A stretch of DNA of 64,000 nucleotides, from assembly GCA_003141315.1 (NCBI GenBank), contig PLLP01000008.1, forward strand, positions 62,001-126,000, read 5' to 3'. The stretch comes from Phycisphaerales bacterium. Its GTDB lineage: Bacteria; Planctomycetota; Phycisphaerae; Sedimentisphaerales; Anaerobacaceae. Shown piece after piece: positions 1 through 64,000 of this stretch (the first letter of the stretch is position 1; every line of letters begins with the position of its first letter). The notes beneath the pieces are model-generated. The model had not been told where the DNA came from and made no database searches. It was given only the letters and a program-made list of their open reading frames with translations. The position numbers and the translations under genes are program-made.

Positions 1-693
1 AAAAAGAACACCGAAAAATCCCATAGTAGAAAGGTCGCTGGAAAGATTAGATTGGAAATTGTCAGCGACCTGCTTAACCTGGCCTGCGTGACTGAATATG
101 CCGTAACCTAACAAAAGAATATGTGTGATTAAAAAGATGATAAAGATTGGCGCTAACACTAATATGGACTCTTTTAGTCCTCTAATATTCAGAAGCATCA
201 GCAATACAATCAAACCCGCTGCGGTTAAAATCTTATACTTGTGATATTCCGACGGCATAAAACTGAACAATGCATCAACGCAGGAAACTATTGAAACGGA
301 AATGGTGAGAACATAATCGACAATCAGGGCGCAACCGGAGACAACGCCTGCCTTTTCACCAAGCATGTGAGTAGCGACTATGTAACCGCCGCCGCCATGA
401 GGAAAATGTTCGATGATATTTGCGTATGCATAAGAAATAACCGAGACGGTTAGTGCCGTCGCAATAGCAAGAAATATAGCAAGGTAGACGTGGCTTCCCA
501 ACGCCTTAAACGCTTCTTCCGGGCCGTATGACGACGAGGAGAGACCATCGGCGCCCAATCCTATCCAGGCAAGCAATGGGATAAGGGCCAGCTTGTGAAA
601 AATACGCGGGTCTTGAATATCACGCGGAGCGCCGAATATTTTCCTGGAAACTTTTTCAGTAAAACTCAATTTACCGTCGGAATTTGAATTCAT
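1..693 (-). CDS. KimA-like APC-superfamily potassium permease, N-terminal part (runs off the left edge)
   Basis: The N-terminal 231 residues are visible, starting at the ATG at 693. The protein has multiple hydrophobic helices and the motifs GADGLSSSSYGPEEA near residue 40, FPHGGGGYIVA and LIVDYVLTISVSIVSC. These closely resemble my recollection of Bacillus KimA (YdaO), a high-affinity proton-coupled K+ importer of the APC superfamily. The gene lies directly downstream of a c-di-AMP riboswitch and its terminator (723-890), the same arrangement as in Bacillus kimA. It should sit in the inner membrane and be shut off when c-di-AMP is high. A general amino-acid permease is the alternative, but the riboswitch argues for potassium. 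The C-terminal half lies outside the window. Confidence 0.85.
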   Translation of the reverse strand, partial: MNSNSDGKLSFTEKVSRKIFGAPRDIQDPRIFHKLALIPLLAWIGLGADGLSSSSYGPEEAFKALGSHVYLAIFLAIATALTVSVISYAYANIIEHFPHGGGGYIVATHMLGEKAGVVSGCALIVDYVLTISVSIVSCVDALFSFMPSEYHKYKILTAAGLIVLLMLLNIRGLKESILVLAPIFIIFLITHILLLGYGIFSHAGQVKQVADNFQSNLSSDLSTMGFFGVLF

Positions 694-722
694 TTTATCT
701 GCAATTCAAAGATGAGCCGCAA

Positions 723-751
723 AACAAAAAAAACTGCCGGCAGAGCAGTTT
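723..751 (-). terminator. Intrinsic terminator, expression platform of the riboswitch
   Basis: On the minus strand a perfect 7-bp stem (AAACTGC / GCAGTTT, loop of 7) is followed by an uninterrupted T run. It lies between the c-di-AMP aptamer and the permease start, 30 bases upstream of the ATG at 693. This suggests premature termination when the aptamer is bound, an OFF switch. The mechanism is inferred from the known class. Confidence 0.8.
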
Positions 752-753
752 CT

Positions 754-890
754 TTAGTATGCGATGCTCTCCCAAACGCCTGCGAGGTTAGCTGACGGGC
801 TCAAGCCTGGAAGTGCCTTATCCCCTGCGGGAATTCGCCCCATAAGCTCGCGTCCCCCGTATCCGTAAATTAAACGGATTTCGGCAACAT
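754..890 (-). promoter_or_regulatory. c-di-AMP riboswitch (ydaO/yuaA type)
   Basis: The minus strand carries hallmark conserved blocks of the ydaO/yuaA aptamer in order: an AATCCG...CGGAT stem, ACGGGGGACGC, a variable hairpin GAATTCCCGCAGGGG, then GAGCCCGTCAGCTAACCTCG and GCAGGCGT. The last block is nearly invariant in this class. It is followed by an intrinsic terminator and a KimA-like permease gene, a known target class. The aptamer ends are approximate. A 100-residue minus-strand reading frame over this region (754-1056) is best read as a by-product of the RNA. Confidence 0.9.
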
Positions 891-953
891 TATTTCCCAT
901 ATTTACTGAATCAGAATTCTCCATTTCACAATTCTGCATCAAATTTCGATGCC

Positions 954-981
954 ATACTACGCAATTCGCGTAGAAAAGCAA
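954..981 (-). promoter_or_regulatory. Candidate promoter for the riboswitch-permease transcript with an embedded palindrome
   Basis: Minus strand TTGCTT (976-981) and TAGTAT (954-959) are separated by 16 bases. The spacer contains a perfect 6-5-6 inverted repeat (CTACGC / GCGTAG, 957-973) that overlaps the -10 element. This is where a repressor operator would sit. It is a weak match to the sigma-70 consensus. Confidence 0.4.
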
Positions 982-1021
982 TATATTTCTCACCCCGCCG
1001 CTGATAGGAGGCAATTCAAAT

Positions 1022-2815
1022 ATGCCCCGCAAAAATAAAATCAAACCGGACGGCACTATCCAGGACAGACAAAAAAATATTGTGCATTTTTCCCGCCTTT
1101 ATGCTAAAATGGACATTTGGTTAAAATGGGAAAATCTTATGAGGCAGATACAAAGCCCGAACATAGCACAGCTCTTAATGCAAATGCATTTTGTGCCGGT
1201 CGCAAAACGACACAGGCAGCTGGCAGAGGCGGAGAAGCTGCTCGCAATCGTCGAGAAGAATAAAGAATATCCCTACGAGTTTGTCTGCTATCGCATCACA
1301 GGATACCTGCCGAAAACCAGCACCATCAAAGAGGTCATAAAGGGAGACCTGCTCGCTGAAGACCTGAGGCTTTTCATATCGAAACTGAGCGGCCAAATAG
1401 CGGAGCCCATCGTCAATCTGAAGGAGAAGATTTATACGATTGAGCAGCTCGCTGCCGAATTGTCGGTCACCACAAAAACAATAAACCGCTGGCGAAAAAA
1501 AGGACTCGTCGCAAAAAAATTCGTTTTCGAAGCCGGACAAAAAAAACTCGGGATAACCCAGTCCGCTCTCGATAAATTTATGGAGGCAAATCCGAAACTC
1601 TCAAAAAAAACGCAACGGTTCAAAAGGCTTACCGCGGATGAAAAAAGACAAATAATCAAAATCGCATCGAAGCTGGCAAAAAAAGCCGGCCTGAGCCTTT
1701 ATCAGATAATCGAGCAGACCGCAAAATTAACCGGCAGAAGTCACGAGACCATCAGGTACACGCTGCTGAAATATCAGCAGGCGCACCCCGACCGCATTAT
1801 CGGCAGAGGACGCGGCATTATCGGCACTGACCAGGCAGCGGAAATCTACAAACAATTCAAGGAAGGGGAAAAAGTCAAAAGGCTCATAGAAAAATCCGGT
1901 CGAAGCAAAAGCACATTGTACCGCCTTATAAAAATGAAAAGGGCAAGAACCCTGCTCGGCCAGAAAGTCGAATACATATTCAGCGATGAATTTACGCAGG
2001 ATAAAGCCGAAGAAAAAATACTGGCAGAAAAACTCGACTATAAAGGTTATTCACTGCCGGAAATAAGCGAAAAAAATATATCGGAATATGCCAAACACCT
2101 GCAGGATACACCGACTCTCAACAGGCAGAGCGAGCTGAACCTGTTCAGAAGATATAACTTCCTAAAATATCTTGTAAATACCCGGCGGGCAGGAATAAGG
2201 CCTGCCGGCATCTCCGGCAGACAACTCGATTCTATCGAACACTATCTCAGAGAAGCGCAGCTTATCAAGAAAATGATTATCGAGGCGAACCTGCGATTTG
2301 TAATAGCCATTGCACGCAAGCACAACAGGGACCAGACTATGCTTATGGACCTGATAAGCGAAGGAATCTTTTCGCTGATGCGGGCAATCGAAAAATTCGA
2401 CTACACCAAAGGCTTCAGGTTCAGCACCTATGCAACCTGGGTTATCGCAAAAGATTTCGCCAGAAAGACGCCGGAATCCGCCGCAAGCGGTCGAACGGCA
2501 CAGGTGGAAACAATTCAGGACAACGTGGACCAGAACAGGAGAATTGCCGAGGCCGTCGATTCAGGCCTGATAGAGCAGGCAAGGCAGAGCCTTACGCAGG
2601 TAATCAGGGATAATCTCGACGAGCGAGAGCAGTATGTTATCCTGAACCATTTTGGACTTATAGGCTCCAGAATCAAAAAGGAAAAAAAGACCCTCCAGCA
2701 GATAGGCGAGGAACTGAGCCTTACAAAAGAAAGAGTCCGGCAGATAGAGCTTACCGCTTTGCAGAAGCTGCGGCAGCTTTTGAGCATGGAAGAATTCGAA
2801 CTGCTCACCGAATAA
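1022..2815 (+). CDS. Sigma-70 family protein with a long HTH-rich N-terminal extension
   Basis: This is a 597-residue protein. Residues 138-188 form a MerR/excisionase-like HTH (YTIEQLAAELSVTTKTINRW), and further HTH-like segments lie near 205-250 and 265-310. A sigma region 1.2-like segment sits at 366-385, region 2 at 418-482 (ANLRFVIAIARKH, FDYTKGFRFSTYATWVI) and region 4 at 535-588 (LGEELSLTKERVRQIE-type; here IGEELSLTKERVRQIE). Region 3 is very short. It should bind RNA polymerase core and direct promoter recognition, with the N-terminal HTHs perhaps adding DNA contacts. The start is supported by AGGAGG about 9 bases upstream of the ATG. It is too divergent to be called RpoD and its targets are unknown. 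Confidence 0.85.
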   Translation: MPRKNKIKPDGTIQDRQKNIVHFSRLYAKMDIWLKWENLMRQIQSPNIAQLLMQMHFVPVAKRHRQLAEAEKLLAIVEKNKEYPYEFVCYRITGYLPKTSTIKEVIKGDLLAEDLRLFISKLSGQIAEPIVNLKEKIYTIEQLAAELSVTTKTINRWRKKGLVAKKFVFEAGQKKLGITQSALDKFMEANPKLSKKTQRFKRLTADEKRQIIKIASKLAKKAGLSLYQIIEQTAKLTGRSHETIRYTLLKYQQAHPDRIIGRGRGIIGTDQAAEIYKQFKEGEKVKRLIEKSGRSKSTLYRLIKMKRARTLLGQKVEYIFSDEFTQDKAEEKILAEKLDYKGYSLPEISEKNISEYAKHLQDTPTLNRQSELNLFRRYNFLKYLVNTRRAGIRPAGISGRQLDSIEHYLREAQLIKKMIIEANLRFVIAIARKHNRDQTMLMDLISEGIFSLMRAIEKFDYTKGFRFSTYATWVIAKDFARKTPESAASGRTAQVETIQDNVDQNRRIAEAVDSGLIEQARQSLTQVIRDNLDEREQYVILNHFGLIGSRIKKEKKTLQQIGEELSLTKERVRQIELTALQKLRQLLSMEEFELLTE

Positions 2816-2891
2816 CTCTTGCAGAAACAAAAATCGCCCGGCACGTTAAGTAACGAACATTCACAAATCCTTAAAAAATTTAAAGACGAAT

Positions 2892-5800
2892 CTAATGCCG
2901 GAAGTTACTTGGCCCTTGACACCATCGATTCCACCTGTGGTTCCGCTGGCAGTCATACCATGGCCAATGTCGCGGCCAGGGCCAACGACCCGGGCAGATT
3001 ACATTAACATCGTCAGTGCCATAGAAATACTGGCCGGTCTTCAATCGGCCTACAACAGCAAGTTCTACCTTTCCTTTGCCGTCAATAGCAGACATTAAAT
3101 CATCCTTATCGAACCAGGCCGAAATGGTCGTCTGCCACGCCCTGCATTTATATGCGTAGTCCCTGCTAATCCACATCCGCTCTGCCTTTATTTCACCCGG
3201 GTATAGCAAAAGCAGCTGTTGAGTATCTATCTGGTCTTTGGTAATCCCCTTGGGCAGCAGTATCGTTGTCATTATCTTTGGCAGGAAGCTTTTGCAGTTG
3301 AGCACCTTCGGCATCACACACAGGTTCGCCTTCACCGCCCCCGTAACCGTTATGTTCACATCGTTCGGCTCGGAATCGACTATACCGTCATTAACGATTA
3401 ACGAGATAACATACTGCCCGACAGGCAGTTCAATTTTTGGCTTTACGCCATTTGTGTCATAAGTATTACCATCGATTATCCAGCTCCACTTATAAGTAAG
3501 CGCATCGCCATCCGGGTCGCTTGAACCCGACCCATCCAGATTTACCTCCGCTATGCCGTCTATCCAGGCATAAACCGTCTGATCCGGACCAGCGTTGGCA
3601 GTTGGAACAACATTCAAAGGTTCATAAGATAAAGTTAAGGTATCTTCTGTTGTGCTCGCAGTTAAATCGGCAATAATACGCTCTCCTGTGGTAATTTGGC
3701 CTTCATAAATGTTACTCGTCACACTGTTACCATCCTGTACACCATTGATCGCCAAATGGAACGGGCCGTTGCTTGTGCCAAATAGTGCGATTCTGTAAGT
3801 ACCCGGATTCAAAACCGGCATATTGATTACTTGCTGGAATCCTTCATCGGGAGTGTTGCCATCGTATGGAACTTCGTTACCATCCGCATCGAGGATATTG
3901 AACGTCGTCCCTATGATATTCTGGTCTATTGAATTTGTCACATAGTTCGCACCTGTATGTTTGCCCGACGGGTCGTATAAATGAAGGTCTGCATGAGAGT
4001 TAAGCACAATAGACATAGCTATACCTTTTAATTGCAAAGATGTCCCTCGCCCCGTTGCTTCTTCAAGGGCAATGATTAATTCTGAGTCGTAACTATCGTG
4101 GTTTAGGTTCCAAGTTCCAACTCCACCGATATTCTGACCCAGTATTTGACTTCCAAAGAGAGCGTTTCTTGCTTTTGCTCTAAGACAAGCACTATCATTT
4201 ACCCAAGTTGTAACGGGAAAAAAATGATACGGTGGTATAAATGAATATACTTTTTCTAAATACCAAGGATTCATCCACGCATTTGCAATGGCAGCTTTTT
4301 GATTATTATCGACAAAATAAGACCATGATACATAATCTTCTGATCCATAGCCCCATTTACAATAAAACGGCATAGCTAATACTATTCGATTTGGTGGATA
4401 TTTCTTGGAGATGTATTCCAACGAACCTTTTATATCATATGGAGAGGCTATCCAAGGTCCCAATGGCAATATACCGGCATAATAATCATATCCCATTAAT
4501 ATACAGTAATCAGTAACGTCTTTCATTGTCTCTAGAGAATACCAATCAAGCTCATAGCACCCGACTGCAAATGTAATTAATTTATTTGGAAGTGCTATGC
4601 GTAGCGCTTTCATAAGATTACAGAATGCAGTAGAAGTTTCTTCTGAATTTGGAAACTCCCAATCTATATCAACTCCGTCATATTTTCCATCATTTATTGC
4701 TGTTTTAATAGAATTGACAAGTATATCGCTTTTGTTTTTATCGGTACATATAATGCCTAATTCGGTACTCTTTGCTTCTCCGTTTGCTCCCAATGAAAAA
4801 AGAACTTTACACTCAGGATTTTCCCTTTTGACCATATCTACATAATTATCTGGTAATCCTACTTTGAGATAATCATCACGGGAAGAATCTGCTTCTGCAC
4901 AAGAAGCAATGATTACGTGTGTACAGTGCTTATAACTATCAGGATTGCTTTTTCCGTAATTGTCATAACCGACGATTATAGGTTTTTGTTTTTTCGGCGG
5001 GGCTAATTTTATAAGATATACATCGTCATTCCCTGCACCAAAGGACGAGGTAGAGCCTGCGATTATGAATCCGCCATCAGAGGTTTGCTGGACTGACAAG
5101 CCCCCGTCAGAATTGCCTCCTCCAAAGGTCTTTTGCCACAAGCTATTTCCTGATGAATCGGTCTTTATAAAATACACATCGCTACTCCCTGCGCCAAAGG
5201 ACATAGTGTAGCCAGCGATTATGAATCCACCGTCAGAGGTTTGTTGAACAGAATAGCTACTGTCCCTATTGCTTCCACCGAAAGTCTTTTGCCACAAGAG
5301 ATTCCCAGCCGAATCCGTTTTTATAAGATATACATCGCTAGACCCTGCGCCAAATGACCAAGTGTAGCCAGCGATTATGAATCCGCCGTCAGAGGTCTGC
5401 TGAACAGAATAGCCAGAGTCATCACCGCTTCCGCCGAAAGTCTTTTGCCACAGCAGGTTTCCTGCTGAATCTGTCTTTGCAAGATATACATCGTAAAGAT
5501 AGAACTCGGGAGACCCTGTGACAAAGGCCCCGGTTTCGCCTGCGATTATGAATCCGCCGTCAGAGGTCTGCTGAACAGAATGGCCAAAGTCATTATCGCT
5601 TCCGCCAAATGTCTTTTGCCACAGCAGGCTTCCAGCCGAATCTGTTTTTACAAGATATACATCGCCCGACCCTGCGCCAAAGGACCAAGTGTAGCCAGCG
5701 ATTATGAATCCACCGTCAGAGGTTTGTTGAACCGAATAGCTACTGTCCCAATTGCTTCCGCCGAATGTCTTTTGCCAGAGGAGATTTCCTGCTGAATCTG

Positions 5801-6185
5801 TCTTTACAAGATATACATCGCTACTCCCTGCGCCAAAGGAAGAGGTTTCGCCTGCGATTATGAATCCGCCGTCAGAAGTCTGCTGAACAGAATAGCCAAA
5901 GTCATTATCGCTTCCGCCAAATGTCTTTTGCCAGAGCAGGTTTCCTGCTGAATCTGTCTTTACAAGATATACATCGTAAGACCCTGCGCCAAAGGAATGG
6001 GTCGTGCCTGCGATTATGAATCCGCCGTCTGTGGTCTGCTGAACAGAATAGCCCCAGTCCTCATCGCTTCCGCCGAATGTCTTTTCCCACTGGACAGCCG
6101 GCCCATCGGCTGAGGCAGACTGGGCTAAAACGCAGATAATAAGGCAGAATAAGAGATAAGTGATTGAATTTTTTGCCTCCTTCAC
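2892..6185 (-). CDS. Secreted GH18-like glycoside hydrolase with N-terminal seven-fold repeat and PKD-like domain
   Basis: I choose the GTG at 6185, which has GGAGG 7 bases upstream and opens directly into a signal peptide (ITYLLFCLIICVLAQSASA). That gives 1097 residues. Seven tandem repeats of about 59 residues follow (each with W-K-TFGG, SVQQTSDGGFIIAG, D-VYL-KTDS-GN), likely a beta-propeller. Around residues 400-750 is a GH18 TIM barrel with the catalytic signature DGVDIDWEF near 500-508, so the DxxDxDxE motif is intact. A PKD-like domain (NAGPDQTV, DGSGSSDPDGD) follows near 860-945, then a C-terminal domain of unknown role. The likely role is extracellular attack on chitin or another GlcNAc-containing polymer. 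An upstream ATG at 6242 lacks a comparable ribosome site. Confidence 0.85.
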   Translation of the reverse strand: MKEAKNSITYLLFCLIICVLAQSASADGPAVQWEKTFGGSDEDWGYSVQQTTDGGFIIAGTTHSFGAGSYDVYLVKTDSAGNLLWQKTFGGSDNDFGYSVQQTSDGGFIIAGETSSFGAGSSDVYLVKTDSAGNLLWQKTFGGSNWDSSYSVQQTSDGGFIIAGYTWSFGAGSGDVYLVKTDSAGSLLWQKTFGGSDNDFGHSVQQTSDGGFIIAGETGAFVTGSPEFYLYDVYLAKTDSAGNLLWQKTFGGSGDDSGYSVQQTSDGGFIIAGYTWSFGAGSSDVYLIKTDSAGNLLWQKTFGGSNRDSSYSVQQTSDGGFIIAGYTMSFGAGSSDVYFIKTDSSGNSLWQKTFGGGNSDGGLSVQQTSDGGFIIAGSTSSFGAGNDDVYLIKLAPPKKQKPIIVGYDNYGKSNPDSYKHCTHVIIASCAEADSSRDDYLKVGLPDNYVDMVKRENPECKVLFSLGANGEAKSTELGIICTDKNKSDILVNSIKTAINDGKYDGVDIDWEFPNSEETSTAFCNLMKALRIALPNKLITFAVGCYELDWYSLETMKDVTDYCILMGYDYYAGILPLGPWIASPYDIKGSLEYISKKYPPNRIVLAMPFYCKWGYGSEDYVSWSYFVDNNQKAAIANAWMNPWYLEKVYSFIPPYHFFPVTTWVNDSACLRAKARNALFGSQILGQNIGGVGTWNLNHDSYDSELIIALEEATGRGTSLQLKGIAMSIVLNSHADLHLYDPSGKHTGANYVTNSIDQNIIGTTFNILDADGNEVPYDGNTPDEGFQQVINMPVLNPGTYRIALFGTSNGPFHLAINGVQDGNSVTSNIYEGQITTGERIIADLTASTTEDTLTLSYEPLNVVPTANAGPDQTVYAWIDGIAEVNLDGSGSSDPDGDALTYKWSWIIDGNTYDTNGVKPKIELPVGQYVISLIVNDGIVDSEPNDVNITVTGAVKANLCVMPKVLNCKSFLPKIMTTILLPKGITKDQIDTQQLLLLYPGEIKAERMWISRDYAYKCRAWQTTISAWFDKDDLMSAIDGKGKVELAVVGRLKTGQYFYGTDDVNVICPGRWPWPRHWPWYDCQRNHRWNRWCQGPSNFRH
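4996..6110 (-). repeat. Seven in-frame tandem repeats inside the GH18-like gene
   Basis: Units of about 177 bp are strongly alike at DNA level, for example repeated GATTATGAATCCGCCGTCAG and GTCTTTTGCCA blocks. One unit (near 5450-5530) carries a short insertion. The high nucleotide similarity suggests recent amplification or ongoing gene conversion between units. Confidence 0.9.
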
Positions 6186-6333
6186 TTTTCGTCCTCCAAA
6201 AATAACAGCGTATATTAACCCGTTTTTAATAGCAACTAACAAACGCCGATGTCCGGCTTCAAAAACCGCAAAATGGATTTATCCTGTCCTCAACAAAAGC
6301 GAGGGTAAATCTACCACATTTAGAGGCGGAAAG

Positions 6334-6366
6334 CAAGGAAATTATCGGACATTTCTCGGTTTTTTG
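6334..6366 (-). promoter_or_regulatory. Shared upstream motif, copy 1 (ahead of the GH18-like gene)
   Basis: The minus strand reads ACCGAGAAATGTCCGATAAT followed by TTCCTTG. Almost the same sequence occurs ahead of the M64-like gene at 8149-8177. The GATAAT/TATAAT core looks like a -10 element, but no good -35 is present at standard spacing. It is probably a co-regulated promoter of two secreted hydrolase genes. Confidence 0.4.
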
Positions 6367-6500
6367 TGGCAATTCCATTGTAGAGCTAAAAACCCTTATT
6401 TCTGTAAAAAAACAAGGGTATTTTATTCCTAATTGAGCGACTTTTGCTTACAAAAAGGCTGCTGATTAGTGTATGGATTCGCATCTGAAAAATTTACCCC

Positions 6501-6566
6501 GTTAGAAAAAGCCGCCAGCAGAGTCGGCGGTAAATCCGACTGCCCGCCTTCGGCGGATTTTCTAAC
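6501..6566. repeat. 66-bp nested inverted-repeat element
   Basis: The ends are perfect 9-bp inverted repeats (GTTAGAAAA / TTTTCTAAC). Inside are two further hairpins: AGTCGG / CCGACT, and CCGCC-TTC-GGCGG. The whole could fold as a cruciform. The inner GC-rich hairpin belongs to the TCCGCC-nnn-GGCGGA family seen elsewhere in the window. The rest of 6186-6579 shows no gene. Confidence 0.65.
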
Positions 6567-6579
6567 AGGATTTGCAAGC

Positions 6580-8088
6580 CTAATGGATAACAGCTTCAAG
6601 CCAATACCTGGCAAATATCCGAAAGTCATTGAAATTGACTATGCCGTCCCGGTCAAGATCCGAACCTTCGCACCAGCCGGGCGCTGAACACGCATCCAGC
6701 CAGTAATTTGTAAGAATTGCAAAGTCAGTGACATCGACAAAATTATCCTGATTAAAGTCCGGCTTGACAACATTTATCCGCCATTGAAGCGATTTTCTCA
6801 TCAGCTGTGCCCGTTTAACTTCATTCCTGACCATAGAGGTATTATCAGTCACCGTCACCGAAACCTCATGAATACCATCAGTCAGCAAAGCTACATCCGG
6901 GCTGAAAGTTGCAGCGTTAGCATCAGATACAGGCTCTCCATCGACATACCATTGAATGCCGATTGTATTGGGTATCGGTTTGACGGGAACAACGTAGAAA
7001 TTGGTATAACATGATATCGGCACGGACGACAGAGGCGTCGAGTTGTCGATTATGGAAACGTTTGCGTATATCCGAAAAATAATCTGCTCGGTATTGACCT
7101 CCTCAAAAGGCCTGTTAAGCGAGCGCATCTTCGAATTATATGTCGGCCTGTATATCCCGTACATACTGTAATTTGCGCCTTCATACGTATCAACGTTCGG
7201 CAAATCAAGCCACCTGTACCATTTCGTCTGCAAACTTGCCTGCTGCCCTGCATCGTAGATACTAATATTTATTTGGGGAGGCTCTGGACCTGTATAGGTT
7301 TCAGGCCCGTCGTATTCGTATTCATCTGCAAGCTTTCCGAAGGAATGCCCGAACTCATGCAGGGCAAGTTCCACACTCTGGCTGTTGTTTCCGGCCATAG
7401 TAGCAAGACTGGTATAACCCGCGCCGCCGTACCTGGTCGAATTAGCAAGGGCTAATATCTGGTCTGCAGCCGGTGCTGCTCCCGCGGCGTTCCAGGCCTT
7501 TGCGGTGTCAATACAAAGAAGCCGGGGCGTACCACCACAGTTATATGACATATCCAGAGCAGTATTGCGATATATGCCGTAGTCAGGTTCATCGACACCG
7601 GATTCATTGGATATTACATCGACCCTGTGAACATTAAAAAAATTGATGTATGAAGCAAGAGGTTGCTGTGCAAAATACCCGCTTAAAATATTATCAACAT
7701 GCAGATAGTAAGCATCCATATCGGACAGAGTATAACCATCGCCTACTACGACAATATCAATACGGTTTCCCGGAGGGCCATTGTTGATAATAGTTTCACA
7801 GTTCCAGGAAGCTGAAGCCTGCTGCATTATGCCTTGATACTCGACGACCGGCGGCAACGCCAGCGTCGTTTTGCCTCCAACAAGTTTGCCGTCTTCGATA
7901 TTGTCATAATATACTTCAACCTCGCCTTCATTTTGCTGGTAATAATTGTTGTATAATGCAAGCCCCTTGTTTGCAGAAATTGTATTAGCGGTCTGTGCAA
8001 CCGTCCCGGCAAAAAGCTGAGGGCTCAACAGCAGAAAAATGCTGAAAATATGATAATGAAATTTGCTCTTTGGTTTGCTTCTCATCAC
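6580..8088 (-). CDS. Secreted M64-like zinc metallopeptidase with C-terminal dockerin
   Basis: This 502-residue protein has a signal peptide (FSIFLLLSPQLFAG) and a zinc-peptidase motif HEFGHSFGKLADEY at residues 244-257. That matches the HExxHxxGxLADEY-type signature of family M64 (IgA-peptidase-like). IDIVVVGDGYT at about 110-120 also fits M64 proteins. The C-terminus holds two dockerin-type calcium-binding repeats (FNQDNFVDVTDFAILTNYW and SDLDRDGIVNFNDFRIFARY). The product is probably secreted or surface-bound and digests host or environmental proteins. ATG codons at 8088 and 8085 are both possible. No cohesin partner is seen in this window. Confidence 0.85.
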   Translation of the reverse strand: MMRSKPKSKFHYHIFSIFLLLSPQLFAGTVAQTANTISANKGLALYNNYYQQNEGEVEVYYDNIEDGKLVGGKTTLALPPVVEYQGIMQQASASWNCETIINNGPPGNRIDIVVVGDGYTLSDMDAYYLHVDNILSGYFAQQPLASYINFFNVHRVDVISNESGVDEPDYGIYRNTALDMSYNCGGTPRLLCIDTAKAWNAAGAAPAADQILALANSTRYGGAGYTSLATMAGNNSQSVELALHEFGHSFGKLADEYEYDGPETYTGPEPPQINISIYDAGQQASLQTKWYRWLDLPNVDTYEGANYSMYGIYRPTYNSKMRSLNRPFEEVNTEQIIFRIYANVSIIDNSTPLSSVPISCYTNFYVVPVKPIPNTIGIQWYVDGEPVSDANAATFSPDVALLTDGIHEVSVTVTDNTSMVRNEVKRAQLMRKSLQWRINVVKPDFNQDNFVDVTDFAILTNYWLDACSAPGWCEGSDLDRDGIVNFNDFRIFARYWLEAVIH

Positions 8089-8148
8089 CTTAAAACTCTA
8101 AAAACACAAAGCCAGTTATTGGATTTTATCGCTTTTACACCCAAAAGT

Positions 8149-8177
8149 CAAGGAAATTATAGGACTTCTCGTTTTTC
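8149..8177 (-). promoter_or_regulatory. Shared upstream motif, copy 2 (ahead of the M64-like gene)
   Basis: The minus strand contains a TATAAT core (8156-8161) about 70 bases upstream of the peptidase start. The flanks match copy 1 at 6334-6366 with only a few differences and a one-base gap. Confidence 0.45.
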
Positions 8178-8390
8178 AGTATGGTCGCACCCTGTCTGAA
8201 AAACATCATATCTCTCCAAAAACAACTGTTTACTGTTCTTCCTGGACGATTTTTGCTTTCATAAGTGATGACTTGTCGGGATACTGCCGTTTGTTTCAAA
8301 CAAAGCTTGAGTCAAAAACAAGAGTGTGATAAATTAGCAAAATAAACCCCCGGAAAAACCAGGGGCTAAATAAAATTCAGGGGTTTTGAA

Positions 8391-9662
8391 ATGAATGTAC
8401 TCTTAACAGGCAGCGGCGGACGCGAACACGCTATCGCATGGAAGCTGGCACAGTCAAAGGAGCTTGAGAAACTTTACATCGCACCGGGTAATCCCGGCAC
8501 CGCGACCTGCGGTGAAAATGTCCCCATTAAGGATAACGATATAAACGCCCTGCTCACCTTCGCAAAAGAAAAAAACATAGGTCTGCTCGTCGTCGGGTCT
8601 GAAGAATCGTTAGCCCTCGGAATCGTTGACGCCTTCGAGGCCGCCGGCATAAAGGCGTTTGGCCCTACCGCTGCTGCGGCACAATTGGAATCGGACAAAG
8701 CCTTTGCGAAACAGCTTATGCGCTCCGCTGCAATTTCAACCGCGGAGGGAAAAATCCTCGACAATTTCAAGGATGCAAAAAAATACATCGCCAGCAGGGA
8801 TGAGGCGATTGTTATAAAGGCAGCCGGCCTTGCGAAAGGAAAAGGCGTCTTTGTCTGCGACGACCCTGCCGATGGAATCCTCGCTGCGGAAAAAATGATG
8901 ATACAGAGAATATTCGGCGATGCAGGCAGCAAGATTGTCGTTGAGGACAAACTGCTCGGCGAAGAGGCCTCCATCCTGGCGTTCGTGGACGGGTTTAATA
9001 TCTATATTATGGAGTCATCGCAGGACCACAAGCCCATCGGGGACGGCGACACAGGGCCCAATACCGGCGGAATGGGTGCATACAGCCCGGCTCCGCTTAT
9101 TACCGACAAACTTATGGAGCAGATTTCTCGCGAAATTCTCGTTCCTGTAGTTGACGCAATGAACCGCAACGGAACGCTCTATAAAGGCGTGCTTTACGCA
9201 GGCTTAATGATTACCGCAGGCGGACCGCGCGTCCTCGAATTCAACGTGCGGTTCGGCGACCCGGAGACCCAGCCGATTCTGATGAGATTAAAAAACGATT
9301 TACTGAATGTCTTAACCGCGGTCTGCGACGGCAAACTCGACCAGGTCTCGCTGGACTGGGACAGCCGCCCCGCCGTCTGCGTTGTGATGGCTTCAAAAGG
9401 TTATCCCGGCAATTATGAGAAAGGGAAAATAATCACGGGTCTCGATGAAGCCGCCAAACTGCAGAACGTTTTAGTTTTCCACGCCGGCACTTCCAAAAAT
9501 AATGGCGATATAGTCACTAATGGCGGAAGGGTTCTCGGCGTAACGGCCATTGGACAAACGATTGCAGCGGCAAAAGCGACGGCCTATCAGGCCGTAGAAA
9601 AAATCAAATTCGACGGCGCTTACTGGCGAAAGGATATCGCCGACAAAGCCCTGAAAAGATAA
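8391..9662 (+). CDS. purD: Phosphoribosylamine-glycine ligase
   Basis: This 423-residue protein has the normal PurD length. It catalyses ATP-dependent joining of glycine to 5-phosphoribosylamine, the second step of purine synthesis, in the cytoplasm. Signatures are LLTGSGGREHAIAW at the N-terminus, the ATP-grasp segments VIKAAGLAKGKGVFV and GDGDTGPNTGGMGAYSPAP, and LEFNVRFGDPETQ (metal-binding Glu/Asn). The leader at 8347-8365 can form a short hairpin (CCCC/GGGG with an inner GG/CC) of unknown role. No other pur gene is adjacent, so it is not part of a pur operon here. Confidence 0.97.
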   Translation: MNVLLTGSGGREHAIAWKLAQSKELEKLYIAPGNPGTATCGENVPIKDNDINALLTFAKEKNIGLLVVGSEESLALGIVDAFEAAGIKAFGPTAAAAQLESDKAFAKQLMRSAAISTAEGKILDNFKDAKKYIASRDEAIVIKAAGLAKGKGVFVCDDPADGILAAEKMMIQRIFGDAGSKIVVEDKLLGEEASILAFVDGFNIYIMESSQDHKPIGDGDTGPNTGGMGAYSPAPLITDKLMEQISREILVPVVDAMNRNGTLYKGVLYAGLMITAGGPRVLEFNVRFGDPETQPILMRLKNDLLNVLTAVCDGKLDQVSLDWDSRPAVCVVMASKGYPGNYEKGKIITGLDEAAKLQNVLVFHAGTSKNNGDIVTNGGRVLGVTAIGQTIAAAKATAYQAVEKIKFDGAYWRKDIADKALKR

Positions 9663-9693
9663 CGAATGAAATTCTCCAAAATATGAAACTATA

Positions 9694-12600
9694 GTGGATA
9701 ATACCGAAAACAAAAACGCATTAGAACGAAAAAAAAATATCCTGAGACATATTCCCCGGATATCGCTGGAAATCCTGTTTGCAGCGGCAATTCTCTGGGT
9801 ACTGTTTATTCTTACGTCGAGGTACTCCTGTAAGGCGGCGCTGATAAGTATCGGCAAGGAGACCGGCACGAAAATTACCGCTGACGCACTCCGGATAAAA
9901 CTCGACGGCTCCGTGGAGATTGACTCCCTCACAATCAGGCCTGACCAAAAAAACCTGCAAGACCAGATTTTCTTAAAAGCACAAAAGACAAATATACGAC
10001 TGAGTCTGCCGAGTCTTTTTTTGCTGAAACCACGGCTTAAAAGAATCAGCATCGACGATTTTACGCTCAGTGCTGTATATGACTGCAATAACGGCAGATG
10101 GAACCTGCCGCGAATCGAACAAAAGCTGCCGGAAGCGAAAACCAGTGAAATCCCGACAATCTATTTAAATAACGGAACCTTCCAGTACTGCAAGATAAGC
10201 GGAAAAGACAAAAATATCATCGCACAAATACCGTTCCAGTTCCGGCTTGTTCAGCAAAAAGAGCCTATCAACAGGATTTTACAAAAAAGCGAAAAAGTTT
10301 TCCAATTCGAGTTCGCCGCCAAACAATGGTCGAATATCGGCGCAATTAAATTAGACGGCACAATCCGGCAAAACAAAATTGAAATCAGCGGCGCAGTGCT
10401 GCCTGCAAATCCCGAATCTGCCGGCGGCCCCCCTTCGACGAATTTGCAGGTCGAAAATATCAAGGCCTTCCTGAATTATCAGTCCGCCGAAGGCGGACCA
10501 AATTATTCCCTTACTGCTGATGTAAATGGTCTCAAAAGCGGGAAAACCAATTTCGCAGAGCAGTTTAAAACCATCAGGTCTTTTGCCACTAACCCGCAGC
10601 TCGGAGAGAAATTTCAGAATTTTCTCGACAGGTCACAGACAAAAGGCAGCCTCGATGCGAAAATCAATATAACAGGTAATCTATACAAGATAATGGAGAG
10701 TAAAATTATAGGAAAAGTTTTTTGCAAAAACATAAATTTCTGCGATAAGGGTTTCGAATACCCGGTAGAAAACCTTTCGGGGCCTATTGACATTACGGAA
10801 TCAAGCGCTAACCTGAACAACCTTCAGGGCAAACACAAGAATGCGGTATTTCTCATAAACGGCTGGACAAAAGGTTCGCAAGGGCAGGTCTATTACAAGA
10901 TTAACGTTTCCGGCGACAACGTTCTGCTCGACAAAGACGTATATTCGGCTCTTACCGCCGCTAAGAAAAAAATCTGGGACGATTTCTCGCCAACAGGAAA
11001 AATCGCAATAGATTATACATTTGCAAAAGAATCCGCCCTGCCAAAAACAGGCACAATGAATGTCACCGCCAAGAATTGCCGCGTCTTTTGGAAAATGTTT
11101 AATCGTCCTTTTAACAACATAACAGGCCGTTTATCCATCGAAGAAAACCAGGTGACTTTTTCGCAGTTAACCTCTAAAAACGGAATTGAAAAAATAATTA
11201 TTGACGGCAAAATAGCAGTAAAAGAGCCAAACCGTGCGGCCTTCGATGTCAATCTGAATGCAGAGAATATCGACTCGAACTCCATCCTGCAGAAAATCGC
11301 ATGGGCAGACCTCTCGCTTCTCGCGGGAATAAACAAACCGGCAATCATCGACAATATGCATCCGTCAGGCCGTATAACTCTCACAGGACACTTCAAAAAA
11401 GACTCCACCGAGAACCAGTGCAGCATTGATTGCAAAGTTAACTGCCTCAACGACAGCCTCGAGTATAAAAAAGTGCCTTATCATTTCGAAGAGATAAACG
11501 GAAATATTTATATACAAAATAACCGCATAAGGTTCGAGAATCTGAAGGCGGCGACCGACAACCTCAAACTGGCGCCCGAAAAATCTCTTATAAAAATCGA
11601 CGGCGAAATAAAACTGGCCAATGATAAATTCGACAGCGCCGAGTTGCGTCTTAAAGCCGACGACATCGCCCTCGATGAGCGGCTCGGTGCAATACTGCCC
11701 GAAAAAATCCAACCCCTTTATTTCAAATTCAACCCGACGGGACTGGTTGACCTCAATTTTGACCAGCTCAAAATATCCGATTCAAACCGCGGCAAAAATT
11801 CCATTGAAGCAGCCGGAACCATCTATCTGAAACAGTGTAATATCGAAACAGAAACAAAACTCACGCAGCTGCAGGGTCTTCTGGATATTCAGGGTTTGTA
11901 CAAAAATGATGAAGGCTTATGTGCCGGAAGAATCAGGGCGCAGGACTGCAGTTTGGCAGTCAAAGAAAAAAAGATTACAGAGCTTAACGCGGACATTGTC
12001 TATGATAAAAACAATAAAAGCTGGCACAGCGACAACCTTACGGGCGATTGCTACAACGGAAAAATGAACGGCTATCTCGAACTCGACGAAGAAGACGACA
12101 ATGCGTCATATCTGCTGGATTTAGGTTTCGACGGTATTGATTTACACAAATTCCTTTCCGAGCCGGCGCAAATCTATTCCGACGCAAACCATACTGCTGC
12201 GAGAAGTGAAAAGGAAAACAGCAATAATTATACGCGAGGCCGGATGGACGCCGCAATAAGTATCTCCGGTCAAATCGGACGGGATGATATGACCCTCGGA
12301 AGGTGCTGCCTGAAAATCAAAAATATGGAAGTCGGTAAAGTCTCACTCCTCGGAAAACTGCTGAGCATTTTGCAGTTTACAGAGCCGAGAGATTTTACTT
12401 TTGAACAAATGGTCGTCAATTCGTATTTAACAGGAAACCGGCTGCTGCTCGACGTTGACATATCAGGCCAGAAAACTGCCTTTCAGGGAGAAGGCACAAT
12501 GGACCTCAAAAAAATGATTATCGATTTGCTGCTCAAAGCACGCGGGCGGCGTTTCATCGGCAGCAAGCCAGGCCCACTGCAAACGCTCACCGAAGGTCTC

Positions 12601-12732
12601 GGGCAGGGAATCGTCCAGATTAACGTCAAGGGCAGCGTATATAGCCCGCAGCTCGACGTCGTTGCCCTTCCGGTAATCAAGGGAACAATGGGATTGTTCG
12701 GAACCAAAAGAAACGAGAAAAAAATAAATTAG
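9694..12732 (+). CDS. AsmA-like envelope protein
   Basis: This 1012-residue protein starts at a GTG 31 bases after purD. One N-terminal transmembrane helix (ISLEILFAAAILWVLFIL, residues 23-40) is followed by a long, beta-rich, low-Cys periplasmic region. The C-terminal portion (LTGNRLLLDVDISGQ, GEGTMDLKKMIIDLLLKARG, IVQINVKGSVYSPQLDVVALP) resembles the AsmA/YhdP/TamB-type C-terminal module. Such proteins form bridge-like tubes that move phospholipid or assist outer-membrane assembly. This supports a two-membrane envelope. Family assignment rests on architecture and the C-terminal motif. Two GC-rich stretches in the coding sequence (10420-10498) look like repeat insertions. Confidence 0.75.
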   Translation: MDNTENKNALERKKNILRHIPRISLEILFAAAILWVLFILTSRYSCKAALISIGKETGTKITADALRIKLDGSVEIDSLTIRPDQKNLQDQIFLKAQKTNIRLSLPSLFLLKPRLKRISIDDFTLSAVYDCNNGRWNLPRIEQKLPEAKTSEIPTIYLNNGTFQYCKISGKDKNIIAQIPFQFRLVQQKEPINRILQKSEKVFQFEFAAKQWSNIGAIKLDGTIRQNKIEISGAVLPANPESAGGPPSTNLQVENIKAFLNYQSAEGGPNYSLTADVNGLKSGKTNFAEQFKTIRSFATNPQLGEKFQNFLDRSQTKGSLDAKINITGNLYKIMESKIIGKVFCKNINFCDKGFEYPVENLSGPIDITESSANLNNLQGKHKNAVFLINGWTKGSQGQVYYKINVSGDNVLLDKDVYSALTAAKKKIWDDFSPTGKIAIDYTFAKESALPKTGTMNVTAKNCRVFWKMFNRPFNNITGRLSIEENQVTFSQLTSKNGIEKIIIDGKIAVKEPNRAAFDVNLNAENIDSNSILQKIAWADLSLLAGINKPAIIDNMHPSGRITLTGHFKKDSTENQCSIDCKVNCLNDSLEYKKVPYHFEEINGNIYIQNNRIRFENLKAATDNLKLAPEKSLIKIDGEIKLANDKFDSAELRLKADDIALDERLGAILPEKIQPLYFKFNPTGLVDLNFDQLKISDSNRGKNSIEAAGTIYLKQCNIETETKLTQLQGLLDIQGLYKNDEGLCAGRIRAQDCSLAVKEKKITELNADIVYDKNNKSWHSDNLTGDCYNGKMNGYLELDEEDDNASYLLDLGFDGIDLHKFLSEPAQIYSDANHTAARSEKENSNNYTRGRMDAAISISGQIGRDDMTLGRCCLKIKNMEVGKVSLLGKLLSILQFTEPRDFTFEQMVVNSYLTGNRLLLDVDISGQKTAFQGEGTMDLKKMIIDLLLKARGRRFIGSKPGPLQTLTEGLGQGIVQINVKGSVYSPQLDVVALPVIKGTMGLFGTKRNEKKIN
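10482..10498. repeat. GC-rich palindrome inside the AsmA-like gene
   Basis: GTCCGCC-GAA-GGCGGAC is a perfect 7-bp stem with a 3-base loop, read in frame as part of QSAEGGP. The same core occurs in intergenic positions of this window (for example 6543-6556, 31933-31954, 43317-43330, 62315-62327), so it appears to be a dispersed element that can land in coding sequence. Confidence 0.6.
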
Positions 12733-12779
12733 CTCACGGCACCGCAGATAAAACTTTCCGAAGTTCATCCAGACAACAG

Positions 12780-13460
12780 TTAAATTTGCCCGTCAAGAAG
12801 CTTCCGCAGAAAAGGCATTGCATCAGCCAAAGATGGAAATATCTTAAAAGCAAGCGATGCTGCCTCTTTCGTCGGCTGTTTTACATCCGGAATCATAATT
12901 ACAGGTATGCCCGCTCTATGCGCAGCATAAACACCGTTTTCAGAATCTTCAAAAACAAGGCACCGCCCGACAGGAGCATTTAATTTCTCTGCAGCAGCGA
13001 GAAAAATATCCGGCGCAGGTTTTCCGCTACGAACATCATCGCCGGTAATAATTATCTGAAATCTGTCGATAAGACCGCCCGCTGCAAGTTTCTTCATCGC
13101 TGATTCCCTGCAGGAAGAAGTCGCCACTGCCTTGCGAATGCGCCGGCTTTCAAGAAAATCAAGCAGTTCGCCAAGCCCCGCTTTAAAAGTCACCCCGAAT
13201 TTGTCGAAATGCTCGTACATATACCTCAGCCTTTTTTCGTTTGCCTGCTCCAGCGGAAAATCCGGGCCGAAAGCATTCTTGAATATCGGCTCCATATCAG
13301 GCACAATCAAACCGATAATCTTATGATACATATCATCCTCGAGGGTAAAGCCAAAATCGGCACACGCCTGTTTCCAGCCCTGGTAGGAAACAATTTCCGT
13401 ATCGAGCATAAGGCCGTCAAGGTCAAATATAGCAGCTTCTATAATATCGTTATCCTTCAT
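12780..13460 (-). CDS. HAD-superfamily phosphatase, beta-phosphoglucomutase-like
   Basis: From the ATG at 13460 the protein has 226 residues. Motif I is AIFDLDGLMLDTE (nucleophile and acid Asp), motif II is AVATSSCRES, and motifs III/IV are SGKPAPDIFLAAAEKL and CLVFEDSENGV. The cap insertion position and overall pattern fit the subclass IA beta-phosphoglucomutase / sugar-phosphatase group. The substrate cannot be told from sequence. A TTG at 13487 would extend it by nine residues, but neither start has a clear ribosome site. Confidence 0.85.
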   Translation of the reverse strand: MKDNDIIEAAIFDLDGLMLDTEIVSYQGWKQACADFGFTLEDDMYHKIIGLIVPDMEPIFKNAFGPDFPLEQANEKRLRYMYEHFDKFGVTFKAGLGELLDFLESRRIRKAVATSSCRESAMKKLAAGGLIDRFQIIITGDDVRSGKPAPDIFLAAAEKLNAPVGRCLVFEDSENGVYAAHRAGIPVIMIPDVKQPTKEAASLAFKIFPSLADAMPFLRKLLDGQI

Positions 13461-13520
13461 ACTGCGGCGAGAAGATAACAGAAACAAGGATATGCGTCAA
13501 ATATTCCTCAACCAACGTAC

Positions 13521-13561
13521 AAAAAAATATCGGCCCTGTCACAATTTGACAAGGCCGATAT
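13521..13561 (-). terminator. Intrinsic terminator after pilQ
   Basis: On the minus strand a 9-bp stem (ATATCGGCC / GGCCGATAT) continues after one mismatch into five more pairs (TGTCA / TGACA) and is followed by a run of seven T. It lies 34 bases past the pilQ stop and closes the pilus cluster. Confidence 0.85.
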
Positions 13562-13594
13562 ATATTTACAGAAAAACTTCAACTATCGAAAATT

Positions 13595-15073
13595 CTACTT
13601 TTGGGCATCTGCCTCAACATCTGATTTCACAGGCTTCGGCCCTTGGAACTCGGTCACTTTATAATTCTGCATTTCGGTTTCCGACATTGCAGGCGTATTG
13701 ATAATTCTCGGTGTCACGAAGACAACCAGCTCGCTGGTTATAGCCTCTTGTCCTTCAAACCTAAACAATGCACCAAACAGCGGCAAATCTCCCAGCAGCG
13801 GAACCTTATCAGTCTGCTTGGTCACTTCCTTTTTCCTCAGACCTCCGAGGACAACTGTCTGACCATCTTTTATCAGCAGGGTTGTGGTTGCATCACGTTT
13901 ATCAACGACCGGCTGCGGATATTTCGCTCCCGAAGCATCGCCGACATTGACCGTGCCCGTCTGAACACTGAAACTGGGTTTAAGCTGTAATCTTATAAGC
14001 CCGTCCCGCGTCACATGAGGAAGGACATTAAGCGTCACGCCGACTTCTTTGAATTCGGTTGTGCCAAACGCGACGCTTGAACCGCCGCCCTGATTAAGCT
14101 GCTGATAAGGTATCTGCGAGATAATCTTAATCTCGGCTGTTTGATTATCGAGAACAAGAATTCGCGGATTGGCAAGCAGTTTGGCCTTAATAGATTCGCT
14201 TTGCGCTCTTAACAGAGTGTCGATATCGACACTGTCATTGAGAAAACCAAGACGTAAAACGCCCTTGGTATCATTGGACTTGCTGACGGTTCCGTTGAAC
14301 AACCCTGAGATAAACGGGGATTGCTTACCTGCGGTCGGGTTGGTACCCACGCCGCTAATTAAACCTGTTCCATCGCTTGTGCCGCCTGTCCCGGCGCCAT
14401 AAGTCGTATTTCGTCCTGCCTGCCATTCGACTCCGAGGTCGAGACGGTCCTTGCTGGTAAGATCATAGATGCGGGCCTCCACAAGAATCTGCGGCGTCAC
14501 ACGGTCAACCTCCTGAATAAAGGTGTCGATGGCCTTCATCTTGCTTTCGGTATCGGTCACAATTATATTGCTCGTCCCCACATTTGAAGAAAGCGAACCC
14601 TGGGCAGATTTGAACTTATTCAGGGCCTTCTCAACTTCAGCCACATCGGCGTATGTAATACGGTATATCTTGCTTACAAGCTGTTCCGCTCTTTGTGCAA
14701 TCTGCTCGGCAGGCGCTATCCTTATCATATTTTCGGATATAACGTATCCGTAATTATGAGATGCAAGGATATTATCCAGCGCCTCCTTCAGGGGAACATT
14801 GGTAAGCTTGGCTGTCACGGTGCCGGTCACATCAGGACTCTTTATCACGTCAATATTTGCCTGCTCTGCCAGCACCTTGATAACATCATCAATCGGTGTA
14901 TCACGAAAATCCACGCTCACCTTTTTCTGCAGCCTCTGTTCTATACCCGACATTACTACTTTGTCGCTCGTCTGCGCGGTTTCAGGCGCCGCCAGCACAT
15001 AAGTCGTCATAGCCAGAACGACGGCAAGTAAAAACGCCAATGTCAAACCTTCTCTTTTCTCTATCGAAATCAT
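13595..15073 (-). CDS. pilQ: Type IV pilus secretin
   Basis: This 492-residue protein has a signal peptide (LTLAFLLAVVLAMTTYVLAAP). It carries a secretin-and-TonB short N-terminal domain (VSVDFRDTPIDDVIKVLAEQ), an N1-type domain (YRITYADVAEVEKALNKF) and a C-terminal secretin beta-domain (LVEARIYDLTSKDRLDLGVEW, GVTLNVLPHV, LIKDGQTVVLGGL, KVPLLGDLPLFGALF). Fourteen or so copies would form the outer-membrane ring through which the pilus passes. It is shorter than proteobacterial PilQ and lacks AMIN domains. It is the last gene of the minus-strand pil cluster and a terminator follows. Confidence 0.93.
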   Translation of the reverse strand: MISIEKREGLTLAFLLAVVLAMTTYVLAAPETAQTSDKVVMSGIEQRLQKKVSVDFRDTPIDDVIKVLAEQANIDVIKSPDVTGTVTAKLTNVPLKEALDNILASHNYGYVISENMIRIAPAEQIAQRAEQLVSKIYRITYADVAEVEKALNKFKSAQGSLSSNVGTSNIIVTDTESKMKAIDTFIQEVDRVTPQILVEARIYDLTSKDRLDLGVEWQAGRNTTYGAGTGGTSDGTGLISGVGTNPTAGKQSPFISGLFNGTVSKSNDTKGVLRLGFLNDSVDIDTLLRAQSESIKAKLLANPRILVLDNQTAEIKIISQIPYQQLNQGGGSSVAFGTTEFKEVGVTLNVLPHVTRDGLIRLQLKPSFSVQTGTVNVGDASGAKYPQPVVDKRDATTTLLIKDGQTVVLGGLRKKEVTKQTDKVPLLGDLPLFGALFRFEGQEAITSELVVFVTPRIINTPAMSETEMQNYKVTEFQGPKPVKSDVEADAQK

Positions 15074-15110
15074 AATTCTTCCTTTCCTAATTTTATGTCC
15101 AAAATTATTA

Positions 15111-15917
15111 TTATTGCGTCTGGTCTGATGGGTTCCAGTTCTGGCCGACCTTTAAGGTCTTCGTCTGGCCTTTCCATTCGAAAGTCACCATATTTTTCTC
15201 CACCTTCACTATGGTAACGTCTTCGATTTTTTCTCCTGCATACATAATCTGAGAACCAATAATTGCCGCTGCTTTATCTTCACTGAATACAATACCCGCT
15301 AAAAAAATCCCCCCGGCAGCGGAAGGTTGTATAGTGTCGTCCGTCTGCCCATGGCCCTGCACCGGAACAAAATTCCCCGTCCTCATAGGGTCTCTAAGCG
15401 AGGCTGAAATCGGCTGCGGTATCTGCCAGTTAATCTTTACGGATTTTACAGCCTCGTCCGCCCCCGTCTGAATTACAGGAACATGCACCTTCTTCGGCGA
15501 TGGCGGAAGTACAAACTTGACGAAAATGAAAACCAAAACAAGACACAAAACAGGCACTAATATAAGTGAAGCTTTCTGTCTTTGAAGTTCGATTGCGGAT
15601 GTTTTTGGCAGAAGTTTTGCCTTTAAAGTCTTATAAATTCTGGAGAAGGCCGTTTCCTGTGGCGCTTTCACTTTGGAAACCGGTTTACGTGGTTCTTCAA
15701 CTGTGTCCGTGTAAAACTTTTGAACCGGCCTGGACGGCGGAGAATATGATTGCTGCTGCGTTGGATACGGCGCTGCCCCCGACCCATCAGGCTGCCCCGG
15801 TACGAAATCTGCCACGGCTGTCTTCTGCGAAACAGAATCTGCCGAATCCTTCTGTAAAGGCACACCGTCGAATATCGACGATATCCTTTTATGCAAACCT
15901 GCTTTGAAACTCGCCAT
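15111..15917 (-). CDS. PilP/GspC-like pilus assembly protein
   Basis: This 268-residue protein has a cytoplasmic, proline-rich N-terminus (residues 1-115), one transmembrane helix (ILVPVLCLVLVFIFVKFVL, about 118-136) and a periplasmic C-terminal domain (GGIFLAGIVFSEDKAAAIIG, GEKIEDVTIVKVEKNMVTFEW). The last domain resembles the HR domain of GspC/PilP, which docks the inner-membrane complex onto the secretin. It lies between parA and pilQ, 37 bases upstream of pilQ, the place of pilP in classical pilMNOPQ operons. Unlike typical PilP it is not a lipoprotein. Confidence 0.7.
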   Translation of the reverse strand: MASFKAGLHKRISSIFDGVPLQKDSADSVSQKTAVADFVPGQPDGSGAAPYPTQQQSYSPPSRPVQKFYTDTVEEPRKPVSKVKAPQETAFSRIYKTLKAKLLPKTSAIELQRQKASLILVPVLCLVLVFIFVKFVLPPSPKKVHVPVIQTGADEAVKSVKINWQIPQPISASLRDPMRTGNFVPVQGHGQTDDTIQPSAAGGIFLAGIVFSEDKAAAIIGSQIMYAGEKIEDVTIVKVEKNMVTFEWKGQTKTLKVGQNWNPSDQTQ

Positions 15918-15932
15918 ACCAAAACTCCCAAA

Positions 15933-16697
15933 TTATGCCGAAACGCTTGTAATCTCTACTGCAAGCGCACGGTATTCATCGGAACCCGTGCAATTCGGTG
16001 CATAAAGCAGAACGGGCAAACCCGCGCTCGGCGCCTCAGCCAGTCTGACGGTCCTGTGAATCACCGTATCAAAAACCATATTTCCAAAGAATTCTCTCAT
16101 CTGCTGCTGAACCTGCTTGCTCAGGGTTGTCCTCTTTTCAACAAAAGTAAGCAGTATCCCAAGTATCTTCAGAGACGCATTGAAACGCTGCCTGACTATA
16201 TCAATCGTTTCGAGCAACTGCTTGAGGCCCTCGAGGGCATAATACTGCGTCTGAACCGGAATAATTACCTCATCGCTGGCGACGAGGGCGTTGAGCGTCA
16301 AAAGACTAAGCGATGGAGAGCAATCTATAACGCATACGTCGTAGCTGTTGCCGGCGGTATTAAGAAGCTGTTTAAGTGCGTATTCTCTTCCGAAGCGGGG
16401 TGCAAGTTCGAATTCGAGACCGCTAAGCAGAATATTACTCGGTGCCACGCTCAAATTGTCGACTTTTGTTCGCACAATCACTGAAGAAAGAGGCAATTTT
16501 GCATTTGTAAAAGAATCATAAACTGTCTTACCGATATTTTCCGGGTCAATCCCCAAACCTATAGTTGCGTGGGCCTGCGGGTCAAAATCGACAACAAGGA
16601 CTTTTTTACCCGCCAGCGCAAGCGCACCGGCGATGTTGACGGCAGTTGTCGTCTTGCCGCACCCGCCCTTCTGATTTGCTATCGCTATAGTTCGCAT
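15933..16697 (-). CDS. ParA/MinD-family ATPase inside the pilus operon
   Basis: I choose the ATG at 16697 (254 residues), with AGGA 7 bases upstream; a GTG at 16712 is the alternative. The deviant Walker A motif is NQKGGCGKTT (residues 8-17), with VLVVDFDPQAHAT and VCVIDCSPSLSLLT as further nucleotide-site motifs. There is no ParB gene nearby. It sits between pilO and the pilP-like gene with tight spacing, so it is presumably co-transcribed. By analogy with ParA-like proteins that place pili, flagella or chemosensory arrays, it probably positions the pilus machine. That role is inferred from context only. Confidence 0.9.
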   Translation of the reverse strand: MRTIAIANQKGGCGKTTTAVNIAGALALAGKKVLVVDFDPQAHATIGLGIDPENIGKTVYDSFTNAKLPLSSVIVRTKVDNLSVAPSNILLSGLEFELAPRFGREYALKQLLNTAGNSYDVCVIDCSPSLSLLTLNALVASDEVIIPVQTQYYALEGLKQLLETIDIVRQRFNASLKILGILLTFVEKRTTLSKQVQQQMREFFGNMVFDTVIHRTVRLAEAPSAGLPVLLYAPNCTGSDEYRALAVEITSVSA

Positions 16698-16725
16698 CCC
16701 AATTTCCTGCACAGAAAAAAAACGG

Positions 16726-17322
16726 CTAACTCTTGTTTTTAGAAGTATCTTTCTTTGGAGTTTCAGGAAGTTTTGTCACAAAAACATCCAGCCCCATCGT
16801 CACATCATTGCCCGCCTGCTCCTGTCGCGGCTTGTTTATCGAAAACGTATCAATAAACACAACGGGCTGATGCCTTTCGAGGGCATTGAGCAGCAAAAAA
16901 AACTGGTTAAAGCTCGACGTAAAATTAATACTAATCTGGCTTTCCGAAATATGGTCATAATTCTGAACGGCCTGTTCGCCTTTGGTTTTGATTACAAGCG
17001 ATGAAAGCTTCAGCTGTTCGGAAAGCCGGCTGATGTCGAAAGTAAGATTCGAGGCATTTTCCCCCTCAGCCACAAAAGTATTTGCGTCATTCTTCAAAAC
17101 TGCAATCTGTTTATGCAGTCTCGACCTGTTCGCTTCGCTTACAGAATCCTGTGCCTGTTCATATTTGGCGGTTAATTTCGCAAGCTCGCCATTGAGCCGC
17201 TTCTTTTCCGCTCTCTGCGGCGACAAAGCAAAAATATACATCTGGAGAGCCACAAGAAAAAAACCCGTCCATACGAACAGGATTTTTGATAAATATTTTT
17301 TCATTACTTCTTTCACTATCAT
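16726..17322 (-). CDS. pilO: PilO-like inner-membrane pilus assembly protein
   Basis: This 198-residue protein has one transmembrane helix near the N-terminus (ILFVWTGFFLVALQMYIFAL), a coiled-coil stretch (AEKKRLNGELAKLTAKYEQA), and a ferredoxin-like periplasmic domain (SQISINFTSSFNQFFLLLNALE). Layout and position directly after pilN match PilO, which pairs with PilN to link PilM to PilP. Sequence identity to PilO is not obvious by eye, so the call leans on order and topology. ATG at 17322 or 17304. Confidence 0.8.
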   Translation of the reverse strand: MIVKEVMKKYLSKILFVWTGFFLVALQMYIFALSPQRAEKKRLNGELAKLTAKYEQAQDSVSEANRSRLHKQIAVLKNDANTFVAEGENASNLTFDISRLSEQLKLSSLVIKTKGEQAVQNYDHISESQISINFTSSFNQFFLLLNALERHQPVVFIDTFSINKPRQEQAGNDVTMGLDVFVTKLPETPKKDTSKNKS

Positions 17323-17332
17323 TTCAAAACCC

Positions 17333-17989
17333 TCATAGCCGGGGACTGAATACTAAGAATATCTCGTACGATATTACATCTTTGCCATCGACCTTTTCAC
17401 ATTCCTGCGAAACCTTGATGTCGTCAAGCTTCGGACCGACGGCAGGGTCGGCAAGAAGACTGTCGCGGTAGTTCTTTACAACCTTGTCAAAATTATTCTG
17501 CTGGTTTGTAGTCAAACTAAGATGCAGAATTCTGATAGGAACGGCAACCTCTATCGTCTGCGCCTTCGCATCCTTCCCGCCTTCCACTATCTTCTTGACC
17601 TTTTTGCTGTCCTTCTTGACATCAATTTCTTTCAACATAACCGAAGACGGCATATTCTTTATAATTGCTTCCAGAAAAGGAGACCATTGAGTCTGAGTAT
17701 TGACGGCATCGGCAACATCGGTCAATCTGCCGGTTAAATCTTCTGTCTCCTGTTCGAAACTTTTTTGCTTCTTTACCGCATCACCCAGAAAACCTGCTTC
17801 GAGCTCTTTTTCTATATGAGTTATCTTGTTTTTGGCTACGGATATTTCGACCCTGTTGGCAAAAAAACTGCCAACCATAACGACTGCCACAATAACAGGA
17901 AAAGAAATTGTCACTATAACAGCCGCAACGCCTTCAGGCCTGCTCTTCGCTGGAACTCCCTGTCCTTTTAATAAATCAATCGCGAACAT
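17333..17989 (-). CDS. pilN: PilN-like inner-membrane pilus assembly protein
   Basis: This 218-residue protein begins with a short cytoplasmic segment (MFAIDLLKGQGVPA), equivalent to the INLLP motif of PilN that binds PilM. One transmembrane helix (AVIVTISFPVIVAVVMVGSFF), a coiled coil and a periplasmic fold follow. The gene lies 12 bases after pilM and 10 bases before pilO. In this copy INLLP is altered to IDLLK. Confidence 0.82.
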   Translation of the reverse strand: MFAIDLLKGQGVPAKSRPEGVAAVIVTISFPVIVAVVMVGSFFANRVEISVAKNKITHIEKELEAGFLGDAVKKQKSFEQETEDLTGRLTDVADAVNTQTQWSPFLEAIIKNMPSSVMLKEIDVKKDSKKVKKIVEGGKDAKAQTIEVAVPIRILHLSLTTNQQNNFDKVVKNYRDSLLADPAVGPKLDDIKVSQECEKVDGKDVISYEIFLVFSPRL

Positions 17990-18001
17990 TAAAATATCCC
18001 G

Positions 18002-19057
18002 TTAAATCATTCTCATAGCAAGCCCCGCGGCAACTGCCAGCGCAGGCCCTTCTTTTTTAACCAAATCAGCATACTGTGCCGGCACACCGCCCGAAAAGAA
18101 TTCGAATGGGTTCCACAACTGCACATTCGCCGTAAAGTTTTTTTGGATAATCTCAACGAATCCGTCAACGAGGGCGAAACCGCCGCTCACATAAATTTCA
18201 TCCACTTTGGTCTTTTCATTGGCAGAGTAATAACGAATCGTTTCGGAAACATCTTCAATAAGTTTCTGACTCGCGGCAGGCAGGGCATCCTTTATATTGA
18301 GTTGTGTCAATTCCGGGTCTTTTACGCCCAGAATATGCTTCTGAATCACCGCCGTTTCAACGCCAAGCGTAGTTGCAAGGTTGCCGATGATATCGCTGCC
18401 CGCGTAAGCAATGTCCCGGATAAAAGGCAGATTATCGTTATCCACTATCGCAAGTGTCGTAAAAGAGCTGCCGACGTTCATAACCGCAACTTTCCGGCCC
18501 TGCTTTGTCTTTTCGCAGTTCTGCAAACAGTTAAGAAGCGCCAGGCCATCGACATCCATCAATACCGCCCGTAAAGACGCCTCCTCAGCGAACCATTTCT
18601 TCTTCTGGACTAATCTGTCGGTTGCCGCCACGAAGATACCGCGAACGGAATCGTGGCCATTCGGAACAATCTGATAATCAACGGCACTTTCATTGATGTT
18701 AAAAGGACATACCTGCGCCGCCTCGAGCATAATGGCGCCGTTTATTTCTTCCTTCGGTAATGGCGGAAACTTAAAATAACGAACCGCTACCTCGGGACCG
18801 CAAACACTGCAAACCGCAAACGGAGATTTTGCGGATGAAAGCCGGAAACATTCCTGAATAGCCTTGATAACGCCTATGTCAATACCGCCTATTTCAGGTA
18901 CTTTGGCAGTATCAATTCCAACCTTTGCCGCAGCAACAACACTAAAACCTGACTGCTCCCTGCGAAGCTGAACCATCTTGACTGTGTATGAACCGATATC
19001 CAGTCCAAGTATATCTTCGTGTTTAATTTCCAGAATATTTTTAAAATTCATTTTCAT
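18002..19057 (-). CDS. pilM: Type IV pilus actin-like ATPase PilM
   Basis: This 351-residue protein has the FtsA/actin-like fold: DILGLDIGSYTVKMVQLRRE (phosphate 1 loop), VMNVGSSFTTLAIVDN (phosphate 2), EIYVSGGFALVDGF (adenosine motif). PilM is a cytoplasmic ring component that binds the N-terminus of PilN and couples to the assembly ATPase. It is the first gene of the pilM-N-O-parA-P-Q stretch. Start is ATG at 19057 or 19051; no strong ribosome site distinguishes them. Confidence 0.93.
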   Translation of the reverse strand: MKMNFKNILEIKHEDILGLDIGSYTVKMVQLRREQSGFSVVAAAKVGIDTAKVPEIGGIDIGVIKAIQECFRLSSAKSPFAVCSVCGPEVAVRYFKFPPLPKEEINGAIMLEAAQVCPFNINESAVDYQIVPNGHDSVRGIFVAATDRLVQKKKWFAEEASLRAVLMDVDGLALLNCLQNCEKTKQGRKVAVMNVGSSFTTLAIVDNDNLPFIRDIAYAGSDIIGNLATTLGVETAVIQKHILGVKDPELTQLNIKDALPAASQKLIEDVSETIRYYSANEKTKVDEIYVSGGFALVDGFVEIIQKNFTANVQLWNPFEFFSGGVPAQYADLVKKEGPALAVAAGLAMRMI

Positions 19058-19472
19058 ACAATAGAAAATCCAATCTAAATAGTTCTAATCCCGTACTATC
19101 TATATAAAGGGCATTCGCCCGGAACCTCTTTTCTCGTGTATCGACTTTATAAAACAGTGAATTTCCCAAAAAGAACCCCTTCAGGAAAACTCTTTAATCG
19201 CCTTATGCCCGGAAGGTCATTGTCCTATAAAATCGGAAAAGCCGGGGTACTCTCCCGCTTTTTTGGAGTTCGGCAATACTTGGGATGGGATCGGTAATGG
19301 AAAGAATTGTTATGAAGGCCAATCTTGAGAATTTACTGTCCTATAATGCAGCAGAATTGAAAAAGGCAGAAAAACATTTTTGAGCCACATTGAAGCTGCC
19401 TGCTTGTTTTCCTAAAACCGCGCAACCCTTAACACACCCCTTTTCCCCCGGCTTACCCCGCACGGCAGCGGG
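19058..19472 (-). other. Intergenic gap splitting the pilus cluster
   Basis: No gene is seen in these 415 bases. It separates the pilin/ATPase genes from pilM-Q and contains the hairpin at 19237-19264. It probably holds a promoter for pilM, but no convincing -35/-10 pair stands out. Confidence 0.6.
19237..19264 (-). terminator. Hairpin between the two halves of the pilus cluster
   Basis: AAAAGC(C)GGG / CCCGCTTTT forms a stem with one bulge and a 7-base loop, flanked by A and T runs on either strand. It lies past the second PilX-like gene and could end that transcript or attenuate read-through into pilM. Confidence 0.55.
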
Positions 19473-21158
19473 TTAGTGAATGGTTTCATAATCATTCCAG
19501 CCTGCTGGAGCCGGAATATATTTTCCCTGCAGCCATATATCTCCCGGAAGGATACCTTCGAGAAACCTTCTATCGAAATAATAGTGCTTTAAAAATCCAT
19601 CAGTACCAACCGTTCCTACAACTCCCCTTATAACTTCAGTAATAGTTCCACGAACGATAAGGTCATCCTGAGGACTGGAATATTCCCTCCTGCTGCCCAC
19701 GTTTTCAGCGCCCCAGCCCCCGCCGCCGACAGTCATAGCGGCCTCCACCACCATCTGTTCCGGCAAATATCTCGAGTAGTTAGCCGGAGAATGTCCAAAT
19801 GGGTCTGGTATTCCTATCGGTGCATAATCCGGACTATTTTTCAGCTGATTTCGTTCAGAATTTCCCAGTGAAGATGGTATGCCGGGGTCAACAACCTTAA
19901 TAACTCCCTGGGAGATAAGCCCGAGGGCATTTGTGTTGCTTTTTGAAGGCATACCATCGGCATCATGATCACCGTCGAGAACTATGGAATCTGCCACCCA
20001 GATATTCCCCGTGGCTACAACGGTTATTTTGCCATTTACAACCTGTGCATTACCGCCGACTGTATCGTTGCCGCCGATAATGACATCTCCATTTACAAAT
20101 ATCTGACCGCCTGGATCCGATGTAACGCCGCCGATTGTCTGAGTGACATAAGTGCTGGCTATAGTTTGCGTGGTTCTTTGGCCTGTGGCATCGGCATTTG
20201 TCGGACTGTAATGGTAAGCGTAAATATTATACTGTCGATACTGGTCGGTTGTCCCGGGTTTCAATTCGTAATCTCTCGAACCCGCCGGATAACCTCTTAC
20301 TGTGCAATTGTTGGTTATCCTTACTTTACCCACCCCTCCCTGAACAAAGAATTCCAGCTGCACCGCACCCTCAGGAGTCGTTAAAGAAGCCGGGTGGCCA
20401 GGCGTAAATGTGTATGAGCCTTTCGTGCTGTTTTTGAATCTGTCAACTTTACTCTGGACAGCTGCGGTGTCGGTAATTTTGCTGTCAGGCTGGTCAAAAT
20501 CAATACCCGCATCGAAAACGCCTATCTGGCCGGCATATTTATCCACACCACCGCTGCTTCTGTATCTGTCTTCGCCCATACTCACTGTTTCCAGAAACTG
20601 CGGGTCGCCGCTTACAAAAATATCCATATTGTCGGGGCTGTCGTCTGCCTTGTTAATATGTATTGGCATATCAATTACTTCGCCATCGGTAAAATATACA
20701 GGCCCGGTGGAAGAAGTCCCGTTTGGAACCTGGCACATTCCCATATCCCAGCCGCTCACCGCCTGAATTACAAGAACGTCGTCTGTTCTGCTGAATTTTC
20801 CGCAGTGTCCGTTTGATGTCACGCGATAGACCGGCCTTGAGCCTGAAAACGAATACAAAGAAACCGTATAATCACAGGTACTGTTCGGAAAGGTAAGCGA
20901 ACCTGTGTAAGCCCCTGACGCCTGTATATAAGAAACCATATCGTTTTGCTGCTCCATCCAGAAAACCGCTGTTTCGTAACCGGCTTCTGCTGCGAGCATG
21001 GCAATAGCCTCATTCTGAATCTTGGTGGAGTTGTACCTGACGCCGTAAGAAATGGTCAACAAACCCAGGCCGAGTATCGATAGTATTACCATCGACAATG
21101 TCACAATTACCAGGGCTGAACCCCTTTTATCCCGCAATATCGCTAATGGCAGTCTCAT
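19473..21158 (-). CDS. Large PilX-like pilus-associated protein, copy 2
   Basis: This 561-residue protein starts with a charged patch and one hydrophobic helix (SALVIVTLSMVILSILGLGLL), typical of PilX N-terminal domains. It continues with NEAIAMLAAEAGYETAVFWM, like minor pilins that prime assembly. The long C-terminal part is Gly/Asp-rich and largely unique to this pair (MGMCQVP, DMPIHINKADDSPDN, GGQIFVNGDVIIGG, VATGNIWVADSIVLDGDHDADGMPSK). It is a close paralogue of the upstream 568-residue protein, so this is a tandem duplication. Passenger-like size suggests a tip adhesin or a cargo domain, but the function is unknown. Confidence 0.75.
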   Translation of the reverse strand: MRLPLAILRDKRGSALVIVTLSMVILSILGLGLLTISYGVRYNSTKIQNEAIAMLAAEAGYETAVFWMEQQNDMVSYIQASGAYTGSLTFPNSTCDYTVSLYSFSGSRPVYRVTSNGHCGKFSRTDDVLVIQAVSGWDMGMCQVPNGTSSTGPVYFTDGEVIDMPIHINKADDSPDNMDIFVSGDPQFLETVSMGEDRYRSSGGVDKYAGQIGVFDAGIDFDQPDSKITDTAAVQSKVDRFKNSTKGSYTFTPGHPASLTTPEGAVQLEFFVQGGVGKVRITNNCTVRGYPAGSRDYELKPGTTDQYRQYNIYAYHYSPTNADATGQRTTQTIASTYVTQTIGGVTSDPGGQIFVNGDVIIGGNDTVGGNAQVVNGKITVVATGNIWVADSIVLDGDHDADGMPSKSNTNALGLISQGVIKVVDPGIPSSLGNSERNQLKNSPDYAPIGIPDPFGHSPANYSRYLPEQMVVEAAMTVGGGGWGAENVGSRREYSSPQDDLIVRGTITEVIRGVVGTVGTDGFLKHYYFDRRFLEGILPGDIWLQGKYIPAPAGWNDYETIH

Positions 21159-21206
21159 TTAATTACCTTTCCAGCTTACCGATAAATTACCAGCGTTTCA
21201 GCACAT

Positions 21207-22913
21207 CTATTCAACCGTTTCATAATCGCTCCAGCCGCCGGGAGCAGGAATATATTTTCCCTGCAGCCACACATCGCCCGGCAGGATACCTTCGAGAAAT
21301 CTTCTGTCGAAATAGTAATGCTTCAGGAAACCATCGGCTCCTATCTGCCCGACAATTCCTCTTATAACTTCAGTAATAGTCCCGCGAACAATCAGGTCGT
21401 CCTGGGTTCCGCTGAATTCCTTTCTGCCGCCATATGGTGAACGCTGCACATTTTCAGCGCCCCAGCCCCCTCCCCCGACAGTCACCGAAGCCTCCACCGC
21501 CATCTGGTCAGGCAGGTGCCTTTTGTATGAGTCAACAGGCTGGCCCACATCCGGCACACCAATAGGCACATATACCGAATCGGCAGGGGTGAGAGGCTGA
21601 CCATCGACATAAGAATATTCGGTCATCCCCGGGTCAACAACCTTAACAACCCCCTGGGCAATAAGCCCCAGCGCATTCGGGTTATCTTTAGAAGGCATAC
21701 CATCGGCATCATGAGCGCCGTCAAGAACCACGCTATCCGCTACCCAGATATTTCCCGTAGCAACAATGGTAATTTTTCCTTTTACCACCTGCCCATTATT
21801 ATACAGGATGTTATTGCCGCCTATGATAACGTTTCCATCTACAAATATCTGACCGCCAGGCTCCGATTCCACCCCGCCGATTGATTGCGTAACGTAAGTA
21901 TTTTGAATATCTTGAGTCACTCTTTCGCCTGTAGCGTCGGCATTTTGCGGCATAAAATGATAAGCGTAAATATTGTATCTTGCATACTGGTCGGTCGTGC
22001 CGGGCTTTACCATGAAATCCCATGTTCTCGAATCACTCGCCTGCATAAAACCCCTTACCGTACAGTTATTGGTTACCCGGATATTTCCCACTCCTCCCTG
22101 AACAAAGAATTCCAGCTGCACGGCAGGCACAGGATAAGGCACAGCGGCTTTTGCAACAGGCTTAAACGTGAACGCTCCTTCTGTACTGTCCTTAAACCTG
22201 TCAATTTTTTTCTGGACAACCGCCTCATCGGTAATTTTGCTGTTCGGCTGGTCAAAATCTATCCCCGCATCGAAAACACCCATCACATCGGAATACTTAT
22301 CCGCTCCCCCGCTTGTGTACCTCGATTCGCCCATACTCACCGTTTCCAGGAACTGCGGGTTGCCGGTGACAAATATATCTCTGCTGTCAGGGCTGTCGTT
22401 TGCCTTATTTATGTGTATTGGCATATCGATTACCTCGCCGTCGGCAAAATATACAGGCGACGTGGATGATGACGCGCTCGGAATTCTGCACATTCCCATA
22501 TCCCACCCGCCTATAGCCTGGACAACAAGGACATCAACAGTTCTTTTGAATCTCCCGCTGTACCCGTTTGAAATAATGCGATATGTCGGCCTTGAGCCTA
22601 TGAATGAGAAAAAAGATACCTGGTAATTACAGCCGCTGTTCGCAAAAGCAAGTGAATTCGAATAGCTGCCGCCCGTCTTCATAACATAAACCATATCGCT
22701 CTGCTGGCCCATCCAGAAGACGGCCTCTTCATAACCGGCTTCCGCTGCGAGCATCGCAACAGCTTCACTCTGAATCTTCGTGGCGTTGAATCTGACGCCG
22801 TAAGAAATCGTCAATACCCCCAGCCCCAGCAAAGACAATATCACTATTACTACTACAACATACAGTAGAGCCATACCTTTTTTATCGTTCAGAGCTTTCA
22901 AGGGTTTCCTCAT
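21207..22913 (-). CDS. Large PilX-like pilus-associated protein, copy 1
   Basis: This 568-residue protein has the same plan as its downstream paralogue: KGMALLYVVVVIVILSLLGL membrane helix, EAVAMLAAEAGYEEAVFWM, then a long extracellular region. Both copies share blocks such as QFLETVSMGE, FDAGIDFDQP, VQLEFFVQGGVG, TEVIRGIVG and LKHYYFDRRFLEGILPGDVW. The two genes are 48 bases apart. Both have VATGNIWVADSVVLDG near the middle, reminiscent of right-handed beta-helix segments. Shared expression with pilA, pilV and pilW is likely. Confidence 0.75.
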   Translation of the reverse strand: MRKPLKALNDKKGMALLYVVVVIVILSLLGLGVLTISYGVRFNATKIQSEAVAMLAAEAGYEEAVFWMGQQSDMVYVMKTGGSYSNSLAFANSGCNYQVSFFSFIGSRPTYRIISNGYSGRFKRTVDVLVVQAIGGWDMGMCRIPSASSSTSPVYFADGEVIDMPIHINKANDSPDSRDIFVTGNPQFLETVSMGESRYTSGGADKYSDVMGVFDAGIDFDQPNSKITDEAVVQKKIDRFKDSTEGAFTFKPVAKAAVPYPVPAVQLEFFVQGGVGNIRVTNNCTVRGFMQASDSRTWDFMVKPGTTDQYARYNIYAYHFMPQNADATGERVTQDIQNTYVTQSIGGVESEPGGQIFVDGNVIIGGNNILYNNGQVVKGKITIVATGNIWVADSVVLDGAHDADGMPSKDNPNALGLIAQGVVKVVDPGMTEYSYVDGQPLTPADSVYVPIGVPDVGQPVDSYKRHLPDQMAVEASVTVGGGGWGAENVQRSPYGGRKEFSGTQDDLIVRGTITEVIRGIVGQIGADGFLKHYYFDRRFLEGILPGDVWLQGKYIPAPGGWSDYETVE

Positions 22914-22940
22914 TTCGACGCCTTATGAACTGTTTCAAAA

Positions 22941-23690
22941 TTATCTCGGCCAGATATTACGCATCGTAGTTGCGGTCATCACGTTGACGCTGTCCGTGTT
23001 ATTAGGGTCGGATAAGCTTACATTAATTCTTACGCAACCGCTGCCGACATTATTAACAACAGTATGACTAAAAGCCTTCCCCGTGCCTATTTTTTTGGCA
23101 TTTGTAGCCAGAACCACGGTAGTAATTCCGGTTGTATTCCTCGTTCCGCCTCCGTTAGGGACGCCGCCAGGCGGATACGGACCATAGTCAACCTTCAGGA
23201 CATTGCCGCTCAGATAAAAAAGGGCATAAGCTGTAGCGGTTTTATCCGGGTCAAGAAGGTTGTGGCTGTCGGTAGAATCAAGCGGCACATCCCAGTACCG
23301 AAATTCCACCGCATCGCCCGAAACCACCTCCGTATCAATTAAACTTACGGGCGCCGCGGGTGTGAACGTCTCGCCTGATACATTATACACCTTGTAATTC
23401 AGCCGGTTGGATTTTCTTCCCACCTGCCCGAAGGCAATCATAGTTGACAGGGCCTCCTGTTTAAACGGCTTGTGCACGGAATTATATGTATTGAACCAGA
23501 TGCGATTGCCCGTGTACAGCAGAACTCCCGTTGCTATTATAACAATCAGAGAAATCGATATCGAAATAATAGTTTCAAGCAGAGTAAAACCCGCTAATGA
23601 ATCCCGATTAAACCGGCACTGGTAAAAATTGGCGGTTTTCTCCTGCGGGATAAATGCGTATATTCGATTCTCTTTTTTTATCGAGTTCAT
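22941..23690 (-). CDS. Prepilin-like minor pilin (PilW/GspJ type)
   Basis: This 249-residue protein has a prepilin cleavage/methylation site, LAGFTLLETIISISISLIVI, with Glu at position +5 after the predicted PilD cut. An unusually long 30-residue leader precedes it; a later in-frame start would shorten this. The globular domain has no motif I recognise. It lies 27 bases upstream of the first PilX-like gene and follows pilV, matching pilV-W-X order in classical clusters. Confidence 0.8.
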   Translation of the reverse strand: MNSIKKENRIYAFIPQEKTANFYQCRFNRDSLAGFTLLETIISISISLIVIIATGVLLYTGNRIWFNTYNSVHKPFKQEALSTMIAFGQVGRKSNRLNYKVYNVSGETFTPAAPVSLIDTEVVSGDAVEFRYWDVPLDSTDSHNLLDPDKTATAYALFYLSGNVLKVDYGPYPPGGVPNGGGTRNTTGITTVVLATNAKKIGTGKAFSHTVVNNVGSGCVRINVSLSDPNNTDSVNVMTATTMRNIWPR

Positions 23691-23794
23691 CCGGGCTCCT
23701 TCTCGTCCGCTCCTGTCAGGATGCGGCAGATTACATTGTGATATTTAAATTCTGAATTTTCCTGTTTAATCGAGCTCATTTTCACTCCGGAAAA

Positions 23795-24265
23795 TTAACC
23801 GCCTGACGCATCAATTCTTGCATAAGTAGTAAGGGTAATAAAAGGGTCGTCCGTCGCAGGTGAACCGTTCTGATAATCTCTTCTCCATGCTACTTTCACG
23901 TCAAGCCGGCGAATCGTCACCCCCGCTGCAGCATCATGGGCAACGTCAGTGCTGCTAAGGTTTATATACATCGGAAGGCCATCAACAGTTATATAATAAC
24001 CCCATCCTTTATCGCTCGGTTTAGCAAACCCGAGCTGAAGAAAAGTCGGGTCATAAGCTGTAGAGCCGCCGCTGTTTTTCCAGTCTTCAATCAATAACTG
24101 TCCGGTCCGTGTTGCTGTTATCTGGGATTTGGCAATATGATTATGCGTCGCCGCGAAATACTGATAGCTCAAAGCTCCCAAAGCAATTATGGACAGCGAC
24201 ACTGCCGCGATTACAGTTTCAATTATTGTAAAACCGCTTTTTTGCTTTATTCGTCTTTTGCTCAT
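23795..24265 (-). CDS. Prepilin-like minor pilin (PilV/GspI type)
   Basis: This 156-residue protein has an N-terminal KSGFTIIETVIAAVSLSIIA prepilin signal. The leader peptide is short and basic (MSKRRIKQK), as PilD substrates require. The C-terminal region (VTIRRLDVKVAWRRDY, FITLTTYARIDASGG) is typical of minor pilins. A 104-base gap separates it from the next pilin gene. Confidence 0.82.
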   Translation of the reverse strand: MSKRRIKQKSGFTIIETVIAAVSLSIIALGALSYQYFAATHNHIAKSQITATRTGQLLIEDWKNSGGSTAYDPTFLQLGFAKPSDKGWGYYITVDGLPMYINLSSTDVAHDAAAGVTIRRLDVKVAWRRDYQNGSPATDDPFITLTTYARIDASGG

Positions 24266-24479
24266 ATTTGTAAATCTCTTTTAAAACCAAATTCATTTAC
24301 ATTACCGCAAATGTCTGCAATTCTGAATCATCTTTGTACGCAGGCAATTGCAGGAAACTTGCAGGTCAACACCGCTGCTGCATTTCCCAATAAAATAAAG
24401 ACAGATATGGGGGCAGCTCTGGTTTGTCTGCCCCCACATCAATTATTATTTCAAAATCTGTCTTACTTATATTGCACAA

Positions 24480-24890
24480 TTACGGCGTCCAGGTGCCGGC
24501 CTGGTTAAGCGTCACTGTCGGCGGAGTCGCTGGTGCATTTGTACCGGTGGGCGTACAGGTAATCGTAAATACGAGGGACGGATTCATACTTGTCACCGAC
24601 ATTGTAAAATCGGTGTCTTTAAAATAAGTGCCCGTCAGGTCAGCTGCTAAAAAACCAAGAGCTGTAGCACCAGTGCCAGTAATGGCCGTCGGCAATGCTC
24701 CATTCGGACCCTTTTCGGCAGCGTAGGCGCGAATCGCGGTTGCAATTGTGCCCATCATTGACTTTCCTTCCGACCATTTTGCGGAATCAATTCGGCCCCG
24801 CAAAATCGGTATGGCTACTGCCGCCAGTATCGCCACAATCAAAATTACTACCATCAACTCTACCAGTGTGAAACCTTTCTTTTTATTCAT
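24480..24890 (-). CDS. Major type IV pilin / GspG-like pseudopilin
   Basis: This 136-residue protein starts MNKKKGFTLVELMVVILIVA, a textbook prepilin signal with short basic leader, +1 Phe and Glu5. ILRGRIDSAKWSEGKSMMGT resembles planctomycete GspG-like pilins, followed by a small globular head. Good ribosome site (AGGAG-like) lies just upstream. A 120-base gap separates it from pilC. Its size and single clean class III signal make it the best candidate for the major subunit. Confidence 0.88.
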   Translation of the reverse strand: MNKKKGFTLVELMVVILIVAILAAVAIPILRGRIDSAKWSEGKSMMGTIATAIRAYAAEKGPNGALPTAITGTGATALGFLAADLTGTYFKDTDFTMSVTSMNPSLVFTITCTPTGTNAPATPPTVTLNQAGTWTP

Positions 24891-25009
24891 TTTTAATTTC
24901 TCCTTAAAATCACTCAGAAGGTTTTAAATCTTATTTTCAAAAAATCACATCGGAATAATTTTGCACTTACTTTAACTATATAAATAATCCGGCACTAACT
25001 TCCGTTTTT

Positions 25010-26227
25010 TTACTTTGAAAAATCCGATATCGAGAAAATCGGCAAATACAGCGCAAGCACTACGACCAGAACAATCGCTCCAATCGTCACAATCATTATT
25101 GGCTCTATAAGCGCCGTCATTGTTTGAATCGTAGATTCGACCTTTCTCTCGTAATAATCAGCGGTCTTTTCAAGCACTATCGGCATAGACCCGCTTTCTT
25201 CGCCCACCTGTGTCATCTTGACAACCATATTCGGAAAGAAAGGAGTTCTGCTCATACTTGCCGCAATCCCCTGACCTTCCACGATATGTCCCTTCGTCTT
25301 GATTATTGATTCTTTTATAATATCGTTGCGAGTCATTTCTGATAAAATATCGAAAATCTCGAGCATAGACACGCCGCCCGACAAAAGCGTTGACATAGTT
25401 CTGCAGTACATCGAAATAAACGACTGGCTGAATATCTTGCCGAACAGCGGCAGTTTAAGAGATACCGCGCTGAAGAAACGATGCCCCTGGCGTGTCTTCG
25501 TATAAAACAGATAAATGCCCATTCCAGCAAAAAATGCAATACCTATAAGAAATATTAAGTTATTGCATATCATATCGTAGACCTTCATAAAGGCGAGGGT
25601 AAATGCCGGCAGCTTGGAACCGAAATTCGCGAACATCGTGCGAAACCGCGGGATAATAAAAGTCATTATCACAATCAGTATCACGCCAATGAAACTTACG
25701 ACAAAGATAGGATACGCCGTTGCACCTTTCACTTTTTTTGCCAGTTTATCACGTTCCTCATAATATATCGCGAGTCTTTTGATGGCTCCCGCCAGGTTTC
25801 CGCTGCTCTCGCCGGCCAATATGATTGCCAGCGAAAGACGGTTAAAAATATTCGGGAACTGTGAAACACCGCCCAGGAAACTTTCCCCCCTGTTGATGGA
25901 TTGGGAAATTTTCCGCAGAACATCGCGAAAATATAAATTCTCCATATCATCGGCAATGGTATCGAGCGCAGTAGTAATCGCAATACCACCTTCAATCATT
26001 GTGCTGAACTGCCAGCAGAACGTGGAAAGGTCTGCCGATTTTATGCGCCGCCATCGCGCTTTTTTAGGACCTCTCTCCTGGATAGTATTACTTATTTCCT
26101 CGACAAACACCGGGATATAACCCTGCTCCCGCAGGAAACCCAGCACATCATTCGAGGAAGAGGCCTGTTTCGAGCCTTCTTTCTTGAAGCCGGAAGAATC
26201 ACGTGCTACATATTTATAGGTCTTCAT
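25010..26227 (-). CDS. pilC: Type IV pilus inner-membrane platform protein
   Basis: This 405-residue protein has two GspF domains, each with LRQLST-type motifs: here FCWQFSTMIEGGIAI (about 70-84) and YCRTMSTLLSGGVSMLEIFD (about 275-294). Three transmembrane helices are visible (TAYPIFVVSFIGVILIVIMTF, NLIFLIGIAFFAGMGIYLF, IVTIGAIVLVVVLALYLPIF). PilC/GspF forms the rotor that the assembly ATPase turns. It follows pilB by 236 bases. Confidence 0.95.
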   Translation of the reverse strand: MKTYKYVARDSSGFKKEGSKQASSSNDVLGFLREQGYIPVFVEEISNTIQERGPKKARWRRIKSADLSTFCWQFSTMIEGGIAITTALDTIADDMENLYFRDVLRKISQSINRGESFLGGVSQFPNIFNRLSLAIILAGESSGNLAGAIKRLAIYYEERDKLAKKVKGATAYPIFVVSFIGVILIVIMTFIIPRFRTMFANFGSKLPAFTLAFMKVYDMICNNLIFLIGIAFFAGMGIYLFYTKTRQGHRFFSAVSLKLPLFGKIFSQSFISMYCRTMSTLLSGGVSMLEIFDILSEMTRNDIIKESIIKTKGHIVEGQGIAASMSRTPFFPNMVVKMTQVGEESGSMPIVLEKTADYYERKVESTIQTMTALIEPIMIVTIGAIVLVVVLALYLPIFSISDFSK

Positions 26228-26463
26228 TTACAAAATCCGCCTATAAGCTGAACACTAAACATAAATATAGACCGTCTGCTCTGTTTCACTAATACTGTTT
26301 CCAGACAACTATTCGGTCTGTTTAATGGCCGTATTCAGAAAAAAATCCCTGCCGCCCTGAAGATATTAAAAGCCGTACCATTAACTCTGCTTAACCAAAG
26401 TCGGCCGCTTGCAAACAGCCGGATAAAGTCCCAAAAAAACCCGATGGAAACTATCTGGAGAAC

Positions 26464-28230
26464 TTAAGACTGGACATCCTCCATAAATGCAACATCGATA
26501 ATTTCTTCCGGCGTGGTCAAACCCTGCACAACTTTATTGGCGCCGCTTTCGAGCAATCCTCCGTATCCTCTCTCCCGTGCCATCGCCCTTATCTGTGCTT
26601 CCGTGGCATGCGAGGCAATCTTTTCCCGCATCGGGTTATCTATCACCAAAAATTCGAAAATGGGAAGCCTGCCGAGGAACCCGGTATTTCTGCAGTTCTT
26701 GCACCCCTTCCCCTTGTAAAATGTCGCACTCGCCGCACGTTCGGGTGTAATTTTCAGCCTGTTTAGAAGCTCAGCGTCCCATTTTATCGGCTCTTTGCAA
26801 TGTTCACAAACCCTGCGAACCAAACGCTGTGCAACTATCAGGTTGACAGTCGAGGCAAGCAGGTACGACTCAACGCCCATATATAACAGCCTGCTCAGGG
26901 CGCTTGGGGCATCATTGGTATGAAACGTGCTTAAGACCAGATGACCCGTCAGAGATGCCTTTATCGCTATCTCAACTGTTTCCTTATCACGAATTTCGCC
27001 TATCAAAACAATATCAGGGTCCTGTCTCAAAATCGCACGCAGACACAGTGCAAAATCAAGATTAATTTCAGGCTTTACCTGAACCTGGTTGATGCCGCCC
27101 AAACGGTATTCGACAGGGTCTTCAACCGTCGTTATATTCTTTCGCGGGTCACGCAGGTAATTCAAGGCTGAATACAACGTCGTGCTTTTACCGCTTCCCG
27201 TAGGCCCCGTCACGATTACTATGCCGTGAGGCTGAGATAATATATCTTTGAACCTGCCCAGAAGCTCAGGCTCAAAACCAAGCTCATCAAGGTTATGATT
27301 TACCGCTGCTGCGTCGAGAATCCTCATTACGACTTTTTCGCCGTAAATTGTCGGAATTGTCGAAACTCTCACGTCGATGTTGCGGTCCGCTGCCTTGATT
27401 TTGAACCTGCCGTCCTGCGGCAGTCTTCGCTCTGCTATATTCATCTTCGACAGAATCTTTATCCTTGTCGCAACCGCAGATTGCATATTCCGGGCGGGCG
27501 GCACCATATCCTGAAGAACGCCGTCTATACGCATCCGGATAATCATTGTCTTTTCCTGAGGCTCGATATGAATATCGCTTGCCCGGCTTTTGACCGCCTG
27601 ACTGAGCAGAATATCGACAAATCGTATTACAGGTGCCTGCAACGCGGCGGCTTCGCCATTAATGTTGGCTTCCGACACATCGGTTTCCACGTCCAGCTGA
27701 ATATCATTCCTGTCGTCTTCGCCCTCGACGATATTACGCAGTTTCTGCTCTTCGACGTCCGAGCCGTGATAAATCGCCTCTATTGCCTCGTTGATTTCCT
27801 TTGCGGAACCGACAACCGGCTTGATTTTGCGATTGAGTTTAAGAGTGATAGTATCTATTGCAACTACATTAAGAGGGTCCGACATCGCAACAATAACAAC
27901 GCCGTCATCCTCACCGATGGCAACGAGACAAAATCTTTTTGCTATCGCTTCCGGCAGCAGCCTGGCAACACTCAAATCGAGTTTGCTAACATCCTCCAGG
28001 CTTGCATATTCCATAGAGAGGTATTCAGCAAGTGCGCGTGAGATATCCTGCTCGTTAAGCAATTTCAGACGCAGCAGAACCTCTCCCAGACGGCCGCCCT
28101 TGCTTCGCTGTTCATTAAGGGCTTCTGTAAGTTCCCTGTGGCTGAGCAATCCCTTGGAAACGAGCAGTTCCCCGAAGAAAAGATTTGATTTCGACCCTGT
28201 AGGTTTCTCTGTTTCTTGTCTAATTCCCAT
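26464..28230 (-). CDS. pilB: Type IV pilus assembly ATPase
   Basis: This 588-residue hexameric ATPase powers pilus extension. The N-terminal MshEN/GspE_N domain spans about 15-150. The core has Walker A VTGPTGSGKSTTLYSALN (about 340), Asp box VEDPVEYRLGGINQVQV, Walker B ILRQDPDIVLIGEIRD and His box LTGHLVLSTFHTNDA. A zinc-binding tetracysteine module (CEHCKEPI ... CKNCRNTGFLGR) is present, typical of PilB/GspE. No PilT retraction ATPase is found in the window. The ATG at 28230 has GAGAAGA just upstream. It is the first gene of the cluster. Confidence 0.96.
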   Translation of the reverse strand: MGIRQETEKPTGSKSNLFFGELLVSKGLLSHRELTEALNEQRSKGGRLGEVLLRLKLLNEQDISRALAEYLSMEYASLEDVSKLDLSVARLLPEAIAKRFCLVAIGEDDGVVIVAMSDPLNVVAIDTITLKLNRKIKPVVGSAKEINEAIEAIYHGSDVEEQKLRNIVEGEDDRNDIQLDVETDVSEANINGEAAALQAPVIRFVDILLSQAVKSRASDIHIEPQEKTMIIRMRIDGVLQDMVPPARNMQSAVATRIKILSKMNIAERRLPQDGRFKIKAADRNIDVRVSTIPTIYGEKVVMRILDAAAVNHNLDELGFEPELLGRFKDILSQPHGIVIVTGPTGSGKSTTLYSALNYLRDPRKNITTVEDPVEYRLGGINQVQVKPEINLDFALCLRAILRQDPDIVLIGEIRDKETVEIAIKASLTGHLVLSTFHTNDAPSALSRLLYMGVESYLLASTVNLIVAQRLVRRVCEHCKEPIKWDAELLNRLKITPERAASATFYKGKGCKNCRNTGFLGRLPIFEFLVIDNPMREKIASHATEAQIRAMARERGYGGLLESGANKVVQGLTTPEEIIDVAFMEDVQS

Positions 28231-28512
28231 ATTCTTCTCTCATCACCATCTTATCATTCTTCAATAACCGGCAAACCGAACCTTCCTGATTACTTTCAGG
28301 GCGGCAAGTTCGCCGAACCACTCTGCGGGCATCCAGCCAAATCACCGGCCTGCCTCGTAAAGTATATGAAAAAAAATCAAAGACAAAAATTTTTACCCGG
28401 CTTTTATTCAGGTTCCGATAAAAACAAACACACAGGAGACACAATGCGATTACTTTTTTATGAGGACTGAAAAATTGAGCCAAAAATTGTTTGCGGATAC
28501 CCCCAAAGAAAA

Positions 28513-28584
28513 AGCGGGCGACCGGATTCGAACCGGCGACTTTCAGCTTGGGAAGCTGACATTCTACCGCTGAATTACGCCCGC
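28513..28584 (-). tRNA. tRNA-Gly (anticodon CCC)
   Basis: The minus strand folds as a full cloverleaf: acceptor GCGGGCG / CGCCCGC, anticodon stem TCAGC / GCTGA with loop TTCCCAA, T arm with GGTTCGAATCC. The anticodon CCC reads GGG. The 3' CCA is not encoded. Confidence 0.95.
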
Positions 28585-28895
28585 AATTGAAACCGTTATC
28601 AAGCTCTGCTTAACACCGCATAGATTATACCAGCCGCAAAAATAACTTTCCAGCTTCTATTGATTATAATATTGAAGGAAATTTTTACGGCCTTTATGAT
28701 GAATTATCCTTCTAATAAGCCGATTTTATGCCGATAACAGGCAAAAACCGGTATAACCTCACTAAAGCTATAGCCAGAGATAATTCGGCATTGAAAATAA
28801 TGAAAATTTATGCTAAAATCCAGATATTATCGGGATTGTTTGGTTGCTTCAGCTCGACTGAGCTCACCGAGGTCCATCGCAGGAGCTGGTTTGTG

Positions 28896-31787
28896 ATGAA
28901 AAGACTTTCTATTTTTATTCTCATCCCGGTATTATCGGGATTGTGCCGGCAGCAGGCCAATGGCGATATATTACACGTCCCTTCCGCTCCAAACCCAACA
29001 ATCCAGTCAGCCATTAACAATGCAAAAAATGGCGACACTATTATAGTTCAGCCCGGCACATACAGGGAAAATATTAACTTCATCGGCAAGGCCATAACGC
29101 TCAAAAGTCAGGACCCAAATGACCCCAACATCGCAGCTGCCACAATCATCGACGGCAATCAGCCGGCAGACCCAAATAAAGGCTCGGTTGTCACATTCAG
29201 CAGCGGCGAAAAAAATAATTCTGTCCTGGCGGGCTTTACCATCACCGGCGGCACAGGCTCCTGGATTCTCGTCAGCTGGCAATACAAAGGCCTGAACTGG
29301 AATCGATGCGGCGGCGGCGCACTCTGTAATAATATGTCGGAGCCAACAATTAAGAAAAACATCTTCACAAACAACTTCGCTGGCCAGGGCGGCGGCATAT
29401 ACGCCTACGGCAACCCCGTCAATCCGGATAACCCGGCCAATCCACCTGTTCACGTAAAGCCCGTTATTGCCGACAATACTTTTTTCGATAACCGTGCAGT
29501 AGCCAATCATGGTTTTATGCCGCCGGATAATATTCACCCGCATAACGACCACGGCGACGGCGGTGCTTTCGTCGCCTTTCAGGGTTGCGACCCCTGTTTT
29601 ACCGGAAATATAATACAGAACAATCTCGCTGACTTTTATGGCGGCGGAATACACCTGCGACAATGGAGCAACGGACTTATTCAGCAAAATTATTTCCTGA
29701 ATAACTCATCAGAACTCGGCGGCGGAATCCACATCACTTACAATTCAAGCCCGACAGTTAACAAAAATATAATTAAACAAAATATCACATGGGGCTTGGG
29801 CGGCGGCGGCATTTACGTCTATAACTGCTCCAACCCTGTAATATCATATAATATCCTGCTCCAAAATGACGCCAACGGCGCAAAAGGCGGCGGCATCGGC
29901 GTATTCTGGGATTCACAGCCCGACATCTTTCAAAATATCATCGCAAAAAATACTTCACGGTCGGGAGGCGGAATTTATTCGAATTCGGGACCGCTAAATA
30001 TATCATACAACACTATTGCTGAAAATTCAGCTACAACCGGCTCCGGCATCTGCCTCGAATCCGCTGACCCCGTCAATGTCGCCGGCAATATCGTTGCGGC
30101 CAATACCGGTTCTGCACAGATTTACGGAGATGACGCAAATGCCATTACAGCGGCTTATAACAACGTCTGGAGCAGGAATACAGCCGGCTTCGGCGGTTCA
30201 TTGAAAGACCTTACAGGTGCTAACGGAAATATTTCCGCAGACCCGAAGTTCGCCGATGCCGATTCGAACGACTACTCAATAACCGTCTATTCACCCTGTG
30301 TAAATGCAGGCGACCCAAATTTCGTAATGCAGCCAAATCAAAAAGACATAAACGGAGACGACCGCGTAATCGGACAATCCGTTGACATCGGCGCCGATGA
30401 GACCTGGCCGATACAGAATATAACAAAACAAACAAAATATATCCACATTCAGGATGCAATCAACCAGTCGAATAACGGTGATACCATTATTGTCGGTCGC
30501 GGCCGCTTCTTCGAAACCTTAAATTTCGGAAACCACCAGATTGTTCTCTCTTCCGCCGACCCAAACGACTGGGGCGTTGTGGAACAAACTATAATTGACG
30601 CAAACCATACCGGAACCGCAGTTGCTATATCCGGCGGCCAGGACGCCAACACAATATTCAAAGGTTTTACCATAACCAACGGCAACGCCACAAACGGTCA
30701 CGCAGGAGGCATCTGGTGCTACGCAGCCCCGCGAATCGAACGCAACATAATCAGAAACAACTACGCATCCTACAAGGGCGGCGGTATGTATTTCTGGAAC
30801 ACCGATGCACACCCGCTGGTGACCGATAATAAAATTATTGAAAATACCGCACAATCCGCAGGCGGCATCTTCTGCGATTCTTCCAGCAGGGCTACTCTTG
30901 CAAATAACTTCATCTCTGCAAATCGCTCCCTGTCTGCCGGCGGCGGTATCTACTTTGGCGGCTGCGGACCGACAAAGTTAATCAACAACATAATCTCCTC
31001 AAACTATGCTAAAAACGGCGCCGGTATTTATATGCTGCAGGCAACTGATAATGTATCCGTACTCGGCAACCTCTTTGCCGGCAACTGCGCCTCTGTCGCC
31101 GGCGGTGCAATCCAGATAGATAAAGGCTATTTTGACATCATCAATAATACCATAGTCGCCAATCGCGCACCTGCCGGCTCTGGAATTTATCTAACTTCCA
31201 ACAGTTCGCCGAATATCGTTAATAACATCGTTGCCTTTAATGAGCCGGACTATGGAATCCGTGCGAAATTGACCGCCAGCGACCCGAACTTTATCAGCAA
31301 CGATTTTTACGCCAACCAGCCCGGTAATTACGGCCCGCCGTTTTCCGACCAGACCGGTTTCGACGGCAACATAAGTATCGACCCCAATTTTGTAGATAAC
31401 GGATATTGGGACGATGCCAACACGCCCGCCGATGCGAATGACGACTTCTTTGTCCCCGGCGATTACCATATCAGGCCGGGTTCGCCTTGTTTCAATACCG
31501 GCGATACAAATCTCGTGCCGGCGGTATTGACCGAAGATTTCGACGGCGAACAAAGAATCTTTGCGGGTGCGGTCGATATCGGCGCAGACGAGATTGTGAT
31601 AACCAGCCCCTTCGACCTCAATAATGACGGCAGAGTCGATTGCTACGAGTTGCAAATACTCGCTGAAGAATGGCTCCAGAGCGGCACTTCCCTGCGAACA
31701 GATTTTCACAAGGATAATTTTATCGACTTTCGCGATTTGGCGGAGCTGGCAAACAATTGGTTCTGGCAAGCCTTCTGGTATCAATAA
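28896..31787 (+). CDS. Secreted parallel beta-helix protein with C-terminal dockerin
   Basis: I choose the ATG at 28896, with AGGAG 10 bases upstream, opening directly into a signal peptide (RLSIFILIPVLSGLC); an upstream ATG at 28728 has no such support. That gives 963 residues. Two halves each begin with a pectate-lyase-like opening (IQSAINNAKNGDTIIVQPGTY; IQDAINQSNNGDTIIVGRG). Each continues with many GGGI / N-I-xxN turns of a right-handed beta-helix. The C-terminus has dockerin-type motifs (FDLNNDGRVDCYELQILAEEW and FHKDNFIDFRDLAELANNW). It is likely surface-displayed and binds or cleaves polysaccharide; no lyase catalytic site is recognisable. Confidence 0.82.
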   Translation: MKRLSIFILIPVLSGLCRQQANGDILHVPSAPNPTIQSAINNAKNGDTIIVQPGTYRENINFIGKAITLKSQDPNDPNIAAATIIDGNQPADPNKGSVVTFSSGEKNNSVLAGFTITGGTGSWILVSWQYKGLNWNRCGGGALCNNMSEPTIKKNIFTNNFAGQGGGIYAYGNPVNPDNPANPPVHVKPVIADNTFFDNRAVANHGFMPPDNIHPHNDHGDGGAFVAFQGCDPCFTGNIIQNNLADFYGGGIHLRQWSNGLIQQNYFLNNSSELGGGIHITYNSSPTVNKNIIKQNITWGLGGGGIYVYNCSNPVISYNILLQNDANGAKGGGIGVFWDSQPDIFQNIIAKNTSRSGGGIYSNSGPLNISYNTIAENSATTGSGICLESADPVNVAGNIVAANTGSAQIYGDDANAITAAYNNVWSRNTAGFGGSLKDLTGANGNISADPKFADADSNDYSITVYSPCVNAGDPNFVMQPNQKDINGDDRVIGQSVDIGADETWPIQNITKQTKYIHIQDAINQSNNGDTIIVGRGRFFETLNFGNHQIVLSSADPNDWGVVEQTIIDANHTGTAVAISGGQDANTIFKGFTITNGNATNGHAGGIWCYAAPRIERNIIRNNYASYKGGGMYFWNTDAHPLVTDNKIIENTAQSAGGIFCDSSSRATLANNFISANRSLSAGGGIYFGGCGPTKLINNIISSNYAKNGAGIYMLQATDNVSVLGNLFAGNCASVAGGAIQIDKGYFDIINNTIVANRAPAGSGIYLTSNSSPNIVNNIVAFNEPDYGIRAKLTASDPNFISNDFYANQPGNYGPPFSDQTGFDGNISIDPNFVDNGYWDDANTPADANDDFFVPGDYHIRPGSPCFNTGDTNLVPAVLTEDFDGEQRIFAGAVDIGADEIVITSPFDLNNDGRVDCYELQILAEEWLQSGTSLRTDFHKDNFIDFRDLAELANNWFWQAFWYQ

Positions 31788-32041
31788 AAAAACTAAAAGT
31801 CAAAAATTTAATTCAGCCACAGATTTCCCGAAAGACACGGGGAAGCAGGCATCCGGCAACGACACCGGAGCTTTCACTGATTGCACTGTTTTTAATTTTT
31901 TTATCTGTGGCTCATTTTTTTTATTAATTCTAGTCCGCCTGAGGCGGAGCGGACTGATTTTTTTACAAATATTTATTTAATCCGTGTAATCAGCCCGCCA
32001 TAAGAACGGCGGATAAACTCCATCCGTGGTTTCTGTAACAA
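31788..32041. repeat. Gene-free stretch with palindrome and CTGTGG-type repeat remnants
   Basis: No gene is seen. It contains the palindrome GTCCGC...GCGGAC with inner CCGCC-TGA-GGCGG (31933-31954). It also holds motifs like CAGCCACAGATTTC, ATCTGTGGCTCA and AATCCGTGTAATCAG that recur near 47393 and 49323. These look like decayed copies of dispersed repeats. Confidence 0.5.
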
Positions 32042-32074
32042 ATAAAAAAAGAGACAGCCAAAAGGCTGCCTCTT
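32042..32074 (-). terminator. Intrinsic terminator after the first PEP-CTERM gene
   Basis: AAGAG-a-CAGCC / GGCTG-c-CTCTT stem with an AAAA loop (32049-32074). On the minus strand it is followed by a long T run. It lies 31 bases past the stop of the gene at 32105. Confidence 0.85.
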
Positions 32075-32104
32075 ATTCTACTTAACTAATCAAAGCTGAT
32101 TGTC

Positions 32105-32695
32105 TTATTTTTTTCTGCGTGCCAGGAACAAACTACCCAGACCAAGCAGTGTGAGCGTCATCGGCTCAGGGTTAATAAGCAGAATCCCATAGCCTTCGCC
32201 GAGATGATGCAAATTCAGTGCTGCGTCAAGCTCAAACGATTCCATACCATTGGTATTCGGATTTTCCACCAATGTAACAGTAGCAGCACCAAAGATGTTT
32301 TCACAATGGAGCAGGAAGTGGTCAAGGACTATTCCCGGCGCAACGCTGCCGAAATTATTGGCTACAGTGTCAATCAATGGGTCACCATTAGGCAGAATTG
32401 TAACCCTCGACAGGTCCATATCCCAGCCTGGAGCCCAGGTGATGGTACTAATACTTGCGGTCATACCGCTTGAAGGGGATATTACCATCTCTTTACTGAT
32501 TGAACCAATGGTCATACCCGGGTCTGGTATATATACAACATCAACGCCAATTACATCAGACGGAAAAAATGTAATTTCATTCGTCGGGTTGATTGGCTGG
32601 CCGTTAATACTTGAAATCTGCAAATCAACTATACCAGCGTTGGCAACATTGACTATTGCCATAAAAATAAACGCCGCTGCTAATCTCTTCATCAT
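32105..32695 (-). CDS. PEP-CTERM surface protein, copy 2
   Basis: This 196-residue protein has a signal peptide (MKRLAAAFIFMAIVNVANA) and a C-terminal sorting tail PEPMTLTLLGLGSLFLARRK, the PEP-CTERM pattern recognised by exosortase. The middle region (ITFFPSDVIGVDVVYIPDPG, LDHFLLHCENIFGAATVTLVE) is related to its neighbour at 32795. It should be exported and anchored or processed at the surface. No exosortase gene is in the window. Confidence 0.88.
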   Translation of the reverse strand: MMKRLAAAFIFMAIVNVANAGIVDLQISSINGQPINPTNEITFFPSDVIGVDVVYIPDPGMTIGSISKEMVISPSSGMTASISTITWAPGWDMDLSRVTILPNGDPLIDTVANNFGSVAPGIVLDHFLLHCENIFGAATVTLVENPNTNGMESFELDAALNLHHLGEGYGILLINPEPMTLTLLGLGSLFLARRKK

Positions 32696-32730
32696 CTCTC
32701 ACCCCTATCTTCTCATCCTAAATCAGGAAA

Positions 32731-32762
32731 AAACAAGGGGGGCAGATTTAAATCTGCCCCCC
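32731..32762 (-). terminator. Strong intrinsic terminator after the second PEP-CTERM gene
   Basis: A perfect 13-bp palindrome (GGGGGGCAGATTT / AAATCTGCCCCCC, 32737-32762) is followed on the minus strand by TTGTTTTTT. It lies 32 bases past the stop of the gene at 32795. Confidence 0.9.
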
Positions 32763-32794
32763 ATTTTATCTACCTAACTATCAAAGATGTTGGC

Positions 32795-33436
32795 TTATTT
32801 TTTCTTGCGTGCAAGAAACAAACTGCCAAGACCAAGAAGTGTGAGTGTCATCGGTTCCGGAACCTGGTGAATAATCAGACCAGCGCCGCTATCAAGAGGA
32901 GTCAAGTTAAAATCTGCAGTTCTATCAGACTCTTGCGATGCCCCAGCGCCTGTCATTCCATTTTCGACCAATGCAACAGTCAAATTGCCCAGGCCTTCGC
33001 AATGGAGCAGGAAGTGGTCAATGACTACTCCCGATGCAACTGTGCCGTGATCGTTGGCGACTGCGTCAATCAATGCATTGCCAACTCCACCTATGTCAGG
33101 ATTACTAATAATACTGACGTTTGAGAAATCGTTACTCCAACCTGCCGCCCAAGTAAGTGTAAGAGGGGCTGTCGGTTTCGAGAATGTCCCGCCAATGCTT
33201 ACAGTCATAAGAGCTGGATTCGACATTACCACCTCTTTGCTGATGGACCACAGGTCCAAACCCTGGCCTGGTGTATATACTACATCAACGCCAATCGTAT
33301 CAGATGCACTAAGTGTAATTTGATTCGTCGGGTTGATTGTTTGGCCGTTAAGGCTTGAAATCTGCAAATCAACTATACCGGCGTTGGCAACATTGACCAG
33401 TGCCATAACAAAAAGTATTGCCATTAATTTTTTCAT
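32795..33436 (-). CDS. PEP-CTERM surface protein, copy 1
   Basis: This 213-residue protein has a signal peptide (MKKLMAILFVMALVNVANA) and C-terminal VPEPMTLTLLGLGSLFLARK. It shares IVDLQISS-NGQ-INPTN and VIDHFLLHCE with the downstream paralogue, so the pair is a tandem duplication. A GGAGG-type site lies just upstream. It follows the dockerin protein gene by 63 bases and may be co-transcribed with it. Confidence 0.88.
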   Translation of the reverse strand: MKKLMAILFVMALVNVANAGIVDLQISSLNGQTINPTNQITLSASDTIGVDVVYTPGQGLDLWSISKEVVMSNPALMTVSIGGTFSKPTAPLTLTWAAGWSNDFSNVSIISNPDIGGVGNALIDAVANDHGTVASGVVIDHFLLHCEGLGNLTVALVENGMTGAGASQESDRTADFNLTPLDSGAGLIIHQVPEPMTLTLLGLGSLFLARKKK

Positions 33437-33499
33437 TTCACGTCCTCCGTTATCTAAAACATTAAACTTCGGTTAACAATAAATTCACAACACATCGAA

Positions 33500-34363
33500 T
33501 TACGGGCAAGTCTTGGTTGCACAAGTACCCATACCTTTTTTGCCGTAATTCGTCTTAAAAATCGAGTAATCTGTAGAGTTGACACCACCACTGTGGTCAA
33601 AATCACAGCAGCAGTTGTACTGACCTGCACCTGTCCCATGAGGCGAACTGGCTGAATTCGTTCCATAAGCCTTTTTGAAATTGGAATAATCTGTACCATC
33701 TACAGTGCCATTACCGTCGGTGTCGCCGGACGGTTGTCCCGGGCAAAGCCAACAATTATGGGTAGTCCTGCAAAAAGACAGCTTCGGGGGCCCATAAGTA
33801 CATATAGGGAAAGTAACGATAGGAATAGAGTTACCATCCTCGAGGACAATCCCGCCACGTACAGCATTTGCCGAAATGGATACGTCAACTGTGCCAAAAT
33901 TACCTGTCACTTTTGAGCAGTCCATACCGAATTGAATCAGGTTTCCGCTTGAAGGCGGCGGATTCTTATGGTTCGGGTCACTCGGTGCATACAGTGAGGC
34001 CATCTCAAGAATGAAACCATTGGCATCATTCGGATAGATGGATGGTGAAACCACAGGTGAGCCATTGCTGGAAATGTATGTCTTGCCGCCTGAAGTCGCT
34101 GCGAACTGAATGTTGGAAGGAGTCACGTAGTAGTTCGGCTCTAATCTTATCGCCGACCCGACTATGTAAGCCCCTTTCGGACTAGTAGAAGTTTTAACGT
34201 TGACAGTCAGCGCAAAGGCTCTTACTTTTTCGCCTGCGGAACAATTGTAGCTAATGATCGCCTTGTTGGCATCAGTGGGATGCCTTTTAATCTGGACAGT
34301 CACCTGGCCCATCACGGGCATAGCAATAGTCAGTACCAAGAGAGCTAAAAGAATTTTCTTCAT
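33500..34363 (-). CDS. Secreted protein with C-terminal dockerin
   Basis: I choose the ATG at 34363, with AGGAAG 6-7 bases upstream and an immediate signal peptide (MKKILLALLVLTIAMPVMG); this gives 287 residues. An ATG-less extension upstream to 34594 is rejected. The N-terminal domain (VTVQIKRHPTDANKAIISYN, ALTVNVKTS) looks beta-sandwich-like, similar to cohesin-type folds. The C-terminus has two dockerin-type loops (GDTDGNGTVDGTDYSNFKKAY and CDFDHSGGVNSTDYSIFKTNY), rich in Cys. Whether the first domain is a true cohesin cannot be settled by eye. Confidence 0.75.
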   Translation of the reverse strand: MKKILLALLVLTIAMPVMGQVTVQIKRHPTDANKAIISYNCSAGEKVRAFALTVNVKTSTSPKGAYIVGSAIRLEPNYYVTPSNIQFAATSGGKTYISSNGSPVVSPSIYPNDANGFILEMASLYAPSDPNHKNPPPSSGNLIQFGMDCSKVTGNFGTVDVSISANAVRGGIVLEDGNSIPIVTFPICTYGPPKLSFCRTTHNCWLCPGQPSGDTDGNGTVDGTDYSNFKKAYGTNSASSPHGTGAGQYNCCCDFDHSGGVNSTDYSIFKTNYGKKGMGTCATKTCP

Positions 34364-34374
34364 AAATACTTCCT

Positions 34375-34525
34375 TTCTTCGTCTTTCCTTCGCAGAGCCA
34401 CACCCTCTGCATTTTGGTTTCGATACCCTGTCTACAAATCCATCGCTTAAGTTTCTCTGCCGAGCCAGGTACTGTAGCTGGCAAATAAAACCACCGGTTA
34501 ACAGGAAAAACCGGATAAAAAAATT
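34375..34525 (-). promoter_or_regulatory. Structured 5' leader of the dockerin protein gene
   Basis: Several hairpins lie in series on the minus strand: CCGGTT / AACCGG, GCCAG / CTGGC, GGT-ATCGAA-ACC and CAGAG-GGTGTGG-CTCTG. The last lies just before the ribosome site. The density is above what I see in other gaps. It does not match any riboswitch class I know. The rest of 34364-35000 shows no convincing gene. Confidence 0.4.
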
Positions 34526-35000
34526 CCTTTTCTGCCCTCCCGCCCCCTTTCTCGCCAAAGGCGTTTGTATATGCACAGCGTTTTTACCACACAACTTCCG
34601 CCATACATAATGGTTAATCTGGCAAAGGTCATCCTTAAATTAACACATAGAATCAGGAAAAGCAAGCGAAAAATAAAAAAAATGTCAAATTCCGATAAAA
34701 AACCGGCCATCAGTCAGGTAAAGGTTAATTTTTGCGGTTCAGCCATCAAAAAAAAGCTATCTCAAAAACGCCGTTTTCAATGCCAAAAAAGCTGCCCCAA
34801 CCCCTCAACTGCCACCAGCTTTTATGTTGATATTTATCAACGCACCGTTATCGCCAAAAACATCCCCAAAATACCGCTGCCGGCTGATAAAAATTACGCA
34901 AGTTGGCTTTGATGTCCCGATAACGATAGATAGACCTCTCCTGACAGGTTGGCGTCAATTATTTTGCAAAAAAACGTTATTTTGGTATTATTTCCTGCTT

Positions 35001-36248
35001 ATGTTTCAATTTTTGACAGGAAGGCTTGTATTTGTAAGGCTGTTAATGCTGCTCGCTGTCGCAGCGTTAGTCGGCATCGGCATTGCCACCATTTATGCGG
35101 TAGGCAACCCCGCGGAAATCGCTGCCGGCCATGCCGAAAAAATTAGTAATTACTGGCAAAAGCAGCTGCTTTTCGCGATTCTCGGCGTTGTCGCATTTAT
35201 CCTGATAAATAGAATCGATTACCGCCGGCTCGGTGAATTAAGCTATTCACTGTACGGCTTTGTCATCATTCTGCTTATGCTTCTGCTGGTGGATAAATAC
35301 ATCTTCAACATCCCCGACATATTTATCGAGCAAAACCGCAACACGTACCGGTGGGTAAAGATTCCATTTACAGGCCTGAGTTTTCAGCCCTCCGAATTGT
35401 GCAAACTGGCGTATGTGCTTGCGCTCGGCTGGTTCCTGCGGTATAAAAGCAATTATCGAAATTTCAGTTCGCTGGTCGGGCCTTTTATCCTTACCCTGCT
35501 TCCGATGTTCCTGATTCTGCTCGAACCTGATTTGGGCACAGTACTTTTAATGATGCCTATCCTGTTCACGATGCTCTTTGTCGCAGGGGCAAAGGTAAAA
35601 CACCTTTTAACCATAATTGTCCTTGCCATTCTGGTAAGCCCCCTGCTTTGGGTCGTAATTCAGCCTTACCAAAAAATGAGGATTAGTTGCGTCCTGCTGC
35701 AAAGTAAAACGCTCCGCGGGATTACCGAAAAAAGTCCGACGCTCGCAAAAATATTAGTCGGCCAAAACTTCACCGAAAGACAGTGGGAAAACGACTGGGG
35801 TTATAATCTAATCCGTTCCAAATACGCCGTTTCCGCAGGCGGCCTTAACGGCTACGGCTTCCGAAAAGGACCGTTTATTAAATACGACTTCCTGCCGGAA
35901 CGGCATAACGATTTTATATTTGCGACGATTGCCCAGCAATGGGGTTTTATTGGGTCTGTCGGCCTCATTGGAATTTATCTAATCTTCTTTATCTGCGGCC
36001 TCGAAATCGCATCAGAACACACAGACCCCTTCGGCAGACTCGTTGCTATGGGCATTGTATCGATGTTCTTTGTCGAGTTAATCGTCAACGCAAGTATGAC
36101 TATCGGCCTGATGCCGATAACGGGTATTACGCTGCCATTTATAAGCTACGGCGGGTCGAGCCTCTTCGTAAGTCTGGCCGCCGTCGGCTTGCTCAACAAC
36201 ATCGGAAGGTGCAGGCCGTTCACTATCGCCTCTTCAATCACGCAATAA
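35001..36248 (+). CDS. rodA: Rod-shape peptidoglycan polymerase
   Basis: From the ATG at 35001 the protein has 415 residues with about ten transmembrane helices. SEDS-family signatures are IAQQWGFIGSVGLIGIYL, PERHNDFIFATI, and the C-terminal GITLPFISYGGSS. RodA is the glycosyltransferase that extends lateral cell wall in concert with a class B PBP. FtsW is the close alternative; the RDYRRLGEL-type loop (here RIDYRRLGELSYS) favours RodA. No strong ribosome site is seen; ATG at 35046 is possible but would truncate the first helix. Its presence, with murJ next door, implies a peptidoglycan wall. Confidence 0.87.
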   Translation: MFQFLTGRLVFVRLLMLLAVAALVGIGIATIYAVGNPAEIAAGHAEKISNYWQKQLLFAILGVVAFILINRIDYRRLGELSYSLYGFVIILLMLLLVDKYIFNIPDIFIEQNRNTYRWVKIPFTGLSFQPSELCKLAYVLALGWFLRYKSNYRNFSSLVGPFILTLLPMFLILLEPDLGTVLLMMPILFTMLFVAGAKVKHLLTIIVLAILVSPLLWVVIQPYQKMRISCVLLQSKTLRGITEKSPTLAKILVGQNFTERQWENDWGYNLIRSKYAVSAGGLNGYGFRKGPFIKYDFLPERHNDFIFATIAQQWGFIGSVGLIGIYLIFFICGLEIASEHTDPFGRLVAMGIVSMFFVELIVNASMTIGLMPITGITLPFISYGGSSLFVSLAAVGLLNNIGRCRPFTIASSITQ

Positions 36249-36356
36249 ACATTCACAAAAACGACGGGATAAATCTGTAAGCAATTTCTGACGCACAAGA
36301 CGATATATATATCCATATCCGCCGCTGGCTTATTCGCCGTCTTTATGGCGGCAGCA

Positions 36357-36372
36357 GCCCGCCGCGGCGGGC
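36357..36372. repeat. Perfect 16-bp GC palindrome upstream of murJ
   Basis: GCCCGCCGCGGCGGGC is a member of the CCGCC/GGCGG palindrome family of this window. It lies in the gap between rodA and murJ, 24 bases ahead of the murJ start I chose. Confidence 0.55.
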
Positions 36373-36395
36373 TTCTTTCCGGGAACAAAACTTTT

Positions 36396-37982
36396 ATGAT
36401 AAAAGGTTTCAGGCAGATTGCATCCTTCACCGTCCTCAGCAGGATTCTCGGCTTGCTCCGCGAGATGACATTCGCAAGTTTCTTCGGCGCAAGCGGTGTG
36501 ATGGATATCTGGGTGATTGGCTTTAAGATTCCGAACCTCGCACGCAGGCTCTTCGGAGAAGGGGCGGCCTCTTCGTCATTCATCCCGGTCTATAGTCAGA
36601 AACTGCAGGAAGACCCAAAACAGGCGCAGGAGCTTGCGAATACCGCTGTCACCGTCATCACCGTCCTGCTTACCGCGATTGTAATAGTCGGCGAGGCATT
36701 CATCTGGATTTACTACGGTTTTTTTGCGACGCTCGAAGGCACAAAACAAATGTATGCGCTTTCCGGCATTATGCTTCCCTATATGATTTTGGTTTGCGTG
36801 GTGGCAATTCTCGGCGGCGTGCTAAACACACACCGGCATTTTGCCGCACCAGCCGCCGCGCCGCTCATCTTAAATATCTTTCTCCTCGGTGCACTGTGGT
36901 ACACGGAAAAAATCCTCCACACACCCGGCATAAGACAGGTCTATTATATCTCTATCGCGGTTTTACTCGCAGGTCTGGCTCAACTGGCAATCCAGATTCC
37001 CGCTCTCAAATCGGTCGGCGTCACTATTGGGGCAGGTTGGCAGGTGCATTCCGACGCATTTAAAAAAATATTCCTGCTGATGGCGCCGATGATTCTGGGA
37101 CTTGCCGCCACGCAGATTAATACGCTCGTTGACGACATCACCGCAAAATGCCTTTCCGGCTCGGCTGAAAAAGGAGAATTTTTTTACCTCTTCGGCACAC
37201 AAATAAAATACCCGCTCTGGGAAGGAACTGTCGCCAGGCTTTTCTATGCACAAAGGCTCTACCAGTTCCCGCTCGGCGTCCTGGGCATCTCGCTGGCTGT
37301 TGCTATTTTTCCGGTTATGAGCGCACAGGTTGCAAAAAAAGACTTCAGCGGCCTAAGTAAATCCATTTCATCCGGATTGCGAACCTCTATCTTTATCGCC
37401 CTGCCCGCAACCGCTGGACTAATCCTGATTGGCAAACCCCTGATTTCAGCTATCTATCAAAGAGGACTTTTTACCGCCAACGACACTTTAATCACAACCA
37501 AAATATTATCCTGCTTTTCGCTGGGCCTTTGCGGCTACTTTGCACAGCAGCTTATCACAAGGGCATTTTATTCGTTCCAGGATTCCAAAATGCCCGCCAT
37601 CAGCGCAGCCATTGCCGTTGGCGTAAATCTGGTATTGAATCTTACTCTCGTCTGGTTCATCGGCGCTGCCGGCCTTGCGCTTTCAACAGCTCTATGCTCA
37701 TACCTGCAGGTCTTTTTCCTGCTCATCGTTCTGCAAAAAAAACTCGGCAGCTCGCTGCTCGACGGCCTGCCGGCTGTGGCGCTAAAGACAATCGCAGCCA
37801 CTATCGCTATGACACTTACCGGCCTGCTCGCTTTATATCTGCTGCGAAACCTGCCCCACAGGTCGCGATTTGATATTATCAGGGTTATTGTTGTGGTTAT
37901 TTCTTCCGCATCTGTTTATATCCTGGCGGCAAAAGTTTTGAAAATCGATGAACTAAAACTCCTTACAGCCAAAAATAAATAG
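36396..37982 (+). CDS. murJ: Lipid II flippase MurJ
   Basis: From the ATG at 36396 the protein has 528 residues (MIKGFRQIASFTVLSRILGL), a typical MurJ opening. About 14 transmembrane helices are seen. Family motifs include RRLFGEGAASSSFIPVYSQ (here ARRLFGEG), PLGVLGISLAVAIFPVMS, and LISAIYQRGLFTANDT. It flips lipid II across the inner membrane for wall synthesis. An ATG at 36345 would add a low-complexity Ala/Gly/Arg tract that comes from the palindrome, so it is disfavoured. It is adjacent to rodA on the same strand. Confidence 0.92.
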   Translation: MIKGFRQIASFTVLSRILGLLREMTFASFFGASGVMDIWVIGFKIPNLARRLFGEGAASSSFIPVYSQKLQEDPKQAQELANTAVTVITVLLTAIVIVGEAFIWIYYGFFATLEGTKQMYALSGIMLPYMILVCVVAILGGVLNTHRHFAAPAAAPLILNIFLLGALWYTEKILHTPGIRQVYYISIAVLLAGLAQLAIQIPALKSVGVTIGAGWQVHSDAFKKIFLLMAPMILGLAATQINTLVDDITAKCLSGSAEKGEFFYLFGTQIKYPLWEGTVARLFYAQRLYQFPLGVLGISLAVAIFPVMSAQVAKKDFSGLSKSISSGLRTSIFIALPATAGLILIGKPLISAIYQRGLFTANDTLITTKILSCFSLGLCGYFAQQLITRAFYSFQDSKMPAISAAIAVGVNLVLNLTLVWFIGAAGLALSTALCSYLQVFFLLIVLQKKLGSSLLDGLPAVALKTIAATIAMTLTGLLALYLLRNLPHRSRFDIIRVIVVVISSASVYILAAKVLKIDELKLLTAKNK

Positions 37983-38103
37983 CGAATAACCCCCAAACCG
38001 CCGCCTTAAAATTTATAACCTCCTTGTTTTTAACTACTTAAGAAAAAAAATATTGCTAATGAGCGAGGGAAAATCACCCGAAAAATATTAAATGGCAAAG
38101 TTC

Positions 38104-38133
38104 TTGCCCTTTCAACTGTGCCAAACGTATAAT
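38104..38133 (+). promoter_or_regulatory. Sigma-70-type promoter of the 825-residue secreted protein
   Basis: TTGCCC (38104-38109) and a perfect TATAAT (38128-38133) are separated by 18 bases, 24 bases upstream of the ATG. Confidence 0.6.
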
Positions 38134-38157
38134 CTCTGGTCTGGAATGGAGCAGTAA

Positions 38158-40635
38158 ATGCAAAAAAAAGCGGGCTTTCAACTATACTTTATCGCAGCGT
38201 TTATGGCGATTGCCATACTGCTCTGCGTTCCGCAGGCTTATGCCCGCCCTGCCGATTCCGGAGAGTTTTCTTCCGAAGCAAGCGCAAAAACCTTTTACGA
38301 ACTGTCGCTGCAGATTGCAAGCGCCAAGGATGTCAATCAGGCAAAGGCTGAACGTGCGATTATCTTTCTGCGGGCGGCAAAGGAACTCGACAAACAGGCT
38401 ATTTACGTCTTCCCTGATATGGCAAAACTTATCCGGCAGTATTCGTCTGGCGACCAGACTGACCTTGTTAAAGACATGCTCCTCGAATATACAAAAAAGC
38501 CGATAGATTTTGAGGTAATCAAAAACGCAATCTCTTATCTGCTCGACAAGTCCGGCGACAGAGAAAACAGGTCGAATCTCACCGAGAATATGTACATGAA
38601 CCTGCGAAGCAGGAATCCATACCTCGATTCGGAGCTGCTTAGCACGCTCGGTTTTCTGCATCTGGAAGTGGCAGACTCGAACGCAACGAATATGTTTATA
38701 ATGGCATATACCGCTAACCCCTATAACAGGCTTGTCTATGCGAAGCTGCGGGAGCTTGTGCCTGACAAAATCAACGCCCTTGCTCATCTTGAACATTTAA
38801 GGCTTATGCTCGGCGAAAACCCGCTGGACCTCGATGCGGCAATGAGCTTTGCAGACTTCGCCCGCAGATTAGAGCTTTATCAGGCAGCTTCAGACGCCTA
38901 CAAATACTGCTCTGACCTTTACAACTATCTCTTTCCCGGCAAACCGCTGCCTCCCGAAATTTACCTGCCCTGGTCGATTAGTGATTACAACGACGCTCCT
39001 AATCTGAACAAGTGCCTGCAACTGGCCAGTCTGGTTCGCCAAGATGGACGCTTTGACCTTGTGCTCGACGCGATAGCCGCAAGGGCTGCCCTGAAGCTCT
39101 CAGACAGCAATCAGGCAAACCAGATATTCGAGCAGGCTGAAAAAAAGGCAAAGGAAATCTATAACAGCAATACATCAAATGTCGAGCTGGCCAAAAAACT
39201 CGCCTGGTATTATTGTTTTGCCAGACCTGACCCGAACCAGGCATCCGAATGGGCCGCGGCAGCATATTCGGTCGAGCCGAACTCGCCGATGGCAGCAGCT
39301 TTATCCGCCTACAGCCTGCTTACAAAAAAACAGACCGAGCAGGCAAAACGGCTGGCAGAAAAATTCCAGAACAATCAAATCTCGCTGATAGTCATGGCAA
39401 AGATAGCGCTTGCCGATTCCAAACCTGACAAGGCTGCCGAAAATCTTAAAACGGCTATTGCCCTGGAACCCGGCACACTCGAGGCAGAACTTGCCAAAAA
39501 GCTGCTTGCCGCACTCGGCCAGTCATATACGGCCCTGCCAAATCCCGAAGCAAGTCTTGCGATGTTAAAAAACAGCCTAAAAAGAGCATTAGTCCCAAAA
39601 TTTACTACGCCTGACAAAATTTTGTCTTTCGATTTAAACGTCACGGGAAAAAGGTTCAGCTATTTCAAAGATTTTGGTGCGACACTTACGATAAGCAACG
39701 TCTCTGCAGAGCCCGTTTTAGTCTCCGATAATGCAATCTTCACAGGACGTATCAGGGTCGATGCCAAAGTGAGCGGCGACATTGCAGCAATAACAATTCC
39801 AAATCTTGTTAACCTGAAAATCGAACCTACAAAACCCATCGAGCCGGGCAAAAACATGCTTATAGACCTCAACCTTATGACGGGACAATTACAACAAATT
39901 TTACTTTCCCGCCCGCAGGGCAGCTTCCAGATAGATTTCACCGTTTATCTTGACCCTGTCACCACAGACGGAAAGGTAATGAACAAATTAGCCGATATAA
40001 AACCCATCGAACGCCATATCGAAAGAACCGGCGAACAAATTACAGCCCAGTCTCTACAATACGGGTACAACTCGATAACTAGAAACTACAGCAGCCCGAA
40101 AATCACCGCTGCCCGTCTCTTTGCCGGATTGCTTGCCGAGTATAACCTGTCGTCAAAAGGCAAAATTTCCTACAAAACCTACCGCACCGACAACCTGTCG
40201 CAGTATCTCAAATCAGGCCTGCTCAAATGTCTCGAAGATAACGACCCTGAAGTCAAAATCCAGACACTGGCGGCTATGAATTTAATACCGCTGGATGCCG
40301 CCTTCACGGCAAAACTCAATGAATTCATCAATCCGGCAAAGGCCGACTGGCCGGTCAGGCTTATCGCCGCCTATCTGCTCGCTGAAAAAACTTCCAATTT
40401 CCGCAAAGTCCTCGACTCAACCGTTAGGTATGACTCCGACGAACTGGTAAGAGAAATGGCCGTTTCATTCGGCGTAAAGATGCCCCCCGAATTCCTGATA
40501 AAACCTGCCGCAGTCGCACCAAAAGAACCGAACAAACCTGCCGCAGCCGCTTCAAAAGAACCGAACAAGCCTAAAGAGCCAAACAAGACTGATGTAAACG
40601 CTATTCCCGCACAATCCGGCCGCATCACAAAATAA
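38158..40635 (+). CDS. Large secreted repeat protein with EPN-rich tail
   Basis: This 825-residue protein has a signal peptide (LYFIAAFMAIAILLCVPQAYA). The body is mostly alpha-helical with tetratricopeptide-like pairs (for example AAENLKTAIALEPGTLEAEL near 430). A beta-rich insert follows at about 480-610, then a HEAT-like stretch (LKCLEDNDPEVKIQTLAAMN). The tail is repetitive (PKEPNKPAAAASKEPNKPKE). I do not recognise a family. It probably acts as a periplasmic scaffold. It stands alone with its own promoter. Confidence 0.75.
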   Translation: MQKKAGFQLYFIAAFMAIAILLCVPQAYARPADSGEFSSEASAKTFYELSLQIASAKDVNQAKAERAIIFLRAAKELDKQAIYVFPDMAKLIRQYSSGDQTDLVKDMLLEYTKKPIDFEVIKNAISYLLDKSGDRENRSNLTENMYMNLRSRNPYLDSELLSTLGFLHLEVADSNATNMFIMAYTANPYNRLVYAKLRELVPDKINALAHLEHLRLMLGENPLDLDAAMSFADFARRLELYQAASDAYKYCSDLYNYLFPGKPLPPEIYLPWSISDYNDAPNLNKCLQLASLVRQDGRFDLVLDAIAARAALKLSDSNQANQIFEQAEKKAKEIYNSNTSNVELAKKLAWYYCFARPDPNQASEWAAAAYSVEPNSPMAAALSAYSLLTKKQTEQAKRLAEKFQNNQISLIVMAKIALADSKPDKAAENLKTAIALEPGTLEAELAKKLLAALGQSYTALPNPEASLAMLKNSLKRALVPKFTTPDKILSFDLNVTGKRFSYFKDFGATLTISNVSAEPVLVSDNAIFTGRIRVDAKVSGDIAAITIPNLVNLKIEPTKPIEPGKNMLIDLNLMTGQLQQILLSRPQGSFQIDFTVYLDPVTTDGKVMNKLADIKPIERHIERTGEQITAQSLQYGYNSITRNYSSPKITAARLFAGLLAEYNLSSKGKISYKTYRTDNLSQYLKSGLLKCLEDNDPEVKIQTLAAMNLIPLDAAFTAKLNEFINPAKADWPVRLIAAYLLAEKTSNFRKVLDSTVRYDSDELVREMAVSFGVKMPPEFLIKPAAVAPKEPNKPAAAASKEPNKPKEPNKTDVNAIPAQSGRITK

Positions 40636-40698
40636 ACAAACCCCCGGCGAATAAATTACACAAATTTCCCACGTCCTGCCGATTTGTTAAAATTAGTA

Positions 40699-40726
40699 TT
40701 GTATTATCCCCGTAATTTTGTAGAAT
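40699..40726 (+). promoter_or_regulatory. Sigma-70-type promoter of the ferredoxin gene
   Basis: TTGTAT (40699-40704) and TAGAAT (40721-40726), 16 bases apart, lie 43 bases upstream of the ATG at 40770. Confidence 0.5.
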
Positions 40727-40769
40727 TCTGGCCTTCACAGAAGTTTTGTTTTTTTTGAAAGGGTTTATA

Positions 40770-40943
40770 ATGGCGGCTATAGTTGATAAAAGTAAATGCA
40801 CCGGTTGTGAAACATGTGTTGGCGAATGTCCCAGCGAGGCAATTAAAATGGTCGATGAAAAGGCCGAAATCGACCCCGAACTCTGCATTGATTGCGGCGT
40901 ATGCGTCGATGCCTGCCCCGTTGAAGCCATCAGCCTCGAATAG
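40770..40943 (+). CDS. 2[4Fe-4S] ferredoxin
   Basis: This is a 57-residue protein with two CxxCxxCxxxCP clusters: CTGCETCVGECP and CIDCGVCVDACP. It is a clostridial-type low-potential electron carrier in the cytoplasm. The start is an ATG with AAAGGG just upstream; a TTG at 40746 is an unlikely alternative. Such ferredoxins point to anaerobic or fermentative metabolism, although that is an inference from one gene. Confidence 0.95.
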   Translation: MAAIVDKSKCTGCETCVGECPSEAIKMVDEKAEIDPELCIDCGVCVDACPVEAISLE

Positions 40944-41037
40944 TTTTAAGTTTTGAACTTTAAGTTTTTAGTTTTGAATTCGCCGGTTTGTTATCTCGAC
41001 TAAAAACTGTCAGCTATCTACTAACAACTTTGTTTGT

Positions 41038-41112
41038 GGCCCCATCGTCTAGGCCGGCCCAGGACACCGGGTTTTCAACCCGGCGACAGGGGTTCGAATC
41101 CCCTTGGGGCTA
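41038..41112 (+). tRNA. tRNA-Glu (anticodon TTC)
   Basis: Full cloverleaf: acceptor GGCCCCA / TGGGGCT (one G-U pair), anticodon stem CCGGG / CCCGG with loop TTTTCAA, T arm GGGGTTCGAATCCCC. CCA is not encoded. Confidence 0.95.
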
Positions 41113-41202
41113 TTTTCCCCGTCTATAAACGGAAAAAATAGAATCCGCATCGATTGGCTCAACTAAGAATGTCATCGCTTGTATAAAGAAAGGAGAAAGA
41201 CT

Positions 41203-41781
41203 ATGTTCACTCAAAAATCAACCAGGTATGTATTCGCAATGGCCACAGCCTGTATCGCAGTTTTAGCCGTGATTTCGGGCTGCACCAAAGTTGCGGAAAC
41301 GAATGTTGCGACCCCTGCAGAGTCGAAGTTGTCACAGTACGAGGCGGAGGCGAAAGCCATTGCCGGGCACATCGCCACCTTCGACACACTGGACTACGTT
41401 GTTTTCACCCAGCAGCAGTGGGAGCGGCTGCATGAGAGCCACTCCAAAGACGTTATCGTGCACTGGCCCGATGGACACCAGACTCAGGGTATCGAGAAAC
41501 ACATCGAGGACCTGAAGAGTATGTTTGTCTATGCCCCGGATACACGGATAAAGATTCACACGGTAAAGTTTGGTTCGGGTGAGTGGACAGCCGTAATCGG
41601 AATAATGGAGGGAACCTTCACTAAGCCGATGCCCACGCCGGATGGCAAGATGATACCGCCGACCGGAAAGCCGTACAAGATTACGATGTGCACCGTAGGC
41701 CATTGGAAAGACGGCGTAATGAACGAAGAGTATTTGTTCTGGGACAATCTCACGTTTATGAAGCAGATTGGTCTGATGTAA
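41203..41781 (+). CDS. Lipoprotein with SnoaL/ester-cyclase-like domain
   Basis: From the ATG at 41203 (AGGAGA upstream) the protein has 192 residues. A lipobox (AVISGC, Cys at 29 or so) indicates lipid anchoring. The domain (VIVHWPDGHQTQGIEKHIED, SGEWTAVIGIMEGTFTKP, YLFWDNLTFMKQIGL) resembles the SnoaL-like ester cyclase / aldol condensation fold. Members bind small hydrophobic molecules; the substrate is unknown. Base composition is higher in GC than neighbours. Confidence 0.75.
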   Translation: MFTQKSTRYVFAMATACIAVLAVISGCTKVAETNVATPAESKLSQYEAEAKAIAGHIATFDTLDYVVFTQQQWERLHESHSKDVIVHWPDGHQTQGIEKHIEDLKSMFVYAPDTRIKIHTVKFGSGEWTAVIGIMEGTFTKPMPTPDGKMIPPTGKPYKITMCTVGHWKDGVMNEEYLFWDNLTFMKQIGLM

Positions 41782-41938
41782 TAAACTTTATAATTGGGCT
41801 AACGCCTTTAATAACACCGGTCTAAAAATAATAGGGAACGTCGGGGCTGTTGAAAAAGTCCCACATTTGCCTATTTAATTCCCTTCTCATTCTCGCCATC
41901 AACATCCGAAATAACAATAACTAAACTATACCGCAATA

Positions 41939-42631
41939 TTATGGTTCCCACCGAAGATTGCTAACTTTACTTCTTGATATCGTCATAAACTTTGGCGCAT
42001 CACTCCCCTTGCAAAGAACATTGAATTTTTTTGCACCAAAAGGAAAGCTATGCTTGTTAAACCTTATCAAGTTAGGTCCGCCATTCTGATTCCAGCCGGG
42101 AATACTTTCAAACAAAATAATAGTATTCGGGTCTACTTCATTCCATGTTTTCCCATTTAAATTCTTGTTCATTGCATAGCCAGAAAGGTCATCTTCTACA
42201 TCCAGACAATGAAATGTTTCTTTTGTAATATAAAAATTCGGATCAGACAAAAGAGTATCGCACCACTTCGTAGCTTGTGGAAATTTGCCATTGTGTTCAT
42301 CACAGTAAAGTTTGATGCCGTTGCCTAAATTCGTAATTCTATTTTTACAATAAGAGGAGTCTATAATAAACATATCCCATATCATATAAGTCATTCCGAC
42401 ACATAATATCACAGCCAATGCAGGTACGATACTGGCAAACACTCGATAAGCCAAATTGGAATCTTTTGTTGTTCTTTTCACTCCAATTCTGCCTAACGCA
42501 AAAGAGACCACCCAAATAAACCAACAGAGGTAAATAATACCCGGTATTTTGAAATGCAAACCACTTAATAACCAAGCAATAACTGCTAATACAAGAGAAG
42601 TAACTGACAGATGTCCTGATATTATTTTCAT
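41939..42631 (-). CDS. Membrane protein with pseudopilin-like C-terminal head
   Basis: From the ATG at 42631 the protein has 230 residues. Three hydrophobic helices fill the first 90 residues (SVTSLVLAVIAWLLSGL, IIYLCWFIWVVSFALG, IVPALAVILCVGMTYMIWD), similar to DUF4190-type membrane modules. The C-terminal 130 residues (NGIKLYCDEHNGKFPQATKW, FHCLDVEDDLSGYAMN, NTIILFESIPGWNQNGGPN) resemble the globular head of planctomycete pseudopilins (DUF1559-like) without the prepilin helix. The gene is AT-rich compared with neighbours. Function unknown. Confidence 0.65.
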   Translation of the reverse strand: MKIISGHLSVTSLVLAVIAWLLSGLHFKIPGIIYLCWFIWVVSFALGRIGVKRTTKDSNLAYRVFASIVPALAVILCVGMTYMIWDMFIIDSSYCKNRITNLGNGIKLYCDEHNGKFPQATKWCDTLLSDPNFYITKETFHCLDVEDDLSGYAMNKNLNGKTWNEVDPNTIILFESIPGWNQNGGPNLIRFNKHSFPFGAKKFNVLCKGSDAPKFMTISRSKVSNLRWEP

Positions 42632-42685
42632 AATGGTAATAATACCGAGTTTGTGTGCCGTCCGCAATTTTGAACTTTGAGTTTT

Positions 42686-42713
42686 CTTCGTGCCCTTCGT
42701 GTTCTTCGTGGTG
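42686..42713. repeat. CTTCGTG-type near-tandem repeat
   Basis: Three imperfect 9-10 base units built on CTTCGTG lie just past the dehydratase gene's stop on the plus strand. The same theme recurs near 49250, 49361, 50120 and 60771. Confidence 0.55.
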
Positions 42714-42720
42714 AAAAAAA

Positions 42721-43197
42721 TCAGACTTTCATTCCGGAGACGTTTGTCTCAAAGACAACAGTATCATTTACGACGCCCTGTATAAAAGCGGAATACGCCC
42801 TGCTGCGAACTGCTGTTAGATGACCAAGCAAATAAAGCCTCGCGGGCGGCTGAACAGCAGCTCGAAACTTCGCGGATTCTATACCCGTAAAACCTATGAA
42901 ACCCTCGACCCCCAAGATGTGCCTGACGAAAAAACTCAAAAGCTGGGCGGCGCACTCAATCATAATAACGCCCGGCATCAAAGGCCTGCCCGGAATATGC
43001 CCCCTTATCCAGAACTCGTGTTCGGTCACGTCTTTAAAGCCAAGAATCAGCCGCTTATCCTTATCGAACCAGAGGATGCCGTTAAGCTGCTGCATCTCGA
43101 AATTCTGGGGGTTGACCTTCAGAATGGCCTCTTTATCGAAGACCGGCTTAGCTTTCAGGTCTATTCGCGATAAATCAAATAATAACGGTGAGGGCAT
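42721..43197 (-). CDS. FabZ-like 3-hydroxyacyl-ACP dehydratase
   Basis: From the ATG at 43197, with GAGG 6 bases upstream, the protein has 158 residues. The hotdog fold carries GHIPGRPLMPGVIMIECAAQ at 66-85, close to the FabZ active-site motif HFPGxPxMPGVLxxEAMAQ, with catalytic His67 and Glu81 kept. It probably dehydrates beta-hydroxyacyl-ACP in fatty acid or lipid A-type synthesis. Cys replaces the usual Ala after the Glu. A longer frame to 43260 reads through a palindromic repeat and is rejected. No other fab gene is adjacent. Confidence 0.85.
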   Translation of the reverse strand: MPSPLLFDLSRIDLKAKPVFDKEAILKVNPQNFEMQQLNGILWFDKDKRLILGFKDVTEHEFWIRGHIPGRPLMPGVIMIECAAQLLSFFVRHILGVEGFIGFTGIESAKFRAAVQPPARLYLLGHLTAVRSRAYSAFIQGVVNDTVVFETNVSGMKV

Positions 43198-43229
43198 AAC
43201 CAGCCTCAAAGAAACTGTGTAATTCGAAG

Positions 43230-43362
43230 TCCCGGCCTTCGGCCATCCGAAGGCGGGCAAAGCCTCTCTGCCATCCTTTACCGTAAATCAAGACGGCTCG
43301 AATGAATCAACCGAAGTCCGCCTACGGCGGGTCAGCACGGCGGCATTCCCTGCCCGCCGGTT
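43230..43362. repeat. Cluster of GC-rich palindromes
   Basis: Several CCGCC/GGCGG-type hairpins lie between the dehydratase start and the H1-like gene. Examples are CCGGCCTTCGG (about 43232), CCGAAGGCGGG (about 43250), TCCGCC-TAC-GGCGG (43317-43330) and a CGGCGG...CCGCCGG stretch to about 43361. They belong to the dispersed family seen elsewhere in the window. Confidence 0.55.
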
Positions 43363-43389
43363 ACGCTGATGCTGTGAAAAGCAGATGCC

Positions 43390-43563
43390 TTACTCAGCAG
43401 AGCGAAGTTCGAGAACGGCGCTGCGAACTTCCTGGGCAGTCTTCTTTATATCCTGCATCTGTTTTCGAACTCTGGTGCCGGCTGCCTTGTTGCCGCCCTC
43501 TGCCTTGTTAATATCGCTTTCAATCTCCGCAACCAATCCTTTTAGCTTTTCGTAAGCCTGCAT
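43390..43563 (-). CDS. Histone H1-like (Hc1-type) nucleoid protein
   Basis: From the ATG at 43563, with GGAGG 8 bases upstream, the protein has 57 residues. MQAYEKLKGLVAEIESD followed by EGGNKAAGTRVRKQMQDIKK matches the conserved NKAA-xRVRK core of Hc1-like proteins of Chlamydiae and the H1-like proteins of Bacteroidota. It is a small, helical, basic DNA-binding protein that compacts the nucleoid. It lacks the long Lys/Ala-rich tail of eukaryotic H1. Confidence 0.85.
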   Translation of the reverse strand: MQAYEKLKGLVAEIESDINKAEGGNKAAGTRVRKQMQDIKKTAQEVRSAVLELRSAE

Positions 43564-43698
43564 TAAATTAACCTCCACTATTGTAAAATTAATCCGCATT
43601 CAGTGAAGTCGCCACCGGCGAAATCGACACGAAAATAACCTTTGCAATACCCTTTGTCAAAGGAAAATAGCGTTTTTTGCAAAAAAATTTGGTTCGCC

Positions 43699-44181
43699 TC
43701 AAGGCTGCTTAAACAGTCTTTTCGTCAGTTCCGCTACCCTTTTGCCTCTTCGGATGCACTGTTTTATCACGCGCTCGTCAGGTTTGCCGATTGAAACCGG
43801 CCCGTAATGGTCGCCCTGCGGGTCGCCTTCGATAATCATACCTGCTATCAGCATCGCCTCGATAATGCCCATAATGGTAGTCTCGTTGCCGCCGCCGATA
43901 TTGGCGGAACTGCTGAAGGCTGCCCCAACCTTGCCGTCCAATTTGCCGTGAATTTTTACCGACTCGTCAAAAATCTCTTTTATCTGCGCCGCCATCTGCC
44001 CGTAATATGTCGGCGAACCGATAACTATCGCATCGTATTTGAGCAGGTCGTCCGCCTTTACTTTTTCTGCCGGATTGCAGTCGGTTTCAACGCCGTTTTC
44101 ATTCATCGAACCGGCTATCAATTCCGCCATCTGCTTGGTATTTCCGCTCCGCGAATAATAAATCACTATCCCCTTCGCCAT
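43699..44181 (-). CDS. Flavodoxin-family protein
   Basis: This 160-residue protein has the FMN phosphate-binding loop YYSRSGNTKQMAELI (about 8-22) and AIVIGSPTYYGQM plus SSSANIGGGNETT for the isoalloxazine ring. It is WrbA/NADPH-dependent FMN reductase-like and acts as an FMN electron carrier or quinone reductase in the cytoplasm. AAGGA lies 6 bases before the ATG. No partner oxidoreductase is adjacent. Confidence 0.88.
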   Translation of the reverse strand: MAKGIVIYYSRSGNTKQMAELIAGSMNENGVETDCNPAEKVKADDLLKYDAIVIGSPTYYGQMAAQIKEIFDESVKIHGKLDGKVGAAFSSSANIGGGNETTIMGIIEAMLIAGMIIEGDPQGDHYGPVSIGKPDERVIKQCIRRGKRVAELTKRLFKQP

Positions 44182-44223
44182 CGTTATTCCTTTCAGAAAT
44201 TATACTCTTTCTAAAACCGCCGT

Positions 44224-44949
44224 TTATTTATCCTTAAGGGGAACTATTTCCACGCCAAAGCCTTTGGGAATTTTATATTCGAAAATCTTTTTGTCAATTT
44301 TCTGATTTACTTTCGGCTCCAAAAATCGCACCCGGTAAATATCGCCGTCGGCATTCGTTGCAATAATTTTGGCAGGCAGGTTAAGTTTGTCATCAATCCA
44401 TAATTCAATCGTCTTGTAATCCTTGTATTCCGAATCCGCCTTGGGCGAAAGGTTCAAAACCGCGTATTTTTCACCGCCTTCGCTTTTCTCTACAGGCTGG
44501 TTTATATCGTAATTTTTTTCCAGCTCCTCTGCTTTGGAAAATCCTATTATAGGAAAATTCTTTGCAGCAAGGTCAAACACATCGACTGCCTCTCCCTCCT
44601 TTCCGCTTTCTGCGGACTGATAACGCTTAACCTCCTTTACCTGATAATCGATATGCGTAAGCCAGACGCCATCGAAGATGTATTCATCCTGATATTTTTG
44701 CTCTTTTTCCTCTTCTTCTTTTCGGGTCGCAAAGTTTATCCGCAGCAAAGATTTCGCCGTCTTCGTATCTGAACTGCCGCCGTCTTTAATATAATACAAA
44801 ACGCCCTTTTGCAGCGTTTTCGTCTCGAATACAGGCTGCTCGAACAGATACTCTAATCTGCACTGGTAGCTTTCCAGCCCTCTGGTTCGGTTGTTCAGTT
44901 TTTCGAGATAATCACGAGCTACTTTTTTTTTTCGCCCGCAACGGGGCAT
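44224..44949 (-). CDS. LolA-like domain protein, or C-terminal part of a frameshift fusion
   Basis: This 241-residue reading frame resembles planctomycete outer-membrane lipoprotein-sorting (LolA/DUF1571-like) proteins: YLEKLNNRTRGLESYQCRLEYL near the N-terminus, then GVLYYIKDGG, YIFDGVWLTHIDYQ and TIELWIDDKLNLPAKI. Such domains normally follow a signal peptide, but none is present here: the first 11 residues (MPRCGRKKKVA) come from the overlap with the upstream protease-like gene. A slippery site at 44922-44932 would join the two frames. The alternatives are internal initiation at the weakly preceded ATG at 44949, or a homopolymer assembly error. Confidence 0.7.
   Translation of the reverse strand: MPRCGRKKKVARDYLEKLNNRTRGLESYQCRLEYLFEQPVFETKTLQKGVLYYIKDGGSSDTKTAKSLLRINFATRKEEEEKEQKYQDEYIFDGVWLTHIDYQVKEVKRYQSAESGKEGEAVDVFDLAAKNFPIIGFSKAEELEKNYDINQPVEKSEGGEKYAVLNLSPKADSEYKDYKTIELWIDDKLNLPAKIIATNADGDIYRVRFLEPKVNQKIDKKIFEYKIPKGFGVEIVPLKDK
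44919..44932 (-). other. A-AAA-AAG slippery site directly before the upstream stop
   Basis: On the minus strand ten A are followed by G and TAG. In the protease-like frame the last codons are AAA AAA AAG TAG, so the final seven bases are the canonical -1 slippery heptamer in the correct register. A -1 shift reads AAA GTA and continues into the 241-residue LolA-like frame. No strong downstream stimulatory hairpin is apparent. Confidence 0.5.
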
Positions 44950-47216
44950 CGCCAGTCAAAACCTTCCCGCTGTGTATGCTTGAAAGTGTCTGCGATAAAC
45001 TCAGCCAAACCGGGGTCCTGCTTTTGAAGCTCTTCTCTTGTCTTACTATTAGTTAACTGGTTTCCACCGCCGCAGTCGAACCAGCTCTGCACACCTTCAA
45101 CATAATAATCAGTGGGGTTCATGCTCGCCGCAGTTTTTTTAAGCAGCCCTTTATCTATCGCATTGTTGTACAATTCCACAAGCTTCTTCATATATCGCTC
45201 ATCAACCCGCACAACCCCGTAAAGCTCATACTGCTGCTTATCACGACGGCCCTTTTCGAAATTCGGGTCAAAAGGCCTCGTCGCAACCATTGTGCAAATC
45301 GCCTTTGCAAATTCCTTCACGAGCAGGTTCTCCCCATATTCGCCCGGATTCAGAATATAATCCTGCCCTATAATCATACGCGGCGACGATTTTACCTTGT
45401 GGTCGGGAACATCAGCAAGGGTTTCTGTTTCCGCGAGAACAACAACCCGCAGCCCATCGTCTATCATCGCCTTCAAGATATCGTGCCGGTATGTGAACAT
45501 ATTCCTGATAATCTCGTTCGCCTTCAGCATCGCCTCATCGCTCACCTTTTCGGAACCGATTATCGGCAGGCTCCTGCAGTCAACGTATTTCGTATAAAAC
45601 TTATCTGCCTTCAATTTCGCCGGGGGCGTCGTCACCGCGGGCTGTTTCGCAAGCCACTTATAACGCCAATCCTGGCCCGGCGTAAGGTTGAACGTCTCGC
45701 CTATAAATTTGCATACATTCGGGTCGTACTTCGCCAATTCCTCGCGTGTATGCACCCAGTTATGATTCCAGTTGTTCCTGCGGTCGCAGTCAAAATAGCA
45801 CTGCACCGCCTCCGCCCAGTATTCCGCCGGGTTCGAGCCAGCGTAAGTATTCTTCCAAAGCCCCCTTTGCGTGGCGTCCCTGTAAAGCCGCCGCAGCTTC
45901 TTGCTGAAGTTCGGGTCTATCGCACGCAGCGCGCTGTCAACGCAATGCCCGCCGAACTCGTGAATCATAATATTCTCGTCATCATACCGGTCTATCGCCA
46001 GGCACAGCAGGTTCTCTTCGCCGAAACTCGTCGTTGACCCGCCATAACCCCGCACCCTCTCATTTTGAAAAGCGCTTCTCACAGGGTCATCCGTGAAATA
46101 CTCCGGCACTTCCGATACATCTTCATTTGCGCCGATAATTATCAGCCGGTAGTTGTCTTTAATCATTGCCTGCAATACGTCAGGCCTGCCCGCAAGCAAT
46201 TTACTCAAAAGGTCATCCGCCTGCAAAAGCGCCGCATCCGCCACCCTCGCGGAACACGTTATCGGCACGCCTTTCGCGTTTATCATTTTCTTGTAGAAAT
46301 TCGGGTCGAGCTTGAACTTATCTATAATCGATTTTGGAATCTCGATTACCTTATCTTCCGGTATTTGCCCGACGTTTGTCTTATTCACATCTGCCGGGTG
46401 GCGGTCGCTGTATTTCGTGTATCGCCACTCGACTCCTTTTAGCGTATCATCGATTAGCTTCGCAAGGTTCGGGTCGTAAGCAATCAGCTCTGCGCGATTA
46501 CCCACCTGGTTATGCACGCCGTCCGCCTTGCCTGTCCTGCTTTTTCTGCAGCAATCGAAATACGCCTGCACGCCCTCCGCCCAGTATTCCGCCGGGTTCG
46601 ACGCTGAATATGTATCCTTCCAAAGCCCGCTATCCATAGCAGCCCTGTAAATCCGTCTCAGCTTCCTTCCGAAATTCGGGTCCATCGTCCGCACGTGATT
46701 ATCGATACAGTGTCCGAATTCGTGGATGAATATATTTTCGCCGGTATATCGGTCGCCGCGATAATTCAGGAGGTTCTCCTCGCCGCAGCTCGTTAGTTCC
46801 GGGCTGCCGTAACCCCGCACACGCCTGTTCTGATACGCCGCCTTGTTCGGGTCCGCTATATAATACTCCGGCACTTCCGATACCTGCTCTTTGAAACCAA
46901 TCACGACGATGCGGGTGCCCTCATTCGAATCCGCCATCTGCTTCCAGATATCAGGCCGATGAATCAGCATATTGCTGATTGAATACCGCACCTCGTATAA
47001 CGCCTCATCCGCCACCTTGTCGGAGCTTGTGATGGCGATTCCGTTGGCGTCTAAATACTTCTTATAAAACGGGTTGAGATTGAACCTTTTAACAATTGAT
47101 GCCGGCGGCGCAGTTATTTTGCCGGCCTCCGCCTTTGCAGCCTGGTTCGGCTCAGCCGACGCTATTTGCCAGATGGATAGAAAGATAACGATTGCTGACA
47201 GGAGATGTTTTTTCAT
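44919..47216 (-). CDS. Secreted protein of three metalloprotease-like repeats
   Basis: From the ATG at 47216 (GGAAGG 8 bases upstream) the protein has 765 residues with a signal peptide (LLSAIVIFLSIWQIASA). Three repeats span about 46-265, 300-520 and 537-765. Repeat 1 has HEFGHCID (165-172) and NPAEYWAEGVQAYFDC as the probable third zinc ligand (Glu). Repeat 2 has HEFGGHCVD (419-427), one Gly too many for HExxH. Repeat 3 has KEFAKAI (634-640) with no zinc site. So only the first repeat looks catalytically able. The fold resembles gluzincin-like proteases (MtfA/ATLF type). It ends in an A10 slippery run. Confidence 0.75.
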   Translation of the reverse strand: MKKHLLSAIVIFLSIWQIASAEPNQAAKAEAGKITAPPASIVKRFNLNPFYKKYLDANGIAITSSDKVADEALYEVRYSISNMLIHRPDIWKQMADSNEGTRIVVIGFKEQVSEVPEYYIADPNKAAYQNRRVRGYGSPELTSCGEENLLNYRGDRYTGENIFIHEFGHCIDNHVRTMDPNFGRKLRRIYRAAMDSGLWKDTYSASNPAEYWAEGVQAYFDCCRKSRTGKADGVHNQVGNRAELIAYDPNLAKLIDDTLKGVEWRYTKYSDRHPADVNKTNVGQIPEDKVIEIPKSIIDKFKLDPNFYKKMINAKGVPITCSARVADAALLQADDLLSKLLAGRPDVLQAMIKDNYRLIIIGANEDVSEVPEYFTDDPVRSAFQNERVRGYGGSTTSFGEENLLCLAIDRYDDENIMIHEFGGHCVDSALRAIDPNFSKKLRRLYRDATQRGLWKNTYAGSNPAEYWAEAVQCYFDCDRRNNWNHNWVHTREELAKYDPNVCKFIGETFNLTPGQDWRYKWLAKQPAVTTPPAKLKADKFYTKYVDCRSLPIIGSEKVSDEAMLKANEIIRNMFTYRHDILKAMIDDGLRVVVLAETETLADVPDHKVKSSPRMIIGQDYILNPGEYGENLLVKEFAKAICTMVATRPFDPNFEKGRRDKQQYELYGVVRVDERYMKKLVELYNNAIDKGLLKKTAASMNPTDYYVEGVQSWFDCGGGNQLTNSKTREELQKQDPGLAEFIADTFKHTQREGFDWRCPVAGEKKK

Positions 47217-47361
47217 AACATATTCCTTCCAAATAATGGAAACGAATTGCTTCATACCCGCCAAAGTCTATCACAACCCCCATATAAATCAACCAAAAAC
47301 TTTAGACACTGACCTGTTCTTCGTAGTCCCTTATGGACGAAGAAGGATTGACACGCCCGAG

Positions 47362-47403
47362 GGCGAGGTCTCGCCAAAGGCGGACAGATTTTCACAGATT
47401 AAG
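47362..47403. repeat. Palindrome and CACAGATTA-type repeat
   Basis: GGCGAG-gt-CTCGCC (47362-47375) is followed by CAAAGGCGGACAG and TTTTCACAGATTAAGGCGG. The last part echoes the CTGTG-rich motif near 49323. No gene is seen in 47217-47504. Confidence 0.45.
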
Positions 47404-47504
47404 GCGGAGTTATAATTTGGTTGAAAGATTGTACCGGATGCCTTTAATCCACTTAGCAATTTGTTAAGCAAAAAAGGTTCTGATCTCTTTAATTCTTCAC
47501 AGCT

Positions 47505-48539
47505 TCAGTCGTTTCCATACAGCCTTACCTTATTTTCAACTTCGATATATGGTTTCAACCATTCATCCAATTCATTCCATGATGCATCTTTAGGAATGGG
47601 ATGTTCATCCCATTCAATACCATCAACAATAGCACCAAAGGAAACATCTACACTCCGTCTGCTGCACTTGGAAATCATTGAAGAATAAAAATCATTATGG
47701 TAGCCATAATGATGGGAATGAATGAATTTTTCCCAACGCTCGCAAATGGTCTTCTCATCAATTTTGTCAATGAGTTCAATTTGCTCCATACTCCGTTCAT
47801 ATTTATTTCCCCACGCTTCACTTAACAGATCAACAGCCTCAACATCAGAAGATGGAGCACTATACCCAAATATGGTGAACATATATGCCCTTTTCAAGTA
47901 AGATTTCACATCATTCCAACTGCTCTTAATGAATGGGTCGATGTTGTAATCTTTCTTACCGATTGGATAAAGAAGTTTACTTCTACTACGACGGCTCTTG
48001 CATTTTGAGCACATACCACCTTTATGGCCGATTTGTATTTTTTCATGCCTCGTGCATACTCCTACTGCCGTATTACCGTGCAAATAAAGAAGGTGAGGAA
48101 GATTGTCTTCGCCAACTCTATGACAATTCCTGCATATAGCCTGCCACAAAAAAGGGTCCCAATTAAATGTAGCTACGGCGTCACGAGCCGTTAACGACAA
48201 AATAAGATGGTCATAGAGAGTCGGTTCATCAGGTAACTCCATTTGTGCAAAATAATCGTAAATTATTTTTTCAATAACCTGCCTGATTTCATCATACTGT
48301 GAGTCCTCATATAGAGAATTATATAAATCCTCAAAGTTCTGCCCTTTATAATCAATTCTGCATTTACCAAGGTAATCTGAAAGTCCATTTACTGTTTCAA
48401 CAAAATTATTCATCAAAGGCACTTTCAGGCCGTTCTTTTCGCCGTTCGGAAATGCTGCCAAACTTGCTCCGGCCCCAAGTAGAACAAGGTGAGGCCGTTT
48501 AATGCTTAAGGCATAGACATTGTAAGCACGTTCTTTCAT
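47505..48539 (-). CDS. SIR2-domain protein, possible defence effector
   Basis: This 344-residue protein has the SIR2 NAD-binding features: LGAGAS (21-26), FNWD (125-128), and LHGN (153-156) with the probable catalytic His. A zinc-ribbon-like insert has Cys at 162, 177 and 180 plus nearby His. FGYSAPSSD (224-232) is the NAD-site segment common in SIR2_2 proteins. Stand-alone SIR2 proteins of this kind often act as NAD+-depleting antiphage effectors; here that is inference. The gene is more AT-rich than the chromosome around it and sits beside decayed mobile-element fragments. A two-TM small protein lies 112 bases upstream on the same strand. Confidence 0.8.
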   Translation of the reverse strand: MKERAYNVYALSIKRPHLVLLGAGASLAAFPNGEKNGLKVPLMNNFVETVNGLSDYLGKCRIDYKGQNFEDLYNSLYEDSQYDEIRQVIEKIIYDYFAQMELPDEPTLYDHLILSLTARDAVATFNWDPFLWQAICRNCHRVGEDNLPHLLYLHGNTAVGVCTRHEKIQIGHKGGMCSKCKSRRSRSKLLYPIGKKDYNIDPFIKSSWNDVKSYLKRAYMFTIFGYSAPSSDVEAVDLLSEAWGNKYERSMEQIELIDKIDEKTICERWEKFIHSHHYGYHNDFYSSMISKCSRRSVDVSFGAIVDGIEWDEHPIPKDASWNELDEWLKPYIEVENKVRLYGND

Positions 48540-48651
48540 ATTGTTCTTCTTGCTGTTCTAAAATGATTATACGGTCTTTATAAGAAGTTCCCGTTGCTTT
48601 GTCATATTATTTCCCACCCAATTCCTTACCGGTTTTCGGCGGTAAATTCTT

Positions 48652-48849
48652 TTAAAATAGGTGTATTATCCACCTTACAAAATAGAATAAAACGCCCAAC
48701 GTTATACTTGTAACAATCACCTCAGTGATAAAGGTACGAACTCTGAACGATAATTTATTTTTAACTTGGTCAACGTTCATATAAAACTGACGACCGATCG
48801 AAATAAAAATCGCGATAACAATTATCCAGATATTTATATTTCGTTGCAT
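48652..48849 (-). CDS. Small two-helix membrane protein next to the SIR2 gene
   Basis: This 65-residue protein has two hydrophobic segments (INIWIIVIAIFISIGRQF and VIVTSITLGVLFYFVRWII) with a short basic loop between. The ribosome site is weak. Same strand, AT content and position upstream of the SIR2 gene suggest they arrived together and could form a two-gene unit, with this as a membrane partner. It is not recognised otherwise. Confidence 0.5.
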   Translation of the reverse strand: MQRNINIWIIVIAIFISIGRQFYMNVDQVKNKLSFRVRTFITEVIVTSITLGVLFYFVRWIIHLF

Positions 48850-48867
48850 AAATAAATTACTTATTCT

Positions 48868-49014
48868 CTAAATTTTACTCTCAGCGTCTTTTATTGCCTC
48901 GTCAATGTCTCTTGATTGAGCATTCAAAACCACTTTTTGTATTTGGTTAGGCTTAAAAGTTTTTTGCAATTCTAAAAATTTCTTAAAAGCACTTTTTGGG
49001 ATAACTAGGGACAG
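48868..49014 (-). pseudogene. 5'-truncated gene fragment
   Basis: A 48-codon open stretch with protein-like composition (VIPKSAFKKFLELQ ... VVLNAQSRDIDEAIKDAESK) ends at TAG (48868-48870), 18 bases before the small membrane protein's ATG. It has no start codon and is bounded on its 5' side by the repeat tail AGGTGACTGTCCCTA. It was probably a gene of the same operon whose 5' part was lost. The family is not recognised. Confidence 0.5.
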
Positions 49015-49168
49015 TCACCTATTATTTCCTTTTTCACTTTTTACTTCTCCCATAATTCTACCCAAACCGAATCCTTTTTCAACGACAAAACTTTCGGAGA
49101 CAAACCGTCCTAACTCTTTCGCCCTCAGTTTATCAGTGAAATTACTCCGAAGCGGGCTGGCGAGGCAT
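49015..49168 (-). pseudogene. Internally deleted transposase-like remnant
   Basis: On the minus strand GGGAGG precedes ATG (49166-49168) and MPRQPAS, which resembles the start of REP-associated Y1-type (IS200-like) transposases. The frame is then broken; in another frame an open stretch ends in ELGRFVSESFVVEKGFGLGR and TGA (49015-49017). The tail AGGTGACTGTCCCTA resembles sequence often flanking such elements. The identity is inferred from these short matches. Confidence 0.45.
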
Positions 49169-49201
49169 AAATCCTCCCGCAATTACTGTCAATCCTTTAT
49201 T

Positions 49202-49389
49202 CAGAATACAGAAGACAGAATACAGAAGTCAGAATAAAAAACAAAAACTCTCTGCGTCCTTCGTGTTCTCTGTGGCTAAAGTAGTCGTTAGTATTTAGTA
49301 TTCGGTATTTAGTTTAAAAAAGAATCTGTGAAAATCTGCGTTAATCTGTGGTTAAAAAAATCTCTGTGTCCTCTGTGCTCTCTGTGGCT
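49202..49389. repeat. Mosaic of five different near-tandem repeat motifs
   Basis: In order: CAGAATACAGAAGACAGAAT (49207-49237 region), CTCTGCGTCCTTCGTGTTCT (49249-49275), TTAGTATTTAGTATTCGGTA (49288-49313), AATCTGTGAAAATCTGCGTT (49323-49353) and CTCTGTGTCCTCTGTGCTCT (49361-49389). Each is made of imperfect 7-13 base units. No gene is present. Confidence 0.7.
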
Positions 49390-49393
49390 TAAT

Positions 49394-49978
49394 TTATCTT
49401 TCAATAATGTCGAAAAGTTGTTCGAGTCTCGCAATCGTAAAATCGGCGTGTTTCACAAATTCATCCGCCTTTTTGTGATTCGTAAGCAGAACAGCCGGCG
49501 CGCCGGCAGCCTTTGCGCAAAGCAAATCGAAAAGATAATCGCCGACAACAAGCGTCTCTTTAGGCAGCACATCGAAAATCCTGCACAGCTCCAAAACGCC
49601 GAATGCGTCCGGCTTAACCGGCCCATCTTCTCTGCTGACTACGGCATCGAAAAGCAATCCGTGCCTTTTTGCTACCGCATAAGCATTATCTTTAGTGTTG
49701 CGGGTAAGTATGCCGATTTTAATCCCCGCCTTACGCAGCCTGTCGAGCGTCTCAGCGGCGCCGATATTGAGTTTCGATTTTTCGACGGCGAGCCTTTCGT
49801 GATAGTCGAGAATTTTTTCAGCGGCCTTTCGCTGCGGCGCCCCCATCTTATCGAGAGCCTCCAGAATCGGCCCCGCGTCTTTAGCCAATCCCATCTCAGC
49901 TCTTATGGCGTCGAAATCAAAAAACGGCTCCGTTATCGTGCCATCGAGGTCAAAAATTACAGCCTTTACCAATTTCAT
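49394..49978 (-). CDS. HAD-superfamily phosphatase, phosphoglycolate-phosphatase-like
   Basis: From the ATG at 49978, with GGAG 6 bases upstream, the protein has 194 residues. Motif I is VIFDLDGTITEP, motif II ILTRNTKDNA, motif III near VKPDAFGVLELC and motif IV VVGDYLFDLLCAKAAG. The cap is small and helical. It resembles Gph-type or pyrophosphatase PpaX-type HAD hydrolases. The substrate is unknown. Confidence 0.85.
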   Translation of the reverse strand: MKLVKAVIFDLDGTITEPFFDFDAIRAEMGLAKDAGPILEALDKMGAPQRKAAEKILDYHERLAVEKSKLNIGAAETLDRLRKAGIKIGILTRNTKDNAYAVAKRHGLLFDAVVSREDGPVKPDAFGVLELCRIFDVLPKETLVVGDYLFDLLCAKAAGAPAVLLTNHKKADEFVKHADFTIARLEQLFDIIER

Positions 49979-50017
49979 ACAGACTCCAGACCCAGGACAA
50001 CAGACCAACGATAAATT

Positions 50018-50191
50018 CACCGCAGAGGCCGCAAAGACCGCAGAGAATCTTTCCTGTACGCTACACGCTATTTTTGATATTAAACCAGAAACTCCCCCTT
50101 TAGAAAAGATTTATCTCTCCCTCCTTTGCCCCTTTGTGCCTTTTTACCTTTGCGCCTCTGTCCCTCTGTGCCTATTATGCCTTTGTCCCTT
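50018..50191. repeat. GCAGAG- and CTTTGTGCC-type repeats
   Basis: 50018-50047 holds CACCGCAGAGGCCGCAAAGA-type units, the reverse sense of the CTCTGCGG motif. 50120-50191 holds a pyrimidine-rich array of CTTTGTGCC / CCTCTGTGCC units running up to the LysR gene's stop. Confidence 0.6.
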
Positions 50192-50198
50192 AATTTTT

Positions 50199-51080
50199 TT
50201 ATACCTTTTTCTGCAGGACGTCCACAAAGGCCTTGACGGCGTTCGAGCGAATCGCATTCTTGCGAACTATTATACCCGTCGGCCTGATAAAATTCTCATT
50301 CGAAAATGGTATCGCACGCAATGAGCCGCTGCTCACCTCGGCAATAATCGTCGTTCGCGGCAATATGCTCACGCCGACGCCTATCTCCACCGCCCGCTTG
50401 ATTGTCTCGACGTTATCGAATTCCATCACGGGCCGAACCGTTATCCCGTACCGCTGCAAAATCCCGTCTATCCACAGCCGGCTCGGAACATCGGATTCGA
50501 ACGCCACAAAAGGCTCGAACTGTATCCTGTGCATTTCTATTTCAGGTTCTGCCGCAAGCTGATGTTTCGGGCTGCATACGAAATCCAGCGGCTCATCTTC
50601 GAAATCATAAACGTCCAGCCTTTTGTCTTTTTTGGGAACTGCCACAAGGCCGATATCGAAATCGCCCCCCAATACAAGCTCATAAACTTTCGAAGGACTG
50701 AAATACTCGATATGAACATTGACCTTCGGATTTCTTACCATAAATCTTTTTACATAAGCCGGCAGCGTGTGCATTCCTATACTGTAAATGGCCGCCACAT
50801 TTATTCTTGTTTGTCCGCTCGACTTTAGCTCGTTCAATTCCACCTTAAGCTGCTCATACCGGTCAATCATCTCCCGAAAGGCGCGGTGCAGAACCTGCCC
50901 TTCAACCGTCAGCTCTATCGGCCTTTTTTTGCGATTTACCAATTGGCAATTATACTGAAGCTCCAGCTGCGCAAGCTGCTGAGAAACCGCGGACTGGCTC
51001 ATGAAATTTTTTTCCGCAGTCTTCGAAAAACTGCGTAATTCAACCAAATCGCAGAAAACCTTGAGGATTTCAATATGCAT
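50199..51080 (-). CDS. LysR-family transcription regulator
   Basis: This 293-residue protein has an N-terminal winged HTH (LRSFSKTAEKNFMSQSAVSQQLAQLE, here residues 14-41) and a periplasmic-binding-like effector domain from about 90 (INVAAIYSIGMHTLPAYV). GGGGAAG lies 7 bases before the ATG. It is transcribed divergently from a glutamate dehydrogenase gene, 166 bases apart, the usual arrangement for a LysR regulator and its target. The effector is unknown. Confidence 0.92.
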   Translation of the reverse strand: MHIEILKVFCDLVELRSFSKTAEKNFMSQSAVSQQLAQLELQYNCQLVNRKKRPIELTVEGQVLHRAFREMIDRYEQLKVELNELKSSGQTRINVAAIYSIGMHTLPAYVKRFMVRNPKVNVHIEYFSPSKVYELVLGGDFDIGLVAVPKKDKRLDVYDFEDEPLDFVCSPKHQLAAEPEIEMHRIQFEPFVAFESDVPSRLWIDGILQRYGITVRPVMEFDNVETIKRAVEIGVGVSILPRTTIIAEVSSGSLRAIPFSNENFIRPTGIIVRKNAIRSNAVKAFVDVLQKKV

Positions 51081-51195
51081 TATTACTTCCCCTTATATTT
51101 TCTATTACTACAAAAAGCTTTCCAAAACAACGAAACTTTGCTACATTTTTGTCACTTTACAACTGGAACTGCCAGCAATTATCAGTAATGCTTAT

Positions 51196-51201
51196 TATAA
51201 T
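51196..51201 (+). promoter_or_regulatory. Likely -10 element of the first glutamate dehydrogenase gene
   Basis: A perfect TATAAT lies 46 bases before the ATG, with no good -35 at 16-18 bases. That suggests activator dependence, in keeping with the divergent LysR gene. T-N11-A-type candidate sites occur in 51130-51190. Confidence 0.45.
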
Positions 51202-51246
51202 GATTAGAAAATAAAAAGAAACATATTTTTTAGGAGAATTGAAAAA

Positions 51247-52590
51247 ATGTCAGCCAACAGCGAAGTAGAAGCCGTTTATCAGCAGGTAATTCAGCGAAAC
51301 CCCGGGGAGACCGAGTTTCATCAGGCCGTCAAAGAAGTCCTCGTTTCAATCGAGCCTGTCATTAAAAAGCATCCCGAATATGTAGAAACGAACATCCTCG
51401 GGCGCATCGTCGAGCCGGAAAGGCAAATTACCTTCCGCGTCCCCTGGCAGGATGACAAGGGCAATTTCTGCGTTAACCGCGGTTTCAGATTCGAATTCAA
51501 CAGTGCGCTCGGCCCGTATAAAGGCGGCCTGCGATTTCATCCCACGGTAAATGCGAGCATTATCAAGTTTCTCGGCTTCGAGCAGGTTTTCAAAAATTCA
51601 CTCACCGGCCTGATGATGGGCGGCGGAAAAGGCGGCTCAGATTTTGACCCGAAGCAGCACAGCGAATACGAAGTAATGAGATTCTGCCAGAGTTTTATCA
51701 CCGAGCTTTCCCGCCATATCGGCCCTAATACCGATGTCCCCGCGGGCGATATCGGCGTCGGCGGCCGCGAGATTGGCTATATGTTCGGACAATACAAACG
51801 GCTCCGCAACGAGTTCACAGGCGTCTTAACAGGTAAAGGCCTCGAATGGGGCGGCTCTCTGGTCAGGAAAGAGGCCACCGGTTACGGCCTTGTTTATATA
51901 GTCGATGAAGCACTCAAAGACGCCGGCAAGTCAATCGAAGGCGCCACAGTTTTGGTTTCCGGTTCAGGCAACGTCGCCATTTATGCCGTCGAAAAAGTTC
52001 ATCAGCTCGGCGGTAAAGTCGTGACGATGAGCGACTCGAACGGTTTCATTTACGACCCGGAAGGCATCAAGCTCGACACCGTAAAACAGCTCAAGGAAGT
52101 CGAAAGAAAGAGAATTAAAGAATACGTATCGATACACAAAAAAGCAAAATACACCGAAGGCAGCGACGGCATCTGGAACATCAAGTGCAGTATCGCCCTG
52201 CCGTGCGCAACGCAAAACGAGTTGGATGAAAAGGACGCCAAGGCCCTCGTTAAGAACGGCTGTATCGCCGCGGGTGAAGGCGCTAATATGCCCTGCACGC
52301 CGGAAGCCGCCGATGTGTTCATCGAAAACAAGGTTATATTCCTGCCCGGAAAGGCTGCCAATGCCGGCGGCGTCGCTGTTTCAGGACTTGAAATGGCTCA
52401 AAATAATCAGCGAACCGCCTGGGCTTTCGATAAGGCTGACAGCGAGCTGAAAAATATTATGACGACTATCTACGAAAACAGCAAAACGGCTGCGGAAATC
52501 TACGGCAAAAAAGGCAACTTCGTCGTCGGCGCAAACATCGCAGGCTTCCTCAAGGTCGCCAACGCTATGATGGCACAGGGCCTCGTATAA
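51247..52590 (+). CDS. gdhA: NADP-type glutamate dehydrogenase
   Basis: This 447-residue protein has the typical length of hexameric small GDH. It interconverts 2-oxoglutarate plus ammonia and glutamate. Motifs include PYKGGLRFHP, MGGGKGGSDFDPK with the catalytic Lys, VPAGDIGVGGREIGY and VLVSGSGNVAIYA for the dinucleotide fold. The sequence opens MSANSEVEAVYQQV as in GdhA of enterics. AGGAGA lies about 9 bases before the ATG; a terminator follows. Confidence 0.96.
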   Translation: MSANSEVEAVYQQVIQRNPGETEFHQAVKEVLVSIEPVIKKHPEYVETNILGRIVEPERQITFRVPWQDDKGNFCVNRGFRFEFNSALGPYKGGLRFHPTVNASIIKFLGFEQVFKNSLTGLMMGGGKGGSDFDPKQHSEYEVMRFCQSFITELSRHIGPNTDVPAGDIGVGGREIGYMFGQYKRLRNEFTGVLTGKGLEWGGSLVRKEATGYGLVYIVDEALKDAGKSIEGATVLVSGSGNVAIYAVEKVHQLGGKVVTMSDSNGFIYDPEGIKLDTVKQLKEVERKRIKEYVSIHKKAKYTEGSDGIWNIKCSIALPCATQNELDEKDAKALVKNGCIAAGEGANMPCTPEAADVFIENKVIFLPGKAANAGGVAVSGLEMAQNNQRTAWAFDKADSELKNIMTTIYENSKTAAEIYGKKGNFVVGANIAGFLKVANAMMAQGLV

Positions 52591-52610
52591 AAATCGCAAA
52601 CTTCAAATTA

Positions 52611-52643
52611 AAAAGGACGCATTCGTAAAAATGCGTCCTTTTT
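52611..52643 (+). terminator. Bidirectional intrinsic terminator after gdhA
   Basis: A perfect 13-bp stem (AAAAGGACGCATT / AATGCGTCCTTTT) with a 6-base loop and T runs on both strands. It ends gdhA on the plus strand and the beta-helix gene on the minus strand. Confidence 0.92.
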
Positions 52644-52663
52644 ATTTCTCGAAAATCCTGCCG

Positions 52664-54331
52664 CTATTCTATGTTCACTGTTGTGGTTCCTACCTCATTA
52701 TAATGACCATTATAAACCTCTAAAACTATGAGGGTATAGGTGCCGCTTGTGAACGGCCCAAGGTCTGCGGTTACAGGGTAATCGCATTCACACGTGCACG
52801 GCATTCCATCTAAATATTCCCGTTCATATAAAATAATCTGATTACCATATACTCCCATCGTAACTTCAAAGCCGGTAAGGCAGCAATTGGCAGTCACCTT
52901 ATCTCCGAAATGAATATTATGGCCGTTAACCGTGACGGTAAATCTTGTCGCATCTGCTTCTCTCATTAACAACAGACCCTCGCCGCAACCGCCCACATGG
53001 TATGTTATTCCCGGTGCAGGGTTTTCTTTGTAGTATTCGCTGCCGAATATGGCAAAATCCATAAAATTGACGTCCCCGTTTCTATCGAGGTCTGCTGCCA
53101 GCAGAACCCCCTGACTGAGCCACTTTTGAGTGAAAAGTTTTAGGTCATTAAAATCCACATCACAATCATTATCCAGGTCAGCGATACTGCACAACGTTGA
53201 CAGCGACATACTTGCCTGCGGCGTTCCGCCGTAAGCACCCATATTGATTCGTCTGCCGTTAGGCCACAATTCCCTCCTCCAGTCCGAATTTGGGTCGCCC
53301 GCATCTATACAAAGGCTGGTGACATCATCTTTCACCCAGCTTTGCGTGCTTGGATTCCACCTGCCCGCCTGTGATTTCAAATGGTAGTTGCCATTATTAG
53401 GGTCTGCGAAGAGTGGGTTGGTATCTATATTGCCAATCCCGGCGTAGCCGCCCTCGACATCGCTGTAAGCGACAGAAATGGTCGTTCCACTCATCGGGTA
53501 TATCTGGTCGGGCGCGTTGTCCCATACAATGCTGTTGGTAATCGTCATATATCCGTTTCCACCGAACCAAATACCCCCGCCATTATCAGCCGCCGAATTA
53601 TCCACGATAGTACAATTGGTAATTGTTGAATTGCCGCTGCTTCCGTGGCAGATACCCCCGCCTTCCCCTGCATACCCCAGGGCGTAATTATTACTTACGA
53701 GGCAATTATGAATTGTTGTATCGGAGAGTCCTTCACAATAAATTCCTCCTCCCCACCCCCAGTCGCCAACAGAGTTGCCGCTGATAGTACAATTGGTAAT
53801 GAGCGGACTGCTCTTGGCTTCGTAAAGTCCACTTATGTAGATTCCACCTCCGAAACAAAAACACAAAGACCCACTCATCAATTCCGCGTGGTTATCAGTT
53901 ATAACACATCTGCTTATTGTCGGCGACGAGACCACTATATATATGCCCGCACCGCCTTCACACATTACTTCAATGTAAGCATTGGTAATGGTCAACCCAT
54001 CGAGGATTGATGCTCGCCCCTCGCCGCTGACAAATTTGAATCCCCTATGATTAGTGCCTCCGCAGTCAACAACCGTATTGGCTACAATCCAGGGATCGTT
54101 TGGTTCGGTACTGCGAACTGTTATAGCCTTGCCAAGGAAATCAATGTCGCGGTTGCCGGGACCGGTATATGTGCCCGGCTGGACAATGATTGTGTCGCCA
54201 TTGTTAGCTGCATTTATTGCAGCCTGGATGTTGCTGTAGTCCGCAGGGGCATTATCATCCACGGTAATAATAGCAGCTGGACAGACCGAACAAAGTGATA
54301 ATACAGAAATGAATAAGAAAATTTTCCGCAT
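52664..54331 (-). CDS. Secreted beta-helix protein with dockerin
   Basis: This 555-residue protein has AAGGAGG 6 bases before the ATG and a signal peptide (IFLFISVLSLCSVCPA). It opens with a pectate-lyase-like start (IQAAINAANNGDTIIVQPGT), then many GGGI/ITNC turns of a right-handed beta-helix to about 330. Dockerin motifs follow at about 385-430 (DLDNDCDVDFNDLKLFTQKW, DLDRNGDVNFMDFAIFGS), and then a 110-residue Cys-containing beta domain (FGDKVTANCCLTGFEVTMG). The dockerin is therefore internal, unlike the others here. It is a likely secreted polysaccharide-binding or -cleaving protein. Confidence 0.82.
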   Translation of the reverse strand: MRKIFLFISVLSLCSVCPAAIITVDDNAPADYSNIQAAINAANNGDTIIVQPGTYTGPGNRDIDFLGKAITVRSTEPNDPWIVANTVVDCGGTNHRGFKFVSGEGRASILDGLTITNAYIEVMCEGGAGIYIVVSSPTISRCVITDNHAELMSGSLCFCFGGGIYISGLYEAKSSPLITNCTISGNSVGDWGWGGGIYCEGLSDTTIHNCLVSNNYALGYAGEGGGICHGSSGNSTITNCTIVDNSAADNGGGIWFGGNGYMTITNSIVWDNAPDQIYPMSGTTISVAYSDVEGGYAGIGNIDTNPLFADPNNGNYHLKSQAGRWNPSTQSWVKDDVTSLCIDAGDPNSDWRRELWPNGRRINMGAYGGTPQASMSLSTLCSIADLDNDCDVDFNDLKLFTQKWLSQGVLLAADLDRNGDVNFMDFAIFGSEYYKENPAPGITYHVGGCGEGLLLMREADATRFTVTVNGHNIHFGDKVTANCCLTGFEVTMGVYGNQIILYEREYLDGMPCTCECDYPVTADLGPFTSGTYTLIVLEVYNGHYNEVGTTTVNIE

Positions 54332-54364
54332 TGCTAACCTCCTTAAATAAATTTATTATGGGTG

Positions 54365-54392
54365 ATTATACCACAAAATTATTTCCTTGCAA
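54365..54392 (-). promoter_or_regulatory. Sigma-70-type promoter of the beta-helix gene
   Basis: On the minus strand TTGCAA (54387-54392) and a perfect TATAAT (54365-54370) are separated by 16 bases, 34 bases upstream of the ATG at 54331. Confidence 0.75.
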
Positions 54393-54502
54393 CCCTTTTT
54401 TCAAAAAAATTTATCCTTTTTTATTGCCTGTTTGACCGCTTTTTCTTACAATTTCAACCGGCTTGTATTTAATTAAATTCAACCGGAAAGGCAAAAGCAA
54501 TA

Positions 54503-55759
54503 ATGCAGACAAACAGCTCAATTTTAAGCACGGCACTGCACAACTTCGAGCAGTCCGCCAAACGATTAAAACTCGATAGCGGCATCCGACAGAAAATCGG
54601 CCAGCCCAAAGAGAGAATCGAGATAAACATCTCGCCGGTAATGCCCTCGGGCAAACTCGCACATGTCCGCTGTTTCATAGTTCGCCATCACGACGCTCTC
54701 GGCCCGGCAAAAGGCGGCATTAGAATGACCGCAGACGTCAATCTCGATGATATTACAGGCCTGGCTATGGAGATGACCTGGAAAACCTCGCTCATCGGCG
54801 TCCCGTTCGGAGGCGGCAAATCCGGAATCCAGCTTGACCCCTCGACCGTCACCCCGCAGGAAAAGGAAATTATTATCCGGGGCTTCACACGCGGCGCAAG
54901 CCGGCACATCGGGCCCGAAATTTACATACCGGCTCCTGATATGGGCACAAACGAAAACGATATGGCGCACATCCGCGACTGCGTCTCTTACTCCGAAGGC
55001 ACTTCGATTACCAAAGGCTGCTACGTCACCGGCAAACCCGTAATCATCGGCGGTATTGTCGGCAGGTCGCAGGCAACGGGAAAAGGCGTCGTCTATACCG
55101 CTCTTGCGATGTGCAACAAACTCGACCTCGACATCGCAGATATGAAGGTGGCCATCCAGGGGTTCGGCAATGTCGGCGCCATAACCGCCGCCGAATTCGC
55201 AAAATATGGCGCAAAGACAATCGCCATCGCCGACATCACAGGCGGAATTGCCAACCCGAAAGGTCTCGACATCGATGCCCTCCAAAAACACGTTAAAACA
55301 AAAGGCAGCGTAAATGGTTTTGCCGGCGGCCAGCCGATAGAGAAAGAAAAAATATTTGAAATCGACTGCGATATACTTGTGCCTGCCGCCGCAGGCTCGC
55401 AGATAACACTGGAAAACGTAAAAAAAATCAAGACGCGTTTCATCGCCGAGGGCGCCAACGCCCCCACGACGCCCGAAGCCGATTGTGTTCTTGCGGAACG
55501 CAAAATCCCCGTCATCCCCGATATTCTCTGCAACGCCGGCGGCGTCTTCGTATCGTATCTCGAATACACTCAGGAGACCCAGCGCGAGCAGATGACGCTT
55601 GCCGAAGTCGAAGGCAGGCTCGAAACAAGAATGAAACAGCGGTTTGAAGATGTCCACAAACTGGCGGAACAAAAAAAACTTACAATGCGCCAGGCCGCAA
55701 TGGACCTCGCTGTAAGCAGGGTCGTCGAGGCTGTTTTCGCCCGCGGGCTTTATCCGTAA
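54503..55759 (+). CDS. Second glutamate dehydrogenase (Glu/Leu dehydrogenase family)
   Basis: This 418-residue protein has LGPAKGGIRMTADVNLDD, VPFGGGKSGIQLDPS with catalytic Lys, IPAPDMGTNENDMA and VAIQGFGNVGAITAAEFAKY. It belongs to the NAD-type or dual GDH branch (GdhB/RocG-like), unlike the first copy, with only moderate identity to it by eye. Having both suggests separate anabolic and catabolic roles. A long reverse-strand frame through this gene is a codon-bias artefact. Confidence 0.93.
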   Translation: MQTNSSILSTALHNFEQSAKRLKLDSGIRQKIGQPKERIEINISPVMPSGKLAHVRCFIVRHHDALGPAKGGIRMTADVNLDDITGLAMEMTWKTSLIGVPFGGGKSGIQLDPSTVTPQEKEIIIRGFTRGASRHIGPEIYIPAPDMGTNENDMAHIRDCVSYSEGTSITKGCYVTGKPVIIGGIVGRSQATGKGVVYTALAMCNKLDLDIADMKVAIQGFGNVGAITAAEFAKYGAKTIAIADITGGIANPKGLDIDALQKHVKTKGSVNGFAGGQPIEKEKIFEIDCDILVPAAAGSQITLENVKKIKTRFIAEGANAPTTPEADCVLAERKIPVIPDILCNAGGVFVSYLEYTQETQREQMTLAEVEGRLETRMKQRFEDVHKLAEQKKLTMRQAAMDLAVSRVVEAVFARGLYP

Positions 55760-55783
55760 TATTTATTCTGGATATATAATCTT

Positions 55784-56497
55784 ATGAACATTAAAAAAGC
55801 AGTCGAGCAGCATATCGAAATGGAAAACTTTTTCACAGGCGGCCTTTGCATCCGCAGCCAAAAAAACGCTTCCGGCAAAATGGCTCAGCCTGATGAATCG
55901 ACTATCCGCAAACAAAAAGAGCTTGAGCAAATCGCTGAAGAGGTTAAAAAGTGCCGCAAATGTGAAATCGGCTCAACCCGAAAAAATGCTGTCGCCGGCG
56001 AAGGCAATCCCAATGCCCGTATAATGTTTATCGGCGAGGCGCCGGGAGCCGACGAAGATGCCCAGGGCAGACCTTTTGTCGGAAGGGCCGGCCAGCTGCT
56101 CGATAGAATCATTGCTGCGATGAGACTTAGTCGCGAAGATGTTTTCATCGGCAACATTCTCAAATCCCGCCCGCCTGAAAACAGGACGCCGAAGGCGGAA
56201 GAGATTATCAATTGCCTCCCCTACCTGCAAAAGCAAATCGAGATTATAAAACCTGAAATAATCGTGGCGCTCGGAGCCTACGCCGCACAAACCCTTCTGG
56301 AGACAACAAAGCCGATTGGCCAATTGCGGGGACATTTTTTCGATTACTATACCGGCCTTGGCAAACCCCCGATAAAATTACTTGCCACTTTTCATCCTGC
56401 GTATTTATTGCGTAATTACACGGTTGAATCCCGCCAGAAGGTCTGGGAGGATATGAAAACTGTCCTCGCCGCCCTCGACCTGCCTGTGCCGAAATAA
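55784..56497 (+). CDS. Family 4 uracil-DNA glycosylase
   Basis: This 237-residue protein has CRKCEIGSTRKNAVAGEG for the [4Fe-4S] cluster, active-site motif GEAPGADEDAQGRPFVGRAG and C-terminal FHPAYLLRN. Family 4 UDGs excise uracil from DNA; they are common in thermophiles and many anaerobes. An N-terminal extension of about 50 residues precedes the domain. It starts 25 bases after the second GDH gene. Confidence 0.9.
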   Translation: MNIKKAVEQHIEMENFFTGGLCIRSQKNASGKMAQPDESTIRKQKELEQIAEEVKKCRKCEIGSTRKNAVAGEGNPNARIMFIGEAPGADEDAQGRPFVGRAGQLLDRIIAAMRLSREDVFIGNILKSRPPENRTPKAEEIINCLPYLQKQIEIIKPEIIVALGAYAAQTLLETTKPIGQLRGHFFDYYTGLGKPPIKLLATFHPAYLLRNYTVESRQKVWEDMKTVLAALDLPVPK

Positions 56498-56526
56498 ATT
56501 GGCAAATCACGTTGCGCGTATAATAA

Positions 56527-56694
56527 GCCGAAGTCCAGCCCGTTCGTTTCCTGCTCATATCCGGCAGGCCCTTAAACCAGCCGGTCGCCTGGTGCGGCCC
56601 CATCGTTATGAACACACAGGAAGAATTGCAAATCGCCTTCGATGAATACCAAAACGGAACGTTTATAAAATACAAACCGGCAAGCCATCGCTAA
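56527..56694 (+). pseudogene. Pirin C-terminal remnant
   Basis: A 55-codon open stretch reads FLLISGRPLNQPVAWCGPIV then MNTQEELQIAFDEYQNGTF. This matches the end of pirin-family cupins (LLISGKPLNEPV ... GPFVMNT-EEI-QA). Stop codons precede it immediately, so the first four-fifths of the gene is gone. It lies just after the uracil glycosylase gene. Confidence 0.7.
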
Positions 56695-56810
56695 ACCGCC
56701 GAAAGAATACAAAAAGTATATCAACTAAAAGCTTGGTTGACGCCCTCCACCGGAGATGAAGGCAATCTGCCTTTTCTCAAACCAATCAAAGATAACCAGA
56801 AATTTTTTGT

Positions 56811-56839
56811 GGAACTTTGCCGGCAGAAGATTGTATAAC
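56811..56839 (+). promoter_or_regulatory. ECF-type promoter ahead of the ECF sigma gene
   Basis: GGAACTT (56811-56817), the canonical ECF -35, is followed after exactly 16 bases by TATAAC (56834-56839). It lies 40 bases upstream of the sigma gene, as expected for autoregulation. The -10 is unlike the usual TCTGA/GTC, so part of the match could be chance. Confidence 0.5.
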
Positions 56840-56878
56840 TTGTAAAAGACAATACAGGGTAAATTTTCAGGAAACGGA

Positions 56879-57415
56879 ATGGCTGAAGAAATCAGCATAA
56901 TAAGAGCTGTTTTAGAGGGGCAGGTCGAGTCTTTTCGAGAACTGGTCCAGCGGTATGAAAAACCGGTAATTGGGATGATAAAAAATATTATAAATGACCG
57001 GGTCGATTGTGAGGATATCGCGCAGGATGTATTTCTTACTGCTTACAGGAAGTTGTCGTCTTACGACCCTGCGCGCGGCAGCTTCTCAACGTGGTTGTTC
57101 ACAATCGCCAGGAACAAGGGCATCAATGCCGCAAAAAAGAAAAAGATAACCTCGATTAACAACCTGCCGGAAAATTCGGACCCATCCGCACCGGCTGACA
57201 AGCTGACTCAGCAGGAATTTTTCGGCCGGCTGGATAAAGCAATGCAAAATTTGCCTGTTAAGCAGAAAACTGCGTTCATCATGGCTGAGTTTGAGGAACT
57301 TCCTTACGAGCAGATTGCACAAATTGAGGGCGTAAGAATTGGGACAATAAAGTCGAGAATTAACAGGGCCAAAGCCAGACTCAGATTAGCTCTTAAAGGT
57401 TTCGAGGAAGATTAA
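56879..57415 (+). CDS. ECF-type RNA polymerase sigma factor
   Basis: This 178-residue protein has region 2 (FRELVQRYEKPVIGMIKNII, CEDIAQDVFLTAYRKL, FSTWLFTIARNKGINAAKKK) and region 4 (LPVKQKTAFIMAEFEELPYE, IEGVRIGTIKSRINRAKARL). It directs RNA polymerase to a small stress regulon. It is followed after two bases by a small membrane protein gene and then by signal peptidase I, all on the same strand. Confidence 0.95.
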   Translation: MAEEISIIRAVLEGQVESFRELVQRYEKPVIGMIKNIINDRVDCEDIAQDVFLTAYRKLSSYDPARGSFSTWLFTIARNKGINAAKKKKITSINNLPENSDPSAPADKLTQQEFFGRLDKAMQNLPVKQKTAFIMAEFEELPYEQIAQIEGVRIGTIKSRINRAKARLRLALKGFEED

Positions 57416-57417
57416 GT

Positions 57418-57672
57418 ATGAAAAGCGAAGAACTTTATAACCAGTGGAAGAGGCATAAAAGCCAGACCGAGGTTGGACAGGATTTTTCGGAGAAGGTGAT
57501 GCGCCGGGTATATCTGTATGAGCAGAAGAAAGGGGAGCCTTTGCTCAATATGCGGCGATTTTTTGATAGTTTTTGTACCCGCCCGCTGGCAAAGACTGTT
57601 GTGGTTGCAGCCGCCGTCATTATCGGTTTCGCAAGAATAGCTTTTTCAATTTATTTGTTTTTAAGAGCCTAA
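57418..57672 (+). CDS. Small membrane protein, probable anti-sigma partner
   Basis: This 84-residue protein has a soluble N-terminal half (LYNQWKRHKSQTEVGQDFSE) and one C-terminal transmembrane helix (VVVAAAVIIGFARIAFSIYL). Planctomycete ECF operons often carry such companions. It has no zinc-binding anti-sigma motif (no HxxxCxxC), so the anti-sigma role is inferred from position and topology. The ATG follows the sigma stop by two bases. Confidence 0.7.
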   Translation: MKSEELYNQWKRHKSQTEVGQDFSEKVMRRVYLYEQKKGEPLLNMRRFFDSFCTRPLAKTVVVAAAVIIGFARIAFSIYLFLRA

Positions 57673-57691
57673 AATTCTAAGGGGAAATAAG

Positions 57692-58624
57692 ATGACTGAC
57701 CTATCAAAGACAGGAACAAGAAAGCCTTTTACGGCTGTTGCGCTTTCACTGATTATGCCGGGCCTTGGACAAATGTATTGCGGCAGGTTTGCAAAAGGAT
57801 TAGTTCTTTCTTTTCTTTCGTGGATATTTATTCCGGCATTCTTTGTCTCGTTATTAATAAACAATTCACCGGCCCGGCTGATAATTATGATTACAGTGAT
57901 ATTTGCATCGTTAGTCGTATGGCTGGTCGCAATAATCGACTCGTGGTACACAGCCAGACACACAGCGGACAGCTACCTGCTCAAAGATTATAATAAATGG
58001 TATATATATCTTCTTTTGATTCTGATGGGCGCAGGGGGCGTTCCGGCAATCGCTTCTTATGTCAGGGCCGACTATGTGGAAACATTCATAATTTCGAATG
58101 CTTCCAATTATCCAACACTTGTGCCAAATGACAGATTCCTTACGAACAAACGAGCTTACAGCAAAAGCGACCCGCAAAGAGGCGACCTTATTGTTTTTCT
58201 TAATCCTGAAAACAGGCATATACGTAATATCAAAAGAGTCGTGGCCCTGGCGGGTGATACCGTGGAAGTTAGAGACGGCCAGCTTTATATAAATGACCAG
58301 AAACTTCAAAGACGAAAACTTGACCAGTCTGAATTGAACGGGATTAGAATCAATGTTGAGGGCAAGCCGCTGGAGGGAGAGGTGTTTGAGGAAATCAACG
58401 GTACTGCTAAATACAACATTCTCCCTACTAAACTGCCGCAGGATAATCCAGCCGGTGATTTTGCAAAGATAACGGTACCGGCTTATCACTGTTTCGTTCT
58501 CGGCGACAATCGAAACCTGTCGCTAAAGCTGGGACCTATTCCTTTAACAACTATTATAGGCAGGGCTGATTATCTGCATTGGCCGGCCAAGGACTGGTCG
58601 CGATTCGGTAGTTTAAAAAAGTGA
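57692..58624 (+). CDS. lepB: Signal peptidase I with N-terminal multi-helix domain
   Basis: This 310-residue protein has four hydrophobic helices in the first 125 residues. The opening (ALSLIMPGLGQMYCGRFAKG) resembles TM2-type membrane modules. The peptidase domain starts near 130, with Ser138 in ASNYPTLVPND (box B equivalent of S-M-x-P-T-L) and Lys181 in IKRVVALAGD (box D), so the Ser-Lys dyad is present. Box E is FVLGDNRNLS. It cleaves signal peptides of exported proteins. Placement in an ECF operon suggests it is induced on envelope or secretion stress. AAGGGG lies before the ATG. Confidence 0.88.
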   Translation: MTDLSKTGTRKPFTAVALSLIMPGLGQMYCGRFAKGLVLSFLSWIFIPAFFVSLLINNSPARLIIMITVIFASLVVWLVAIIDSWYTARHTADSYLLKDYNKWYIYLLLILMGAGGVPAIASYVRADYVETFIISNASNYPTLVPNDRFLTNKRAYSKSDPQRGDLIVFLNPENRHIRNIKRVVALAGDTVEVRDGQLYINDQKLQRRKLDQSELNGIRINVEGKPLEGEVFEEINGTAKYNILPTKLPQDNPAGDFAKITVPAYHCFVLGDNRNLSLKLGPIPLTTIIGRADYLHWPAKDWSRFGSLKK

Positions 58625-58686
58625 AAACCCATCATTAACTCATGTATTGCCGGCTTAGCCCTTTGACCGGGAAATTGGCCTGTGTT

Positions 58687-58818
58687 ATGATTCCCATTTA
58701 TATTTTAAAGGTAACTGCGGCTTTAACCATCGCCGCATTTCCTTTTACCATCTGGCTGGTATTGTTTCGTCGCCAACTGCCCAGCCCAAAGAGAACCGGC
58801 TGCGGGGTTGCTGCGTAA
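58687..58818 (+). CDS. Possible 43-residue membrane microprotein
   Basis: An ATG at 58687 opens 43 codons with one long hydrophobic helix (VTAALTIAAFPFTIWLVLFR) and a basic end. It lies in the 227-base gap between the peptidase and MsrBA genes. No good ribosome site is seen, so translation is uncertain. Confidence 0.35.
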   Translation: MIPIYILKVTAALTIAAFPFTIWLVLFRRQLPSPKRTGCGVAA

Positions 58819-58851
58819 AGTTATAGAGATATACTATAAGGAGATTCGAAA

Positions 58852-59847
58852 ATGAAGGCCTTTTTTGCAGGAATCGCAGTTTTGATATTTGCAGGAGCAT
58901 CGCTTATGGCAGAGCAAAATGATAAAAAAACTACCTATAATAAATTAACGCCCCAGGAAGAGCGGGTAATAATTTACAAGGGAACGGAACCGCCCTTTAC
59001 AGGAAAGTATCTCAATAATAAAGAGGCCGGCACCTATGTCTGCAAGCGATGCGGCGCACCGCTCTATCGCAGCGGCGACAAATTCGCAAGCGATTGCGGC
59101 TGGCCTGCCTTCGATGATGAAATTAAAGGGGCGGTTAAACGCATACCCGATGCCGACGGCATCCGCACCGAAATCATTTGTGCAAACTGCGGCGCGCATC
59201 TCGGACACATCTTTCTCGACGAAGAATTGACCCCGAAAAATACACGACATTGTGTAAATTCTATTTCGCTTGTCTTTGTCCCCGCTGCCAAAGTTAATGC
59301 CGACAAAAAAGACCCGAATACAAAAACCAGCGACCCCAACAAAACCAAAACCGGTAAGCCAAATCAAATTAAAAAAGCCTATTTTGCGGGCGGATGCTTC
59401 TGGGGCGTCGATTACTGGCTAAGAAAAGAAAAAGGCGTCACCGCTGTCAATTCAGGCTTTATGGGCGGCTGGACTAAAAACCCGACCTACGAGCAGGTCT
59501 GCACCGGCAAGACCGGCCACGCAGAGACGGTCGAGGTCGTTTATGACCCGAACAAGGTAAGCTACGAGACTCTTGCCAAACTCTTTTTTGAGATTCACGA
59601 CCCGACACAGCGAAATCGTCAGGGCCCCGATATTGGTAATCAGTATCGCTCTGTGGTTTTTTATACCGATGACCAGCAGAAGGAAATTGCTGATAAGCTT
59701 ATAACAGCATTGCGGAAAAAAGGCCTTGATGTCGCCACGACGGTCGAGCAGGCCGGCCCATTCTGGAAGGCCGATGAGCATCATCAAAACTATTACGGCA
59801 AAAACGGCAAGCAGCCCTATTGCCACATCTTCACAAAAAGATTTTAA
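58852..59847 (+). CDS. Secreted methionine sulfoxide reductase, MsrB-MsrA fusion
   Basis: This 331-residue protein has a signal peptide (AFFAGIAVLIFAGASLMA). The MsrB domain is at about 28-143, with zinc-site CKRC and CANC pairs and the catalytic Cys in RHCVNSISL. A DPN-rich linker (about 150-172, KKDPNTKTSDPNKTKTGKPN) leads to the MsrA domain with catalytic GGCFWGVDYW. It repairs both R- and S-methionine sulfoxide outside the cytoplasm. AAGGAG lies 9 bases before the ATG. The B-A order is the reverse of the common MsrA-MsrB fusion. Confidence 0.93.
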   Translation: MKAFFAGIAVLIFAGASLMAEQNDKKTTYNKLTPQEERVIIYKGTEPPFTGKYLNNKEAGTYVCKRCGAPLYRSGDKFASDCGWPAFDDEIKGAVKRIPDADGIRTEIICANCGAHLGHIFLDEELTPKNTRHCVNSISLVFVPAAKVNADKKDPNTKTSDPNKTKTGKPNQIKKAYFAGGCFWGVDYWLRKEKGVTAVNSGFMGGWTKNPTYEQVCTGKTGHAETVEVVYDPNKVSYETLAKLFFEIHDPTQRNRQGPDIGNQYRSVVFYTDDQQKEIADKLITALRKKGLDVATTVEQAGPFWKADEHHQNYYGKNGKQPYCHIFTKRF

Positions 59848-59850
59848 TCT

Positions 59851-59869
59851 GGTTCGACAAGCTCACCAC
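59851..59869. repeat. 19-bp dispersed element, copy 1
   Basis: GGTTCGACAAGCTCACCAC, the exact reverse complement of 63449-63467. It lies just after the MsrBA stop. Confidence 0.65.
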
Positions 59870-59954
59870 TTAGTCGCCCGTCGCTCGTGACGACCGTGCC
59901 ATGCTGTGCTATAAAATAGCTATGCTGTCGCCAGATTTCTTCACCCCTCTTCTG

Positions 59955-60587
59955 CTATCCTTTTGCACTCCTCCTAAAACCTATAGCACATATAAAATTT
60001 TCATTTTCATCGACCAGTAATTCCCCTATGATATGAATATTTTCTCCCATTACAATTATGGAATAAGGTATACCAATTTTTCTTGGAAATCCTAAATATG
60101 ACCCGACAAAAGTACCATTAGAATCTATAATTTTCATATCTGGAAATCTTAGAACAATTTTATCTTTGGTAATTTCACTTACTTTTGCAGTATTCCAGTC
60201 GATGCTGAATTCTTTAGAGAGACGGTCTTTAGTGAATGTAATATTTTCTTCGCCGCTTTGGATAGCAAACAAAACATAACCTAAAGGATATTTCTGAAGT
60301 AATTGAGGGGAATAAGTTTTATCAGTATGCTCAATCAATTTCAATATTTTATTCTGAGCAAGAGAACCCGAGATAGAAAAATATATTGTTAAAACAATAC
60401 CAATAATACTCAAACAGATCGCAATTTTAGTTGGGGAAGACCATCTCTTATATTTACTGATAAGATTCTTAATTCCCAACCCCAATCCTCCCATTTTCCC
60501 CTTAATATATTTTTGCTTATGAGCCCGATATATGTCTCTTTTTCTCTTCCCTTGTTTGGAAATTCTATTCATCGGCTTTGGACTCAT
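59955..60587 (-). CDS. Uncharacterised single-pass membrane protein
   Basis: This 210-residue protein has a strongly basic N-terminal 50 residues and one transmembrane helix (IAICLSIIGIVLTIYFSISG, about 54-73). A beta-rich C-terminal domain follows (ITKDKIVLRFPDMKIIDSNG, YSIIVMGENIHIIGELLVDE). It is AT-rich compared with neighbours and resembles no family I know. The start could be ATG at 60587 or the later Met codon in the same basic region. Confidence 0.65.
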   Translation of the reverse strand: MSPKPMNRISKQGKRKRDIYRAHKQKYIKGKMGGLGLGIKNLISKYKRWSSPTKIAICLSIIGIVLTIYFSISGSLAQNKILKLIEHTDKTYSPQLLQKYPLGYVLFAIQSGEENITFTKDRLSKEFSIDWNTAKVSEITKDKIVLRFPDMKIIDSNGTFVGSYLGFPRKIGIPYSIIVMGENIHIIGELLVDENENFICAIGFRRSAKG

Positions 60588-60770
60588 ATATTAAACACTT
60601 GGATACGCAATCTCATTTCCGGATGCCAACATTGTATACATTGCATCCTAAAATACTATTGCGTCTTATTCTTATGCGAAATATAGTCAATTTCTGTAAT
60701 ATTTGTCAACATAAAACAGCTTTTCTTTCTCGATTTATCCCCAAACGCTCTGCGGATTCTTTTATTTTTT

Positions 60771-60849
60771 CTTTGTGCCTTTGCCCCTCTGTGCCTATTT
60801 TTCTCAGCATTCTCCGCGGTGAATCTGTCTTGAGTCTTAGGTCTTGCGT
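60771..60849. repeat. CTTTGTGCC / CTCCGCGGTG / CTTGAGTCTTAGG repeats next to dnaA
   Basis: A third copy of the pyrimidine-rich array lies at 60771-60798, followed by TCTCCGCGGTGAATCTG and then a TCTTGAGTCTTAGGTCTTGC segment. The last resembles, in reverse, the AGACTCCAGACCCAGGACAA segment at 49981-50005. It touches the dnaA stop. Confidence 0.55.

Positions 60850-64000: not shown

Follow-up and report, generated by a model that had tools for sequence, protein, structure and literature searches.

Arrays of short tandem units between genes as probable ends of two classes of very small insertion elements

The stretch of DNA analysed here (the window, 64 kb; G000:C15:62001-126000) comes from a 2.35-Mb draft genome and harbors a mosaic of five arrays of imperfect short units within 190 bp of intergenic DNA, one of which borders the stop codon of a HAD-family gene (Table 1). 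An earlier note, made from the letters of the window, had described five short-unit motifs lying between genes at this place together with related arrays at 42686, 50018-50191 and 60771-60849, and all of these were found again. On the minus strand, starting at the HAD stop codon, the mosaic comprises left arms of what are described below as GxxExxY elements, with CACAGAG units, then CACAGATT units, then mixed CACAGAG/CACGAAG units (the array at 49250-49280 is a left arm in this reading), and S23 heptamer arrays (TTAGTnn and CAGAAnn) are interspersed among them. All four array sites that the note had named start within about 8 nt of a stop codon, that of a fabA-like, HAD, LysR or dnaA gene. Searches of the 64-kb window gave neither an S23 nor a PDDEXK_3 gene, and a search against Rfam gave no known RNA at the mosaic. 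Elsewhere in the window a c-di-AMP riboswitch (Rfam RF00379; 762-896, minus strand) and a 156-bp tandem repeat of 6.8 copies (5008-6090, within a long minus-strand ORF) were observed.

Table 1. Arrays and neighboring genes in the window (positions counted from its first base)
Position	Strand	Feature	Remark
40942-40975	+	Heptamer array AGTTTTA, probably S23-type	
42686-42714	-	Solo GxxExxY-type array CTTCGTGCCCTTCGTGTTCTTCGTGGTGA	Few nt past stop codon of FabA-like gene
49202-49236	+	S23-type end array, CAGAAnn x5 (CAGAATA/CAGAAGA), solo, without nearby gene	Word also brackets S23 genes in L363 and on cyanobacterial plasmids
49250-49280	-	GxxExxY-type end array CTCTGCG-TC-CTTCGTG-TT-CTCTGTGG-CTAAA	Words are those of GxxExxY element arms
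49282-49314	+	S23-type end array TAGTCGTTAGTATTTAGTATTCGGTATTTAGT, heptamer TTAGTnn (TTAGTAT)	Identical array brackets an S23 gene of the same genome
49323-49356	-	GxxExxY-type end array AATCTGTG-AA-AATCTGCG-TT-AATCTGTGGTTAAA	Arms bracket GxxExxY genes of the same genome (C16:99118-99453, C18:16824-17168)
49362-49392	-	GxxExxY-type end array CTCTGTG-TC-CTCTGTG-CT-CTCTGTGGCTTAA	Starts directly after HAD gene stop codon
49394-50020	-	HAD-family hydrolase gene	Stop codon adjoins mosaic
50017-50046	+	TTCACCGCAGAGGCCGCAAAGACCGCAGAG, right partner (minus-strand view) of probable gene-less array pair (50017-50193)	
50120-50193	-	GGCACAAAGG/GGCACAGAGG units, left partner of the same probable pair	Few nt past stop codon of LysR-family gene
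50199-51080	-	LysR-family regulator gene	Stop codon adjoins array pair
60771-60849	-	Second mosaic past dnaA stop codon: heptamers (CAAGACCTAAGACTCAAGAC), then GxxExxY-type CACCGCGGAG... and GGCACAGAGGGGCAAAGGCACAAAG	
62438-62474	+	Heptamer array TTTGATA/TTTGAAA, probably S23-type	

When searched against the 2.35-Mb genome at E <= 0.001, a 301-bp stretch bearing the mosaic gives 39 matches, one of which is the stretch itself, and the motifs are more frequent than chance would give, since the pattern CTCTGTGNNCTCTGTGNNCTCTGTGG, with 22 fixed bases, occurs 16 times there and the same pattern reversed does not occur. The arrays are almost all intergenic in a 0.83-Mb sample of this genome. CTCTGTGNNCTCTGTGNNCTCTGTGG is present in 59 of the 99 genomes searched (this one and its relatives), and counts of B-pattern arrays are sparse in the relatives. 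The array pattern has matches in IMG/VR and was found in at least 117 stretches of species-representative genomes from at least 22 named phyla; the matches listed include Methanosarcinales archaea, one Streptomyces, Chlamydiae, Chloroflexi and Cyanobacteria, of which single cross-phylum cases could be binning errors because many of these genomes are metagenome-assembled. Among the matches listed, 95 of 158 exact arms have an outward-facing inverted partner upstream within 700 bp, compared to 7 on the wrong side, and the median interior of the paired arms is 52 bp. Units are separated by just 0-4 variable bases, and CRISPR arrays, in which unique spacers tens of bases long separate identical repeats, were rejected on this ground. 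Two bases between the units vary freely, and their identity is not paired between the arms (42 of 124 compared to 43.6 expected, no signal). Heptamer arrays of the same genome also have REP-like hairpins (TCCGCC...GGCGGA) within or next to them, for example in L047:10505-10680 and L041:1600-1790, and 98 such hairpins were counted in the 0.83-Mb sample together with added loci; other over-represented words in the sample are TGAGCTTGTCGAA, GTGTGGCGGAC, ACCCCGTTAGAG and AGCCACATAAGCGTAGT, and the window carries at 49008-49025 the sequence GGGACAGTCACCTATTA, which we take to be frequent near REP-type transposases.

Where an array pair brackets a gene, the whole element consists of an array of about 3-6 imperfect short units, one gene and the same array inverted. 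In Omnitrophota (L138) and Acidobacteria (L153), the bracketed ORF of 123-125 aa is GxxExxY (TIGR04256). The genome of the window possesses five PDDEXK_3 genes, three of them with clear inverted arms of one word each (CTTCGTG on C9, AATCTGTG on C18 and C16), a fourth embedded in several arrays (C20) and a fifth with an array on one side only (C10). This family left the heptamers TTAGTAT and CAGAAnn unaccounted for, and PF05635 (23S-IVP/S23) was therefore tested as a second one, a choice guided by its known presence in intervening sequences of rRNA; an S23 gene of this genome (G000:C16:88804-89115) indeed lies between inverted TTAGTAT arrays. Element ORFs were found with HMMs built in this analysis, on gene calls that are simple ORF calls. 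The two arms of one element match each other far better than permuted arms, with a mean of 35.6 compared to 20.0 (sd 0.64) for GxxExxY (n = 91) and of 33.0 compared to 17.9 (sd 0.66) for S23 (n = 48). With a score threshold that 5% of 507 control ORFs from the same loci pass, arms were detected for 64/91 GxxExxY and 34/48 S23 genes, about 30% of the genes being without detectable matching arms. No transposase was seen inside the elements, and no GxxExxY was found in phages or in IMG/VR. The right array runs into the 3' end of the element ORF in L385 and L529, and is therefore translated in part or provides the stop codon.

Each gene family has its own characteristic unit length. Among 60 GxxExxY elements the unit measures 9 (30 elements), 10 (23) or 8 bases (6), whereas 30 of 34 S23 elements have a unit of 7, with highly diverse words (GCGTAnn, TTAGTnn, AGGGTnn, CAGAAnn, AGTGAAA). 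The word, in turn, is tied to the protein lineage: on a tree of 62 GxxExxY proteins it changes 12 times compared to 31.8 times when shuffled (0/200 shufflings as low), and -AG words prevail in one of the two deepest supported groups and -AT words in the other, one Bacteroides subclade being the main exception. Arm and protein similarity are correlated (r = 0.38 and 0.27), each value exceeding all permutations. Relatedness alone is expected to yield part of this agreement, which fits an array and a gene travelling together. Arrays built of CTCTGTG, CTTCGTG or AATCTGTG belong to the ends of GxxExxY (PDDEXK_3) elements, and those built of CAGAAnn or TTAGTnn to the ends of S23 (23S-IVP, four-helix-bundle) elements. 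The five motifs of the mosaic, which had been called unrelated, are accordingly three ends of one element class and two of the other. Arrays without a gene are far commoner, with 3 GxxExxY and no S23 matches in the 117 array-pattern loci among the matches listed. Array number correlates with the number of GxxExxY genes (rho 0.56) and also with that of S23 genes (rho 0.45), and since it tracks both, the array-gene correlation is confounded by the general element load.

The best evidence for insertion comes from cyanobacterial plasmids, where three defined sites occur with and without S23 elements in backbones 91-98% identical. At the first site, which occurs in Trichormus and Nostoc linckia plasmids, the empty form reads AAAAAGTAATTAACAAATAAATATG in L537, and both L538 and L539 differ from it by one base, the backbones being about 98% identical; in L529 the site is filled as AAAAAGTAAT, the element (AAATCAGAATTCAGAAG...S23...GAGTTCTTCTTTG) and TAATTAACAAATAAATATG, L536 is filled likewise, and L540 harbors an array and a truncated S23 remnant. 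The second reads GGTTCTAGGTTATGCAAATC in L543 and L544, and in L530 (backbones 91-96% identical) GGTTCTA is followed by the element (AATCAGGAGTC...GGATTCTGA) and TTATGCAAATC. The third (GTGAGGTAATGGGATTTG), in which stop and start codons overlap, is filled in L544 as GTGAGGTAATG, the element (TTAGGGGAAAAGGG...S23...) and ATGGGATTTG. Each filled site keeps the flanking reading frames intact, and the target-site duplication is not constant among the three (TAAT, ATG, or loss of GG). The same plasmids are polymorphic for a gene-less pair (L541 compared to L542 and L543) and for a solo array (L541-L543 compared to L530 and L544), so that the derivatives of the elements include truncated copies, pairs that lack a gene, and solo arrays of the kind present in the window.

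For GxxExxY, presence and absence were observed at one site, the spacer beside radA in Bacteroides, which holds a full element in some species, is empty (down to 3 bp) in others and retains a 50-bp array remnant alone in L416. These spacers are too diverged for exact junctions, and mobility is less directly shown than for S23 because the elements at the radA site look vertically inherited. At a second Bacteroides site, L488 carries CACAGAG words and L503 and L506 carry CACAGATT words, the words of these orthologous pairs differing in both arms at once while the hairpin interiors are similar (as judged by eye). Plain insertion is no explanation for a word change in both arms at one site, which suggests that arrays are rewritten or replaced; such rewriting might proceed, speculatively, through cutting and repair from another copy. 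Moreover, just 2 related pairs were found among the interiors of 12 array pairs in B. finegoldii, most being unrelated, and therefore the array and not the whole element may be what spreads.

The elements follow the reading direction of their surroundings. The upstream gene lies on the strand of the element ORF in 77/84 cases for GxxExxY and 43/46 for S23, and when both flanks agree the ORF is co-directional with them in 63/63 and 32/33 cases respectively; as a baseline, the middle gene agrees with its flanks in 364/429 cases in the genome of the window. The array match starts at a median of 7 bases (GxxExxY) or 1 base (S23) past the upstream stop codon. This near-stop rule is weaker for the gene-less A/B arrays of the own-genome sample than for whole elements, 6/26 of these having a stop codon at most 15 bases away and none a start codon so near. 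Placement at stop codons may reflect targeting or selection against other insertions. Among individual loci, S23 genes were seen between cas10 and cmr3 (L527), cas6 and cas4 (L525) and nrdB and nrdA (L531), and a GxxExxY gene between fabD and fabG (L385).

The invariant residues of 27 GxxExxY proteins (E29, D69, E79, K81, Q93 and Y97) match the D...ExK motif with the conserved E and the QxxxY of PD-(D/E)XK nucleases, and E29, D69, E79-x-K81 and Q93-x3-Y97 form the pattern of the RecB/Cas4 type. The AlphaFold model is of low confidence (pLDDT 47; two sequences run), and a sequence search of the PDB gave no relative. For S23, a comparison with TRAP, which binds its triplets one per ring subunit, makes it an attractive idea that an S23 ring may bind one heptad per subunit. 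Solved structures of S23 relatives contain five chains in each entry (2gsc, 2rld), and the Xanthomonas protein has been reported as a pentameric ring (PMC4990558).

Taken together, the arrays are likely to be the ends, detached or left behind, of very small insertion elements that fall into two classes. An element of this kind inserts between genes, usually near the upstream stop codon and co-directionally with the operon, and by analogy with RAYT proteins and REPINs each protein may recognise its own array units and so drive the spread of arrays; the movement could take place at either the DNA or the RNA level. The mosaic itself appears to be a stack of element remnants. A composite module of TTAGTnn with AATCTGTG 5-7 bp further on recurs in about 7 or more copies in the genome, and therefore part of the mosaic seems to have been copied as a unit around it. 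The suggestion of the earlier note that the arrays form a family of undescribed intergenic elements was essentially right, save that there are two classes and not one.

The same note had offered slippage or template switching, which would make short tandem repeats in unconstrained intergenic DNA with no element involved. Imperfect units and variable unit number agree with such a process, and Coxiella strains do differ by one heptamer (PMC4990558), but identical patterns of 22 fixed bases in at least 22 named phyla, the lack of matches to the reversed pattern, the outward inverted pairing, the bracketing of two gene families each with its own unit length, words that follow the protein tree, and insertion as a unit at polymorphic sites refute it as the main cause and leave it very improbable; unit-number variation within an array may still come from slippage. 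Scarcely credible is the idea that a nucleoid or DNA-repair factor of the host binds the arrays and that their words have converged: the words do recur across phyla, yet they differ within one genome, fit the neighboring gene and are missing at orthologous sites in relatives.

Two further explanations take the bracketed gene into account. The arrays might be operators or RNA-processing sites, the gene with its arms being a regulatory or RNA-decoupling cassette whose movement is incidental. That the element ORFs are co-directional with the operon and close behind stop codons, that the arms are able to pair as a stem and that RNase III cuts the Coxiella intervening sequence, which is an S23 element, out of the RNA (PMC4990558) all speak for it. 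However, the stem is not kept up in full, as spacer dinucleotides pair at chance level, solo arrays and gene-less pairs are numerous, and patchy presence among close plasmids points to insertion, which makes this account rather unlikely. We give a lower probability, and regard as unlikely indeed, a MITE-like arrangement in which an unrelated transposase moves the ends in trans and carries the GxxExxY or S23 gene along as a passenger; the excess of gene-less loci and the inconstant duplication at the junctions agree with it, but no transposase was seen within the elements, and the fit between word and protein tree as well as the family-dependent unit length would be left unexplained. Beyond the reading of the arrays as ends of two element classes, we tentatively consider a wider one, possible though short of probable, in which these are minimal selfish elements that span bacteria and archaea: a small protein, unrelated between classes (PD-(D/E)XK nuclease-like or an S23 ring protein), would act on tandem-unit ends with a unit length set by the protein family, the word would change in step in both arms with arrays actively rewritten to match the protein, and the short tandemly repeated repetitive sequences (STRRs) of cyanobacteria, 23S intervening sequences and many unexplained intergenic repeats would be products.

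Known systems share some of these traits. REPs and REPINs likewise have inverted copies of a short sequence on both sides of their RAYT genes, and this sequence is also dispersed in spacers, often as inverted doublets, with a word tied to the protein lineage; here, by contrast, the gene is GxxExxY (TIGR04256) or S23 (PF05635) and not an HUH (Y1) transposase, and the ends are direct tandem units and not a palindromic hairpin with a GTAG/CGTC tag. MITEs have terminal inverted repeats and gene-less inverted pairs in spacers, but the interiors found here are mostly non-homologous, no IS parent was found and the ends consist of tandem units. The STRRs of cyanobacteria are intergenic imperfect heptamers as well, and such arrays flank S23 genes on Nostoc-group plasmids; to our knowledge STRRs have been described only as repeats, without a gene or mechanism. 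Intergenic TAACTGA heptamer arrays, patchy across phyla (Beggiatoaceae, Cyanobacteria, Bacteroidetes) and without a known mechanism, have been proposed to act in translational regulation (PMC4679880).

The closest likeness to the S23 class is found in the intervening sequences of 23S rRNA (Coxiella, Leptospira, Brucella), which are known to carry S23 and heptamers, GACAGAT beside the ORF in Coxiella, in about 430 bp (PMC4990558). They share with the elements described here the S23-family gene, the terminal inverted repeats (34/48 S23 elements here) and the sense orientation. Unlike them, the annotated elements examined here lie between protein genes and not in a 23S rRNA helix, carry tandem-unit arrays on both sides with very many words, and in the GxxExxY class contain an unrelated gene; moreover, the S23 elements carry a PF05635 gene whereas the solo arrays of the window do not. 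A search of the open-access literature found no prior report of GxxExxY elements, of the unit-length rule or of the link to cyanobacterial heptamers, and nothing useful that matched the array motifs; GxxExxY is named in only two open-access papers, in one of them just in passing.

Intergenic repeats that over decades have been reported separately, such as the cyanobacterial heptamers and those of the Coxiella intervening sequence, may share one kind of cause, perhaps together with the TAACTGA repeats of Beggiatoaceae and the "multicopy nucleotide sequences" of Geobacter. GxxExxY and S23, two common genes of unknown role, thereby get a concrete candidate job, and the readable code of 7 compared to 9-10 bases per unit makes recognition between protein and array directly testable. 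The annotation of spacers that bear such arrays should change.
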